In this document: piece after piece, positions 1 through 64,000 of the stretch
Position numbering within the stretch: position 1 is the stretch's first letter
Layout: the number at the start of each line of letters is the position of its first letter
Notes under the pieces: generated by a model
Told to the model about the DNA's origin: nothing
Seen by the model: only the letters and a program-made list of their open reading frames with translations
Database searches by the model: none
From: Turritopsis dohrnii
Lineage: Eukaryota > Cnidaria > Hydrozoa > Anthoathecata > Oceaniidae
Reading direction: 5' to 3'
DNA: 64,000 bases
Assembly (NCBI GenBank): GCA_027922465.2
Contig: BQMF02000004.1
Span: 2,254,702-2,318,701 of the forward strand
Program-made: the position numbers and the translations under genes

Positions 1-589
1 AACTGGCTTTTTCGAAATATTTAAGCATATAAGTAAGCCACTTACCAAGCCCACAATAAACCAAAGCATTTGTTTTCGAACAAAACTTATTTTTATTTCC
101 GTTGTATAGCTTGCAATGTATAGCTGCTGTGTATACAAATTAAAATGCTTGAGTGCGGGGGCATTTTTTAGCTAAAGCTACATGCTAGTTTAAGTAATAC
201 TTAGACATCCATCAATGAACGTTCTGTTGAGTTAGACAGCACAATAAATTAAATAAGTTTTAAAAGATTTACAGATAGGTTTTAATGGATTTACAAATTT
301 AATATGTGTATAACAAATTATAAATCATTTCCATTATCCTTAAAACAACTTAGACTTCTCACAGTCACAGTCACGTGACAAGGCATTTAGTCGAAGTCAT
401 TGATTATCATATGATCACGTGATCAAATTGAATCAGTTGAGTTTGAATGTCACGAATTGAAAGTGTCAGCCTTTGATTTACAGACTTCGATTATGAGACT
501 AATTTCTTTTTAAGAGGAACCCAGTGGTCAAAATCGCAAAAACGCCACCTGCGATAAAGCGCGTTTTTGTTGAAATAATGTGCATATTT
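1..589. other. Non-coding AT-rich flank
   Basis: No supported gene or repeat. It lies beyond the 3' end of the minus-strand gene that stops at 590, so it may hold that gene's 3' UTR, but I see no clear polyadenylation signal. Confidence 0.4.
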
Positions 590-2810
590 CTATAGAACTG
601 CACTCCATCGCAGTAATTTTTCAATTAATGTGCTTGCTGGAAAAGAAATAATTTTACCTTCAAGATGGTTATTCGTCTGAAGTACATCAATTGGTTCTGC
701 TTGAGGTGCGCCAAACATTTCCTTTTCTTGGTTCTTAACAATTTCATTTAAAGAAACATCTTCGGCATCATTTAACGGTTGACTGGAAGATTCTGTATCA
801 GTGTTGAAGTTGTTCGCGACTTGAATGTTGTTCTTCGGTGTATTATGCTTACGAATAAATATCTTTTTTTTGATTTTTTTCCCTTTATTTCCTGTTATAT
901 ACAAATCTATTTGAACACCTTCTTTTCCTGCTACGTTTATTACTTTCGTCGGTTTTAATGCTTTTGAAACTTTCCATACAGATCCTGAATGGTGACGATT
1001 AACTTTCGTTATTCCAGTTTTATTTAAGGTTTTATAAAGAGCTAGATCTTCCTTATCCATGGCTTTTTGTTTATGGTTGGATTTCTTATGATGTTTCTTC
1101 TTGGTAGGTTTATGATTGGTAGGTTTCTGATGAACTTCAATAGTTGAAGAGTTCTTCATGACGTCATCAGGGTTTAATGTATTTAAAGCCACCTCCACGT
1201 TATCATCTGAATCGGTCAAGTTATCCTTCTTCGCAGCAGTGTTGGGTTTCGAAGACTCGATGATGTCGACTAACGAAGCATTAACAGTATTCGAGACAAA
1301 ATCTTCCGTGTTTTTATTTAGTGAAGCGATGTCGTTTTCATCCGTCATAAAAAATCCTGTATCAGTAGCTTCTTCGTTTTTCTTCTTGTTGCCACCATCT
1401 TGTGAATCGACTATCTTTCGCAGCTCATCATCGTCTACTGTGTCAGAAATCTTTTTAGTTGCTGATTTTGATTTTGCGATTTTTAGTAATTCATCGTCAT
1501 TTATATCGTCGACGTCCTCTTTCGTCTGCTCTCCCGACGATTTCATCCTTATACGATGACGTCGGCGCTTACGTCGTCGGCGCTTGTGACTACGGCTTCC
1601 TCCTACCATAATTTGCGCATCTTCTTGCGCAGCAAAATTTACAATATCTTTTGCTCTTTGATCTAAACTTGTGTCTTTATCTAAATCGAATGTGTTATCT
1701 TTTGATCCAGCGAAATTTTTAATGTCGTTATCCTCCGCCGTTAACCGTGCAATAAATCTAGCAGCCTCTGATTGTTGTACCGGCGACTTTTTGGCGGTCG
1801 GTTTGTTGTTTGTTTGGTCCTTTTTGTACATCGGTATCGTTGGTGCATTGCTGGCGTCTGGATCAACTAGTTCATTTTTGATGAAAGCTTTTGTCGATTC
1901 AGCCTTTGATTGTTTTTTCTCTTCAGGATCTATTACTAATGGATTATTTTTAATGAAATCCTTATCAGACTCTTGTACTGCTTTTGCTATGTTTAAAAGT
2001 CCTGTTTGTCCAGACTCAACTTGGTAATTTGAATCTTCACGGACGGCATCCACTTCTTCGTTCAGGTTTTTATCCGCCACTTTATCTTCTACACTCAAAT
2101 TATTTTGGATATCACTGATGAGATTCAGCTCTTTCGGTTGGACACCTTCAATGTTTTCATCAGCCGATGGAACTGCGCGATGTGAAGCAGAATTCAAATC
2201 ATTTTCTAAGGCGATCGACTGGACATTTGCATCGTGATGTCTTTTATTTGCATCCAATATGTCTTTATCTTCCTCGTCAAGATTACCAATAATTGCACCT
2301 AAGTTTTTAGTGGTATCTGGTAATTTATCTGTTATAGTTTTTACTTTTGCTTTCGCAGAATCTGACGTACTAGACCCAAACGTTTTCGGTAATGTTCTCA
2401 TTAGATATATACCATCACCAATTGGCTGATATGTTTCAGAATCTTCCACAGGTTTTCCAATGTTTTCACCATAATTGTCATCAGGATGATCAATACTTTC
2501 TCTCAACGTTTGAAGCAGTTTAAGTCTATTTTTCGTATTATCATTAAAGTTATCAAGTTTTAATACAATATCTTTCTTGGCTTCATTTTTGTTTAGCCTA
2601 ATGTTAGACTTTTTGACAATCGTAGAATCTAATGTATGATTGCCACGTTTACTGAATGTATGAGTGTTATTCAAAATTTTACGAGTGCTTTTAATCAAGC
2701 TTGATTTCTTCACTGAATCTTGGCCTACATCACTTGTGTTCTCTGGTAAGTAGCTTTTCAAAACAGCCTGCCATTCTTGATTGTAAGGGGACGAGCTTAC
2801 TTTATTATCT
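590..2810 (-). CDS. Last exon of a charged, cysteine-free disordered protein, function unknown
   Basis: A single long open exon of about 740 codons on the minus strand. Upstream codons continue open to 2932, but a pyrimidine-rich acceptor ending in CAG sits at about 2810. The true start is therefore in an upstream exon that I could not find, and the last intron is phase 1. The protein is rich in Asp, Asn, Lys and Ser, has no cysteine in this exon, and looks disordered. A strongly basic block (Arg/Lys run following GGSRSH) is followed by two similar acidic units built on a DDDELxKI-type core, and a Lys/His-rich block (KPTKKKHHKKS) lies nearer the C-terminus. I recognise no family. A secreted matrix-type or nuclear protein are both possible, and a missing signal-peptide exon would decide. 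The open length and biased composition make it a real gene. Confidence 0.6.
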
Positions 2811-2932
2811 GTAAAAAGAAAGAAGGAAGATATCACCAAAGCTGCTTTTATGTCATTCAAACACAGATAATCAACAATATAATGGAAATCATGTTTTACC
2901 TGTCCCTTTCTGGTTTGCCAGCAGTAAACCAA

Positions 2933-5900
2933 ATGAAAGCAGGTTTACAAAGGAAATGTATAGAAACATTGCCTTTCCTTCTGAAAGAGAAAAAACATTC
3001 AGACAACATTATCATTAGAATAACTACATAACCATAGAACATATTTGAACTCTGTTATTAGACTTTATAACGCCGTAAGTTCGCAAGAGTATATTTCTGT
3101 TTGATAGAATTGTTATGATGAATTTGTTTCCAAATACCTTTGTGCATCCCTTCATTGAGATGACTTGCATTTTGAGAAGGTTAAATTCAAAATAATCTAC
3201 ATAAATTTTGTTCAATCATAAACTGCATGAAATTCAACCGGCTTTCTTGTAACATTTTAGTAAACCAACACATTTCAGATCCTTTCAACTCTTTTTATGT
3301 TACTATAAGTATCAAGCAATTATTCTGCAAATGATAATTTTCATGAAGCTAGCACTAATAGCAGTATAGTTTTTTTTTACCTTTTGTGAAGTTTTCCTAA
3401 CTACATGAGGAAGAATCAATTTTCACCGATCCATGAATTACATTGAGGTTTCTTGTACTTCGAGTCCCCTGCCAATTACATAAAACAAATATATAGCACG
3501 GTTTTAACATCAGTTTTTCTGCAAATTTATTTCCACCATTTTGTGGTTGAGCATAATACTTGAAGTCGTTCATGCGTTAAGTTCCACTGCGGTTATTAGC
3601 AGTTGCAATGCAATCGATTCATTCAATGTTTAAACAGTAAACAAATGTTTGTAAAATGTAAATATTTCAATGAATAAAATTGAAAGGAATCAGGAAGGAC
3701 TGAATGATGGATTAAAATGTCCACATGATGAAAAACACACTTAGCAGGATTGGTTTTCTTCTAGCCCAACTGAAAAAGAACACGGGGCTTTCATATATAA
3801 TGGGTTTTAAATTCGATTGTTGTTACTTTTGCGATGTGGTTTTCAATTTCCACTTAAATACATTCTTCAAATATCCACTTTGCTTTTCAATTTCCCATTA
3901 CAACGATCCACCATATTTAGTTTTAGAAATGAATTTGTTTTCCGGATAATAGATCTTTCTCGAATTTCTATTTAAACGATGCATTGTGGGTGAGTTGTCG
4001 TGTCTAACCTCGCTTTTAACATTTAAACTGCTTCTAACTATCGGAATGGGAATTGGAAATAATAGTGACTATTATTAAGTTATAAAGTAATGAAATCAGT
4101 GGAACAATGAATCGCATGAAAACGAGGTTAGATATGAAACTCAGTCACAGTTTAGAGTTTAGAGTTTAAACAGAAATTCGGGAAGGGTCTACTATTCAAA
4201 ACAGAACTGTATCAATTTTTTTACAAATGTTGTTATTTTGACCACGTTCACAGGTATCAGTAAAAGTGGTTTGAACATTGGATTAGTATCTGATAAAAAA
4301 ATCATTCTGCAAAAAAAAAAAAAAAAAATCCGGAATGAACAAGGAATGAAAACAAGGTTGGTTTAGACAAAGTATGCACCCTTTCCGAATTCCCGTTTAA
4401 AAATCGCATTCGCGTTTAGTTGTCCATCATACGAAAACCCAATTTCCATTTCGACGATCACTTGAAGTTGTTCCTCCTCGATTTTTGCGACATCAGTGTA
4501 GGGGTTTATGCAGCTGATACTACACTCCATTGTGGAATGTTTTTTCCGAAGACAGGCTTTCGATAATTCGCTCAAAAATTTCAGACGCGCGGAAGGTACT
4601 AGTTATGTATGGGTTATTTTTAGAAAATCAATCTCGGAGAAGACTGTATCATTATATGAAACAGGCTTCCCTCATCTATGTATTATCAACTTGCAGGGGC
4701 ATTTGCCCTTTTACAACCAATTTTTGAAGTTTTCCAAATATATTTGATAGAGGGTTGTAGGTAAAAACACTCCATAGTTGGTATACACGTTTCAGAAACA
4801 AGCAAATGATCCTGTCTGTTATCCTGTCTGTTTTCTTTGATCATCACCAGTCAATGATACAAAACAGTCTAATTCGGTTTGAACCATCAGGTTTGAAACA
4901 TTCATTCGAACAATCCCTCTTTTCATAAAATGATAAAAATCCATTTATGGTACTTTTAGAATCAAAGATTTTTTAATTGCTTGGCAACGCTGGTGTTCTT
5001 AGACGCAAAGAATTCAAGTGCAAGTTTATGTCCATATTAATTATTTCTTTGCCAACTCTCTTTTTTTATTATCAACAACGGGATTATGAAAATACATGTT
5101 GATCATATTGGAATGTGAAGGAAATCGCAATAACGAAAGTATTGTCAATTTATAATTGTGAAACACAATCGTTCCAAGCATGTGATAATGTTTCAAAGCC
5201 TCCTCCTCCATTTTTGAAATTCTACAATGTTGTTCACTTGAAATGGTGATCATGGTTTTCAAGTATTTCGCGACAACGCATCATCATCATCAAGCTTAAA
5301 TGACGGTCGTAAATAAATTTGATGCCAAACATTTTTATGAGGCCTCAAGCATGAACTATGCGATCTTGTAAGAGCATGATTGTCAGATTTGATAAATATG
5401 TGAGAAAAAATAGCTACGAACAATGCCAATGGTAATTACGAACAACTCAAGCCTGAATCTACTTGTCAAAAAAACACAATTTGAGATATGACTTCTTTTC
5501 ACTGTCAAATGAATTAACGAAATTGTCTTCTCCTAAGAACCATATAGCCATCAGTAGAAGCTGGACATCAAATTTTCGTAATCTGATTGTGAGTAATTGC
5601 AAGTGGCGATGGGGTGCCGAAACATTTGGGTTTCAATGCTTTGGGGGACAGGTTTACGACCTCCTTCAATCTTTGATAGACGATATCTTCGTAATGGTTG
5701 GTCGTGGCAAAACGATCCCATACATTTTTTAATCAGTTGTTCGAGTACTACACTTTTCGGTGGCCATTTCTTGATTCTATTTATCGTCACCTGTTTTTGA
5801 CACGAGATTTATGCACATCGTTTTCGAGGTAAGAGACGCTAAAAAAATTTACCACTTAACCGATATCCATACGTATATCGGTTAAACTGTCATCTCATGC

Positions 5901-6880
5901 ATCCAAAAATTACTGGCCATTGTCATTGACAAAACATAAAGAGCTCTATCAATATTCTAAACTAATTATTTGAGAACTTTCATCAGAACCTAATTCATTC
6001 ATAACCAATTTAATCATTCATTCCTTTTCCTGCAAAAGAAAAAAAATGGTCTGCATTATGTGGTTACCATTTCCCATCAATTTGTATTCTAACAAAATAT
6101 TCATCCATTAACTGCCCGGAAGGTAAGGAAAAACATTTGTAATAAGAAACATTTTATACAAAAAATATGGTGTTTACATAGACAAAAAGGAGTAATCAAC
6201 TTTAAAACAAGGAAATATTTAAAAAGGGAAATATTTTCTTTAGCGTTTTTGTTTGTTTATCTAAAGTTATTCCTCTGAAGTCTGTCCGGGCTTCATGATA
6301 TTTGAAAGATATGCTTCTACTGCATTCTGCATCCATCACATGTAAAGATAACAAATTTTTTCCATACTTAGTAATTTCTCTTTGACCGAAGTTGTGGATG
6401 TTTTGTCATCAATTGAAAGTTTTCTGTTGTTATTTTTCCTGTTTTATATATAGATTATTTTTAATCTGTCTTCAATAGCAACCTTAAACAAATCGAATTA
6501 CGTTTGGGTAATTGATGCTAAATTTAAAATGTGACATGCCATTCATTTTTTCCGGTTGACGTTTAACTGCTGACGTATGCATGAGTATTTCAACAGAGTT
6601 CTAAGATCTGCCACAAAGCACCCAGACTAATAAATCAGTTAAATTTGGCTCGGATAACGTAATGAAAGCTCCAGACTGTTGAACGACAATAATCCTTAGT
6701 AACAGGGATTTGTATCAAAAATAGTTTTAAAATCCATAGCTGAAAGAATGTACAACGTGAGTGTTTTTTTTTCATCATGACTGTGAGATACAAACGTCAC
6801 TCAGTGTGCGGTGAATCGTATGTGACTATTCTACATGACGCGCCTGTAACTCACTAAAATCAAAGCCGAGAGTTCAATCG
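2933..6880. other. Gene-poor AT-rich interval
   Basis: No supportable exon. It holds an A-run at about 4312-4329 and, at about 5590-5765, a degenerate copy of a dispersed repeat that recurs at 37375-37700 and, inverted, at 49640-49930. It may contain the missing upstream exon(s) of the minus-strand gene at 590-2810. Confidence 0.35.
5590..5765 (+). repeat. Dispersed repeat, copy 1
   Basis: Shares a block around AACGATCCCATACATTTTTT, preceded by a GGTTGGTCGTxGC block and a GGCGATGGGGTG block, with 37375-37700 on the same strand and 49640-49930 on the opposite strand. No coding capacity. Probably a non-autonomous element. Confidence 0.5.
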
Positions 6881-6881
6881 T

Positions 6882-7148
6882 TTGGTGGCAAAATTTCAAA
6901 TTTTCTTTAATTTTCATTGTTTACAAGAAGTCGAATTGACTGATATGGATGTTGATAACCGGTCGATATTGTCGAGTCATCATTACGAAGAAAACAATTT
7001 TTTGAGACACGCCACTGAAGGAGAAAGACGCCAGTCCGTCGCTGTTTCTAGGATTATGACAACATTTTCTGAGAAACTAAATTCACTGCGTCAGCTTGAG
7101 AAGAAACTAAGGATATTTAGATCCGCAGATATGGTTGTTATTTTTTAA
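6882..7148 (+). CDS. Possible small exon or gene, unrecognised
   Basis: An open frame of 88 codons. A better start is the ATG at 6945, or the region may be an exon entered by the acceptor-like tract ending in ACAAG just before 6930. The C-terminal half has helix-like composition (an LNSLRQLEKKLR stretch). No family recognised, and it could be chance in AT-rich DNA. Confidence 0.15.
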   Translation: MVAKFQIFFNFHCLQEVELTDMDVDNRSILSSHHYEENNFLRHATEGERRQSVAVSRIMTTFSEKLNSLRQLEKKLRIFRSADMVVIF

Positions 7149-7711
7149 TTAATTCTTTTTGCTGAGAGTGATGTCAGTGAGATTTTACCACAAACTGCAC
7201 CAAAGAAAACTGATTCCGTTGTCTTCACGATGTATCTTGTAACACTAGTTCGCATTATGCTGTTTCTTTTGATGTCAGTCTAAGTTTGAAAACTTGAAGT
7301 TAGTACCAAGCCTTTTTCAGAATAACTTACTTGCATTAGCGGGATTCGGAAAAATCATGTTTCGTTTACACGAAACTATTTTTCTATAGATTTGTGGGAA
7401 ATTATATGCAACTTAGTAGAGTTGTTCGTGAATTTTTCCCTACAAAGTCATTAGAAACTTCACATCAACACTTGAAATAAGCGTGCAAAGTAATGATGTT
7501 TCTTTTTGATACAACAAAAGGCTTTAAATCTCTGGAGTACCTTTATAGTAGAACAGTTTTAAAGAAATTCTCACAAGTAATTGTTTTTTTTCGTGTAACA
7601 GGCTCCTCGAGTTTACGAATCTCCCTAATTGAGGACAACGTACTTAAAACTACCATGTTCTAACAAACTTTGTGGTGAAACGGAAAATGTTTCACCGTGT
7701 TGATTGCATCG

Positions 7712-7812
7712 AGAATTCGTTATTCTGAGAATTCATTTTACCAAGAATTCCTTATCCGAGAATTCGTTATCCGAGAATTCGTTATCCGAGAATTCGTTAT
7801 CCGAGAATTTGT
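7712..7812. repeat. 15-bp tandem repeat
   Basis: About five tandem units of CCGAGAATTCGTTAT with slight decay at the edges. Each unit carries an EcoRI-type GAATTC palindrome. No coding function; the open frame read through it (ITNSR repeats) is an artefact of the repeat. Confidence 0.85.
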
Positions 7813-8488
7813 TACTGAAACTTCCTTATATGGAAAACTTCTAAAATCGTGTGTCTGCATAACCTCTTGATATCTGAAATCAACGATGGTAGCTATTTGC
7901 GTCAATGAAAGATGAAGTGGCATAGTGAAATTAACATGCATACTTTTCTTAATATATCTCACAAACTGAATAAGTCCGTAATACAGGATTATTACTTTTC
8001 TTCCAATACTTCGAAAGTTTGAAGCTATTTTTTATAAATCTGGAAACATACGCTGTCAAAAATTTAAAATTAAAATCTTTTTCAGATCCATATTTGAAAC
8101 AGATCAGGAATACTTTTGGGATTCATTGTAACCTGCCTGTGTGCAAATAGATTAACTCAAGGTTTCACCTGAAAGAACATATTCGCACGAATAATTACCA
8201 GTTGTATGAATATTATGGAGATAATTAATTAAGGGAACTGCCAATTCCATTGCTATGAAAATCTGTTCAATTCTCTATACTTCTCGCAATCAGTTTGTTG
8301 TGTCGAAGTATTTCAACATGACGACATTAACATGACGACATTCATTAAAAGGAGAGTTCGTTATACCTATCCTCCTAGGTTATACTGAAGACAGACTAAA
8401 CAAAATAGAAAAGGAAAACGAAACAGGGTTTGGTTTGTTGAAGCAACATGTTACACAGTAATACCTCATAGGTGGTCGAGTGGTCATG

Positions 8489-8612
8489 TAGGAGACAGTA
8501 CATAACACCAAGAGTGATCTCGTCAGAGGCGGTACATAACACCAAGAGTGATCACGTAAGAGACCGTACATAACACCAAGAGTGATCACGTAAGAGACGG
8601 TACATAACAGCA
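8489..8612. repeat. 34-bp tandem repeat
   Basis: Three and a half units with period 34, starting GTACATAACACCAAGAG at 8498, 8532, 8566 and 8600. The units contain GTGATCACG, a near-palindrome. Confidence 0.85.
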
Positions 8613-8649
8613 AATAAAACATTTTAGTTGTTCAAAAGAACACGCATGC

Positions 8650-11600
8650 GTCACGATTCTTAATCTCTTATTTCGATGACGTCATTAGTAGATTATAAAG
8701 GATTACAGTTACAGAATTTCGTTTCCGCGTTCAACATGATGATGGGCCACTCTGTGTTTTGATTATAGAATAAAGTAGACATCCAAAATGTAGTAATCGT
8801 TAATCAAAGAATCAAAGACCCAGTTATGCTTCTCTTCTACTATACATGACACTCCGTACAGCTTTGTAAAGATAATATTGGATAAGAAACTAAATCGGAT
8901 TTTAATCGGATTTTATTTGACATATAGGAAAAGAAATATTATTGTTTTTAAAACGATCTGTAGAAACTTTATACTTGACAAATTTCGATTTCGCTAACCT
9001 TTTGAACAAGCAAACATGTTGATTTAATATATCAGAACGTGACCGTGTTCACTTTGAAAAGAGTGTTTGGTGTAATTTGAAAATAAATCCTTTCTCATGT
9101 AATTGATGGTTGCACACCATCTTAGTGAGTTTTTTAAAGAACGGAAGAAAACAGTTATGCATGGAGAATTGTGGAGCAGGATTACCATTACATTTTCACA
9201 AAAGTGTTCCAACGCAAAAATGTTTCCATTGTCCACGTTTTCCTGATCTGAAGAGTGCCTGTGTTTATTTTCAAGATGTTGTTTATAAATAGATTATAAA
9301 ATATTCAACAGGAAACATCAACAGGGATTTGTATTCTCTTCAACTTGATTCTACTAGCATCCAACATTCTCTTTAAGTTGATTGTACTAACATACAATAG
9401 CTTCGACTGACTATTAATCAGCCATTTTTGAGTTGCCATGGCGTTAGTACATACATAAAGACTGAAATGTCAAATTAGTCAATGATTTCTTACACACGCA
9501 TGACGCAAGAAACTTATACCATAGCCTGCTTCCTACCGGCTGTTTATTTTGCTGTCAAATCAAAACAAAACAAAATAAACAAGTTCTTTAATTGTGAATC
9601 TCTTTCAACCTCTCCACGCCCTACCCTAATGTCTTATGTAACGCTACTCTATTCAACCCACACATGTTTTTATGACTGCAAGGAGGTGTTCGGTGATGTT
9701 ATCTAAATTACTTACGAGCATTTGAAACTTGTCTTTAACTGATAGATCCTTTCATAACCTAAAGAACTTTAATCCACATATATGTTATCTCCATAATTAT
9801 GAAATAAATCATTGATGAAGTGAATTTATCACTAAAAAGAAAAATGATTATCTTCTATTTCAGAAGTACTTTCATATGAAATATTATTCCAAAATGTTTA
9901 CCGCAAAATATTTAGGCCCAGAGAAAGAGATGAAAAAGGTCGTTTGCCCATAACTCTATTGTCCACTGCTGCTTTAATAAAAGCGGAGATGAATTTATAT
10001 ATGATGTTTAGATAGAAACCTTAATGCTTAGATAGGAAGTCCAAATATAAAACTTAAAACTGAGATAACCCCGGGTTCATCCTCTACATAATTCCTATTG
10101 GGAAATTTTTCCCTCTGTGTAGGAGGGATATAGTTTCTATATCCCAATAAATCAATAAAGCTAAACGAATAACATTTTGAATGAATAAAGATTAATGACT
10201 TTTTAATACGATCGCATTAGGTGGACTATATATGTCAGTTGTTGTAAAGAAGATTCACATTTGACAGGAAACATTTTATCAGTGTAGACACAGAGAAAAA
10301 ACACCGAAGTAGTTAAGAAATAGTTGAACAAACATAATATATACTTTAGTAAAGAAATTATTTATCTGAAGCTGTTCCATATTATCAATTGATTCTAAAT
10401 ATTGTACCAAAGTAAGAGGTATGTATACTTTTGAAAATTAATTTTATTATTAATGTTTTGCTTCAAAAAAACCCTAACAGATAGTCCTTTGATATGTTTT
10501 CGGAACACAAAGTTTTGTACAGTTTTTTAGTAACACTGCAGATATATCATCGTGTCTACCATCACTTTTGCTGGTTCCTTTCTGGTTTCATCTCATTTGA
10601 GTCCCTACATAATCGTATACACAAGTTGATTTACATTCAACTAAACAACAACGTTTTGACAACAAAAAACTGATTGTTGCATGGTAGCAAAATATTAAAA
10701 TGTTTATTCTTTTGATTGTTGATTTGGATGTATTTGAATATGTAATTGAAATAATATTGTCATTGCTAAATATTGTTAATTTTAACAGGCTCGTAACAAA
10801 TAGATGTAATCATGCATGAGTATTATATGTATACACCCCAGAAGGGGACGCATAATATTCACTATCCAATTTATTTACAATAGGATTGGTCCATTTAAAA
10901 ATAGTTGTTTTACGTAATAACATAAATATGCAATTCTCAGAGTCATTGATGAAAGTTATTGTATTTGATTCTGTGAATGGTATTTAGTAAGACCGATGTT
11001 TATTTCTCAAAGCATTGAATGTTCAATCTACAAAAAGATGAAAAACGAAGCTGGTTAATATGTTCAAATAATTTAGAAACGAATATTGCAAATGCTAAGG
11101 AATTATTTAAAACTAGTAAAGTACTGCGATGACAAAAATAATGGCAAAAATAAACAGTTTGAAACTTAATTTTGCAGGAATGACTAACGACATAGTTCCT
11201 TTTTATATGATTAACATATGGAGCACGAAATCAATGTAGAATTTTTAAAATTTTTAAAATTCCAAATCTGATGTTTCATAAAGGTTGAGTATACTACAGG
11301 TCGGAAGATCAGAAATATCAAATCTCACGATTGTATCAATCATGCTTTGTCACATGTGGAAGAATCCTTACAAGAAAAAGAAAGGGCACTTATTGAGGTG
11401 TAAGGTTTTGGTAAAGTAAAAATATCTAAGTGACGTACATATGAAATGTCTTAACAAATATGACATCATTTTCTCTTTAAATTACTTTAGCAAAAAAAAA
11501 AACGACCATTCATTCAAGTTATGTAACCGGATATGAAATGGATGTTTTATTAAAAGTAAACTTCTGTCTGAACTGCTTTCACAGATCAAAAGAATAACAG

Positions 11601-11892
11601 CGAAATCACTTAAAAGGTTTTAGTGTCCAACACCAACCATCTAACCGATGACGTTGCAAAATAAAAGAACGCTCTCCTTCAACAACCGTGCTATTTAAGC
11701 TAGAGATGTATATGATGAGCACAAATAGCAATACAGGAGAAGTACAAATAGAAACATTGTTTTGCTGATGGTTTCTGATAGGCTTTATTATAAAAAAATG
11801 TTTTGGTAAAGCCACAATCATTTTTATAATGTAACTGTTTTTCATGTGAATAGTTTACCTTTATTTTTTAGAAACTTAAAAAAAAAAAAAAA
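8650..11892. other. Non-coding interval upstream of the VEGF-like gene
   Basis: No supported coding feature or clear repeat. The 3' part must contain the promoter and 5' UTR of the gene starting at 11893. An A-run directly precedes that ATG (about 11878-11892). Confidence 0.4.
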
Positions 11893-13236
11893 ATGGCAGC
11901 TAAACATCTATTCCTATTTGCAGCATTTGGTAAGATATTATTACCGTTTAAATATAATAAATTGTATTTGATAAAAATACATAATGCAAAAAAAATATTT
12001 TGTAGCTCGAATAAATATCTGAATACATCAATGTTTATTGTATTTATATAGCTTACATGTCCAACTTCGTCCAACCCTTCATCAATAAAGCTCCTTGTCA
12101 GCCAAGACCAATCGCTATACCGACACGAAACGGATCAAAATCGTTCACACAATCGCATATTCTGCTTCATCGTTGTTCAGGAGGTGGAACGAAGAGTGAT
12201 GAATACTACATGTGTGTAGAAAACGAAACAGAAGAAGTCAAGACGAAACTTCGTGATAGCTATGAAGGACATAAAGTTGACCAGTCATTTCTGAACCACA
12301 CCAAGTGCATGATGATGTGTTATTGTGAAAAAAACGGCCACAAGTGTCCCATCAGATCTGCAGTTTATACTCCTAAATGCCCTCCAGAACAAACGTAAGT
12401 GTCTTTAATGAACATTATTTAGAGTGGGATATTAGGAGAGAAACTAGAGCGTTTGTACTTGTCTCTTTTAGTTGGGACAAAAGCACATGTCAGTGCAGAA
12501 GCATTCACGAATGCCCTGAAGAAAGCACTGGAGGTGGTGGTAAGTTCGATTTTCTATGGATTGCTTTGTCGTTTATGAGAGGGACAAGGAAATGCACACT
12601 GATACCAAAAGATGAAAAGAATATAAGAACAAAAACGGAAGATTAGGAAGCAGGATTCCACGACATATTCGAAATATAAGTTAATAGAAACTTTAGGTTT
12701 CTTCGATAGCAACAACGAATGAATTAAAAAAAGAAATGCTAAAAATTAAAATCAAAACAATTTGATGACCGAATATACGTAACACGTTCGTCTTAAAAAC
12801 ATTTTGACCTTTTCACATCACAAAACGGATAATCGTACGTTTTGGAATTTCAGACAAAATATCCTGCACATTGATTGACTTCAACATAAGTTAAAAGGTT
12901 ATTACGTTAATCTGAATGATAATGACTATGATCTTGTTTCTCTTTTCTTCAGGCATAAGCGGTGGAGTATCAATCTCGATGTTTGTCACGGCATTGGTTA
13001 TTGAATTTATCGTCGTTCTTATCGTCGTCTTCCTAGTGTTAGACGTATGCAAGTACAGACGTCACTCAACTGGAATTATCTTCAAAACATCTCAGTACAT
13101 CAGGCATATATCTAACGGTGAAACTGGTGGTTTTAGGGTACCCACTCTGAAACGTGAGCGAGATGCAACCGGATCTGTCAGTTTTCTTTATGATGTAAAC
13201 AATGGAAATGGACCATACGAAAAAGTGGCAGTTTGA
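11893..13236 (+). CDS. Membrane-anchored VEGF/PDGF-like growth factor (four exons)
   Basis: Assembled from splice sites: exons 11893-11929, 12052-12394, 12472-12539 and 12953-13236. All donors are GTAAG, all acceptors AG, phases 1, 2 and 1, giving 243 residues. Residues 1-18 resemble a signal peptide. Residues 28-100 resemble a PDGF/VEGF cystine-knot domain: C28-Q-P-R, then R53-C54-S-G-G-G, then C67, then the H95-T-K-C98 motif. A Cys-rich tail follows (C102, 104, 111, 122, 133, 135, 141), including a TWDKSTCQC segment like the C-terminal repeats of VEGF-C/D. Next come a Gly linker, a strong transmembrane helix (about 155-180) and a ~63-residue cytoplasmic tail. Four canonical knot positions are not Cys (H48, G57, G58, M100). 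It would act at the cell surface as a tethered or shed ligand. AATAAA follows the stop at about 13244. Exon structure is very secure; the family call is good but not certain. Confidence 0.7.
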
Positions 13237-16071
13237 CAAAAAATAAATAGTTTTTTTTTTACAAAAAATAAATTATCAGACTAGCGATTTCTTAACATTT
13301 ATCCGACATAGTTTTCTTGTGTTTTAATCTTTTTGTTTAATCATGCTTTTTTTCTGTCGTTCATTTCAGGACAAAGCAATCAGGCTTGTAATCTTAATTA
13401 GTTTACGTACTAGAAGGAATCCTTAATTACGTGCATTCATTAACTTGGAGGTGCGAGAAGCGGAGAAATTAGCATTTCCGTCGAAAAAACGCGACTATCA
13501 AATGAACTTCACTTCTGTCTTTTCCATATAGTGCGCTCATCATTTCAATTGCTCTTCAGATTTTTTATTTACGAATTATAATGCATGGTGTTTCATTTAA
13601 CAAAAATTTTGTTTATTTTTCCTGATTCACTTGTTTGCTTATTTTATCCAAAACATTTTCTCTGTCCTTTGATTGATTTTTATAAACAAAAACAGCTTTG
13701 TAAATATTCCAGTAGATTTAAATCACCTAGCAGAAGTATTATTTATTCATTGAATATATTTTGTAAAATACAAGCAGACTACTTTATCTCTTTTCATATC
13801 CACGATAGAAATCGTTACAGATCGAGCGTCTGATCGAATTGTTTGATGACGTCATCAACTTAAATGATTATGTCATAAATACGTCACATTGCCAATGACG
13901 CAGCTCATGACATGGCTTTGCTATCATCAAAAGTAACAGTTTGAAAACGACGCTTTAATGTTTGTACGTTCTATTCCGTCATCACATCATTTGGTGGAAA
14001 TACAAAATGGATGTTATGAATCAAATGAGATAGCTGCTATAAACACGTGTGATTAACTTTTCGAGAATATTTTTATTCATATAACACGATTAGTGATTTG
14101 ACATGGTTCACTTTCTCCTGTATGACTTATAGATGTGTCTTTCCTAGTTGGCTTTTAGTGATGACATTGATTTCGGACCAAAACATTTTTCTCTGTATGA
14201 ATGGTTTGTCTGTTAGGTTACAAAAGTAAACATTGATGAAAGTAGATCATGTTACCATAGCAACACGTTTATGTGGTTAACTGAGTTGATTGGTTTAACC
14301 ATGAAAGGCTTGGCAACCAAAATGATGGATACATGCATACAAAATCGGAGTGGTTTCAACAATTGGCACGTAATCTTTAAGTTATAAATAAACCTGCAGT
14401 AATGACAAAGAAATTTTCGTCTTTAACGAAAAACTCGATATCGCGGTATACATTCGGATTATATTACAAATTTTAATCGATCATTTTATTAACCTAGGCT
14501 AATTTTTAGCAGCAAAACACGAAATCACTGCTCCGATCGATTTGTATAGAAATTACCCAATTTATGATAATGTATGATAATTTCAAGTTAACAGTTGGGC
14601 CTTCATAAGATTGTTCCAACTGCACTTTAATTGGTACTTGGAACTTCCTGATGACGTCATAGGTTACAAATGAAACACCTTTGTGTTTGTTTGTATGTTT
14701 GTTTATTTGGTGACGTAAAATATTCAATATCTGCTTATATTAGTTAAAGGGAAACGATGAAACGATGAAAGTCAGTTTTTGATTTTTAAGAAAAATCGTT
14801 TTTTTGCACCCGCGATAAGTGTATTTTTCTAAACTTGAAATTTATTGCCATGGTTACTGGCCACTATCATTTTTTGTTGACTCAGCTATAAATCAATGGA
14901 AGAAACCTGGAACTAAAATGGAATATCAAAGATAGGTGGTTTGTCGTTATGGCTGAATGTAATTAAAATTGCCAGAGCTATATACAAATTAGCATGTCGG
15001 CAATTTCTTCGTAAACATCACGTTGTCATGGAGATGATATTTTGAAAAAACTTTGGAAGAATGGCAATACAGGCACGAATAATGATTTTCGGAAATTCAA
15101 ATTCCACTTTCCGAGAAGTTGATATTGAAAAGTAAAACATTATCGAACAACATTCCCAAGGAAATATTGAGAAAAAAAATTAATGGAATTTTTTAGTTGC
15201 AGAGCAAATTTACTTGGAAGTCTTCACTTCCTTTCGGCATTTGTTTTCGTAGGCAGAAAGGAGTTCTGTCACTGCAGCTACTAAACTTAGCCTTTTCAAT
15301 TACAAGCGAGATAGGTTGTAAAATGAAACATTAAACAAATATCCCTGGACTAACAGACTAAACGTTTCGTTCAAAATATTTCTCTATCTTCCTTTTTCTT
15401 TCTTTTTCTCTCGGAAAGCAGACATTTTTTTCCGAGTTTTTGTTTGTTTGTTTATTTTATTTTTTTTTCCGTGTTTTTGTTTGTTTGTTTATTTTATTTT
15501 TTTTCCGAGCTTTTTTTTGTTGATTTTATTTTCCTGATAGATTGTCAGCAAGCAAAAGTGTAAACCAAAGGAAATTAGATATGTTTTGAAATTGTGAAAA
15601 CTAATCCTTGTGTCAAAAGCGTCAATGCGAAACTCATTTGAAACTAAACGCGAGCAAATAAAAAACGAAAGTTTCGACAAATGTTTTCTTTTCCTGTTTT
15701 GTGTGTTATTTTCCATTTGAAGTCAGGTAAACTATTATCATATGTTTTTCAGTAGCGCGCGGAGTTTGTAATACCATGCACAAGATCTTTCCATTTGCCT
15801 CATCTTTATCCACAGCTCAAATAATGGTGGCTTTTCTTGCGCATCCTGATTTGATCACAAAAAAAATAATCTTTAATAACTATTTTTTGTAATCAAAGGA
15901 AGATCGTTGTTTGATTGAAAACGAGGCTATATCGGGGTGACGCGGATAATATTTTCTTCACCTTTAAACTTTTTAGCACCATCACACCCTCTCTTAAGGT
16001 TTTGAGTGACAGTGATCATTGAAGCTCATCTTCAAATTTCGAAATAAAACTCAGCTATCAGAAAAACAACA
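13237..16071. other. Intergenic region with low-complexity tracts
   Basis: AATAAA-type signals follow the VEGF-like stop at 13236. Around 15420-15540 lie repeated T-rich and (TTTG)n tracts with TTTTTTTCCG motifs. No coding feature is supported. Confidence 0.4.
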
Positions 16072-16671
16072 ATGGAGGTGATCATGGAGGAAAATAAAAT
16101 CCATCAGTCGCGCCCACGTGTCGCCAGTGTTTTTGAAGACACACACGAACGCAAAACTCATTCACTGCCTGGCACTTTCACTGTTACACATTCAGAGAAA
16201 CCGAAGAAGGAGGTTAAACGTGATTTGTCAAGCAGTGCTTCAGATGCTAGCGTTCATGATCGGGCTTATTTCAAAACGGTGAGTCCATATGGCGTAAGAA
16301 TAAAAGCAATGCATGAACAGCCTACATACCAAAACAATTACGAGATGGAACCAAAGGTTAAGGCTAACCAAGGTGCTATACGAAACACGATTGAGACAGT
16401 GGTTTATTCGAAGTCTTGGGTGGAACATGCTGATGACGGCAGATCCATGTGTACACATCTCTCAAATGCCATTAACGCTAGATTGAAATGTCTTCCGTAT
16501 GATAGATATAAATATGTAATTACTGTCTCTTTAACAGAAGATAAAGGTCAAGGAATGAAGATTGCTAGCCGTTGTGTTTGGGATATAACCACGGACACTT
16601 ATGCGTCCTTTCACTGTACCATACAAGAGCGGATGTTAGTAGTGGTTGTGTATGCAATATATTGCTTGTAA
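16072..16671 (+). CDS. Tctex1-domain protein (dynein light chain Tctex-type family)
   Basis: A 199-residue single-exon frame. The C-terminal ~110 residues match the Tctex1/DYNLT fold by pattern: a helical segment, then a block around LKCLPYDRYKYVITVSLTE, the GQGMKIASRCVWD block with WD before a D-rich turn, and a terminal hydrophobic strand ending VVVVYAIYCL. The N-terminal ~90 residues are Ser-rich and basic, as in the longer TCTEX1D/DYNLT5-like members rather than the ~110-residue core light chains. Such proteins act in dynein cargo adaptor or ciliary dynein complexes. ATGs at 16072 and 16084 are both possible; I use the first. The lack of introns could reflect a retrocopy, but the frame is intact and I see no poly-A tail, only an (AAT)n microsatellite at 16691-16730. 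Confidence 0.75.
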   Translation: MEVIMEENKIHQSRPRVASVFEDTHERKTHSLPGTFTVTHSEKPKKEVKRDLSSSASDASVHDRAYFKTVSPYGVRIKAMHEQPTYQNNYEMEPKVKANQGAIRNTIETVVYSKSWVEHADDGRSMCTHLSNAINARLKCLPYDRYKYVITVSLTEDKGQGMKIASRCVWDITTDTYASFHCTIQERMLVVVVYAIYCL

Positions 16672-16690
16672 ATTTCTTGAAATGATGGGG

Positions 16691-16730
16691 ATAATAATAA
16701 TAATAACAATAATAACAATAATAATAATAA
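16691..16730. repeat. (AAT/AAC)n microsatellite
   Basis: Uninterrupted AATAATAACAATAAT-type repeat just after the Tctex1 gene stop. Confidence 0.85.
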
Positions 16731-17299
16731 ATCGTATAAGAGAAAAATGTTCCTGTTTCTCAAAGTAAGTTTGATTAAATAGTAGAATGTCATCAGAATA
16801 CAAAGTTCAAAAGAGTATGAAAAACGAGACTTTTAAAAAAGGGTTAAAAGCATATATTGTTACAGCGATTGTCACTAAAGTAACGTTGGAATAAAGCTTC
16901 TTGGCGGATAACCTCGATGATAACGTGCCACAATTTATGAAATTCGAAAAAGCGTTGCTTGGAGTGGATCGAACAATTTATACGATGCATGGCTCTGTAT
17001 CAAAGGTTATGAGAGGTCTTGACACACTGATTTGAGGACTAGGAAACAAATGTCATAGCATCTGATTGTGTAGAAAGCGAAATCGATTTTTTGGATGATT
17101 GGGTGATTTCGATTTATTTGTCCCAAAGAAAGAACCTGATGATTTGATATTGGAAAACAATACACTCGTCCATAGTGTATTAAAAATATATCCTATTAAA
17201 ATAAATAAAACTTGTAAGAATTGATGACGAAATATAAAGCCAGTCCATAACATATGCGTTAAAAAAAACCTTCACAATAAGCATATCCAAAATGGTTGC

Positions 17300-17690
17300 G
17301 GTTTACTGCACCAACATTCTTATACCCTCTTATCCCCTCTTGCCTCCCTTTACCCCCTCTTACCTCCCCTTGTTCCCTCTTCCAGAATAGAAAACATATG
17401 TGTCAGGTGGAACTCAAGTACAAAGTGGTTGGAGGTTAAAGATTCGGTTACGATTGGGGTCATGGGTTATGGTTAACTTGACCACAATTCTTATTCCCTC
17501 TTATCCCCCCTTACCCCCCCTTGTAAGAAGGGGCAAGGGGAGGTAAGGGGGGATAAGAATGATGGTCATGTAAACCTTAACCCTGACCACACCCATAACC
17601 GAAACCTTAACCTCAAACCTATTGGTGCTTGACCAACATTCTTATCCTCCCTTACTCCCTTACCTCCCTTACTACCTTCTGTAGATTCCT
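17300..17690. repeat. Foldback polypyrimidine/polypurine repeat
   Basis: CT-rich motifs of the CTTACCCCCTCTTAC type on the left are mirrored by their complements on the right. Flanking inverted arms (about 17420-17480 and 17560-17625) share a GGTTATGG/CCATAACC-type core. The right edge replaces the C-terminal part of the tyrosine-recombinase gene, so the repeat truncates that gene near 17690. Confidence 0.6.
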
Positions 17691-19066
17691 TGTCCGTGGT
17701 TAGCATTTTTTCAATGCACTGTCGTCCTTGACGTGCTACATCGGCTGATTGAAGTTTTTGATAGTGTATTCTAGCTACGTGTGAGGTATGCTTTTGATCA
17801 CGAGATAAAGCCGCTTGCTCGCGTTCGCTGAGTTTTGACAAACCTTCTGTCTCGATAATTTGCCGATACCGTGTAGGATTAACGTACTTTCCGATAGCTT
17901 GGAAAACAATTCTGCCAAACACGTCGGTCAACTGCTTAAGTTGTGTTCCATTTTTCGATATTAATAGATAATCGCAAATTGGATTCAAACGAGTCCTGAC
18001 ACAAGTTATGTATCCATTTAAGATGTCGATAACTCTTTTAGAAATAATAAGTGTGTCAAATCCATACTTGTAATTTGTCTTGAATTTATTCTGATCGACA
18101 ATTCCACCTTCGGGCCCAACCTCTCGTATCATCGTAACAGTTAGATATTGATAAGTCATAGGGCGACTGCCTTTGACCATCAACAATAAGACGGCCACGA
18201 CAAAAGATGTACAGAACGATAAATCGTGAGCGGGGATGATTGCAGTCCCGTTACTAGCATTAAGCAAAATCTGTGAAAACTTTTCAGCATGAAATGGAAT
18301 CACATTTTGCATGTCTTCAAGTGTTGCCCAGCAATTTATGCTCGTAAGATATTCCATACTTAATACCGTACTCCATTCCATCCTCATTTGCTTAGCTAAA
18401 CATTTTTTTACTCTATCCAAATAAATCTCGGCTGCAATAAAAACAGGTATGTTTTCTGACTTAATGGCAGTACTTCTTCGAAAATCCAGTGTGTGAGATA
18501 TAGCGTTCATATAACCGATTATCCCGGATCGACCAATTTTCCAAGTGTCTTTTAAGTAGTCCACAAAGTCCGATAGAAGGGCTACCGACCCAATACAATA
18601 GTCTAAAACACATTCTGGTAAATCCCACACTGCAGGAACGTCAGTACAACAAAATTTCGCATACTTCATTACTTTCGTTGTTATTTGTTCGGCTTGACAT
18701 AAGCTTTTACCTCCTCAACCTGGACTTTGTAGCCATCTTGTGAATATGGTTGCAATACTGCAAGTTTTGACGAACATGGGCATCGAAGTGGTGCAACTTC
18801 TCTTCTTAGTCTGTTGCAAGGATGAGCGAGTACATAATTCAGGAAATACCGTGTCAATATCAGGCTTTTCTTCAAAAAAATAAAACCAACCATGTTTATT
18901 GAAAACGTGCTTTCTACATCCCCTCATTGTCTTGAAGCTTTCAGTCTCACATGACTTAACTGGGCATACGAACAAACCATCGCTGTTTGGTCTAAGGTTT
19001 AATCGTTTAGGTTTCTTGTGGTTTCCAACAGCCTTCTGCCATACAACTTTTGATAAGATACGTCTG
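17566..19066 (-). pseudogene. Zinc-finger/tyrosine-recombinase element protein, copy 1, broken (main part)
   Basis: The minus-strand gene begins with ATG at 25408; its first seven codons are separated from the rest by the LINE at 19067-25389. In order: a basic N-terminus, a C2H2 finger (C-x4-C ... H-x4-H around CPVKSCETESF), then an integrase-like core. Catalytic-type residues by alignment with copy 2 are the Arg in GSRPMTYQYLTV, the Arg in TRYRQIIETE, the His in QKHTSH and the Tyr in ARIHYQ. This is the R..R..H..Y layout of tyrosine recombinases such as Crypton and phage-type integrases. Lesions: an in-frame TGA at 18715-18717 where copy 2 has GGA, loss of the Myb domain at about 17690 into the polypyrimidine repeat, and the LINE. 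Not functional. The enzyme class is well supported; the superfamily name is not. Confidence 0.7.
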
Positions 19067-19818
19067 GTGAATAATATATTGCCTCACGGCTATCTGCCAG
19101 TGAGTGAATGTGAAACTTTTTAAAATACATTTAAATTTGTTATTTACAATTATTTACAAATCTATATATTTTTCCAATTTTTTTAAAAGAATTTTTGTCC
19201 TTTTTTTTTATTGTTTTCAGTTTTTCTGTTTTTTGGCGTTTTTTCTTCTTTCTTCTTTCTGTTTAACTCAAAGGTCCATTTTTGGCCGGTTTTTTTAGGG
19301 TGATCCGCCAACACCGCACCAGGTCCGTTTCGCGTTGTTTGTCAGGAAGTTCATTGTTGGCCGGTTTTTTTAGGGTGATCCGCCAACACCGCGCCGTGTT
19401 CAATTGGGATGATTTTAACGTTTTCGTTCGTAATTCCATTTTTTGGCCGGTTTTTTTAGGGTGATCCGCCAACACCGCGCCGTGTCCAAAGGGTAATGTT
19501 CATTCCGGTCCGTAAGGGTGGTAGGATTTTACCGTGTCCCCCAACACCAATCTGCTCCATCGATCCCCATTCCAAATTGGACTTTTCCGATGCTACACGG
19601 TTTTTTTAGGGAGATCCGGTAACTCCGCTCCGTGGTCCTGGTTGCTGTTCTTGTTAAATGGAGGCTGAACGGTTTTTTTGGGGAGACCCGGCAACTCTGC
19701 AACATGTCCATTTTCGTCTCGCGTCAGTGCCAATTTGTTTCGTTTACGTTCTTCGTGGTATATATATGTATATGGCATAAAAAAAAATTAAAAGTAAATA
19801 GAAAAAATAAACTAAAAA
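19067..19818 (-). repeat. LINE 3' UTR with five copies of a short motif
   Basis: On the plus strand the motif GGTTTTTTTAGGGTGATCCG and its variants start at about 19287, 19363, 19449, 19599 and 19671. The first three units are nearly identical, each starting GGCCGG (19283, 19359, 19445) and ending in CCGCCAACACCGC. The last two are diverged (GGAGATCCGG and GGAGACCCGG). They may be the RNA element recognised by the LINE's own reverse transcriptase, by analogy with other LINE 3' UTRs; this is inference. Confidence 0.75.
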
Positions 19819-22800
19819 CTAAGGTAAATTCTTTTTGCATAGATTTTTAAAAATTAGGAAGGAGTTGTCCACTATTTCATCAAGTAAATTCTGTCTTTGC
19901 TTAAGAACACAGCCAATGTATATATCCGAAAGAAGATTGAATTGTTTCTTTGCACTGTTTCTCAGTAAGATTAGTTCAGGGAGAACGGGGCCTGCATCCT
20001 CCAAAAGAAAACGACAAAGGTAAAACAAAAAAGGAAGATTCTGAGGACAGTAAAAAAGGAGGTGCAGGGTGTTCTCTATCTCTTGTTTGCATCTGGCACA
20101 TACTGGATCCGCAATAATTTTCCATTGGAAGAGCTTTTCATTTGTGGGGTACGAATTATTTATTAACCTCCAACGTGAGTTGAAGTTTTTGCTGGAGGTC
20201 TTTTGAAGTAAGCGAAAAATATTTTTCCAATTCAGATTCCTCCCGAGTAGTTTTTCGATATCTCTTTGTAAAGTGCTTTTTTCTTGTTGGTCCTCTGTCA
20301 TTTGTAAATAAGCTTTTTTAGTGGTTACTAAGTGTAACTCAGTATTTTGGTTTTTTATATAGACAAGAGGAGAATGATTTTCATATGAGATATCAATATT
20401 ATTGTTTATTTTTTCCTTCCAGATGAAAGGAATATGTGATTTGATTTTGTTAAACTCCCCGGGAGGAATCTGAGTATCAGATAATAAGTGAAACAGTCTA
20501 TCAGATATGAAGCCATAATAAGCTACTTTTGAAATATCAGAAATGGTGTTTATGACCCCCCCTTGCTCCTTTTGGCTGCTTCAAGGGTACTTTTAGGTTT
20601 CCATCAGGTCTTGTTATGAATTTATTTCCGTATATCGGTTCGTGCATGATTTGTTTTATATCTGATGGAAAGGGTCTTTTGTCTTTAGTGAAGCAGTGCC
20701 AGGCTCTTTGGAGTTCCTTATAGAAACAAGGTACTTTGTTTTTAAAGGAGAAGAGGGTCATAAACACATATTTCCCCCAAAATTTATTGTTTACACAGTC
20801 CAGAATTTTGTCAGCTACATGTTTATAGTCAGATTTGTGTTGGGAAAAGAGCCTCGCGATCCATGATATCCTGAAAGAGTTTATCATTTTATTTATGTCT
20901 AGGACTCCCAGGCCCCCATTTTCAACTGAGCGTAGTGCTGAGGATTTTAAAATCATTTTTGTGCCCCCAAGGAGGAAACTAAAGATATCTTTTTGGATTT
21001 GTTTCACATGTTTGGCAGAGGTTGCAACAGTTTGTGCAACATACCAGATTTGTGAAAGAAGAGTGTTATTTATTATCATTTTTCTTCCTCTCAGGGACAA
21101 GTTATGTTTTGGGAAGCTATAAACAGTTTTTCTGATTTTTTGGTAAATTTTTTCCCAGTTTTCCTCAACACACGCTCCCTTGTTGTTGAAAAGGATGCCT
21201 AGGAGTCTGATCGGGAGGCTCTCTTCCCTAACTTTGAAAACAGTGGTCTTTTCACGGTTTATTCCTCCACCGGAGGCCTCACAGAATTTTGTAATAAGGT
21301 TTTGGACATGTGAGACTGAATCTTGAAATGTAATAAAATTTGTATCGTCCGCAAATTGAGATAGTTTGATTTCTTTTTCTCCGGTGGAGTATTCTTTAAT
21401 GTTTTTATTTGCAAGAGTTGCATAAGCTATTAGGATTGAATAAACCGTGTAAAGGGGCATTGATAGTGGACAACCTTGTCTTACTCCTCTTGTAACATGA
21501 AAATTTTCCGACAGGAAACCGTTTACCTTGACCTTAGAAACAATGTCTGTGTATAGTATGGATATGCTATGTATAATGTTATGTGGTAGGCCTATTTTTT
21601 TCAGTGTTTTAAAAAGAAGTTGCCAGTCGACAGAGTCAAAGGCTTTTATCATATCATAAGATATGATGATTAGATCTTTTTGTTCTTTATTTGCAAGGAA
21701 GATCAAATCTCTTAGAAGCGAGGTGTTCTCTGAGATGGATCTGCCAGGTACACTGGATGTCTGAGAGGAGGGAACCACCTCTCCTAGAATCCCTATAACT
21801 CTGTTTGCTATAGTTTTTGCAAAGATTTTGTAATCATTGTTTAGCAGAGATATAGGGCGCCAATTGTTTATGTTTTCTGTATCACCTTTTTGTGAATACA
21901 AGAAATGATGGCTTCTTTTTGTGTTGGAGAGAGTGTTCCATGTCTCAGACAGTGTTTTAGGACGAACATTAAGTCTGGTCCCAAAAGGTTCCAGAAGTGC
22001 TTGTAAAAATTTATTGAGATTCCATCTGTACCTGGTGATTTGTTATTTTCCATCCCTTGAAGGGCAGTAGTTAATTCGCTCAGAGACCACTCCGCCTCTA
22101 AGGTGGTGATTGATTCCTTGCAAATTTTTTTGGACACTTTTTCCAAAAATTCTTCTTGAAATTCATTGTTTGTCTCTGTTGACTGAAACAAGTTGTGGTA
22201 AAATGTGATAAATACTTTCAATATGTCTTTAGTGGTGGTTTTTCTGTCACCATTTTGGTCTTTTATTGAGGTCACGATAACCGGTTTCCTGGTGGGTTTT
22301 AATTTATTAAAAAAATCAGTTTCTAATTCTATATCTACATTGTCCTTCTGTCGTGTCTCATTCGCTAACTTTGATTTTAGTTCGTAGAACCTTGCTGTGT
22401 CTACTTGACCTTTTTTAGTAAGGTTGTTAATTCGTTTTTGTAAGGATTTAATATACTTGTTTTTCTTGCGGTTTGAGGCACGACAGAAGGAAGAGGTAAA
22501 AAACTTAATTTTCTCCTTGCCCTTCTCCCACCAATTTATAGGGTCTGTGGTTTTTTGTGGGTCTAGGCGCCACTGCTCCCAGATATTGGTGAATCTTTCA
22601 TTGTAAGTAAGTAAGTAGTAAGTAACGGGAGTTTTTAGTCCTTGGGCTTCCATCCATAATGGTTGGTTCTTCCGCCCGCCGACTTGCAACTATTAGTTGA
22701 CTTACCGCCAGAGATACGTATAGCATTGCTCTAACTTGCCCGAAGGCCAGTGTGCAGTCAGTCGATGGCTCCTAATGGGCTGACACGCTGCTTTTAAAGC

Positions 22801-23717
22801 GCATCGGAGTGGTGTATTGAGATACGACATGACTGGACTCGAACACGGGTCGCAGCGGTCGCACTCAAAGGTACTAACCACTACACCATCGCTGCATTGT
22901 AGTGTTGATCATTTAAAACGTAATTTGGAAAGACCCAGTGGTCTCTTCCACACTTCACGTTGCTTTCAGAGACTTTAATTTTTATCATATTATGATGGTC
23001 TGAAAAGGGGTTTTGAAAATGTTCGATTTGTAACATGGTCCTTGACCAGGTTGACGTATAGACACGGTCTATTCTGTTTTGATTCCCTTTTGGAGAAACA
23101 TGTGTGTATTCACTTTTGTTTGGGTTTTGTTTTCTCCAAAGGTCTTCCACTTCTTGCTTGTTTATCAACCTGAGCAAGGAGTCAGAAGAACGACATTTAA
23201 AGTAGTTAGTAGAGTCTGTGGGTTCTAGGACCATATTAAAATCTCCAGCTATAACGTGAAGTGTGTTTTTTTCTGGTTTAGGGAGAGTAGCGTCTATGTT
23301 ACCAAAAAAATCTTGTCGGTTTTGTTGTCTTTTATGTCCCGAGGGAGCATAAAGGTTTGTAATTCTTATTTTTTGTTTTTGGCGGGCGAAGAGCAAGGAT
23401 AAAAAATTATCGTGATAAATAATATTAGGACTGTCGACAGGCTCTCTGCAGAGAATTATTGTACCACCTGAGTTGTTTTGGCCTGGGGTGTAATAAATAC
23501 TACCATTCCAGAGTCTATTTATGATTTGTTGGTGGTTGTCGTCTAAATGTGTTTCTTGGAGTATGGCAAAGTCTGCCTTGTTAGCTTGAATTAGATTGAT
23601 AATATCTCTGCAACGAGAGCCTGTCAACAGGCCTCCCACATTTCCAGAGAGTAGAATAAACATAATAATTAAATTAAAAATAGCCATATTGATTATATAC
23701 AAAAAAACGATAAACAT
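19819..23717 (-). pseudogene. LINE ORF2: apurinic-type endonuclease + reverse transcriptase, interrupted
   Basis: Pieces in order: 23717-22902 is the APE-type endonuclease, with LQETHLDD, VIAGDFN, the RIDRVYTST block and a terminal SDHH all visible. From 22598 the frame resumes after the SINE. The reverse transcriptase has the NNWRPISLLNNDYKI, SYDMIKAFDSVDW, RGVRQGCPLS and FADDTNF (catalytic Asp pair) motifs. A C-terminal CARCK...HLLFYCP zinc-binding segment ends at 19819. Lesions: a one-base loss in an A-run near 21888, a frameshift in a run of seven G near 20557, and the SINE at 22606-22894. The motif order and the RT wording place it in the L1/Tx1 group. It begins within the stop codon of ORF1 (TGATG overlap). 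Confidence 0.85.
22606..22894 (-). mobile_element. tRNA-derived SINE inserted in LINE ORF2
   Basis: Flanked by the 7-bp target duplication TACAATG (plus-strand CATTGTA at 22599-22605 and 22895-22901). Read on the minus strand it starts with a tRNA-like head: an A-box region TGGTGTAGTGGTTAGTACC and a B box GTTCGAGTCC about 40 bases later. It ends in a (TTAC)n tail. Excising the 289-bp body and one duplication joins HYN to ERFTNIW in ORF2 in frame, which confirms the ends exactly. Confidence 0.9.
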
Positions 23718-25006
23718 CAGTTATGGGGGTGGCGTCTCTGCTCCGCTTTCGCTTTCCGTACACTTTGGGCAATGGCCTGTTCTTTAGGAGTTAGTTTTCG
23801 TGTTAGTTTTTCAGAATACGTCCCAGTGTTATTGGGAGGGCATGAAGGTCTCCTAGCCGGAGAATCCGTCAAAGGGGAAAGAGGTCCTTTTGCATGTTTA
23901 TTGACCGGAGATCTAGACTTGGGTCTGGACCTGGCCTCTAGCCGAGGGTCGCTTAGAGCTTGCCTTCCACATCTTATTTTGTTTTGAAAATCAATTTTGG
24001 CTTGTTCAACTGCTGTAATTTCCTGCTGGATTTTGAGGAGTCTTATCTCATCAGCTGAAAGCTGGGTGGAGGCGAGTTTTCCCGTCTTAGCTTTCTCTAT
24101 GGGCGTTAACTCATAAGGGACTGCGGGTTCTCTTTCCTTCACCTGTTTCACCTCAGCAATCTCCCCTTCTTCCATAGGTTCCTCAGCATTCTCCACTGGG
24201 GTTTCTTTTGGTCCTTCCTTTGGTGTTTCTGGTAATTGTCTGTTAATTTTCGTTTCTGTTTGTTTTTCGGTGACAGAGGCAGGGACAGTCCCTTCATTAC
24301 CTAGTTCTTCCGGAGTGACTTTTTCAGTTTGTTTTTCCCCTTTTTCGGCATCCCCGGCTTCGCGGCAGACGCAGGACTTTTTGGGTTCTTCGCAGGTTTT
24401 GCATTTTATGATTTTCCCCTTAAAGTAAAGGGGATAGAAGATTCCATCCACCTTCACTCTAAAGGGAACTTCTGCTATGGGGGTTTTTAGATAGCCCCGC
24501 AACTGCCGCTTTCCATTTAGGATATATGGCCTGTCTCTACAGGTGCAGTGATTTATACTTTTTATATCGATATACTCCTCTAGGGCTTCTGTTATATCTG
24601 AATCATCGACAAGATGATCACAAAGTATAGTTATTAAGAAGTTGTTTTGGTATCGCCTCATGAAATGGCATGGCCTCCCCTTAACACTGAAATCGGTTTG
24701 GGCATCTGTTTCAACTTGTTGTAATAGTTCAGCGTTTTTGAAAAGAACAGACCATTTGTCCATTTTTTCAATGTATATAAGCGATTTAAGCAAGTTGTTT
24801 TCTAAACAGATATCATCACATTTTTGGATGAGATCCATAGCGGTTCGGTTTTTGGCTTCCTCAAAAGTTTCGCTATCTTTTTTTTGGATTGGGTAATATA
24901 AGAAGCAGGACGCCTGTTTTGCCTGTTCCTTGTTTAGAGTTTTGCAAACTCCTGAATATTTTTTACGGGCCCCTTGGGATTCAGAAATTTCTCCCGCGGC
25001 AGCCAT
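23717..25006 (-). CDS. LINE ORF1 protein (nucleic-acid-binding, zinc-knuckle type)
   Basis: An intact 429-residue frame from the ATG at 25006. It probably coats LINE RNA, the usual role of ORF1 proteins in L1/Tx1 elements. A Cys cluster CKTCEEPKKSCVC (CX2CX6CXC, around residues 200-215) looks like a zinc knuckle. The C-terminal half is Lys/Glu/Pro-rich and likely disordered, with SRSPVNK/LSPLTDSPARRP segments. The stop codon overlaps the ORF2 start (TGATG), which suggests termination-reinitiation for ORF2 translation. The frame has no lesions, unlike ORF2. Confidence 0.75.
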   Translation of the reverse strand: MAAAGEISESQGARKKYSGVCKTLNKEQAKQASCFLYYPIQKKDSETFEEAKNRTAMDLIQKCDDICLENNLLKSLIYIEKMDKWSVLFKNAELLQQVETDAQTDFSVKGRPCHFMRRYQNNFLITILCDHLVDDSDITEALEEYIDIKSINHCTCRDRPYILNGKRQLRGYLKTPIAEVPFRVKVDGIFYPLYFKGKIIKCKTCEEPKKSCVCREAGDAEKGEKQTEKVTPEELGNEGTVPASVTEKQTETKINRQLPETPKEGPKETPVENAEEPMEEGEIAEVKQVKEREPAVPYELTPIEKAKTGKLASTQLSADEIRLLKIQQEITAVEQAKIDFQNKIRCGRQALSDPRLEARSRPKSRSPVNKHAKGPLSPLTDSPARRPSCPPNNTGTYSEKLTRKLTPKEQAIAQSVRKAKAEQRRHPHN

Positions 25007-25389
25007 GGTGACACACGTGTCACGAGGGGATGCACCTCCCGGGGGAAAGGGTTCCAGTCCGGGGGATAAGTGAAAAAAGCCTTAATACAGGTATCAGAGT
25101 CACGCCTTATAATCAAAGGGAGGTGTTTCGAAAAAAGAAGGGTAAACCCCGAGTTAAAAAATACAAAAGCCCGGGATTCATCTATTCAATACGCCGGCCG
25201 ACGACGCAAAGAAAAAAGTGATTGGAGAGTTTAAAAACCCCAAAATACTTACCAGTAGTATTGAAATACTACTATTCTTCGGAGAACGTCGTTTCTTCAA
25301 ATCTTTAAAACGCGAATAGCCACAAGTAAAGATCGATTCAACTGACTTATGGGCTTAGATGTTAAAGAAACTTTCGTTACTTTTCGCAT
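25007..25389 (-). promoter_or_regulatory. LINE 5' UTR / presumed internal promoter region
   Basis: A 383-bp leader between the target duplication and ORF1. Its GC-rich segment near ORF1 (25020-25200) contrasts with the surrounding AT-rich DNA. Full-length LINEs carry promoter activity here; no specific motif is recognised. Confidence 0.45.
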
Positions 25390-25408
25390 AGATACGTCTG
25401 TGCGGCAT
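25390..25408 (-). pseudogene. Recombinase gene copy 1: first codons, cut off by the LINE
   Basis: ATG at 25408-25406 encodes MPHRRI up to the LINE target site, equivalent to MSKRRI in the copy starting at 34630. The gene continues at 19066 with the next codons of the same frame. Confidence 0.8.
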
Positions 25409-25529
25409 CTCTGCCGACAAGTGATTTGTAACACCAACGCAGTCCTATTTATGCTAAATTTTGATAGTTAGTCACGTGAATCTTAGCCAATCATGTGTTT
25501 GAATATCAATAAAAAGCGTGCGGTCATGC
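25409..25529. promoter_or_regulatory. Divergent intergenic region of the recombinase element
   Basis: About 120 bp between the minus-strand recombinase ATG and the plus-strand partner ATG. The same arrangement is seen in copy 2 (34631-34740). Both copies keep a CCAATCA motif preceded by similar sequence (CACGTGAATCTTAGCCAATCA against CATGTGACTTTCAACCAATC), so a shared bidirectional promoter is plausible. Confidence 0.5.
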
Positions 25530-26940
25530 ATGGACCTCGTTAAGCCAGTCTGTGATTTGGTCTTTACAGGGAGTTCCACCGACATTCTGTATTTTAACCA
25601 AATACTTGATCTTAATAATGAGTGGACAATAGGGAACGCGTCAGCTAGTACGTTACGGAACAAAGTTGTCTTTTCGCTTATGCTGAAATGCATTAGAAAA
25701 CAGAACAACGTAGACCGTTTACGATATTACACATCGGTCTTGCAAGGACTTTTCTCTTCTATAAAACATCGTGCAACTGATAAAAACTTTAGAGGTCCCA
25801 AGAGTGCCTCAGAAAATGTTCCTTTGATTATAAAAGGAACTTCTGCAATAGGAACACGTGCAAATGATAAAGATTACATACTCCATTGCTTCTCAAATTT
25901 ACTCGCACAAAGGAACAAAAAAAAGTTATACGTTATACAGTGTGTCCACCAGAAAGTGGGCACCTTGTTTAAAACACAAATAAGTTTTCGAATTTTCAAC
26001 AATACAATGCGGTTTTTATACCGTTGGAAAGCAGAATTTACGACCTTTCCAAAAATATAAGTTGTTATTTATAACAGTTTTTACTTTAAAGAATATTATG
26101 TATTTTTTGTTTGGATACGGTTGTTAATTTTGTAATGATCAATAAAACAGACTTTTAACGAGCAATTAGCCTTTTGTTTCTTTGAAACAACCGCTGTTGG
26201 TGGTGTTGTGCTAATTTTGTCACGAAATTTTTTTAGAAGGCACAATCTTTTTTCATTGTGTATTCCTTAAATTTTTTATTATGATTTAATAATTTCATAT
26301 TCCTAAAGCATTGCCGAAATCTTTATAAGCGAGGAAACAAACGTTTTATGAAATTCATTCAATCATAAGAAGAAAGTTTCATGAGTCTGTTAGTCAGGCT
26401 TTTAGACAACAGTTTCTGGGTAGAAATCCACCATCAAAAAGCACGGTTCAAAGTTCTTAAATCTTTGTAAAAGAGTTTTAGAAATGAAACTTCATGTTTC
26501 AAGCTTGTAAAAACGTAAAGTTTCCCTTGTATAAACGCAGCTTTATTACAATATTTTACCTTTTTATGATTTCCTATGTTAATCGAGTCATTAACTCCTA
26601 TTCAAGCAAGCGTTAATTGATCATTATTGATTTAATGTCATGGTTTCATGGTAAAATCGATTATATTTCCCGAAAAATTTGTTTTTTCTATGAAAAAGGT
26701 CATATATTTAAAAAGAGCAAAAAATTTTCTTTCTGTTAATATAAAAATTGAAAAAAACAAGGACGAAAAACAAAAGATATATTTATTGAAAGTTAGGTGC
26801 CCACTTTCTCGTGGACACACTGTATAACCGTTCAAGAAAAAAATTGTTCCTCTATGCAACAAGTGTTTGAAAGAGTTTACGGAATGAAATCTTACGTGTC
26901 AAAAAGTGCTCTAAGAAGCAAATCGATTGAAAATGCTTAA
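25530..26940 (+). pseudogene. Divergent partner gene of the recombinase element, interrupted by a TIR element
   Basis: From the ATG at 25530 the frame runs 136 codons to 25937. Skipping the insertion (25938-26826) it continues 37 codons in frame to TAA at 26938-26940, total 173 residues. No known family; the protein is basic with no obvious transmembrane helix. A degenerate, frame-broken copy lies at the same place and orientation beside recombinase copy 2 (34740-35060), with shared blocks such as CGGAACAAAGTTGTC and CAGAACAACGTAGACCGTTT. That makes it part of the element rather than a host gene. Function unknown; by position it could be an accessory factor for transposition. Confidence 0.55.
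25938..26822. mobile_element. 885-bp TIR element (mariner-like MITE)
   Basis: Terminal inverted repeats starting CAGTGTGTCCAC and extending about 27 bp (AGAAAGTGGGCACCT) with one mismatch. Flanked by TATA on both sides (25934-25937, 26823-26826). The CAGTGTG terminus and TA-type target resemble Tc1/mariner derivatives. No transposase frame inside, so non-autonomous. Removing it with one TATA restores the 173-codon partner gene. Confidence 0.8.
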
Positions 26941-27560
26941 AGTCATTTATAGTTGCACCGATTGTAAAGAAGTATCATGTCTGCGCAGTTAGGTTATATT
27001 GGAATAGATGTTCATTATATAACGAAGGTTTTGCAAGTTGCAAAACATGCCTGGGAAGAGATCTTGCCACTTTTAACATGTAGTGTGTTCAATATCTTCG
27101 AAATGCGATCCGATGTTGAATGGTCCGAAACAGATTCCATGTATGATGCATGGCTTATCAGGGAAGATCGGGAAAGAAAGACATTTACTCTAAACGTCTT
27201 TACTCATCGATTGGAAAACACTTGCATATGGTGAGAAACAAGTCCAAGAAGGCAGTAGAATGTTTGTCACGAAAATCATTCCAACGTATACAGTGGACAT
27301 TTGAGACGATTCAAATGAAAATTCCGATGTGGATATGGTTACTAAAGTAAACAAAGAAGAAGAAAATAACTCGAAACGATTTGTATAATTTGTAAAAATA
27401 ACAGATGTGATTGTCATCAGTGATGAAGATTAAATACAAAAAGGCATTTCGTTGTTTCGCAAATTTTCTCTTTGGTAACATAATCCCGGTTCCACTTTTT
27501 TCCTTTTTCCAAAAACTCATATTAGAAAAACATATTGTCATCTTAGTTTCCAAATCTCTG
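26941..27560 (+). other. Unexplained open stretch downstream of the partner gene
   Basis: An 85-codon frame at 26977-27234 (with a block around WSETDSMYDAWLIREDRER) and an overlapping one at 27150-27350 look like a decayed coding region with a frameshift near 27180. No family recognised. It may be a further part of the recombinase element or an unrelated remnant. Confidence 0.25.
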
Positions 27561-28565
27561 AATAAGGAAGTTGGTCTAATACAACTTATTACACCTTGTT
27601 ACACGTTCTTACACCTTGTTACGGAAATTTTGCTGCCGACATAGGTAGACAACCTAGTTTCCATGACTCTAAACGAGAAGGTTGGTCTAATACACCTTAT
27701 GGCGCCTTGTTACACCTTATTACAGCTTCTTACTTGTTTTCACAAAATTGCATTTTATGTTCGGGTGGTTGTGGGTGTAACAAGGAGTAACAAGCTGTAA
27801 TAAGGTGTCATAAGGTGTCATTAGGTAAACAACCTAGTTTCCATGCCTCTAAACAAGAAAGTTGGTCTAATACACCTTATGACACCTTGTTACACCTTGT
27901 TACGTGTTCTTTCACTTTGTAACCGAAATTGGGCTTCCCACATAGGTAGACAACCTAGTTTCCATGACTCTAAACGAGAAGGTTGGTCTAATACACCTTA
28001 TGGCGCCTTATTACACCTTATTACAACTTATTACAGCTTCTTACGTGTTTTCACAAACTTGCATATTTATGTTCTGGTGGTTGTGGATGTAACAAGGTGT
28101 AACAAGGTGTAATAAGGTGTCATAAGGTGTCATTAGGTAGACAACCTAGTTTCCATGCCTCTAAATAAGAAGGTTGGTCTAATACACCTTATGACACCTT
28201 ATTACATCTTGTTACACGTTCTTACACCTTGTTACCGAAATTTTGCTGCCCACATAGGTAGACAACCTAGTTCCCATGAATCTAAATGAGAAGGTTGGTC
28301 TAATACACCTTATGACACCTTATTACACCTTGTTACACGTTCTTACACATTGTTACCGCAATTGGGCTTCCCACTTAGGTAGACAACCTAGTTTCCATGA
28401 CTCTAAACGAGAAGGTTGGTCTAATACACCTTATGGCGCCTTGTTACACCTTATTACAACTTATTACAGCTTCTTAAGGTCTTGTTACCGAAATTGAGCT
28501 GCCCACATAGGTAGACAACCTAGTCCCCATGAATCTAAGTAAGAAGGTTGGTCTAATACATAAGA
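27560..28565. repeat. Foldback satellite array (TTGGTCTAATACACC units)
   Basis: At least eight units, with the block TTGGTCTAATACA starting at 27571, 27682, 27862, 27985, 28174, 28295, 28416 and 28548. Spacing is about 110-130 bp, with two longer steps of about 180-190. Units also share GTAGACAACCTAGTTTCCATG. The longer ones contain a hairpin whose arms are strings of ACACCTTATTAC and its complement GTAATAAGGTGT, around a loop with GGTGGTTGTGG. Frames read through these are repeat artefacts. Confidence 0.85.
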
Positions 28566-28861
28566 CTCACGTGAAACAACATTTCTACCTTGGCATCTGC
28601 GATTTAGCCATATGTTAATTATTCCTTTCACTAGAGCTTATATTTTACACTTTTAGAGTCTTTTCAAGCAAAGTACTTGTATACAATGAATATAGTGTGA
28701 GTTTAGACTGTTAAATCATAAAAAGAATGTAAGTTGGGAACATTAATGATTTGAGTGGCTATTTCCCATCGACAAAAATTGGTCTAGGTTTGGACAGTGA
28801 AAAAAAACAAAAAAAAACAAAAAAACAAAAAAAACACGAACGGTTTCAAAGTATTCCTTGC

Positions 28862-28972
28862 TTACGCAGGAATACAATAAGGTGTCATAAGGTGTATTAG
28901 ACCAACCTTCTTACTTAGATTCATGGGAACTAGGTTGTCTACCTATGTGGGCAGCTCAATTTCGGTAACAAG
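28862..28972. repeat. Inverted satellite unit
   Basis: The reverse complement of the unit ending at 28562, containing AGGTTGTCTACCTATGTGGG. It lies in opposite orientation to the main array and abuts a truncated LINE tail. A (CA6)n-like A-rich tract precedes it at 28800-28840. Confidence 0.8.
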
Positions 28973-29480
28973 ACCTCTGAAGAAGTACATTAAACTGATA
29001 GAATCCGTTCAGAGACGAGCCACAAAATTGGTGGATGGGTTTAAAGACATTACGTATTTGGAGCGTTTGCAAAAGCTTGGGCTACCATCACTTGTGTACA
29101 GAAGACTTCGGGGTGATATGATCGAAATATTTAAACACCATCATTCGTACGATGTGAAGTGTCTCTCGCCCTTTTTCCGCAAAAGAATAAAGCCATTTCG
29201 ACGCCACGCCCTGCCACTGGAGCGTAATTTTGCAGAAGATGGATTGAGAGGAGTTCAACACAATTCGTTCTATTTTCGAACATTGAAGATTTGGAATGAA
29301 CTACCGAAAGACGTTGTAGAAGCTGACACGATCAACACGTTTAAAAACAAGTTGGACAAATATTGGAAGAACTTACGATTTTCCTACGACGATTAAACAA
29401 TGATCGATTCGAAGAGGCACTTGTTGGCGCCTGTGAATTGTAAATCATGAATAATAATAAAATAATAATAACAATAACGT
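28973..29480 (+). mobile_element. 5'-truncated CR1/L2-type LINE, 3' end
   Basis: The frame to 29396 encodes about 140 residues typical of the region after the RT palm in CR1/Jockey-group LINEs: IESVQRRATKLV, the YLERLQKLGLPSLVYRRLRGDMIE block, then FRTLKIWNELPKDVVEA and a terminal FKNKLDKYW. It stops at 29396, followed by a short 3' UTR and an (AATAATA)n tail near 29450-29480. Everything upstream of these motifs is absent, as expected for 5' truncation on insertion. Confidence 0.8.
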
Positions 29481-29489
29481 TCTTACGTT

Positions 29490-30755
29490 TTCCGTAGTTG
29501 TCTTAAAAATGGAAGCGAAGAAGCACGCGTAGATCTGAGAAAATTTCTTGGTTGAATATATGGATATAGAAGAGGTTATACGGCTGTCAAACTTAAAAGA
29601 ATCAAGAACATTTATGATCCAAACTGATAATCTACGTGAAACTAATACTCTTAGTAGTTATTCGTGATAAATAAGCAGTTCTTGACGCTTCAAATCAGAT
29701 ATGAACGACTACAAAAACGGTATGCTTACATCGATTTAAAAAAATACGTAAGGTTTCTATTAGTCTTTTTCTAAATATAATACAATTTTCTATTTCATGT
29801 TCCTAGGTAAGCTATCCTGTTTTTATAAAGCTCTGGAATCTTGAAGCACAGCTCATCTTCCTCATCAGCTTATACCCATTTTATTAATCAATAGATGACC
29901 ACTTTTTTAATTGACTAGTCGAATTTAAAATATTGTATGATTCTAAAATTTGTATACTATCAAGCTGACGATAAAAAGGAAACACAGATAATTTTATTAT
30001 TTCGCAAGGCCAAGTAAAAGTTTTTATTATGAAGTTCAGGTACAAACAACATAAAGATTTTCATACTGTATAGTTTTAAAAGGAGTATTTTGAAACGTCC
30101 ACGGAAGAGTGTTCTCTAATGGATTTTTAAGCTGACGGTGTTCCTTTTTAAGCTTGATCTCCGGCAAAATTTTTCAAAGTCTCTTAACTTTTATGATGCT
30201 CTCGGGAATGTAATTAAATGAATTCGAAGTTATTACTATTTACGCCACAGATTTTCCCTTCAAAACTTAATGTGACAAAGTTTTCATTACTTAATTACTT
30301 TATGATGATGCTTTAGGGAATATAACTATGAATAAAAAACTTTTTAAAAAATCGCTAAATGATGCAAAACAGTGCAGTTTATATGAAATAACAAATATTA
30401 CTTCTTTTACAGCTACAAGATAAACTGTAAAACACAAAGAACATCATACCACATTATGCATATTGTTTTAAGCCGTGAACAAACATTCACCTTTTAAAGC
30501 ACAGATTATTCTTAACGCGATAATCTTTTAATTAGTTAATTGCTTCTTGAAGATGCTTTAGGGAGTGCAACTTCGAATGGAAATCTTTTTAAAAAAATCT
30601 CTAAATTGATGCAAGACTGAAGTTTTATATGAAACAACAAAGTTTAATAGTTATCGTAGCTAAAAGGTAAAATGTAAAATACTGCAAACATCATTCCGCA
30701 TTATGCATATAGTTTTAAAGCGTGAACTAACACTCATTTCTTTCTGAAAAGGCTC
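29490..30755. other. Non-coding interval
   Basis: No gene. Two diverged copies of a ~300-bp segment are visible (about 30180-30480 and 30530-30740): both carry TTAGGGA(A/G)T, an AAAAAATCxCTAAAT-type block, then an (A/C)CGCATTATGCATAT or ACATTATGCATAT block and AGCGTGAAC-like ends. This is a local duplication of unknown origin. Confidence 0.35.
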
Positions 30756-30759
30756 CAGA

Positions 30760-31085
30760 AAGTCTTACAGTCATACACCTTCTGGTGCCTTATTACACCT
30801 TATTACAACTTATTACAGCTTCTTACGTGTTTTCACAAACTTGCATATTTATGTTCGGGTGGTTGTGGGTGTAACAAGGTGTTCCCACTTAGGTAGACAA
30901 CCTAGTTTCCATAACTCTAAATGAGAAGGTTGGTCTAATACACATTATGACACCTTATTACACCTTGTTACACGTTCTTACACCTTGTTACCGAAATTGG
31001 GCTTCCCACGTAGGTAGACAACCTAGTTTTATTGACTGTTAACGAGAAAGTTGGCCTAATACACCTTTTGGCGCTTTATTACGGT
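30760..31085. repeat. Satellite cluster 2 of the TTGGTCTAATACACC family
   Basis: Carries the same hairpin arm (ACCTTATTACAACTTATTAC), the GTGGTTGTGG loop and two GTAGACAACCTAGTTT units. It ends abruptly at 31085 next to a different repeat (GTAGCAGCGTAAGCGAATACC). Confidence 0.8.
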
Positions 31086-31890
31086 AGCAGCGTAAGCGAA
31101 TACCGTATTAAAACACCCTTGGACTCCTACTACTACTACTATTACTACTCCGGCCGAAACGGCAGTTTTTAGCCTACGATTTAGAGTATGCGAGTCCCCA
31201 CTAAAAACTCAATATACATTCTAATGAACGAACGCAGCCTTTTGAATTTTCGAAGGTTTTCAATCACATACATTTAAAATACGTTTTCTTTGATATTTTA
31301 TCACTTAATTGATGAAGGAATGGATATTAATCAAATAGGTCTACATAAAACTGGGACTTTTAGTTACTTTTATGGTACTGAATTAATGAACTTTGGCACT
31401 TGAAGATAGATATGTTTTTCGTGTCAGTAAAGCACAGATCAGACTTTCTTATTACTTTCTACGTTTGTTAGCTATCGGTTCTGTCTTTGAACATGAAGGT
31501 TTTCAAAAATCGAGTTAAAAAAAGGCAGTTATCTGTTTGAATTCATTTTCGGTTTCAAAAAATTATAATTCAAAACATACATTTTTTTTTTTCGAAGAAA
31601 CGCGTTTTTTTTTTTCTACATAAGATCTTATAAAAAAAACGTACGTTATAAACAGCTCATGCATGTATAATTCTTTTGTCTTCTAATAAATTAAATTGCT
31701 GGTGTGTTGCGATTAGACCCTATTTACACGAGTTAGTAATTTTAAACATTATAAATCGTTTATGCCTGTTTTCCACCAGTATGATATCTCAAGAAATAAC
31801 GTTTACAGAACGTTTAAGAACTTTAAGTAAAATTTCAAATTTAAAAGTATTCTTGTGGCAAGTACTTTTGCTGCTACCGTTTTGCGCCAT
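31086..31890. other. Non-coding interval with an unclassified GC-richer segment
   Basis: 31083-31210 contains (CTA)n and a GGCCGAAACGGC segment and looks like a repeat fragment, but I cannot classify it. The rest is AT-rich without coding support. Confidence 0.3.
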
Positions 31891-31892
31891 CT

Positions 31893-32440
31893 GGCTCTTG
31901 TTACACCTTGTTACACCTTATTACAGCTTCATACGTGTTTTCACAAACTTGCATATTCATGTCCGTGTGATTGTGGGTAATAAGGTGTAACAAGGCGCAA
32001 TAAGGTGTCTGAAGGTGCCATAAGGTGTCACAAGGCAACTTGGTCAATGAAGGGACTGGTAACTATTTGGCAAAAATTTAACATCAATGTTCGAATTCGG
32101 GTAATAGTGTGTAAGAAGGTGTAACTAGATGTCAGAAGGTGCCATAAGGTGACACAAGGCTACTTGGACACTGAAGGCACTGGTAACTACTTGGCCAAAA
32201 CTTAACATCAATGTTCGAATTCGGGTAATAGTGTGTAAGAAGGTGTAACTAGATGTCAGAAGGTGCCATAAGGTGTCACAAGGCAACTTGGTCAATGAAG
32301 GGACTGGTAACTATTTGGCAAAAATTTAACATCAATGTTCGAATTCGGGTAATAGTGTGTAAGAAGGTGTAACTAGATGTCAGAAGGTGCCATAAAGTGT
32401 CACAAGGCAACTTGGTCACTGAAGGGACTGGTAACTATTT
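31893..32440. repeat. 124-bp tandem array joined to a satellite hairpin
   Basis: A satellite hairpin at 31893-32030 (ACCTTGTTACACCTTATTAC and its complement) is followed by units of period 124. CAAGGC starts at 32031, 32155, 32279 and 32403. Units contain AACATCAATGTTCGAATTCG and AGGTGCCATAAGGTG, so they derive from the same GGTGT-type motif as the satellite. Confidence 0.9.
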
Positions 32441-32901
32441 GGCCAAAAGGAATTTTTATGGAAAAATATGGAATATTCAAGAAGAACTCATATTTTTCAG
32501 CATATTGTTTGTGATGTTTTCTTTTTCGAAGATACATTACAAATTGTCAGTGTTACTACAATGTCTTTGTATAGAAACAGCTGGTTTTTCCTTCTGATGA
32601 AGATAAGTTTTGCCATTAAACCTTCACTCTGACGTATTTTTGCAAAGCGAAACTTTCTTGGTCAAGTTACTTTCCGAGCGGCCAATATCGATTCTAAAAC
32701 AATCTTTATCTTCTATGTTCAAGGGATGATTTGAAATTATCTCACCAGTCTTCGTCAAGATACCTTTATGAAATTTAAAAAACATGCTTGTAAAGCAACT
32801 GTTAAACGAAAGAGAAGGTATTTTTACATAGACAAACTATAAATGTTTAAACTTCGGTGTATCTAGCCGAATAAACTCAAACATAGTAGATATAGCTAAT
32901 G

Positions 32902-34630
32902 TCATATCAAGTTTATCGTTTTTGCTCTGACCATCAAAGTACTTGGCTTTCGTGAAGAATGGAAGGAATAATCTGGATCGCGCAATATTGCCGTCCACTT
33001 ACCAGCGCCATACTTTTTAATGCCATATGATAAAAAAGAATCTTCTACAGACGAAAACGAGACTTTATTTTGGCGTTTGTGAACATTGTTTTTTGCTACT
33101 TCTCCACAAAACATATTCTTGTTTGGAGCAGGATTTAGACGTACATCAAAATTTGGGTTTTCGATATTGCTATCTCTGCTGATTTGGTTGACGGTGAATG
33201 CTGTAATATCGGCGATGGTACTGATATTTTGGGGCGGATCATTCCCCATGTCGTTCACCTTCAGTTTTTGCATACACAATTGCCCTTGACGTGCAACTTC
33301 AGCTGACTGCATTTTCTGATAGTGTATTTTTGCTACATGTGATGTGTGTTTTTGGTCACGTGATAGAGCGGCTTGTTCTTGTTCTGTCAATTTGGAAATA
33401 CTTTCTGTCTCGATAATTTGTCGATATCGTGTTGGATTAATGTATTTTACAATGGCTTGGTAAACAATTTGACCAAATACGTCACTAAGTTGCTTGAGCT
33501 GTGTGCCATTCCTGGTTATTAAAAGGTTGTCACAAACAGGGTTTAATCGTGTCCTAATACAAGCTATATATCCATTTAAAATATCAACAACTCTCCTTGA
33601 AATAATGAGACTGTCAAATCCATATTTATAATTTGTCTTGAATTTAGTTTGATCGATTATTCCGCCTTCATTTCCAACGTCGAGCACCATTTTAACAGTT
33701 AAGTACTGATATGACATCTGTCGAATTGCCTTTACCATAAAAAATAACACTGCTACAACGAAGGAAGTACAAAACGATAAATCGTGTGCCGGAACAACGG
33801 CCGTCTCAAATCTAGCATTAAGTAGAATTTGAGAAAACTTGTCAGCATGAAATGGAATTACATTTTGCATGTCTTCAAACGTTGCCCAGCAGTTGATACT
33901 TGAAAGATATTCCATGCTTAAAATCGTGTTCCATTCAATCTTCATTTGCTTCGCTAAGCACTTTTTCACTCTGTCTAGATACATTTCGGCTGCGATAAAT
34001 ACAGATATGTTCTCGAATTTGATAGCGTTACTCCATCTGTAATCAAGCGTATGAGATATAGCGTTCATATAACCAATAATACCTGAACGACCAATTTTCC
34101 ACGGGTCCTTCAGGTAGTCTAAAAAATCAGAAAGCATCGTTATCGATTCAATGCAATAGTCTAATACACATTCCGGCATTTCCCATGCAGACGAAACGTC
34201 TGCACAGCAGAATTTTGCATACTTCAGTACTTTCGCTGTTATTTGTTCTGCTTGACATAGGCTTTTGCCTCCTCCACCAGGACTCTGCAACCATTTAGAG
34301 ATTGATTTGCCAATGTTACAGTTTTTTGGAAACGTGGGCATTGAAGACGTGCTGTTTCGTTTGAATTTCTCTTGAGTGGAGAGACGAGTTGCTACTTCTG
34401 GAAATATGGTAGTAACGTCAGGTTTGTCGTCAAAAAAGTAAAACCAACCGTGATTCATATAAACGTGCTTTCTACAACCCCTGCGTTTTAAATGCTTCAC
34501 TTTCGCATGACTTTACTGGGCATATGTACACTCCGTTGCTACTGGCTTTTAAACATAATCTTTTCGGTTTTCTTTCGTTTCCAACAGCTTTCTGCCACAC
34601 CTTTTTTGATAAGATACGTCTTTTGGACAT
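32902..34630 (-). pseudogene. Zinc-finger/tyrosine-recombinase/Myb protein, copy 2 (near-complete)
   Basis: From the ATG at 34630 (MSKRRILSK) to the stop at 32902, about 576 residues once a 2-base deletion near 34482 is allowed for. Order: basic N-terminus, C2H2 finger (CPVKSCESEAF ... H-x4-H), a linker with GGGGKSLC, the tyrosine-recombinase-like core (Arg in AIRQMSYQYL, Arg in TRYRQIIETE, His in QKHTSH, Tyr in AKIHYQ), then a C-terminal Myb/SANT domain of telobox type (YGIKKYGAGKWTAILRDP ... TLMVRAKTI). Everything downstream of the deletion is open, so this copy is younger or less decayed than copy 1. A Crypton-like DNA transposon is the nearest known type, but finger plus Myb in one protein is not something I can assign to a named group. 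Confidence 0.75.
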
Positions 34631-35060
34631 CTTTGGCGATTAGTGAATCAGAAGATCAACGCGATCCGTTTTATGCAAGTTTCTTAATTAGGTATCATGT
34701 GACTTTCAACCAATCAAAAAGTTCGATTTTAATTGCTAAGTTGCGGAACCTGACAGACCGAATTAAAGTGGTCAGCAGAAATTCTTGAGGGTTTTCCACT
34801 CGTGTTCCGTATTATACACGATTGCGTGATCTTTATAATGAAAACGCAAATAAGAACATTTTGGCTTACATATAACGGAACAAAGTTGTCCTTAAGCATA
34901 AAGTGTAATTTGGTAGAATACAGAACAACGTAGACCGTTTAGGATAGTTAATATCGGTCTTGCAAGGCCTTTTCATTCATAATAAAACGCACGCATTTCA
35001 AATAATCTCTAAAGGACCCAAGGGAACCTCAGAAAATATTCCGAAGTTGTACCATGATTG
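34631..35060 (+). pseudogene. Divergent partner gene of copy 2, decayed
   Basis: Homologous to 25409-25830 in the same relative place. Shared blocks are CGGAACAAAGTTGTC at about 34879, CAGAACAACGTAGACCGTTT at about 34922 and a CCTCAGAAAATxTTCC block at about 35027. Reading frames are broken throughout, so no protein is expected. Confidence 0.6.
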
Positions 35061-35415
35061 CAATGTAGGATAGGTAATCACATGCTCAGAAACGTAGGGA
35101 AAAATTGTATTATTGATATAAGTCGTTTCTACTAAATGCTTTAAAGAAAACAAGTTTATATATGGTTATACAAGATTATATGATACGTCTTTATGAAAAA
35201 GTAGAAGTCATAGACATTATGCGTCTATACTTAAAAGCTGTGATCTGAAAATTGTTGCAGATAATAAAAAGCCTTACAATACGACACCTTTCCCAAATTT
35301 CTGTTAATAACTTAACCATATTAGTACATCCCGCCCCCCTAGTGACAAGACAAACTTCATCTATTGCAAGCAGTTATCGGTGCATAAAAAAACTTAATGA
35401 TTCACTGGTTTATGC

Positions 35416-36827
35416 TTATAACTTTACGTCATTAACATTCGTACATACAGGGATATATGTTTGTTGATAGGGTGGTGACACCATTTGCAAGGCGTTGTTG
35501 CTGTTCTGTGTGGTTGGTGTGAGAACCCTTGTAGCAGGTGCAGATGGAGTCTGCCTGCATCGATAACAACAACAACAAAAACCTGCAACCAACAACACTA
35601 CGAATAAGCCACCACCTCCTCCAACCACACACTTCATAGCCAGTGATTGCGAATTCCACCATTTCAGTATTGCTATGAAAAAAATGAAATGAGATAAGAA
35701 ATTATTTCAGAATAGTGATTCAGAGGAAAGTAGAAAAACTATTGAGCTTTTCTTTAAATCCTATTTCCCCATTCATCATTTGAATTCTCATTCAAATTTA
35801 TAAGCCACGATCAAACAGATAAAAGAAAAATGTTTCAATAAAGGAAAACTATTTGTCATTAAGGAAAAATGCAACACTTAACATGAAAGACTGTTTTAGT
35901 TTTATGTTTCAAAGGGAGGCTGTATGAAGAACTGTTTAATACTATTTAAGGCTGCATGAAGAACTATTTTAAAGCAGATATTTTATTACTTTTCATAGAT
36001 CGAAAGTGTCGTATATAGTGTGGAATTCAAACTCTACACTGCATTTCGACACCATCTTTAAACGTGGTTGTTGCATTTTAAAACTGCATACCATCGTTCA
36101 TATTTTATTATGAGAAGGGTAGCTAAAAATAAGTTTAGTTTCAAACTTTTCTTCCACTTACCGTTGCATTTTGTTTTGCCAATCCTTTCATTTAGGATGG
36201 TAGTTGAAAAAAGTTCGACAATAGCTTTACCTGAAAGTTTTACCTATGATAAGAAACGCAAGACATCCTTATCTTTCACTTGGAATAAGCGTATCAATCC
36301 ATATATAGAGATGATAACATTACCTTTAGGTTCAAGTCTCCGTCGTGATGTTTTTCTAAACCAACACTTATATAAACTCCTCCAAGTTGCCCAACTGACA
36401 ATCCTGGGATTAGTACCTCAGTTGTCGAATCGAAATCTTTTTCAAAATCAATACCTATAGCTTTTAATTTGATTGTAACCTTGGGATCGTCCCGGCATAC
36501 ATGAAGTTTTATCGAGAACTCTACATCCATTCCTTGGATATTGTCCAAGCAGTCAAAGGACAAACGATCAGAAGATACAGTGCATTTGGATAATACTCCT
36601 ACAAAAATAAAATAGATATAACTTAAACAGTCATTAGAAAAGACAAGAACGATCTTCTACCGGAAGGGTACATTTGATGCTCTATCACTGTTTTCATCAT
36701 TTTGTAACAAAGCAATTTCATTGTTATCAGGATTTGATTAAAATTCAGATTGATGAGATTAGTTTTTACCTTGAAACCAAAAAGGAATCCCCAAAACTTG
36801 AACAAGATAAATAACTATTATTTCCAT
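35416..36827 (-). CDS. Single-pass membrane protein of unknown family (four exons)
   Basis: Assembled from splice sites on the minus strand: exons 36827-36770, 36598-36324, 36243-36162 and 35672-35416. Donors are GTAAAA, GTAATG and GTAAGT, all acceptors AG, phases 1, 0 and 1. The protein has 223 residues. Residues 1-19 form a signal peptide (MEIIVIYLVQVLGIPFWFQ). The extracellular part (about 20-150) is a beta-rich domain with few Cys and a GLSVGQLGGVYISVGLEKH block. A transmembrane helix follows (GLFVVLLVAGF) with a four-Cys run at its inner edge, a likely palmitoylation site. The tail of about 45 residues is Pro/Thr/Asn-rich. No family recognised; a receptor or adhesion role is a guess. The architecture is secure because all junctions fit. 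Confidence 0.7.
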
Positions 36828-37209
36828 ATCCTTTTCTTTGGTTACTTCAAAATTTCTTGTTCAATAAAATAGTTTCGTAAAAAAAAGCTGAGTATCTCGA
36901 TGCCAGGAATGGTTTATATCATCTGTTTTCACATTGCTAAAAAAAAATACGTTTTTAACTTCAATGTTCATATTGAAAGAGACTTAAGTGACATTTAAAA
37001 CACTTATGGATTTTTTATTGTATGATAGTCTTGTTTTATCTATACATGATTTTGTAAAAATAAAGTTTCTACATACATATCAAGCTGTAGTGTTTATATG
37101 AAGCATTACATGAACCTATGCAGAAACCAGACAATCATAAATGATTTGCGATAGGAAAGAAGATGTTTTGCACAGTACCAAACATTTTCCTACTTTAGAT
37201 TTGCAAAGA

Positions 37210-37730
37210 CATTCCTTCGTCAATGTATTAATAGCCGATTCTCTGTCTGTCTGTCTGTCTGTCTGTTTCTTTGTCTGTCACGCAAAATGGTAGATATGAG
37301 CTGCGAAAGAAATCGGGGAGTCAACAATGTAAGATTACACATAAATTATTTTTCTTCTTGTGCGCGACGTCAGTGTGAAACCATTGTATTGAGACCCAAA
37401 TCGAACGCGACGTTTGGGGAAAATTATCTCGGTAACTAATAGGGATAACTGACGTTTTTTTGGGTCCGCAATACAGGCGATGGGGTGATGAAAAATTTGG
37501 GTCTAATTTTTGGGGGGGCGACGGGTCTGTGACGTCATCAAAATTTTGATCAACAATATCTCCGTAACGGTTGGTCGTAGCGAAACGATCCCATACATTT
37601 TTTTGATCAGTTTTTCGAGCTCTACAACATGGACACGCTTATCATCGCTAATTCCTTAATTTTATTTTCGTGAAGTCAACGCAGGCTGAACATGGGCGGC
37701 GAACGACGCCGCCTTGGCGGCTAGTCTATA
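37210..37730 (+). repeat. Dispersed non-autonomous repeat, copy 2, with terminal hairpin
   Basis: Begins near TTAATAGCCGATTCTCTG with a (TCTG)n tract and ends in the stem GCCGCCTTGGCGGC followed by TAGT. A second copy of the start (AATAGCCGATTCTCTG) follows directly at about 37735, so two elements sit head to tail. Homologous blocks occur at 5590-5765 and, inverted, at 49640-50125 with the same GCCGCCTTGGCGG hairpin. A hairpin followed by CTAG-T resembles Helitron 3' ends, but 5' TC termini are not established. Confidence 0.6.
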
Positions 37731-37734
37731 TATT

Positions 37735-38040
37735 AATAGCCGATTCTCTGTTTGTTTGTTTGTAAGTCACGCAAAATGGTAGATTAAGTTGTGAGCGAAA
37801 TTATTTCTTTTTTTGTGTGCGACGTGAGTTCAAAGCAAATACATTGCAACCCCAATCGAACGTGACTTTTTTTGGCTGATGAACTAATAAGAATAACGTT
37901 TTGTTTTTATCATTATTGTTAGTTTTATATTCCACGTTGACTTGGCTTTGAAAACAGTACATCAACTAAATACAAAGAAACTAACTGATTAAACATTTTT
38001 TACAAAAAGCAGCAGTGGCAGAACGTGTTCGGTTTGCCAC
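37735..38040 (+). repeat. Truncated third copy of the GCCGATTCTCTG repeat
   Basis: Starts AATAGCCGATTCTCTG with (TTTG)n in place of (TCTG)n. The first ~150 bp parallel copy 2 (TCACGCAAAATGGTAGAT, TGTGCGACGT), then the homology fades. Confidence 0.5.
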
Positions 38041-38166
38041 TAACTCTTTCCTGACTGTCTGAGACGGGTGAACTTTTTTTTGAGCAATCAAAATGTTTAA
38101 AAACCGATAGGTAAAAAAAGAGTATCATATCAAAACAAAATGTTTTTTATTTGCTTTTCTTTTAAT

Positions 38167-39177
38167 AAATTAAAGTTTATTCCAAAAGCTTGTGGACACT
38201 TTACTTTTTTAAACTTTTCTCAGCACCGATTTATGCTATATTCAAAAGTTATACACCGTTGGAAAGCTGAGAAAATGTGGGATATTCTACGCGAAAAAGT
38301 TTTTCAAAATTTTCATAAATTGAAGAAGAAAATCGAAGAAGAAAAAAAGGTCGTTTTTTTCTAAGGGTGGTACAAGCTTGATTTTTACATAGTTGGAAAG
38401 AGGAATCCTTGGCGATTACGATTATGTAATTTTTTTTTCAAAAAATTATTTATTTCAAAAGATACAGGAGGGGAAAGTGACCCATGTAAACAAACCAAAA
38501 AAATGACTTTTTTGAAAAAAACCGGGGGTATGAAAACAGTCATATAGTAGAAAGTGTCATTTAGTATTTAATCATCTTCTTTATATGTTGCGTCGTAAAA
38601 CATTAGCATGAATCTTTTTTTTTAATTTCAATAAAGCAATTATATTGAAAAGAATTCACATTGTACAAAGCATTATAAATTTTACATTGCATTTCAAAAG
38701 AAGTGTAACAGATCTTCGTTAAATCCCAGAGGAAATTAAAAATTGTTACAAATTAATTAATAACAGTTACAAATCGTTTTGAATGTAAACAGAAAAAAAG
38801 TCTGTTTTCATACCCCCGGTTTTTTTCAAAAAAGTCATTTTTTTGGTTTGTTTACATGGGTCACTTTCCCCTCCTGTATCTTTCGAAATAAATAATTTTT
38901 TGAAAAAAAAATTACATAATCGTAATCGCCAAGGATTCCTCTTTCCAACTATGTAAAAATCAAGCTTGTACCACCCTAAGAAAAAAACGACCTTTTTTTC
39001 TTCTTCGATTTTCTTCTTCAATTTATGAAAATTTTGAAAAACTTTTTCGCGTAGAATATCCCACATTTTCTCAGCTTTCCAACGGTGTATAACTTTTGAA
39101 TATAGCATAAATCGGTGCTGAGAAAAGTTTAAAAAAGTAAAGTGTCCACAAGCTTTTGGAATAAACTTTAATTTCTT
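38167..39177. mobile_element. Long-inverted-repeat (foldback) element
   Basis: Two ~375-bp arms (38167-38541 and 38802-39177) are near-perfect reverse complements around a 260-bp spacer. Arm landmarks: CCAAAAGCTTGTGGACAC, ATACACCGTTGGAAAGCTGAG and AACCGGGGGTATGAAAACAG. The open frames on both strands here are the same peptide read from each arm and should not be called genes. The ACACCGTTGGAAAGC motif resembles TATACCGTTGGAAAGC in the 25938-26822 element. Confidence 0.85.
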
Positions 39178-39189
39178 CTTTTAATTGTT

Positions 39190-40270
39190 AAGCGTTTTGA
39201 TCGAACGTTTTTTTATTCTATTTATTCATTTAGCACGTGCCTTTCTTCTCTCCTCCGTAAGAAGAGAAACCATTTTCCCCCTGTTTGATAGCACCTATCT
39301 TAGAGCGCGTAACTTTTTTAAAACAAAAGCTAATAAAAAGTTGAAGTTTTCTCTCTCTACGTTTTGAGTGTATTGTTACACTGATAAAAGATTGGTTTTA
39401 CCAGGGGTTGTGACTTCGAATCTGCTTCTGGTTGAGCACAAGTTGTACGAGTCGTTTATAAGGAAATTTGACGTTTATTGATAGAGTGATACAGAGCAGG
39501 TCACAAATAATGTTTTTGCGCTTCTTCACAAGTTGCGACTACTCTCTAGATTCGCCGCTGTGACGGAGAATTTGAGAATTTGAGAAAAGGAGTAGAATAA
39601 CATCAATAACAGATTTTTCTTATTGGAAATACTAACTTCCAATTTAGCTTTATACAGGCCTGTTTTATCAGATGTACACCTTTATTTACCTCAGTGCGAG
39701 CCAATTCTAAGGAAACCTGGAATAAACTTAGACCATAGAGATAATATCAATTCTAAATGTTCTAAATGTCAAACGTAGGTTAACTTCGTTTAACAAAAAG
39801 ATAATACGAATCCTAGTTTTCACTGTTCGTACGTCCGACAGGTTTTTAAAGCTTGCCATCGCTTTGAAATGAAATGAATTATGAGGACCATAAAAGTGCA
39901 AAAAAGCAAGAAGTGTACGTCCGACATATTCCAACTTTTAAAAGTCGATTTTGAAAAGTCAAAAGTAATCTCGAAGATTGAAAAAAACTTTCAGTTTTTC
40001 TTATAAGCACTTCATGAAAGGTAGATACTTCTTTAACGAGAATTAGCTAGGTACGTACAAGTCAAACCAAAGTCAAACCGAAGAGGAGATAATTTTAAAA
40101 TAGATATGACAAAAAGTTTATGGTTAATCAATTCTTTTTCAATGAATTTTTGTAGACCACGAACTAAAAGAACTCAGTTCTGCATTTCAACCATTGTCCT
40201 CACATCAATCCCAATGGACAAATTTGCTGAAAAATCTCTGCGAGGGAGTGCATTTTTATAGAATTACACA
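39190..40270. other. Non-coding interval
   Basis: No supported gene or classified repeat. Confidence 0.3.
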
Positions 40271-40277
40271 CACTATT

Positions 40278-40466
40278 TCAATGAAAATGCTCTTCCATAA
40301 TTTCTTCCATCCAACGCAACATTTTCATCAACTTTCGATGAATGGCGTTTTCCTGTTCATTCATTTGATCAATTTGATAGGCTAGACCCTTCGGCGTTGT
40401 CCTTCGCCTTCGTGTTGACTCATCAGTCAACTGCGACAAACTAAACGATTTTCTCATTATTGACAA
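40278..40466 (-). pseudogene. Possible retroelement Gag N-terminal fragment
   Basis: A 62-codon frame with an STRRRRTTPKGLAYQIDQ block followed by an amphipathic helix. This resembles the Arg-rich N-terminal segment often seen at the start of Gag-like proteins of LTR retroelements. No further Gag or Pol sequence follows, so it is at best a fragment, and the assignment rests on pattern memory only. Confidence 0.25.
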
Positions 40467-40574
40467 TAAATGAGACGAGTATAAACTACTTTATGTGGCG
40501 GCAGGAAACAATTAAACGACCAGGGTGATGATCAAGGCTATATTATTACAAATCAAAAGGTTATTATAGAGAAA

Positions 40575-40626
40575 ACATATCAACAAACAAATCAACAAAC
40601 AAATCAACAAACAAATCAACAAACAT
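40575..40626. repeat. 12-bp minisatellite (AACAAACAAATC)n
   Basis: About four tandem units of AACAAACAAATC. Confidence 0.85.
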
Positions 40627-41098
40627 AAAATAATAATAAATGCATACTAGTTTATACTGATGCTCGACCCACACAAGCCACATACAAACAGGAATAAATT
40701 CACAACAGATAAAACGAACTAACAAAAACGTTCAATTACAAAGAAACGTATCGACTGTGACTAACAATACAATACGACATTAACACTACATACACGAGTG
40801 CACACAGCACGTAAAATTGAACACATTGTAATTGTTCATTAACAATCGATTCATCTTGACGATTTCGACAGGCTTGATTTGAAGTGTTGAGAAAGCAAAT
40901 GCAATTTATGCCGTTTTTATCTTAATTCTCATTCTTTAAACATCAGTAACAGCCTCCAAATTTTTTTTGCAAAATTCATTCAATTTGGTCCAAATTAGCA
41001 CTAAGCACTAAAAATGTTCCGCATGATTTGACTTTAATGTTGCGGATGCGCGGGAAATAATTCTGAATGTTATATGCAATGTGATCAGTGAATATCTT

Positions 41099-41666
41099 AG
41101 AGTGCGTTTACATGAAGGCCGTACTGAACTCAAAGTTTCAATACGGGTTCTTATTTCAGTACGGTTCCTGGTCAAACCTTCAGCGGTGTTTACATGATAA
41201 CGGCCGTACTGAAATTTTACCCGTGATGATTTCTCAAATAGGTTTGAAATTTCAATACGGCTTGGAAAGGTGTGAAAGTTTTCACATTTCATTGTTTTAT
41301 CATAAAATGTGTTAACAAGCATGTGCATATTAATTAAATTTTGAATACAAAATGTTCTAAATTATAGTGCGTTCACTCTAACTTGGATAATCGTTAATGA
41401 TTTTTATCAGACATGTTAAAGTAATGAAACAGAACGCTTATTAAAAGTTTAAAAATTCTTTTTCTACCCTTATCAAGACAAAAGACGATCAATGACTTTT
41501 AAGTGTTGTGGGAATTGACGCTCAATTTCCACCAGATCGTGCAAAAGGACATTATCCAAGTTAGAGTGAACGCACTATAATTCCATCGTCTATAGAAAGC
41601 ACTTCTACCCGTATTGAAATTTCAAATCATTTGAGTTTAGTACGGCTCTCATGTAAACGCACTCTT
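41099..41666. mobile_element. Outer MITE with GAGTGCGTTTACATG termini
   Basis: Inverted ends (TTAGAGTGCGTTTACATG at about 41096 and its complement CATGTAAACGCACTCTTAA ending at about 41667) with several internal GTACGG/CCGTAC motifs. The TTA/TAA at the edges is compatible with a three-base target as in PIF/Harbinger MITEs. It is interrupted by a second MITE. Confidence 0.65.
41366..41581. mobile_element. Inner MITE nested in the outer one
   Basis: Ends TATAGTGCGTTCACTCTAAC (about 41365) and the complement GTTAGAGTGAACGCACTATA (about 41560-41579) form ~28-bp inverted repeats around ~165 bp of unique sequence. It lies entirely within the outer MITE. Confidence 0.7.
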
Positions 41667-41699
41667 AATTTCATGAAATAACGTGAACTAGATAGAGGT

Positions 41700-43320
41700 T
41701 CGGAATTCCCGAAATACAAAATCGAGTTACAAAACCGAGTTACGCATTATGACGCCACAAACCGAGAAACCGAGTTTACTCGGAAATTTTTAAATTTTAA
41801 TTTTTCTCGAGTTACTAACTCGGAAATTTTTTTTGTTTCATTTTTTCCGAGTTACTAACTCGGAAATTTTATTCTTGTAAAATTTTCCCGAGTTAATGGG
41901 AAAATATCAGATATTTTTAGGGTTTCTACCGGGTCCCATATTTGGGCTGAGAACTTCCGATAGAACAAAGATTTTGTTATAAAATTTTGTACACTTGATT
42001 GTGAAGGGTCGCGCTTCTATGTAAGATTCAGCGTTTTGGTTTACTAGAAAAAAGTTGCTTTTCTTCTAACGCAAATTTTAACGCTAAAATTTTAATGTCT
42101 TTTCCTAAAAAGTCGTTTATAATATTGTGCTTTTTATGCTCTTGACGATGCAAAAATTATTTCAAAATCATTTATTTTGACTTAGAAATCATAAAAAATG
42201 TTTCATTTCATTAAAAACACATCTTTAAAAATATTATATTATACGAAACTTTTCGTGAACTAGTTACATTTACATTTTCAAGTGATAAAAAAATGTTCGA
42301 ATTGCCGGTTGACATAGACTTTACAAATGCATGCGTTAGTGCAACACTTTGATTTTTTTCATTGACATGAAAATAACTCAAGGACATCATCAAGTGCAGG
42401 CTTCCACAACATCCATTGGATTTTTAAAATCTCTTTTTCTATTATCCAACCATTATCATGGAAACTTGGTATTCAAGGGAACTGCTCAAATGACTTCTTA
42501 ACGACAGCTGTAGCATAGCAAACTCTTTTGCAATGACAATGAAAATGAAACTTTCTAACACACTCTTTCGGCAATAAACGAATAAACCTTTTCTCACCAA
42601 ATCATTGCACGTACATCGAAATCTTTGTGTGTACATTGAAATCTTTGTGTGTACACAAGACTAGAGCACTAAAAGTTATTGTCAAGAGACAAACATGGAT
42701 TATTGCTGAGCACCTTGATGGTTGTGGGGGAAGCAAATAAGAATCTATTAAACACATTTATAAGTGTCACACGTGGCACCATTACAGGAATCTTTAGTTT
42801 AAGAAGCCATGAAAATTACCACTATTAAGGTCCGATAAGGTTGTTTCGGTAGCTGACGGACCACATACACTTATATAGTACAATTTTTGTTAAGTATTTT
42901 CCTTTGATTACAACCGTCACATTTCACACCTTTTCAACAAAGAAAATTCCGTGATGCTCAAAAGACGTGCACAGAATATATTGGATTGTTATTTTCTAAA
43001 AATAATTTGGAATACATTTGGTTATATCCAGAGCAGAACGTATCTTGAACCGCTTATGTTCCTATCAACTTTTTTACAACGTTGATAAAACGTTCCATGG
43101 ACGTCCGAAAAGAAAGTGGAAAATGAAACGTCAATGGGACGTTATAATAACGTCCTAAAGTAACGTAGCCAAGTTAGAACTAATTTGGAACGTCCTAATT
43201 ACGTCCTGTGCCAGCTGGGAAAGAAGTGAATCACGGGTGGTAGTCGTTGTGGTTGGGGATTTTCCTTCGAGTCGCTGAACTTCTTGTACCTGGCTTCGTC
43301 CACATCACAAGTAATTGTAC
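41700..43320. other. Non-coding interval with short repeated motifs
   Basis: 41740-41900 repeats CGAGTTACTAACTCGGAAATTTT-like blocks (CGAGTTA/TAACTCG inverted pairs). 43060-43215 is rich in AACGTCC/GGACGT motifs and ends GTGCCAGCTGGGAAA, probably a MITE. No genes. Confidence 0.4.
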
Positions 43321-43329
43321 CATAGAATT

Positions 43330-44752
43330 TCAAAGGATAATTGACGGGAACAGATTTGCTTCAAATAAGAAATGATTATCAAATTCTACAAAAGTTCCTT
43401 GGAATTCCGGTGGTCGTCTTAATAGCGTAAGCGCCTTTGCCTTGCCAATGCCATAAAATGCACTCGTGTAGTCGTTTCCAGTAAAGTAATGTAAAGAGGG
43501 CAGATGCCCGACAAAAATCTTTTCCAAGTTCTATTGCAATATGTGAAATGTCCAGGATGCGCTTGTGATTTCCCACACCGATTTCGCAAATATTCTGATA
43601 TATATGTTATCCTCAAAATATGTGCGTAGATGGGGACATCTGAATCAACAGCAACGATACAAACTGACGATAAACCAGCAACAGCAGCATGTTGTGCACA
43701 CAAAAATACGTTTGTGTCAGCTTCCTCCTGAGCATTTTCGAGATCTTCTGATTCTGTTAACAACACCATCATTTACTGTTAGTTTAAAAAAAGTTTTTCC
43801 CACGCTTACAAATAAGTTGCTGAGTGGATAAAAATGATTAACAAAGCGAGTTTGATCTGACCATGGAGGTATAAAACAGAAGGAGAACGAACTCAAAATC
43901 TGCTATTGTACTATCCGTGATGCGCTGCATTGTTTAAGTCCTCAGTGTGTAATAACATATAATTCCTATCATCTTGCATAATTTTTATAATTTTGGCGTT
44001 CTTGCCTGGAAATTTCGTTCATATCAATTCTCCAATGTGATTAAAGTTCGTTAGGGTAAAGTTCTTAGCATGCATAATCTGTAGGAATTGGGAGAATTAT
44101 GCAAAAACGTCACAAATATGCAACGAAAACATTGCAACTTTAGGTCTATATATCTCGTGATCCCCTCAAGCAGTTTCGCCGAGCTTCAGTTTTTGAAGAG
44201 AGAATAATCCTAAGTTTTTGCACGTACCGCGGCACTATCGAGGCGCATTTAAGTCAGAAGATATGTAGATTGGAACTTATACATGAATTACGCGATATCT
44301 TGAACTCTGTATAAAAACATAGATTTTCATTTGTTTCTTAAGGAAGCTTTAGGTTTAATAATCTGCTTGTCACTATGCAGCAAGTTGATCCGTTGTTATA
44401 ATGGATGATATTTGGTTTTTAAATTGTCGTTAATTTTTAAAAAAGTATTCGTTTCACCGACAACCAGCCGAAAGCGCATCACGGGTGACATCAAAGTGAT
44501 ACCGCAATGAATAGAATAGTCATTATCTGAATAATAGAAAAATAAGAGTTCGTTCTCCTTCTGTTTTATACCTCCATGATCTGACCAATCTTGCAATAAG
44601 AATTCTACCAATTCAGTTTTGTTGGCATCATTCCACATGACCAACTGGTCACGTCCTTTAATCCGCACCCTCAAACTCACAAAAGCCGCCCTTCTTGCAC
44701 TTTCATAGGATTTTATAAAACCATTGCCATAACAATCTGACAACTGCAGCAT
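43330..44752 (-). pseudogene. Broken copy of a multi-copy gene with EEADT / FTGxDxTSAF motifs
   Basis: Three minus-strand pieces in different frames line up N to C. 44752-44540 holds an NKTELVEFLLQDW segment. 43772-43580 holds EEADTNVFLCAQHA then a VDSDVPIYAHI segment. 43570-43330 holds LDISHIAIELGKDFC, then after a frameshift LPSLHYFTGNDYTSAFYG. I recall this order (EEADT, then D(T/S)DV, then FTGxDxTSAF) from repeated uncharacterised invertebrate proteins, possibly nuclease-like. A ~46-bp piece of the coding sequence (TGGAGGTATAAAACAGAAGG) recurs inverted at 43862, which shows rearrangement. Function unknown and not expressed intact. Confidence 0.45.
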
Positions 44753-45028
44753 TTTTCATGATCCTCTTAAGTACAAAGTCGGAAACGTCACCGAAACTTG
44801 TCAAGTCCATCCCAACCAATTGTTATATTTTTAGGCATTATAAGAAGGATCATTGTTACATTCAGTCACAATCAATTTTTCAATTGTACCTAATAAATGG
44901 ATCAAGTTTCAATAATCAATCACGGGATAAGGATAATCTGTAAACTAAAACAAACAGAACCGTGGAAGTAAAAGAAAATTGCTCATCAAAAGTTTTATCA
45001 TTATTACCTGAAAGTTTTCACTTTACTA

Positions 45029-45605
45029 TACGAGATACATGGACGATATTTTAAGTAATATCAAGTCATGTAAAGTGAATGAAAAGCTGACTGAAATTAG
45101 TGACTATCACGCAAACTTACGCTCTACCAAGATCTCACACGCAAATGGTATGCTGACATCGACATGGTACACAAAAGATTCGGACACAGGACTGACAATG
45201 AACTTTCATGCCTCAGCCCCGGTCAAATATAAACGCTAAGTGGTAACAGAAATGGTGTACAGTTTTCACAAAAGTCTTCAAAAAGCTAAAAGTAAAATAA
45301 TCAATATCCGTCGTCATTCTACAACCCGACAATCGAGAAAACACTCAACAAAATACGTGAACCACAAACAGAAAAGGATAGGGATCTATTGACGATCAAA
45401 AGTTGTTATTTGTTCAGTACAGAGGAAAGATCACTGATAACTTTACACGTTTGCTCAAACAAATTAACGCACCATGCAAGTTGATCTCCACCATAAGGAA
45501 AGTACGAACGATCTTCATCCTTAAAACCAACTGTTGATAAAGCCTTTAAAAGTCACGTAATATATAAAGTCACATGTTCAGGATGCCAATCGTGCTATGT
45601 CGTGC
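45029..45605 (+). pseudogene. Penelope-like element fragment: RT C-terminus to GIY-YIG start
   Basis: RYMDDIL (catalytic RT box) at 45029 is followed by a NGMLTSTWYTKDSDTG segment and a basic APVKYKR tail typical of Penelope-like reverse transcriptases. About 300 bp later another frame reads HVIYKVTCSGCQSCYV, the start of the GIY-YIG endonuclease domain. Stops and frameshifts separate the pieces. A dead fragment. Confidence 0.65.
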
Positions 45606-45789
45606 CAATTATTTAATACGATATACTTTTCTGATTTCGCTTTTTGGTTTTTATTTGTAGAGAATGTATAGAATAGGATGTGTGTGAATTTTTTATAGCT
45701 GTTTATACGATTTTGCCAAACAGTGTAACTGTTTTTTTGTTTTTGTATTTTTGTTTTTAGTACCTGAAGATGGATAAAAATTATGCGAA

Positions 45790-45880
45790 ATATATTTTCA
45801 AAATAAAATATAAAAATATAAAATATAAAGAATAATAAAATAAAATATAAAATATAAAAAATGTAATAAAAATAAAATAA
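45790..45880. repeat. AT-rich low-complexity tract
   Basis: AAATATAAAATATAAAG-type simple repeat of about 90 bp. Confidence 0.8.
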
Positions 45881-46323
45881 GATTACATTGTTCGGTTAGA
45901 TTGTTTGACTTTACTGTTTTGACCATACTTCCATCTGGCAATCCGATTGACCATGGACTAGGACTTAACGAAAACGTCAATACATCTTTCATCGATAGCG
46001 ATAGCGATTGTCGACTTTTTGTAATAACAAGCAGTCTCACAAAGGTACTTCTCTCCGCTGCAGTGGGGAAATTCTTCTTTTCCTTTCATAACCTTTGTAA
46101 CTTTCATACTTTTAAGTGTTTTCAGATTCATTCGCTTGAGTGCATTGTACAAATTTTATGAAGGTAATGTGCTGCATGGCAGTTGGCTCATTTTAGGTGA
46201 AATCTATTTTTCAACATGGTATTTTCAGCAAAAAAAATATTCGAACGGATGATATTGCCATATAATTGAAATGTAAAGGGACATTTTTTCTTACTTAAAA
46301 AATGGTAACTGGTTTCACTGCAT

Positions 46324-46535
46324 TATTACAAATTGCGTTAAATATTATTACAAATTGCGTCAATTATTTTTATTACATTTTGCGTCAGCTTTTTATTACA
46401 AATTGCGTCAGCTATTTTATTACAAATTGCGTTGATTTTATTACAAATTGCGTTAAGTATTACAAATTGCGTTGATTTTATTACAAATTGCGTTAGTATT
46501 ACAAATTGTGTTGATTATTACAAATTGCGTCAGAA
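46324..46535. repeat. Irregular tandem array of TTACAAATTGCG
   Basis: About ten copies of the 12-mer TTACAAATTGCG on the same strand within 210 bp, most followed by T or T-C-A. The spacing between cores varies from roughly 15 to 30 bases. Confidence 0.85.
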
Positions 46536-46539
46536 CAAC

Positions 46540-47550
46540 CTGGCGATTTTTCGGAATTTCGTGCGTGTTACATGAAACCAAAGCACTGTGCATTGCATGC
46601 CAGCGAAAGATTTACAACAGTGTCTTTGATCAATACTAAATCGATTTTAAAGGAGATATACATATTTTAAGGTGAAAACAGACAATATATAGAAGAAACT
46701 TATGATTATTTTGGACTGTGATCATTCTTTTCTAACTAAAAAGAAGTTCTCAACGTTTCGTAAATAGAAGAGTCACATCATTGAGACATCATTGTTTATA
46801 CTGATCACACTTTAATTCGATCGTTGAATTTGATCATATTTGTGTATCGTTTCGATGGTCGAATTGAGATGGAAAAATAAAGAGAAAACTCTATCCGTCT
46901 AACTGTTTTTTTCTGATTTATACTGTCAGACAGAAAAATGTTTTTTGCAATTATTCTATCCGTCTCAATTTCTCCGTCTCAGTATAAATACGGCTAATAA
47001 ATAAAAGCATTGTCGAGATTGGATGTGGCATGGTTTCTGTAAACTAAACTTTCAACGTTAGCGCCCGGTTTTTATATATAATTTAAAATATTCCTTACAT
47101 TGTTTAAAAGATTAAAAAGATTAAAACCGATAATATACATATATACAGTAAAACTGATAAAACAAGTTTCTTTTAAAAATATGAGGAAGGTTCAGACAGA
47201 TTCACTAACACGAACATGTAACAACCATCACCCCGTTCTGTTACTCAAGATGATGGTAGACGAATAGACAAACAAACATAAAGCGTTACGATACATGTAA
47301 GAAGGGATCCGATCCAGGTGAAAAGAAAGTAGACATGCTATCTTTCTAAACAGCCACAGGCTACTAACGCAAGCGCTTTGACAAGTGGCCAATGTCAGTT
47401 AAGACATTCCAAAGATGGTTCAACCTACCACATGTATGAGAGAATAAATAATATATAGCTAGAGAGAAAGAAATATAGAAAAGAAACACACTACCATCCG
47501 TTTGGTAGGAAAGTATTCAGTTTATACTGCCAAAACTGTTCTTTCTTTCG
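46540..47550. other. Non-coding interval
   Basis: No gene supported. 46800-47000 contains inverted TCCGTCT/AGACGGA-like motifs (ATCCGTCTAACTG and CCGTCTCAATTTC), perhaps a decayed MITE. Confidence 0.3.
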
Positions 47551-47559
47551 TACAGACGT

Positions 47560-47875
47560 TTAATCTGACCCTTGATCAATTAACGTAAATTCCCAATCCA
47601 AAAAACCTTTGTGACCCACCTGGTCACTACTGTTGGGGAACAGTTTTGACAGTATGACGATTATTACAGGATTTGTAGTTATTAAATCGTAATCTAAATT
47701 TTGTAGTGGAGCTACCAACATATTGAACACCACATGCTTTACAATTAAGTAAATATACCACATTCTCCGAGTTACAGTTCAGTTGAAAATTCCTGATTTT
47801 ATACTTTCGCCCGTCCCTACTTGAAAATTCCGTGGTGTTATGAATGGGCAGACCCCACAACGTTTTCCAGAGCAT
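47560..47875 (-). pseudogene. Penelope-like GIY-YIG endonuclease remnant
   Basis: The minus-strand frame reads ENVVYLLNCKACGVQYVG, a GIY-YIG signature with the paired Cys common in Penelope-like elements. After a frameshift it reads DQVGHKGFLDWEFTLID, the usual downstream block. It lies 2 kb from, and opposite to, the Penelope-like fragment at 45029, so the two are separate insertions or the result of an inversion. Confidence 0.6.
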
Positions 47876-47949
47876 CCGTTACATTTTCCTATTTCAAGTT
47901 TCTGTTGTGGAACTTGTATCAATATGTATCAATCACATATGTATCAATA

Positions 47950-47985
47950 CATATGGCTTCCGTGGCACAGTTGGTTAGCGCAGAC
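47950..47985 (+). repeat. tRNA-like A-box segment, probable SINE head
   Basis: GGCTTCCGTGGCACAGTTGG followed by TTAGCGC looks like the 5' half of a tRNA including the A box. The following 60 bases contain a tandem AGATAGTGAAACTC and no B box, so this is a truncated tRNA-derived SINE rather than a tRNA gene. Confidence 0.4.
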
Positions 47986-48096
47986 AGATAGTGAAACTCA
48001 GATAGTGAAACTCACTTTTTCCAGAAATCAACTTTTTCCCACGTTCATTTGTGTGTGGCAAGTTATTATGCGCATGTGCGAGCATTTTCTCTGAAA

Positions 48097-48128
48097 ATGT
48101 CGTTAAAGATGGCGGAGTGGACTGGAAG
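48097..48128 (+). CDS. Possible first coding exon
   Basis: ATGs at 48097 and 48109 in one frame. The second has a strong initiation context (AAGATGGCGG). The exon runs ten codons and ends in a consensus donor (GGAAGTAAGAT). No downstream exon was identified, so this could mark the promoter end of a plus-strand gene with a long intron, or be chance. Confidence 0.25.
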
Positions 48129-48129
48129 T

Positions 48130-49530
48130 AAGATTGCTTTTATTTGTTTTTCTGAATGATGATGTAATAAAAAGCATATTTAATACGGTTAGAGACCGCT
48201 GATCGAATGTCATTGCAGACACAAGTCATTACTTTCACTTTTAAAATCATTTTTTCTTAATTCTGCTCACGTGGGGAAGAGTACAGGATCAGCAAAGCGA
48301 GCACTGTACAAACTGCATTTCCCAGACGGTATACTGACAAATTGCTGAAACATATCACAAAAAATATTTTTCAGAGGGTTTGTTGAATATGTATTGGTAG
48401 TATTAAGGTATATGAAGTAGATGGTGCATAATTTAATATGGTGTCAGTTTTTATGGGTATTTGTTTTAGTTCGAAGATGGCTCTCAGATCAAGCATCAAA
48501 AACCTTCATTCATGCACTTTACTTCAAGAAAGACTGTGAATGTGAAATTGTTTTAACTACTAATAAGCTATATACAATGATTAATGTCTTTTGAACCTTT
48601 CCTTTTGTCTGTTGTGGTGTCATTCTTTGAGCTGCCAGGAGTCACCCTAAGAAAATGCTCCTTCATAAAATCAAGTAATCTTTCTGTCCACTAGGCATTC
48701 TTCCATACACAGATTGTGAGTAATTAAATTCTAGTTGGATACTTTCACCCCCTTCTTCACTGTACAATCCTAATCCTATTTTCCATTTTTGTATAAAGGG
48801 GATGATCTTTTAGAACGTGCAGCTTTGGGGTGATAGTTTATGTGGTAGTTGGTGAGTTTGATCAAAAGGGTGCCATTATGTCTTAAATTGCAGAATCCAG
48901 AAAATACATTTGAATTTTAGGTAACCATTCCATCAGGTCTTTTAATAATGTTTTTATTACTTGAATAAGAATCGGTTTTTTTTAAAAAGGTAAGGTACTT
49001 GATAAAGACTCGTAATTAGTCGAAATATTGTGCAAACGAATGTGTTTTTTTATGTGCTTTTTTTTATATTATACACAACACAACATATATACACTGACTC
49101 AAATGTTTCATATATGTGTGTACTTAATTTGATTATTATTTCATCATCAAAGCATGAATTCACATGAATTCATCAAGTTGTGACACAATGAATACCGATT
49201 ATTAAACAGTCTTTTAAACTGCTAGTTGTATGTCACTGGGTCTTTTTGCAATTTTGTTCCTCCAAAATTAAGGTGAAATATACCAGTATTGTTAATGAAT
49301 TGCACTATTTTATTATTGTCATTTAAATAAAATGTGTGTAGATATGATTAAATCTTTTATTAACAAGAAATATTAGATCTGAATTGGAAATTAGTAAATT
49401 TGTATCATCTCACAATCAACATCTTGTGGACATGGTTTGCTACGTAACTCATTCCATGGTATGCTTGATGTTCAAATCTATAGTGTTTTGTGAAATTCAA
49501 AAATGTGAATGGTGTTCATATGTATTTAAT
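48130..49530. other. Non-coding interval
   Basis: No supported gene, RNA or repeat. If the small exon at 48097 is real, this would be its intron. Confidence 0.3.
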
Positions 49531-49531
49531 A

Positions 49532-50130
49532 ACTAGTAACCCGGGTAAAAATTTTTACCGAGTTTAACTTCGAAAAGGATGTGTCAAATTCGCCTTTCCC
49601 GTGTGCGAAGCCCGAGATGGAAATTTTAATTAAAGAATCGCGACTCAACAGTGTACCCATGTTGTAGAGCTCGAAAAACTGATCAAAAATATGTATGGGA
49701 TCGTTTCGCTACGATCAACCGTTGGAGAGATATCGTCGATCAAAGATTTTTTTGACGTCATAGCCGCAGTACCAAATAAAATATATGCCCAAATGTTGCG
49801 TCACCCCATCACTCGTATCGCAGACCCTAAAAAAACGTCAGTTATCCCTATTGGTTCTTGAGATGTTTCCTTTAAAACGTCGCGTTCGATTGGGGATGCA
49901 ATGCAATGATTTCCCGTGATCATAAAAATAACTGACGTCAAATGACACGTGCTATTACTAATCGTGAATGTGTCTAACTACCGCTATATGACCACGATTA
50001 AGAAGGTTTTAACCGTGAAATTCCACAAAATCTAACACTCTCTAAATTAAATGTGTTGCACACAATTGCCGATTATTATAATAAGACTAGCCGCCAAGGC
50101 GGCGTCGCTCGCCACCCATGTTCAGCTTGC
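49532..50130 (-). repeat. Dispersed repeat, inverted copy with GCCGCC hairpin
   Basis: 49640-49930 is the reverse complement of the repeat at 37375-37700 (AACGATCCCATAC, CCAATCGAACGCGACG, AGGGATAACTGACG in that family). 50095-50115 carries the same terminal CTAGCCGCCAAGGCGGCG hairpin. The left edge is ACTAGTAACCCGGG followed by TAAAAATTTTTACC. Confidence 0.6.
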
Positions 50131-50267
50131 GTTGTGTCGCAGAATTTAACTTGTGTAAAAGATTTTTACAGGCATTAATTTTTTAATTCATTTCTTACAT
50201 TCAGAAGACTTAAAACAGAAACAAATAGCAATACGTCTCAGAATACCGTAATGCATCGATTAAACGC

Positions 50268-50395
50268 CCCCCTTCTTTTAAACGCCCCCTCGAATAGACG
50301 CCCCCCCCTTTTCAGGAGATTTTTAAATAAACGCCCCCCTCTATTAGACGCCCCCCTTGAATAGACGCCCCCTCTAGAGAGGGGCGTTTATTAGA
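50268..50395. repeat. ACGCCCCC motif array, left
   Basis: At least five ACGCCCCC motifs in about 125 bp, the last part being palindromic (CGCCCCCTCTAGAGAGGGGCG). Likely transposase-binding subterminal sites; the role is inference. Confidence 0.8.
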
Positions 50396-50451
50396 GACAC
50401 ACTAAAAACATGTAAAACGTAAAAACAAGTAAACTACTACATTGCATTGTT

Positions 50452-50937
50452 TCAGTTTCGCAGTATTTTTTTCGTATAAAAATAAGGAAATTGGCGATAG
50501 ACACCTTTCTTTTTAAATTTTAGAGTTACAGTGGGAAACTTTGTCTTTCTTTTCAAAAGTTCCTTTTCTAATACTTCTGAATAACGCTTATTTTTCGACG
50601 TGAAAACTAGTTTTGCTGGAACGACAAGTCCGACTTCTCGTTGACGTTTGCCAGTTATTACAGCTTTGATCTTGTTATCTGGGTCTTGCTGGATGAAGTG
50701 GAAGCACAAACTTGAGATTTCTATGGGGATGTGTCCCACGAGAAGATCTTCTTTATACAAACCAACGGCATATTTATCATATTCTCTTGCTTCCTCTCGC
50801 TTATCCGCAGCAGCTTCAAGCATTTCACCAATCGTAGCACCCCATACTTCTTTGTAGACATGATGGCCACGAATTATGCTGGTCACTTCCGTCTTGTAAC
50901 AAACTAAAAATGGCATTGCTGGAGTAATTCTAGACAT
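50452..50937 (-). CDS. HIRAN-domain protein of the pogo-type element
   Basis: 161 residues from ATG at 50937. Residues ~20-115 match the HIRAN pattern: RGHHVYKEVW, a region of charged residues, EYDKYAVGLY, then LVGHIPIEISSLCFHFIQ and a GKRQREVGLVVPAKLVF strand. HIRAN domains (HLTF/Rad5 family and stand-alone forms) bind DNA ends at damaged or stalled forks. The Lys/Arg-rich C-terminus (KELLKRKTKFPTVTLKFKKK) fits DNA binding. It starts 196 bp from, and divergent to, the transposase and lies inside the same ACGCCCCC borders. It is therefore probably an accessory protein of the element; a host gene captured by the transposon is the alternative. Confidence 0.75.
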   Translation of the reverse strand: MSRITPAMPFLVCYKTEVTSIIRGHHVYKEVWGATIGEMLEAAADKREEAREYDKYAVGLYKEDLLVGHIPIEISSLCFHFIQQDPDNKIKAVITGKRQREVGLVVPAKLVFTSKNKRYSEVLEKELLKRKTKFPTVTLKFKKKGVYRQFPYFYTKKILRN

Positions 50938-51132
50938 TTTTACCTGTGTATCTACTAGTATACGTGTGCGATGAAAAAACGCAACAACAAAAACAAAAGA
51001 GAAAGCAAAGCAATGGAATGTCTTCTTTTTTATTACGAATCGAATGTTTTGTTCGATGGTATGTTATGTGGGAAATGTTATGCTCGATAAACAAGCAAAG
51101 AGTTTTCAACACAACGTGATAACATTGACAAG
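50938..51132. promoter_or_regulatory. Shared divergent promoter region of the transposon
   Basis: 195 bp between the HIRAN and transposase ATGs, transcribed in opposite directions. The transposase start has a good initiation context (AAGATGGCGG). No specific motif is claimed. Confidence 0.45.
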
Positions 51133-52539
51133 ATGGCGGAATCTGCAAGCCAAATAGCCTCTTCAAAAGGAAAAAAGAGACGCTCATACAGCATGGAATT
51201 TAAGAAGCAAGTTGTTATTTATGCCGAAGCAAATAGCAATAGATCTGCCGCATCTCATTTCGATGTTGAACCAAAGCGAGTGAGAGAATGGAAAAAAGAC
51301 ATTGATAAAATCAAAGCTACAAAGTCGAAGAGGCAGCGTCTTGATGGAGGAGGAAGAAAGTGTATTGACGCAGACTTGGAAGAGGACTTAGTGCACTGGG
51401 TATATGAAAAAAGAAGCAAAATGCTGCATGTTAGCAGAAAAATGATTATGTGGAAAGCCGAGAGCATTTTTGATGAGAAAAATGAAGACCCTGCCGTCAA
51501 AGATACGTTTATTGCGAGTCGGGGATGGTGCGAAAAATTTATGCGAAGACACGGGTTCTCTCTTCGAAGGAAGACTACAACTGCTCAAAAGGATCCAGCG
51601 TATATGGTTGATCGTATCGTAGCATACATAATGCACGTCCGTCGTCTCCAAAAGCAGTTCAATTTTCATGACACTGATATCATTGCCATGGACGAAACAC
51701 CTGTTTGGAATGATATGGTGTCTAACACTACTGTAGAGAAAACTGGCTCACGAAAAGTTAACATGAAATCAACTGGCCATGATAAAGTACGTGTTTCTGT
51801 TTGTTTAGCTGGGAAAGCAGACGGGACCAGATTGAATCCTTTTATTGTATTTAAAGGAGCGAAAAGAGAAAGTAAATCTCTTCACGAGGAGTTTCGTGGA
51901 AAATGTTCAGTTGCCAGCTCTGCTAACGGGTGGATGAATGAAGAGTTGACGTTGCAGTGGTGTAGTGAAATTTTGGGTCAGTTTTCTTTTCGCAAACGTT
52001 TACTAGCTTGGGACTCTTATGAAGCCCATCTCACGGATGATGTCAAGAAATGTTTGATTAAATCAAAAATTGAAAGTGCAATCGTACCGAGAGGTTGCAC
52101 AAAATACATTCAAGCCCCAGATGTCGTATGGAATAAGCCTTTTAAAGGAAAGATCCAAGAGTATTATGACGATTGGCTCGCAAATGGAAAACATGAATAT
52201 ACAAATGCTGGTAACATGAAACCGGTACCAAGGAGGTTCGTCGTTGATTGGGTTATTAAATCTTGGCAGGCCATACCTGCAGAAACGGTGGCAAAGTCAA
52301 TGAAAGCATGTGGTTTATCATTAGCAGTTGATGGTACTGAAGATGATTTGATTTCGTGCTTTAAGGAAGGGGAAAAATGCGAAGGTGGGAGAGCTTTACT
52401 TCAAGCACAGATGGAAAATCTAAATGACGGGAGTTTACATGAAAATCCTTTTGATATTGTGGATGAGGATTTAATCGCTGCTGCTCCAGCATTCAATATC
52501 ATCGAGGAAGATGATGCTGACGATGATATTGACATTTAA
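51133..52539 (+). CDS. Pogo-superfamily DDD transposase
   Basis: An intact 468-residue frame. Residues ~15-60 form a Psq-like helix-turn-helix (RRSYSMEFKKQVVIYAEANS ... SHFDVEPKRVREW). Residues ~75-150 look like a CENP-B-type second DNA-binding domain (ISRGWCEKFMRRH-like, here ASRGWCEKFMRRHGFSLRRK). The catalytic core has D187 (AMDETPVW), D294 (AWDSYEAH) and D330 (QAPDVVWNKPFK), spacing 36 between the last two. The C-terminus is very acidic (EEDDADDDIDI). It would excise and reinsert the element between cognate ends. No stops or frameshifts, so possibly active or recently active. Confidence 0.85.
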   Translation: MAESASQIASSKGKKRRSYSMEFKKQVVIYAEANSNRSAASHFDVEPKRVREWKKDIDKIKATKSKRQRLDGGGRKCIDADLEEDLVHWVYEKRSKMLHVSRKMIMWKAESIFDEKNEDPAVKDTFIASRGWCEKFMRRHGFSLRRKTTTAQKDPAYMVDRIVAYIMHVRRLQKQFNFHDTDIIAMDETPVWNDMVSNTTVEKTGSRKVNMKSTGHDKVRVSVCLAGKADGTRLNPFIVFKGAKRESKSLHEEFRGKCSVASSANGWMNEELTLQWCSEILGQFSFRKRLLAWDSYEAHLTDDVKKCLIKSKIESAIVPRGCTKYIQAPDVVWNKPFKGKIQEYYDDWLANGKHEYTNAGNMKPVPRRFVVDWVIKSWQAIPAETVAKSMKACGLSLAVDGTEDDLISCFKEGEKCEGGRALLQAQMENLNDGSLHENPFDIVDEDLIAAAPAFNIIEEDDADDDIDI

Positions 52540-52611
52540 TCTATTTGATATATGTATTTTTCATTGATGTATAAAGGAAAGAAAGAAAAGAAGAGTTCTA
52601 CAAAAATTTAA

Positions 52612-52665
52612 TAAACGCCCCCCTCTTTTAAACGCCCCCCTCGAATAAACGCCCCCCTAAAAATT
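52612..52665. repeat. ACGCCCCC motif array, right
   Basis: Three AAACGCCCCC motifs, then an AAAGGCCCCGGGCG variant at 52680. Same orientation as the left array. Confidence 0.8.
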
Positions 52666-52804
52666 CAAAAAATTTAATAAAGGCCCCGGGCGTTAGTAGT
52701 AGGCGAGAGTAATTTCACCCACACCCTCGATGTTCATAATTTTATCGAGAATTTACTATATTTTTAACGGTGAAAATAAGGGGGGATTTCCCCATCTATA
52801 TACT

Positions 52805-53583
52805 AATACGCGCTGTGCATCCGCTTTTTTCACGCTTTCACTCTCTAAAAGTTCGGGTCGTTTTTTCGGTCACTTATTCACAATGGAGTGTCAGACCACG
52901 GCGGTTAATATTTTTCTACGATTAGTATAGGGGAAAACATTGCATTGCAATTAATCGTTTCAAATGTTTTGATTATTCGCGAGACAACAACGAAAGTATT
53001 GCGCGAAGATTTATTTATGTTTTTAGGGTAAGTACGCTTTAGAACCTTTTTGTTTGTTTGTTTTGTTTTTCTTATAGTATTAATAGGGTTTCTGCGTCAT
53101 TACTTTTCCAATAATACGCGATTGAAGAAATGAATATCATGGTTTTTAATCATGACGGTCTGGGTTCGTAAAGAAAATCGCAATTGTTTTTAATTCACAT
53201 TTCGACACTTTTACGACTTTCGCGTTTGGCTTTTATTTAAATTGGGGTATGGATTCCATGAGCAGTTACAGCGATTTTGATCTTTTTGTTGTTTATCTGT
53301 ACGCACAATTTATTTTTACTACTGCATATATCGTATCGTGAAAGATTTATTATGAATATTTTGATGTGTTTCAGATCTTCTGATTAAAAAGTTTTTCTGT
53401 TCATAACTCCAGTGTTGAACTAAATATGCTTTAGCCGGAATACCTAGAGATTTTTAATTAAATGAGTGAAGAGTTTTTTTGTATTGACGTTAGATATCTT
53501 TAGTCATGGCGAACCATTGCATTGTATCTTCAATTTATACAATTTATGTAAAAAGTGAAAAAAGTGGACGCACAGCGCGTATT
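52805..53583. mobile_element. 779-bp MITE with 29-bp TIRs
   Basis: Ends AATACGCGCTGTGCATCC... (52805-52833) and its complement (53555-53583) match over 29 bp with two mismatches. No transposase frame inside. Contains an (TTTG)n tract near 53050. Confidence 0.8.
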
Positions 53584-53719
53584 TTTATTTTTGATGAATT
53601 AAAACCCGTGTTCTACACGCTGTTCTACACGGGATACTACATTCTAAACATTTAAACTTTATCATACTAAAATTCATTATACTAAGCCCTTCTCTCTGTT
53701 CAGCTCACATCGATTAAAA

Positions 53720-53750
53720 CCTGTAAAAAATTTTTACACAGGTTACTAGT
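53720..53750. repeat. ACTAGTAACC terminal motif, inverted relative to 49532
   Basis: CCTGTAAAAAATTTTTACAC followed by AGGTTACTAGT is, reversed, nearly the same as ACTAGTAACC-CGGG-TAAAAATTTTTACC at 49532. Contains an internal palindrome TAAAAAATTTTTA. Confidence 0.6.
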
Positions 53751-53875
53751 GACATTATTAACGTGAAACGCGTTAATAAGTGTTATCGTGAATGAATTTC
53801 GATTAGTATAGAGGTTTGGTGTGTATTCCATCATCGGCTAGCTTTTTCAAATTGAGAAACACATAACCACACATC

Positions 53876-54472
53876 CTAGTAAGAATTTTCGGTTATTGAC
53901 TTTTTCAAGTTTTGAAGTTCTACCATCAAACTTTTTTGAAATTGATTTTGGGCTTCGGTATCCATCTTTCTATCTATAGAGCTGAGTTTTTGTAAAGCGC
54001 TGTAATATGTTCCCTGCAAAACCTGGAACTCGGAGAGATTGATCCTCCCATTAGTCAGCGCCTGACTTATGTTAGTTTCGAACACAGCGATTGAGGATGT
54101 AACAATATCATATAATTTTATCACTTTTTCTACTTTCTTTTGATATCTTTTGACGAAAGCTGTGGTAAGACCGGTACAAATAGAGCCGGCTAAGGCTACA
54201 CCACCTAATCCTGCAGAAATAGGTATTCCGATAATAGTAGCCCCTGTTGCAATTGAACCGATGCCAGAGCCAATGGTTATAGCGCTTGAGCTAGCATTTA
54301 GTAGCATCGATCGTTCTATCGCCTTGTTGTATCTCTTGAGCTTGATGCTAAATTTATCCTTTAGTTTTCTCAACTCTTCGAATTCGGAGTTTATTATACT
54401 CGCGTTGAACTTTTCCTGCTCATTCAAATCCTCAGGAGCAGTGGGTAGTTTTGGGTATATTGAATCAGTCAT
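53876..54472 (-). CDS. Polinton membrane-associated protein, unknown
   Basis: 198 residues from ATG at 54472. An N-terminal helical, charged region (~15-55) is followed by a long Gly/Ala/Ile-rich hydrophobic segment (~57-110, with GSGIGSIATGATIIGIPISAG) that could form a membrane hairpin. The C-terminal half is amphipathic helical. No family name known. It diverges from the gene at 54541 across a 68-bp AT-rich spacer, and its ATG follows TCTCTCTAAAT. A virion or membrane-interaction role is inference from the context. Confidence 0.6.
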   Translation of the reverse strand: MTDSIYPKLPTAPEDLNEQEKFNASIINSEFEELRKLKDKFSIKLKRYNKAIERSMLLNASSSAITIGSGIGSIATGATIIGIPISAGLGGVALAGSICTGLTTAFVKRYQKKVEKVIKLYDIVTSSIAVFETNISQALTNGRINLSEFQVLQGTYYSALQKLSSIDRKMDTEAQNQFQKSLMVELQNLKKSITENSY

Positions 54473-54540
54473 ATTTAGAGAGAGAGATTATGTTATAATA
54501 ATAAATAATAATAAATTATCCTCTAAATAAATAAATAAAA
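54473..54540. promoter_or_regulatory. Divergent AT-rich spacer in the Polinton
   Basis: 68 bp with (AATA)n runs between two start codons. It must contain both promoters. Confidence 0.45.
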
Positions 54541-55819
54541 TGGCAGACATTGACATAGATCATTTTGGAGAACATGGTATGACGACAGATGAAACAACCG
54601 ATGAGAGTTTCCTCTCATACCAACTTCGGGTGGTGAACAAATAGATACACGCGGAGCGACGGGTGAAACCTTATTTGGTGGTGGAGATCAGAAAATTGAA
54701 CTTTTGAAAAATTTTGTTGGTGATATATACAAAAGATTATCTGAAAGGCTCCAGCAATACCCTGAGGTGTTATATACCGATCAGTTTGAAATTAGAGATG
54801 GTGAATTATACTACAAAGACAGTAGCAAACCATTGACGAGCGAAGGAATACTAAGGGGTAGCGATACTATAGCTGAAATATTGGGTAAGAAAAGATTACG
54901 TAAATTAGGGTTTGATATACCTATTGGCAAAATAACAGCACGACAAGCAGTTATGTTAAACAAAATACAAGAAGAACTCCCTTCATCATCTAAAATCACA
55001 AAATCGAGTGATGTAGAGCTTGAGGAAATTACGGGGAACATTGCAAATAGTACGGAAGATCTAATTTCATTAATAAGACAACAATCTGTCGATCATGAAA
55101 CGACTCAGACTGGTGATCTATTTGAATATCCTGTGCGAGAGTTGTTAGGATTGGATAAGGCGCTGAGAAACATACGAGGAGGTCTTCAGGAAGAGGTTGC
55201 AAAAAAGGTTCGAATAGAACAGCGTATCGATCGAGAGAAAAACAAGTTGGAAGAGATGGAAAATGATGCGACATACACGGACGAACAACGAAAAGAGGTC
55301 GAAGATCGAATGGAGGGGTTACGTGAAGAGTTGAAAGCTAGGGAGGAGAACATTAATATTCTCAAAGGCAAACTAAACGATCAAGTTACGAGCATCAAAG
55401 AAACCATTGCTAAAGTCCTCGACAAAGATACCACATTAGGTGAAAGGATACGAACACTATTCCGCGAACAAGGTATAACAATCGTTAGCATTCTGACAGC
55501 GTTTGGTATGGCTATCGGTGTTCTTGTGGAAGCTTTGTTACCATCTGGAGGTGGAAGCTCAGTAAGTCAACCACAAAATCATGGTGATAAAAAGGACGGT
55601 GCAAAGGAATGGATAAAAAATAAACTCAAAGCGTTAGCATCACTTCTAGGTAGATTAGCATCTAAAGCGGCAGAGGCTTTACCAGGAATAATTGGGTCTA
55701 TCGTATCATGGATATTGAGCAGAGCTAAGGAAGTTGTAGGTTGGTTAAGTCAAAATTTATGGGCTCTGATTGTAGGGGTTGTAGGGTTGATCTATACATA
55801 CCTTGTCACTAGACGGTAA
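54541..55819 (+). pseudogene. Polinton coiled-coil protein with C-terminal membrane helices, N-terminal frameshift
   Basis: The ATG at 54541 (MADIDIDHFGEHG...) opens a frame that stops at 54643. The main frame, open from about 54611 on to 55819, continues the sense after a one-base slip near 54611. Without the slip translation would start at an internal codon, so I treat the gene as frameshifted. The body (residues ~40-200) is polar, followed by a coiled coil (~190-255, RIDREKNKLEEMEND). A hydrophobic segment (VSILTAFGMAIGVLVEALL), a Gly/Ser linker, amphipathic helices (KNKLKALASLLGRLASKAAE) and a final transmembrane helix (LWALIVGVVGLIYTYLV) end the protein. Probably a virion membrane or penetration-type protein; family unnamed. 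Confidence 0.55.
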
Positions 55820-55876
55820 CCATCTGAAAGTGTATATGTTACATGTATCGTGTAACATAATTTTTGTTGATGGTCT

Positions 55877-56299
55877 TCATCTTTCAAAATACCACACAGC
55901 ACCACCAATACCGAGCATACTCAGAGCTATAAAAGCCAATTCTCTTTCATGTTGATCATGACTCGGTGTATAAAAGTCGCTCAATACAGGCTCTCGTGGT
56001 AGCGGTTCAAGATGATTACTAAACACCCTATTGTACTCTCTCATCGCATCATTTAGCTCTACGAATTTTGTCTCAGCCTTCTTTTCGAGCATGAGCTGCT
56101 TATTGATAAAATCGATTCTTTCCTGTCGTTTTTGCTGCCATTCAATCTGTGCTTTTTGTAATTTTTCTATGGCCAAATCATGACGTTTTCTTTCCCTATC
56201 GATTCTGTCTTTGGATAAACTTGAAAACAGATAGCTTGATCCTGTGAAAGCCAAAGCGTTAGCCAAAGCTCCACCTAACATCATTGCGATAGAAGCCAT
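55877..56299 (-). CDS. Polinton small protein with two hydrophobic ends
   Basis: 140 residues. An N-terminal hydrophobic stretch (1-28), a central charged helical region rich in Arg/Lys/Gln/Glu (~30-90, likely coiled coil), a Pro-rich linker, and a C-terminal transmembrane helix (LAFIALSMLGIGGAVWYF). Two bases separate it from the next upstream gene (56302), so the two are probably co-transcribed. Confidence 0.6.
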   Translation of the reverse strand: MASIAMMLGGALANALAFTGSSYLFSSLSKDRIDRERKRHDLAIEKLQKAQIEWQQKRQERIDFINKQLMLEKKAETKFVELNDAMREYNRVFSNHLEPLPREPVLSDFYTPSHDQHERELAFIALSMLGIGGAVWYFER

Positions 56300-56301
56300 A
56301 T

Positions 56302-56529
56302 TTAGATATTGATATTTTCAGGCAAAATCTTTTGTTTGATTAAGTAGTCCTTTGTCACTTCACTAGCGGCGATAATGGCAACTAGTTTTCCCGTATCTTC
56401 CAAGTCGAACTTTTGAATAGAGGGTGGTGTCATTTTTAACACCTTTTTTCCTAGCATAGAGTAGCCGATAGCGAAAACGCAGACGACTGATGCATGATAT
56501 AAATCGTTGATGATACTTTTCTTGTCCAT
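56302..56529 (-). CDS. Polinton small membrane protein
   Basis: 75 residues with one clear hydrophobic helix near the N-terminus (HASVVCVFAIGYSMLG) and a second weaker one (KLVAIIAASEV). Tightly packed between neighbours on the same strand. Function unknown. Confidence 0.55.
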   Translation of the reverse strand: MDKKSIINDLYHASVVCVFAIGYSMLGKKVLKMTPPSIQKFDLEDTGKLVAIIAASEVTKDYLIKQKILPENINI

Positions 56530-56556
56530 GTTTGTTATATATACATTTTTTTCTTT

Positions 56557-56901
56557 TTATTCCATTTCATGTTTATTGATTTTCACTGGTATTTTAGATT
56601 TTTGTGGAAGGGGGGTGGATGGTGACCCACGGGGTAATATTTGCTCTTTCTTTTTATACACAAAATAAGCAAATCCACCAACTAAACCGAGAGCTATTAT
56701 TCCACCTACACCATAGCTGTAGTTCATTGGTTGTTCATTTGGTTTGGTGAGAGAGGCCTCAGGCTTCTCCATTTCTTTTTGAGGTGACACTTGTTTTAAT
56801 TGTTCTCGTTTTTTACGGTTGTATTCCGCCAACTTCTTACCCGCTTCAACCTTTTTTGGGTTCTTCGTTGTCACTTGAATGGGAGTCTGTTCTTCTGACA
56901 T
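56557..56901 (-). CDS. Polinton basic protein with one transmembrane helix
   Basis: 114 residues. The N-terminal half is very basic (NPKKVEAGKKLAEYNRKKRE), suggesting nucleic-acid or scaffold contact. A transmembrane helix (GVGGIIALGLVGGFAYFVY) is followed by a basic Pro-rich tail. Its first 56 bases overlap the 3' end of the upstream gene in another frame. Confidence 0.6.
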   Translation of the reverse strand: MSEEQTPIQVTTKNPKKVEAGKKLAEYNRKKREQLKQVSPQKEMEKPEASLTKPNEQPMNYSYGVGGIIALGLVGGFAYFVYKKKEQILPRGSPSTPLPQKSKIPVKINKHEME

Positions 56902-57394
56902 TTTTATTATCTGCTGTATTTATATTATCATTGGATTTATTTAAATTCCTTTCATTGATATAATGCCTCCCGGTAATAAGTCCAACACTGAGTGGTGCTA
57001 ATAATGAGCCGAATTTATAATATAAGTCACATGTAAATCTTTGAACGGCAGAGTTTAAGAAGGGGTCAGTTTCCAGGTCATTGCTCAACGCATCTTGATT
57101 GTTTATTCCTAACGTTGCACAAGCCCCCATCGAATAAATGCGTATCAGTGATTTCCCCAAGGATTTTACCATTTGACCTGATAGTTTAGCCTCGTAAATA
57201 CTAAAAAGTTTTTCTACCTCTTCATCTTTGAGTTTGTTAATTTGCTCTTCGGTGTACATTTTCCCTAAGTATAGCTTGCTATTACCTGTTAAGACACACT
57301 CGAGTAATTTTTGTCTTTTACCATCTGAAGGTGGAAATTCACCTGGAACATCATAACTCTGGTTGATTAAATTATCGATCGCTGTTTCCGCCAT
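56846..57394 (-). CDS. Polinton protein, unknown, overlapping the next gene
   Basis: I start at the ATG at 57394 (MAETAIDNL), 182 residues. The extra upstream codons to 57490 encode a hydrophobic stretch but lack the ...TAATAAAAATG context seen at the chosen ATG and at neighbouring genes. The protein has an amphipathic N-half (FPPSDGKRQKLLECVL), a mid-region hydrophobic segment (KFGSLLAPLSVGLITGRHY) and an Asn/Asp/Ser-rich tail. No family known. Confidence 0.55.
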   Translation of the reverse strand: MAETAIDNLINQSYDVPGEFPPSDGKRQKLLECVLTGNSKLYLGKMYTEEQINKLKDEEVEKLFSIYEAKLSGQMVKSLGKSLIRIYSMGACATLGINNQDALSNDLETDPFLNSAVQRFTCDLYYKFGSLLAPLSVGLITGRHYINERNLNKSNDNINTADNKNVRRTDSHSSDNEEPKKG

Positions 57395-57521
57395 TTTTAT
57401 TAGAGAGAGGTATTTTTTTAACACAAAATAAAAGTAAAATAGTGAGATCAGCAGTATGCTTAATAACACGAAGTTGACATATTCTATCATTTTGTTGTGT
57501 TTGTTATAATTTTCTTATACT

Positions 57522-57617
57522 CTCTTATAATTTTGTTGAAATTTGCTGTATAAGAGTTTGCTATCCTCTTATAATTTTGTTGAAATTTGCTGTATAAGAG
57601 TTTGCTATCCTCTTATA
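57522..57617. repeat. 44-bp direct repeat upstream of the PPP1R15-like gene
   Basis: CTCTTATAATTTTGTTGAAA starts at 57522 and 57566, and CTCTTATAATT again at 57610, so the period is exactly 44. Units also contain CTGTATAAGAG, making TCTTATA/TATAAGA inverted pairs within each unit. Confidence 0.9.
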
Positions 57618-57647
57618 ATTATTTAAGACAAAATAATTATAAGAGGA
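57608..57647. promoter_or_regulatory. Perfect 17-bp-stem hairpin
   Basis: Left arm TCCTCTTATAATTATTT (57608-57624), loop AAGACA, right arm AAATAATTATAAGAGGA (57631-57647), fully complementary. It uses the same TCTTATAATT core as the 44-bp repeats. It lies in the divergent spacer, 76 bp before the PPP1R15-like ATG. It could be an operator, an RNA structure or a replication feature. Confidence 0.9.
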
Positions 57648-57723
57648 TGATGATGTTTAATAATATAAAGTTGATATATTCTAACATTGTTAAATAAAAT
57701 AAACATTGTTTAAGTAAACAATT

Positions 57724-57969
57724 ATGTTCGATGATGAATCCTCAGATGATGATATTATATTTTCCCATCAAGATACAAAAAGGGTTACTTTTAATGATAA
57801 AGTAATGGTCCATTATATCTCTGCTTGTGAATCTCGTAGAAGTAACTGGATAGAGGCTGCTGTTGACAGAGTACGCTTTGAATCGAGGATTAAACATATT
57901 GGTAAAATTCTAGATCCTGTATTGAGACGTAAATTATTCTCTTACAGTAGTCTTATAGGAGTCTTATAA
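57724..57969 (+). CDS. PPP1R15/GADD34-like PP1-docking protein of the Polinton
   Basis: 81 residues. The start is acidic (1-10). Residues 19-32 (KRVTFNDKVMVHYI) contain the PP1-docking RVxF motif followed by the V-x-V-H strand seen in the PPP1R15 (GADD34/CReP) PP1-binding region. Residues 42-56 hold W-x5-D-R-x-R-F-x2-R-I with the same internal spacing as the W...DRxRFxxRI block of PPP1R15, the part linked to eIF2-alpha recognition. An LDPVL segment follows, as in that family. PPP1R15 proteins bring PP1 to phosphorylated eIF2-alpha and restart translation; some large DNA viruses carry short versions. This one would then counter host translation shut-off. It stands alone on the plus strand between minus-strand genes, with its own repeat/hairpin region upstream. 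The frame is intact. Confidence 0.85.
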   Translation: MFDDESSDDDIIFSHQDTKRVTFNDKVMVHYISACESRRSNWIEAAVDRVRFESRIKHIGKILDPVLRRKLFSYSSLIGVL

Positions 57970-58020
57970 CAGTCTTATAGTTTTTGTTACAAGAGTCATG
58001 TAACAAATATGTCAACTTGT

Positions 58021-58626
58021 TTAACAAATCACGTGCGTTCTTGGGTGTTCCATTCTCATGACTAGGCATGTGTGTTTCCCCGCATTTAACTTTTCATTGA
58101 CCTCTTTCAAATTTTCTTTCAATTCAATGATATAATTCTCTTTATGAATAGTGGTTAGATCGTTTCTATCTTTTGGATACCACACATATAACATTTTAGC
58201 TTGCCGTCGTAAATTTTTAGGTATAGCCGTGTATGATTGTGTAAGTAACCATAGCGAATGGTTTCGATGGCGACCACTAATTGCCAACTCGAGCAAAGGC
58301 TGTCTCTTTTTGTCCAATTCCTCATCAGCGATTATGTCGTCAATGAGGAATAAGGTTTTATATCCAGCACAATTAGTGGTCATTTCCTTAATCCATTCAT
58401 ACAAGCGACCTTGCGGTTCAATTAAAATCACATAGTTGTCAGTCCAAAACCACTTCCGATCTCTGTATGTTTGATTCCACCTCAAAGTTGGACATATAAT
58501 CACGATGTAATCAAAGTGATTGAGATATTCATTTTCTAATAATTTTACAACACGATCCGTTTTGCCGCACGATGTTGGTCCAACGAATAATGCTGTGTGA
58601 GGTTCTTTCATGTAAAGTGTATCCAT
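58021..58626 (-). CDS. A32-type genome-packaging ATPase
   Basis: 201 residues, intact. Walker A is GPTSCGKT at residues 16-23. Walker B is LFLIDDII at about 93-99. A conserved ISGRHRNHSLWLLTQSY block follows, with the polar residues after strand 4 typical of FtsK/HerA-type packaging ATPases of Polintons and nucleocytoplasmic viruses. It pumps or threads element DNA into the capsid. It directly follows the capsid gene (58631) on the same strand with a four-base gap, as expected for a morphogenesis block. Confidence 0.9.
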   Translation of the reverse strand: MDTLYMKEPHTALFVGPTSCGKTDRVVKLLENEYLNHFDYIVIICPTLRWNQTYRDRKWFWTDNYVILIEPQGRLYEWIKEMTTNCAGYKTLFLIDDIIADEELDKKRQPLLELAISGRHRNHSLWLLTQSYTAIPKNLRRQAKMLYVWYPKDRNDLTTIHKENYIIELKENLKEVNEKLNAGKHTCLVMRMEHPRTHVIC

Positions 58627-58630
58627 TTTA

Positions 58631-59947
58631 CTAATATAATGCAGACATAAATTGACCGTTTTGTATGTTTAGTTGAGCGTCCATTATTAGATATATATAT
58701 GCGTTTAAGTTTCCTGCAGTTTCAGCGGTCTTTTCAATCTGTAAAGTGATGCCTTCACTCGCATTTTCAATCTTTCGACCAGTCCCATGCAAAGCATTCT
58801 CATCAATTGTTCTGAAATCTAACCATAGAGCATACTTGTTTGTCAAGTAATCAGAGACTTTTACATCATGTAATCCCAAGCGCTTTCGGTTTTCGCCGAC
58901 GCTATTATCTTTTGGTTTTCCTTCAGCAAAATACTTGCAAATCTCATTGTATTGTTCAAACGGCTGCATCCCTTGAGCAAAAAGTTGGTTAGGCTTGCCC
59001 TCAACGATGACAGATACCTTTTTGATCTTTGGATTGTAGAATTTACCGGTATCTCGTTTGTAGGATTCTTCTTCTTCAAACAGAACTAAGATACCCTTCA
59101 AAGATTTGGCAGGTGTGTTGAATGACCAATTCCATGTTGTGTCTGACTTGTTTACTCTGATTTGTCGGTGTCTCAAAACTCTATCGTAGAGCAAAGCCAT
59201 GTTTTCGTATTCAGAAGCGATTTGTCTAGCCAACTTGGGTTGTGTCACAAGCTCATATTCAAGAGAGATGTTAGATATTTTGTATTTACCGTCTGGGGTT
59301 TTTCTTTGACCTGTGGTAGGAGTTGGAGGGTTAGAATAGATAACTCGGTTATAGTCGTTAAATGTGATCTCGTAGCATAACCTATTCCCTAAACCTGCTT
59401 GATAATATGGAATAGTACTATCTAGCATCTCAAAGTCGAGTGGAATGACAAATTTGTTTTTATAGGTGTCAGCAATGGCTTTGTCTTCTGCATCAGAGGT
59501 GTCTTTATCTGAAGCACCAATCCTCAATTTCATACAATTTTCTGTACACCCATCATCGATGATGATACCCTGTCTTATCGCGTTTCTCTTTTCAAACTTG
59601 GTTAACCATAAATCTCTGTAACACCCAAAAAGATCAAAGTCATCAATGCTCAATATCTCGCTACCTTCGAACTTGACAGCCAACTTTTTAACGATAGCTC
59701 TTCCAATGTTACTGACCAATGTTCTTTTCGTGTCAGCTGTCGACTCGAGTTCAATATCAAAACTTAGATTAGCTGTGCCAGGGATAATAACATCATCACT
59801 TCCTAAATTTGGAAATCTAACCAACAATAGCTGATTTTGGTCAATCTCACTCGGATTGTGTGTGACAATTACTTTTTGACGAGAGCCTTTTACACCGCGG
59901 GCAGTTCTAAGTGAACGTTCTGGATTTAATCTTTTTCCATACTCCAT
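58631..59947 (-). CDS. Major capsid protein (double jelly-roll type)
   Basis: 438 residues, intact. Length, place next to the packaging ATPase and penton-like gene, and an extended beta-rich composition fit the double jelly-roll MCP of Polintons. An N-terminal block around LLVRFPNLGSDDVIIPGT leads into strands containing STADTKRTLVSNIGRAIVKK, a region I associate with the repeated cnidarian capsid-like proteins. No transmembrane helix. The call rests on context and pattern, not on a structure. Confidence 0.75.
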   Translation of the reverse strand: MEYGKRLNPERSLRTARGVKGSRQKVIVTHNPSEIDQNQLLLVRFPNLGSDDVIIPGTANLSFDIELESTADTKRTLVSNIGRAIVKKLAVKFEGSEILSIDDFDLFGCYRDLWLTKFEKRNAIRQGIIIDDGCTENCMKLRIGASDKDTSDAEDKAIADTYKNKFVIPLDFEMLDSTIPYYQAGLGNRLCYEITFNDYNRVIYSNPPTPTTGQRKTPDGKYKISNISLEYELVTQPKLARQIASEYENMALLYDRVLRHRQIRVNKSDTTWNWSFNTPAKSLKGILVLFEEEESYKRDTGKFYNPKIKKVSVIVEGKPNQLFAQGMQPFEQYNEICKYFAEGKPKDNSVGENRKRLGLHDVKVSDYLTNKYALWLDFRTIDENALHGTGRKIENASEGITLQIEKTAETAGNLNAYIYLIMDAQLNIQNGQFMSALY

Positions 59948-59990
59948 TATTAATTATGATATATAATTAATTATTACTTTTTATCTCGGT
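59948..59990 (-). promoter_or_regulatory. AT-rich spacer upstream of the capsid gene
   Basis: 43 bp of ATAATTAATTATATATCAT-type sequence between the penton-like stop and the MCP ATG; a likely late promoter or TATA region. Confidence 0.4.
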
Positions 59991-60551
59991 TTAGCGGATG
60001 TGCAAAACAACGGCTCTTCCCAGGTCTTCTTTTAGCATATTGCCATGCTGATCTGTGAGTTTCAACGTGAGAGACTGAAATACACCATTTTTTAATTTTT
60101 TGTACTGAGGGTTTTTAGGCTCAACATGTGTAAAGTCACTATGTTCAGCCATGTGATAGGTTAGTAAAATATCACTTAGCTTTCCATTCTCAAGATTTTG
60201 AGTGTTGTCAAGTTCAGAGAGATGCAAATTAATTTTGGTTACGTTAGCGAGCTTATTTGTTTTGATTACTTGAGGGTTTTTGCCTAATGAGGTAAGTTCT
60301 ACATCACCTGCTAAAAAGGTACCTGCTAAAAAGGCATTCAATTCCCTGCTCGTGAATGTTCCTTGAGGTACCAACTTTTTAGCTTTCCTATAACCAAGCA
60401 TAGTCAGTGTTAGGTCTGTGGTTATTTCATACGTAACATTGTCTGCAAACATATCAACCAATGCAATTTCTTTTGAGCCATCCAAGTTTTGAATGGGGTA
60501 AGGTAGATTTATGGTCTTCTCACCCCTTACGAGATTTGCTGTGATATACAT
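59991..60551 (-). CDS. Penton-like minor capsid protein
   Basis: 186 residues, beta-rich, directly upstream of the MCP on the same strand. A C-terminal FQSLTLKLTDQHGNML block followed by a basic strand (GRAVVLHIR) resembles the end strands of single jelly-roll vertex proteins in Polintons. A small in-frame duplication is visible (FLAGTFLAGD, from a repeated ACCTGCTAAAAAGG on the plus strand at about 60310-60335). A shared promoter region of 39 bp separates it from the plus-strand gene at 60591. Confidence 0.6.
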   Translation of the reverse strand: MYITANLVRGEKTINLPYPIQNLDGSKEIALVDMFADNVTYEITTDLTLTMLGYRKAKKLVPQGTFTSRELNAFLAGTFLAGDVELTSLGKNPQVIKTNKLANVTKINLHLSELDNTQNLENGKLSDILLTYHMAEHSDFTHVEPKNPQYKKLKNGVFQSLTLKLTDQHGNMLKEDLGRAVVLHIR

Positions 60552-60590
60552 TTTCTTGTATTAAATATAAGATAATAATATTAAATAATA

Positions 60591-61750
60591 ATGGAGGATA
60601 TTTTTAAATATGTTCCCAATGCGCTTTATAAGCCAAATGGAGGACAATACCTTCAGATATTGAATGCTAAAGATTTATACAAACAAACAATTATTGTCTC
60701 TGGGAGCGGTTCTTTCCCCGCAACTTTTCCAAATATATTTACTAATTACGAAATGGAAGAAAATGATCAACGTATGAAAATTTGGCAGGAACAACCGTTT
60801 AAATTATGGCAAACCCAACTCAATTTTGCCACTTGGTGTGCTTCAAGCGCTTGTGGAGTCAGTTCTGAACATCTGAAAGAAAGTCGCTCTACTCCTATGA
60901 TTAGAGCAGTATATCGTTTTCACGTCTATTATCATATTAGACGAATCATTAAGCGTCTGCAGACACCTCTACCTTTTGAAAACGGTTTCAACCAATATGA
61001 TAATCCTTATAACAAAGAAGAGTTTTTAAAAATCTGTAGTGAATATGGTGTCGATTCTGATCCTAAAAAATACAAAGGGCAATATTTTTACAGCTCGTAT
61101 CAAAAAAGACGTAGAGACTATCCAAGGCAGGTGTGAGTTATTTCACAGACGACCCCATGACACGATGGATTATAGAAAAATCTAAAGGCTTTACAAAAAC
61201 AGGTCTTGTAAAAATTTCAGAGAGTGTTAGAGCATATGCTTATCTTATTCTTAGTTCCCAAGCCTCTGCTCGTTCTTCTATTTTAGGTAATAATTCAAGC
61301 TCTTTGACAGCTCAAAGAGTTTTTATGAACAACTTTGAAGACATTGTTAACCGCAGAGTTGATATTCAAGATGACATTAAACGTTATCAAGATACTTTAA
61401 ATTACGCTTCAAGCAAAGTTGATTATTCTGTTGGACAAGGTATTTACATGTTACCTAGTGACATGAATCTAAACATCAAGTCGGGAGTGTCTGGTTATAA
61501 TAATAAAATTCTCATATCTAATGATAACCTAAGCCTTGGAAGAAATAAAATGATTAATGTTATGCAAGAGCATCATATTTCACCCAAAGTGACTAGCTCT
61601 CCAACACAAAATAAAAGTTCACAAAAGAAAGTTCATAAAAGAGTAGTGAGTCAAACAGATTCACTCCCATCTCATGAAGAAGAGAAAATAGCTTTGGTTT
61701 TAGCGATTACCACGATGTTTAGTATATGGTATTATTATTATTATTATTGA
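60591..61750 (+). pseudogene. Polinton-linked structural-type protein, probably one gene split by a frameshift
   Basis: The first frame runs 60591-61136 (181 codons, ending ...RRRDYPRQV-stop). The second begins at 61133 in another frame with VSYFTDDPMTRWIIEKSKG. The overlap is four bases and the second has no ATG at its start, so a lost base or bases in a single ~385-residue gene explains it better than two genes. The N-part has a WCASSACGVS block and a VYRFHVYYHIRRI block. The middle has ILSSQASARSSILG and the C-part MLPSDMNLNI. The end is a hydrophobic ATTMFSIWYYYYYY segment that comes from a TAT repeat. I recall this domain order from repeated cnidarian proteins but know no function. Confidence 0.5.
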
Positions 61751-61759
61751 AAACAAAAC

Positions 61760-61830
61760 TCCCTTAGGAGAACCCTCTAGGGTTTTTGTTGTTGTTGTTG
61801 TTGTTGTTGTTGTGATACCCTAGAGGGTTT
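61760..61830 (+). terminator. Hairpin with (GTT)n loop after the split gene
   Basis: AACCCTCTAGGG (61771) and CCCTAGAGGGTT (61818) are complementary around a (GTTGTT)n loop of about 30 bases, and T-runs follow both arms. Placed right after the stop at 61750, it may end the transcript or mark the edge of an insertion. Confidence 0.5.
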
Positions 61831-62434
61831 TTAATTCATTGTCTTCGATCTAACCGGCACTCCACCCTGGCTTCTCCAATCCACCAGCTCTGAGCTCTAC
61901 CCCTAGATCTTAGACTATTTGTGTGTGACTACTTACGAACTCCGACTACTACGCACGCAATGGCCGTTCATGATCTGTTCGAGTATATTACATCTGGTCA
62001 CATTGTTTTTCCCGACAACTTTTGGCACATTTTGTGGTGAATACCGGGAGCGGACGGCACCATCCAGTTCCAATCTAGCCGCTCCACTAGACCTTCCCTT
62101 TCCGGCAGACTCTGTCGCCTGTTCACCACAATTTTCAAATTATTCCGCTCTTGGGTTTTATATCATTCATTTAGACCTTAGTGTCTGCTTGTGGTGTCTC
62201 TCGGAACGCTATAATTTTGTTTTTTATTTTGTTTACATAACAAAATGATTAATGTTATGCAAGCGTATCATATTTCACTCAAAGTGACTAGCTCTCCAAC
62301 ACAAACAAAAAAATAAAAGTTCACAAAAGAAAGTTCAAACAGATTCACTCCCATCTCACGAAGAAGAGAAAATAGCTTTGGTTTTAGCGATTACCACGAT
62401 GTTTAGTATATGGTATGTATTTTCGCTGATCAGC

Positions 62435-62776
62435 GTATGTAGTTTGCAATTATAGCCGGCATTGTGGATACATGCTAACACTTCTAAGCCCTGGCGTTTG
62501 TTGAATTTCGATCGAAATGACGGTAACCTGAATGTCTCTATGGACCAGAGAAACCTGACAGTGATAAATCACCCAGACACAATGCTAACCATTCCGCGAT
62601 ATATTCAACACAACTGCGGGGAAGTGCGCACTCATGCAAGTTTTACAACCAGAACATGAGAGATCTACAACCGCCGAAGTATATATACTTCCTCTCAGAC
62701 GAACTGCGTGGGGTTCGAACACACGACCTTGCTGTTACAAGTTAGCGTTCTTATCCACTAGACTACGCTGATCTGT
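62435..62776 (-). mobile_element. tRNA-derived SINE inside the Polinton
   Basis: On the minus strand it starts near 62774 with CAGCGTAGTCTAGTGGATAA (A-box region), followed after ~30 bases by the B box GTGTTCGAACCCC. The body then runs to about 62440. The sequence CGCTGATC occurs at both ends (62429 and 62766), perhaps a target duplication. Not a functional tRNA: the acceptor arms do not pair. Confidence 0.65.
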
Positions 62777-62996
62777 ATGTTATATGTATTGTTAGCTCAT
62801 TTATGTTATAAAAATGAAACTACTACAAACTGCTTTTTACTACATTTTTATGAGATATTTAATTGTTTACAATTATGAGTAATTTGTGGTTATAATAATA
62901 GAAACTGCTTATGTGTTGTTATTTGTTATGTAATAGAAACTTACCACGTACACACAAAAAACTGATATAAAAAGATATGAAACAAGTATATAGACA

Positions 62997-63302
62997 ATGG
63001 AATTTCCAACAGTTGAAACATTTGAACAAATAATCGAACAATCTACATCGATCATAAAGTGGAGGGATCTACCTGAAAACGTGATTTATCATGTTAAATT
63101 TGTTTCTACAAAGGCTATGTATGCAGAAGTGCAAGACGGAACGGGAAATTTATATAAGGTGTGGTTGCCTGAAAGACTTTCCATTGAATTAAATGATTAT
63201 GGTTGCATCTCTAGAGAGGCCTTTGTCAGACCGAAAGGTCTCAAACAATCTCAAAAGAATCCAGAAAGACAATTCTTTGATTATGACATTATATGGCGTT
63301 AG
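62997..63302 (+). CDS. Small Polinton protein, unknown
   Basis: 101 residues from ATG at 62997, intact. It has an IKWRDLPENVIYHVKFV strand region, a VQDGTGNLYKVWLPERL block and a GLKQSQKNPERQFFDYDI block, and looks like a compact beta-rich domain. An OB-fold-type nucleic-acid-binding protein would fit the strand pattern, but this is a guess. It converges on the integrase gene with an 85-bp gap. Confidence 0.55.
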   Translation: MEFPTVETFEQIIEQSTSIIKWRDLPENVIYHVKFVSTKAMYAEVQDGTGNLYKVWLPERLSIELNDYGCISREAFVRPKGLKQSQKNPERQFFDYDIIWR

Positions 63303-63387
63303 ATAAAATCTCGTCGACTCATCTTTACTAGAAACAAGTAAAGATACTTTTTGTATGAGATGTATGATTCACCAACCTTGCACATAA

Positions 63388-64000
63388 TCAGGAGGGTAAT
63401 TCTGTATCTTCAGGTATCAACATCAACTCTTCTTTTACAAAAGCTCGTTCAGGTCCATCTTGAAGGTAATACATTACACGGTTACCTGGTTGATCTATCA
63501 CCTCACTCAATCTATAAGTCTTCTTTGACCATATCCTATCTGTTGCTCTTTTTCGATGGTCATCGTGCTCTTCACCCGGTTGCAATAGATATCTATACAA
63601 ACCATCTTGAGGTAATTTTTCTTCGGGTGGATAGCTCTCTCGTTTAGCGAGAAGTACCTCTTTCATTTTAATAGCATCTTTCGGTTTCATATCGATCATC
63701 CGAGTCTTCGTATCGTTTAATCTATCCACAAGTTTATACAAATATTTGACCCACGTAGATGATACCTTTTCCGAATCGTTCAGTTCTTGAGCATCTTGTA
63801 TTTTGAATAAATTTTCGGCAAGTATCTTGTTCAACGCCTCGACAAACGCTGTATGGGTATGCTTATATTTAGTAGTTACTCTTTTAATTTCGACGTTATT
63901 CTTCTCCAACAGCTTTGTCACATCCGCTTTGAATTCTGAACCGTTATCACATTGAAATACTTTTGGATAGTTTAAGGGTCCAACTCTATAGATATTCTTA
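63388..64000 (-). CDS. Polinton integrase (C-terminal part), runs off the window
   Basis: A retroviral-type DDE integrase read on the minus strand. From the window edge: a VFQCDNGSEF block with the second catalytic Asp, then HTHTAFVEALNKIL with the catalytic Glu about 35 residues later. Near the C-terminus, KTYRLSEVIDQPGNRVMYYL and FVKEELMLIP form a chromodomain-like module, as in Polinton integrases. The first catalytic Asp and N-terminal zinc finger must lie beyond 64000. It inserts the element DNA into the host genome. Confidence 0.85.
   Translation of the reverse strand, partial: KNIYRVGPLNYPKVFQCDNGSEFKADVTKLLEKNNVEIKRVTTKYKHTHTAFVEALNKILAENLFKIQDAQELNDSEKVSSTWVKYLYKLVDRLNDTKTRMIDMKPKDAIKMKEVLLAKRESYPPEEKLPQDGLYRYLLQPGEEHDDHRKRATDRIWSKKTYRLSEVIDQPGNRVMYYLQDGPERAFVKEELMLIPEDTELPS

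Follow-up and report, generated by a model that had tools for sequence, protein, structure and literature searches.

The stretch of DNA analysed here (the window, 64,000 nucleotides) lies at the extreme end of its contig, which ends at position 2318701, in the 436-Mb assembly of Turritopsis dohrnii, and raises the question of whether a mobile element of an animal can carry a minimal version of PPP1R15 (GADD34), the subunit that directs protein phosphatase 1 (PP1) to eIF2alpha. The assembly contains 61 Wnt matches, which identify the host as an animal. Such a role had been proposed in the initial annotation for an 81-residue product (R15-like; Table 1), and all the residues on which the proposal rested are present in the order and spacing of PPP1R15: R20-V-T-F23, K26-V-M-V-H-Y-I32, W42 and D48-R-V-R-F52-E-S-R-I56. 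The gene is flanked by the convergent gene of a packaging ATPase and by a divergent gene of 214 codons, and an 11-bp tandem repeat, recognized by eye, overlaps its final seven or so codons. Under a codon-usage model built from the other element genes, its own frame scored +6.5 bits, versus -20 to -109 in the five other frames.

Table 1. Coordinates of the R15-like gene, its segments, and the surrounding genes and repeats in the window
Feature	Position	Strand	Remarks
Element gene	53876-54472	-	198 aa; DUF4461 28.3 against a cut-off of 24
Element gene, open frame	54605-55819	+	
Inverted repeat GTTACA-N7-TGTAAC, second copy	55838-55856	.	between another convergent pair of element genes
Element gene	55877-56299	-	
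Element gene	56302-56529	-	
Element gene	56557-56901	-	
Neighbouring element gene	56846..57490	-	214 aa; divergent from R15-like
44-bp tandem units upstream of R15-like	57523..57618	.	TCTTATAA at 57523, 57567, 57611
PPP1R15-like gene (R15-like)	57724..57969	+	ATG 57724, TAA 57969, 81 aa
Acidic N-tail of R15-like	residues 1-17		
PP1-docking segment of R15-like	residues 18-32		RVTF 20-23, V29-H30
eIF2alpha/actin helix segment of R15-like	residues 38-71		
Inverted repeat GTTACA-N7-TGTAAC	57986..58004	.	between R15-like and the ATPase gene (convergent)
A32-type packaging ATPase	58021..58626	-	201 aa; Pox_A32 PF04665 E 6.9e-8, over cut-off
Probable major capsid protein	58631..59947	-	438 aa; by the fold of a weak model only
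Putative minor capsid protein	59991..60551	-	186 aa
Element gene	60591-61136	+	
Element gene	61157-61750	+	
Retroviral-type integrase, 3' part	63391..63999	-	cut by the window/contig end

Comparison with the Pfam profile of the PPP1R15 core (PF10488, PP1c_bdg) gave a significant match (E 3.2e-7, 30.7 bits against a cut-off of 26.1), aligning residues 13-59 of R15-like with profile positions 164-210 and reaching past the RVxF motif. The solved chains agree, the best being human PPP1R15B (4v0x/4v0u; E 7.9e-6 and 1.1e-5), followed by the viral protein DP71L (E 1.6e-4) and, more weakly, PPP1R15A (0.21 and 0.61), with an unrelated protein at E 1.1. Counted by eye, 19 of 45 aligned residues are identical to PPP1R15B, and the distance from the Phe of RVxF to the Trp is 19 residues in both proteins. 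The human PPP1R15B core, used in turn as query, retrieved copies of the element (best 8.9e-5), and the PF10488 search was positive in none of 14 control genomes. Profile, motif order and spacing demonstrate, at the level of the predicted protein, that R15-like belongs to the PPP1R15 core family.

At the level of individual residues, the PhiPhi motif of PPP1R15A, given as Val564-His565 in the available passages of PMC10743859, aligns with V29-H30, and H30 was found in 69 of 69 distinct rows of the alignment of element copies. The PPP1R15A contacts Trp582, Asp588, Arg591, Phe592 and Arg595, listed in excerpts of PMC8500838, have their equivalents in W42, D48, R51 and F52 (69/69 rows) and in R55 (68/69), and R38, R39, W42, D48, R51, F52 and I56 of the helix half are invariant in these rows, whereas positions 26 and 28, adjoining the PP1 dock, vary strongly. 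Two eIF2alpha contacts of PPP1R15A, Arg587 and Arg594, are replaced by V47 (A47 in 4/69 rows) and S54, respectively; this loss was not treated as defining, because the Arg594 position also differs in human PPP1R15B, where it is Lys. In the C-terminal part, the Arg612 part and the RARA region were not recognisable. The eIF2alpha-binding motif of Rojas 2015, Rx[Gnl]x1-2Wxxx[Arlv]x[Dn][Rg]xRFxx[Rlvk][Ivc], as quoted in sections of PMC5346070, was strictly fitted by 44 of 78 copies and by 77 of 78 if Ser replaces Gly; the copy in the window has Ser at the G/N/L position. The same sections state that DP71L needs its LSAVL segment, both leucines of which matter, and the R15-like tail ILDPVL aligns with it. 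A structure model built from 8 sequences (mean pLDDT 67.5, pTM 0.31) showed an extended, unstructured N half and a helix at 41-80, confident only over about 51-70 (pLDDT about 91 in 51-60), and this predicted arrangement is consistent with how the PPP1R15 core is known to be built.

The Polinton context assumed in the initial annotation was borne out in part: the A32-type ATPase is firm, whereas the major capsid protein is recognised only by the fold of a weak model and the integrase fragment remains sub-threshold, so that a Polinton-like class is likely, not proven. The capsid model (mean pLDDT 48) gave Foldseek matches with E values down to 6e-12, 70 of them at E 0.001 or better; among the best 50 of these 70, TM scores reached at most 0.30 by query length and 0.36 by target length. 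Named matches were mostly viral capsids (NCLDV, ascovirus, virophage, mavirus), with one adintovirus penton capsid protein. By sequence, the capsid protein matched Capsid_N below cut-off (E 0.082); it had no relative among PDB sequences or PHROGs and its gene none in IMG/VR, although 3467 homologues were present in the protein collection. The gene that follows it, which to judge by its position may encode a minor capsid protein, had no family match. The integrase fragment matched rve (E 0.018, below cut-off) and a PHROG of the integration category (E 0.016), both weakly. Of the genes on the other side, the one at 53876-54472 has a product that also resembles an RTX N-terminal domain, weakly and below cut-off (E 0.00083), and the genes spanning 53876..56901 recur beside R15-like in related copies. 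No terminal inverted repeats of at least 40 bp were found between positions 44000 and 64000 of the window, and the right end of the element lies beyond it. To the left of the element are a Tc5/pogo-type transposase (51133-52539; DDE_1 E 6.6e-15) and, beside it, a 161-aa ORF (50452-50937) that matches HIRAN weakly (E 0.013). For the 603-aa ORF at 590-2401, Pfam gave nothing at E 1 or better.

Elements of this kind are abundant in the genome. The capsid gene yielded 1108 first-look candidates in the assembly, and 93 of the 96 scored were without internal stop, a very heavy burden for 436 Mb. With PF10488, 413 first-look candidates were obtained, of which 150 were scored, all of them over the cut-off and with no internal stop. 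The possibility that the gene might be absent from related copies is thus answered by its recurrence at 150/150 scored places and, between the ATPase gene and the 214-aa gene, at 25/25 distinct places whose gene order was checked, the 214-aa gene being only partial at some of these. We read 78 copies from distinct places of the genome, leaving out four duplicate loci; 64 of the 78 places were chosen by their PF10488 match, which favours intact copies. The W-x5-D-R-x-R-F motif is kept in all 78 and VTF in 76, and 68 pass a strict pattern that asks for the start, the two motifs and a PVLRRKL tail. Among the ten failures, L019 and L069 are merely substituted, and the other eight (L021-L025, L042, L086 and L087) have lost the start or suffered a frameshift, a deletion or an early stop. 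One locus, L020, shows at 4048-4287 and just upstream an acidic N-terminal unit, ESSDDDIIFS(Y/H)Q, repeated three times in tandem and in frame (open frame 110).

A second sample was anchored on the capsid gene: among its 96 scored places, 20 with no listed R15-like match nearby were taken by eye, in list order. Fourteen of these loci carried the gene (broken in L086 and L087), five did not, and L076 runs into the end of its contig; the resulting proportion of testable loci lacking a copy, 5/19, is no rate for the family, as the loci were picked for having no listed match. In L078, L085, L088 and L089 the ATPase and 214-aa genes are present and R15-like is absent, whereas at L083 neither neighbour was found within 2.5 kb, so that this element may be truncated or interrupted. 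R15-like is a regular gene of many, though not all, copies of one large Polinton-like family.

The interval that holds the gene is rich in repeats. The inverted repeat GTTACA-N7-TGTAAC occurs twice in the window, against 0.02 expected, and only between convergent gene pairs; it is probably a shared terminator hairpin, although its presence in copies without R15-like means that it may belong to the ATPase gene. In L078, L088 and L089, which lack R15-like and from which the interval could be extracted, the 44-bp array directly adjoins the downstream hairpin, and the interval measures 204-279 bp, versus 368-855 bp in carriers. We read this as gain and loss of an R15-like cassette within the interval, in either direction.

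Substitution rates were estimated on 20 loci (L013-L032) picked for their spread of scores, 9 to 19 of which were usable per gene. The neighbouring genes gave dN/dS values of 0.12 to 0.24 in seven of 11 cases and of 0.39 to 0.47 in the remaining four (ATPase 0.16 with 16/20 loci usable, capsid 0.14 with 9/20), and this purifying selection indicates that the elements of the family were functional while they replicated. R15-like itself gave 1.11 (16/20 loci usable), and its pN/pS over the 69 distinct rows was 0.81 overall and 0.87 in the core, so that no constraint is visible within the family. Few changes combined with decay after insertion may account for a dN/dS near 1; a relaxed function may be the other cause. 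A pN/pS of 1.2 in the C-tail was rejected as an argument for positive selection, because the last codons overlap the 11-bp tandem repeat.

The dS of R15-like, 0.036, is the lowest of the set (0.066 to 0.206 in the other genes), and over codons 18-71 its pS of 0.023 lies below that of 300/300 overlapping segments of the same size from 11 other genes at the same loci. In mean raw nucleotide difference (0.034 for R15-like, 0.064 for the ATPase gene and 0.045 for the 214-aa gene) the gap is smaller than in dS. Judged by synonymous sites, we read the R15-like copies as having a younger common ancestor than the neighbouring genes, the other reading being a special constraint on their synonymous sites; the gene looks like a recently spread cassette. 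Mantel comparison of distances gave r -0.03 between R15-like and the ATPase gene (n 34), 0.36 between R15-like and the 214-aa gene (n 26; a weak signal, as high in 5/499 permutations) and 0.03 between the ATPase and 214-aa genes (n 28), and loci without R15-like are scattered over the ATPase tree; from this discordance and scatter, recombination among the elements looks strong. The ATPase of the window is about 84-91% identical to most full-length copies, its type being shared by L075 (100%) and L076 (97%), whereas capsid pieces are mostly 92-99% identical, a contrast that is a sign of recombination between elements.

Outside the family, a single-sequence search with the R15-like protein found no relative in the protein collection, where those of the capsid protein abound, or in IMG/VR, and a profile that combined element sequences with human PPP1R15 recovered 40 proteins at E 10 or better. 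Of the 25 that were read, 18 resemble exons of vertebrate PPP1R15A/B and seven are short free-standing proteins from short contigs (P0152-P0155, P0157, P0158 and P0160), 35-46% identical to R15-like of the window. All seven have KKVTFS, RF-x-RRI and an ILDPVL-like tail, and four have W-x3-A-x-D; five match PF10488 below cut-off (best 21.0 bits), and P0158 and P0160 gave no match to it. Contigs corresponding to P0152, P0154 and P0160 were not found in IMG/VR. These proteins may stem from genes of related elements or viruses, possibly as a PPP1R15-like group not yet described, or else from exons of invertebrate PPP1R15. In a tree of short proteins and vertebrate PPP1R15, the element proteins stand apart from the vertebrate group (98/97), the sequences being too short to place them more finely. 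A motif scan of IMG/VR returned four loci, none PPP1R15-like: the motif frame was of 24 aa in L001, of 72 aa without PF10488 in L002, and of 567 aa in L003 and L004, with nothing of PPP1R15 by eye.

A PPP1R15 gene of the host was sought with the human PPP1R15B core (150 scored of 412 candidates, by frame length and score) and with a vertebrate PPP1R15B-like exon (150 scored of 404, likewise), and apart from element copies none appeared; one DNA pattern gave 0 matches, and the host may still have such a gene. As no host PPP1R15 could be distinguished from the element copies, the origin of R15-like remains inferred.

Taken together, R15-like is probably a stripped-down PP1 targeting subunit of the PPP1R15/GADD34 type, encoded by a Polinton-like element and serving the dephosphorylation of eIF2alpha through PP1 and G-actin. 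According to passages of PMC8500838 and PMC4394352, the conserved core of PPP1R15 alone suffices for eIF2alpha dephosphorylation in cells, is encoded by an exon of its own and has been acquired by viruses; a captured core exon could therefore function at once. It is on this sufficiency of the core that R15-like may be held to recruit PP1 and G-actin to phosphorylated eIF2alpha during activity of the element. The gene would derive from an animal PPP1R15 by capture, or have been handed on from virus to virus, and would then have spread among element backbones by recombination in the tandem-repeat region. Once the element is active and R15-like expressed, RVTF and V29-H30 would dock it on the host PP1 catalytic subunit, W42 and the helix at 41-71 would bind G-actin and the beta-barrel of eIF2alpha, and PP1 would remove the phosphate of Ser51. 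Translation would continue, to the benefit of the element, even after the host had triggered one of its eIF2alpha kinases (GCN2, PERK or another). Any eIF2alpha kinase would do as the opponent, which need not be PKR-like; the initial annotation had spoken of a stress or PKR-like defence. The sequence features suggest that the element may use R15-like in this way to resist the host's shut-off of translation.

A descendant of PPP1R15 could also have kept its hold on PP1 and exchanged eIF2alpha for something else, redirecting PP1 to a host or element protein or simply titrating it. The conserved dock half, the V/A47 and S54 that stand in place of Arg587 and Arg594, the pN/pS near 1 and the strong variation of positions 26 and 28 beside the dock would all suit such a protein, which we nevertheless consider unlikely: residues of the eIF2alpha/actin half are invariant in the 69 rows, with R55 varying once, and the similarity to PPP1R15B and DP71L reaches across that half. 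We consider it more improbable still that R15-like began as a PPP1R15 exon of the host, picked up by the element, and is now a passenger in decay that serves no current role. This reading draws on the dN/dS of 1.11, on the 5/19 testable loci without a copy and on the eight copies (L021-L025, L042, L086 and L087) altered in start, frame or tail, yet the 150/150 scored places are stop-free (in a short gene, and with a scoring that favours intact copies), the motif residues are invariant, similar short free-standing proteins exist elsewhere, and R15-like has its own leader together with a hairpin common to another convergent pair. That an open frame should resemble the RVxF-containing motif by chance, as its shortness and partial lack of predicted structure might allow, has a negligible probability and was rejected, given the PF10488 score above the curated cut-off, the independent match to solved chains, the 0/14 control genomes, and an order and spacing shared across 45 residues.

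The debate on a viral, cell-to-cell phase of Polintons has so far drawn on their capsid genes. A dedicated antagonist of the integrated stress response would be a different kind of evidence, being useful only when expressed in a cell that responds by arresting translation; R15-like is moreover a small, directly testable protein. It would suggest that the host animal defends itself against DNA elements by way of eIF2alpha, and it illustrates how recombination at repeats turns over genes in the elements. A wider scenario, whose chances we put at about even, is that a Polinton-like family gained a minimal PPP1R15 that then swept through diverged backbones as a cassette of the tandem-repeat region, that these elements still met shut-off by eIF2alpha kinases recently and so act in the cell as viruses, beyond being transposons, and that short free-standing PPP1R15-like proteins may do likewise elsewhere.

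With cellular PPP1R15B (CReP) and PPP1R15A (GADD34), R15-like shares the core, i.e. RVxF, the Trp, the D-x-x-R-F-x-x-R-I helix and the PF10488 match, and its PhiPhi V-H is that of PPP1R15A. It differs in having 81 residues versus more than 600, an acidic N-tail where the cellular proteins have their long N-terminal region, V47 and S54 instead of two substrate-contact arginines of PPP1R15A and no recognisable Arg612/RARA part, and in being encoded by a mobile element. The seven short proteins have similar motifs and a similar tail, at 35-46% identity and below the PF10488 cut-off. Among the papers listed (titles and openings of abstracts, with few subscription papers among them) no description of a PPP1R15/GADD34 homologue in a Polinton was found, and the relevant terms did not occur in PMC11071296. 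Virus proteins of the PPP1R15 type, of which the initial annotation had mentioned short ones, are indeed known and include DP71L, ICP34.5 and coGV-gp036. The last of these comes from what we take to be a baculovirus, not a Polinton, and is likened to R15-like by description, not sequence, as the product of an invertebrate DNA virus with the PPP1R15 core; a figure legend in PMC4394352 lists it as an insect granulovirus PPP1R15 (Q1A4R0). Mimics of PPP1R15 in herpes simplex virus and African swine fever virus are described in passages of PMC5346070 and PMC4394352. DP71L of African swine fever virus, whose short form has 70-72 aa, is equally small and combines a PP1 dock with an eIF2alpha segment, and ICP34.5 of herpes simplex virus has the same conserved region as R15-like. 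Unlike both, R15-like resides in an animal genome, on a transposon-like element that codes for a capsid, and its presence or absence varies between copies of one family; mimicry of PPP1R15 by viruses is already known, and the carrier here is a Polinton-like element.
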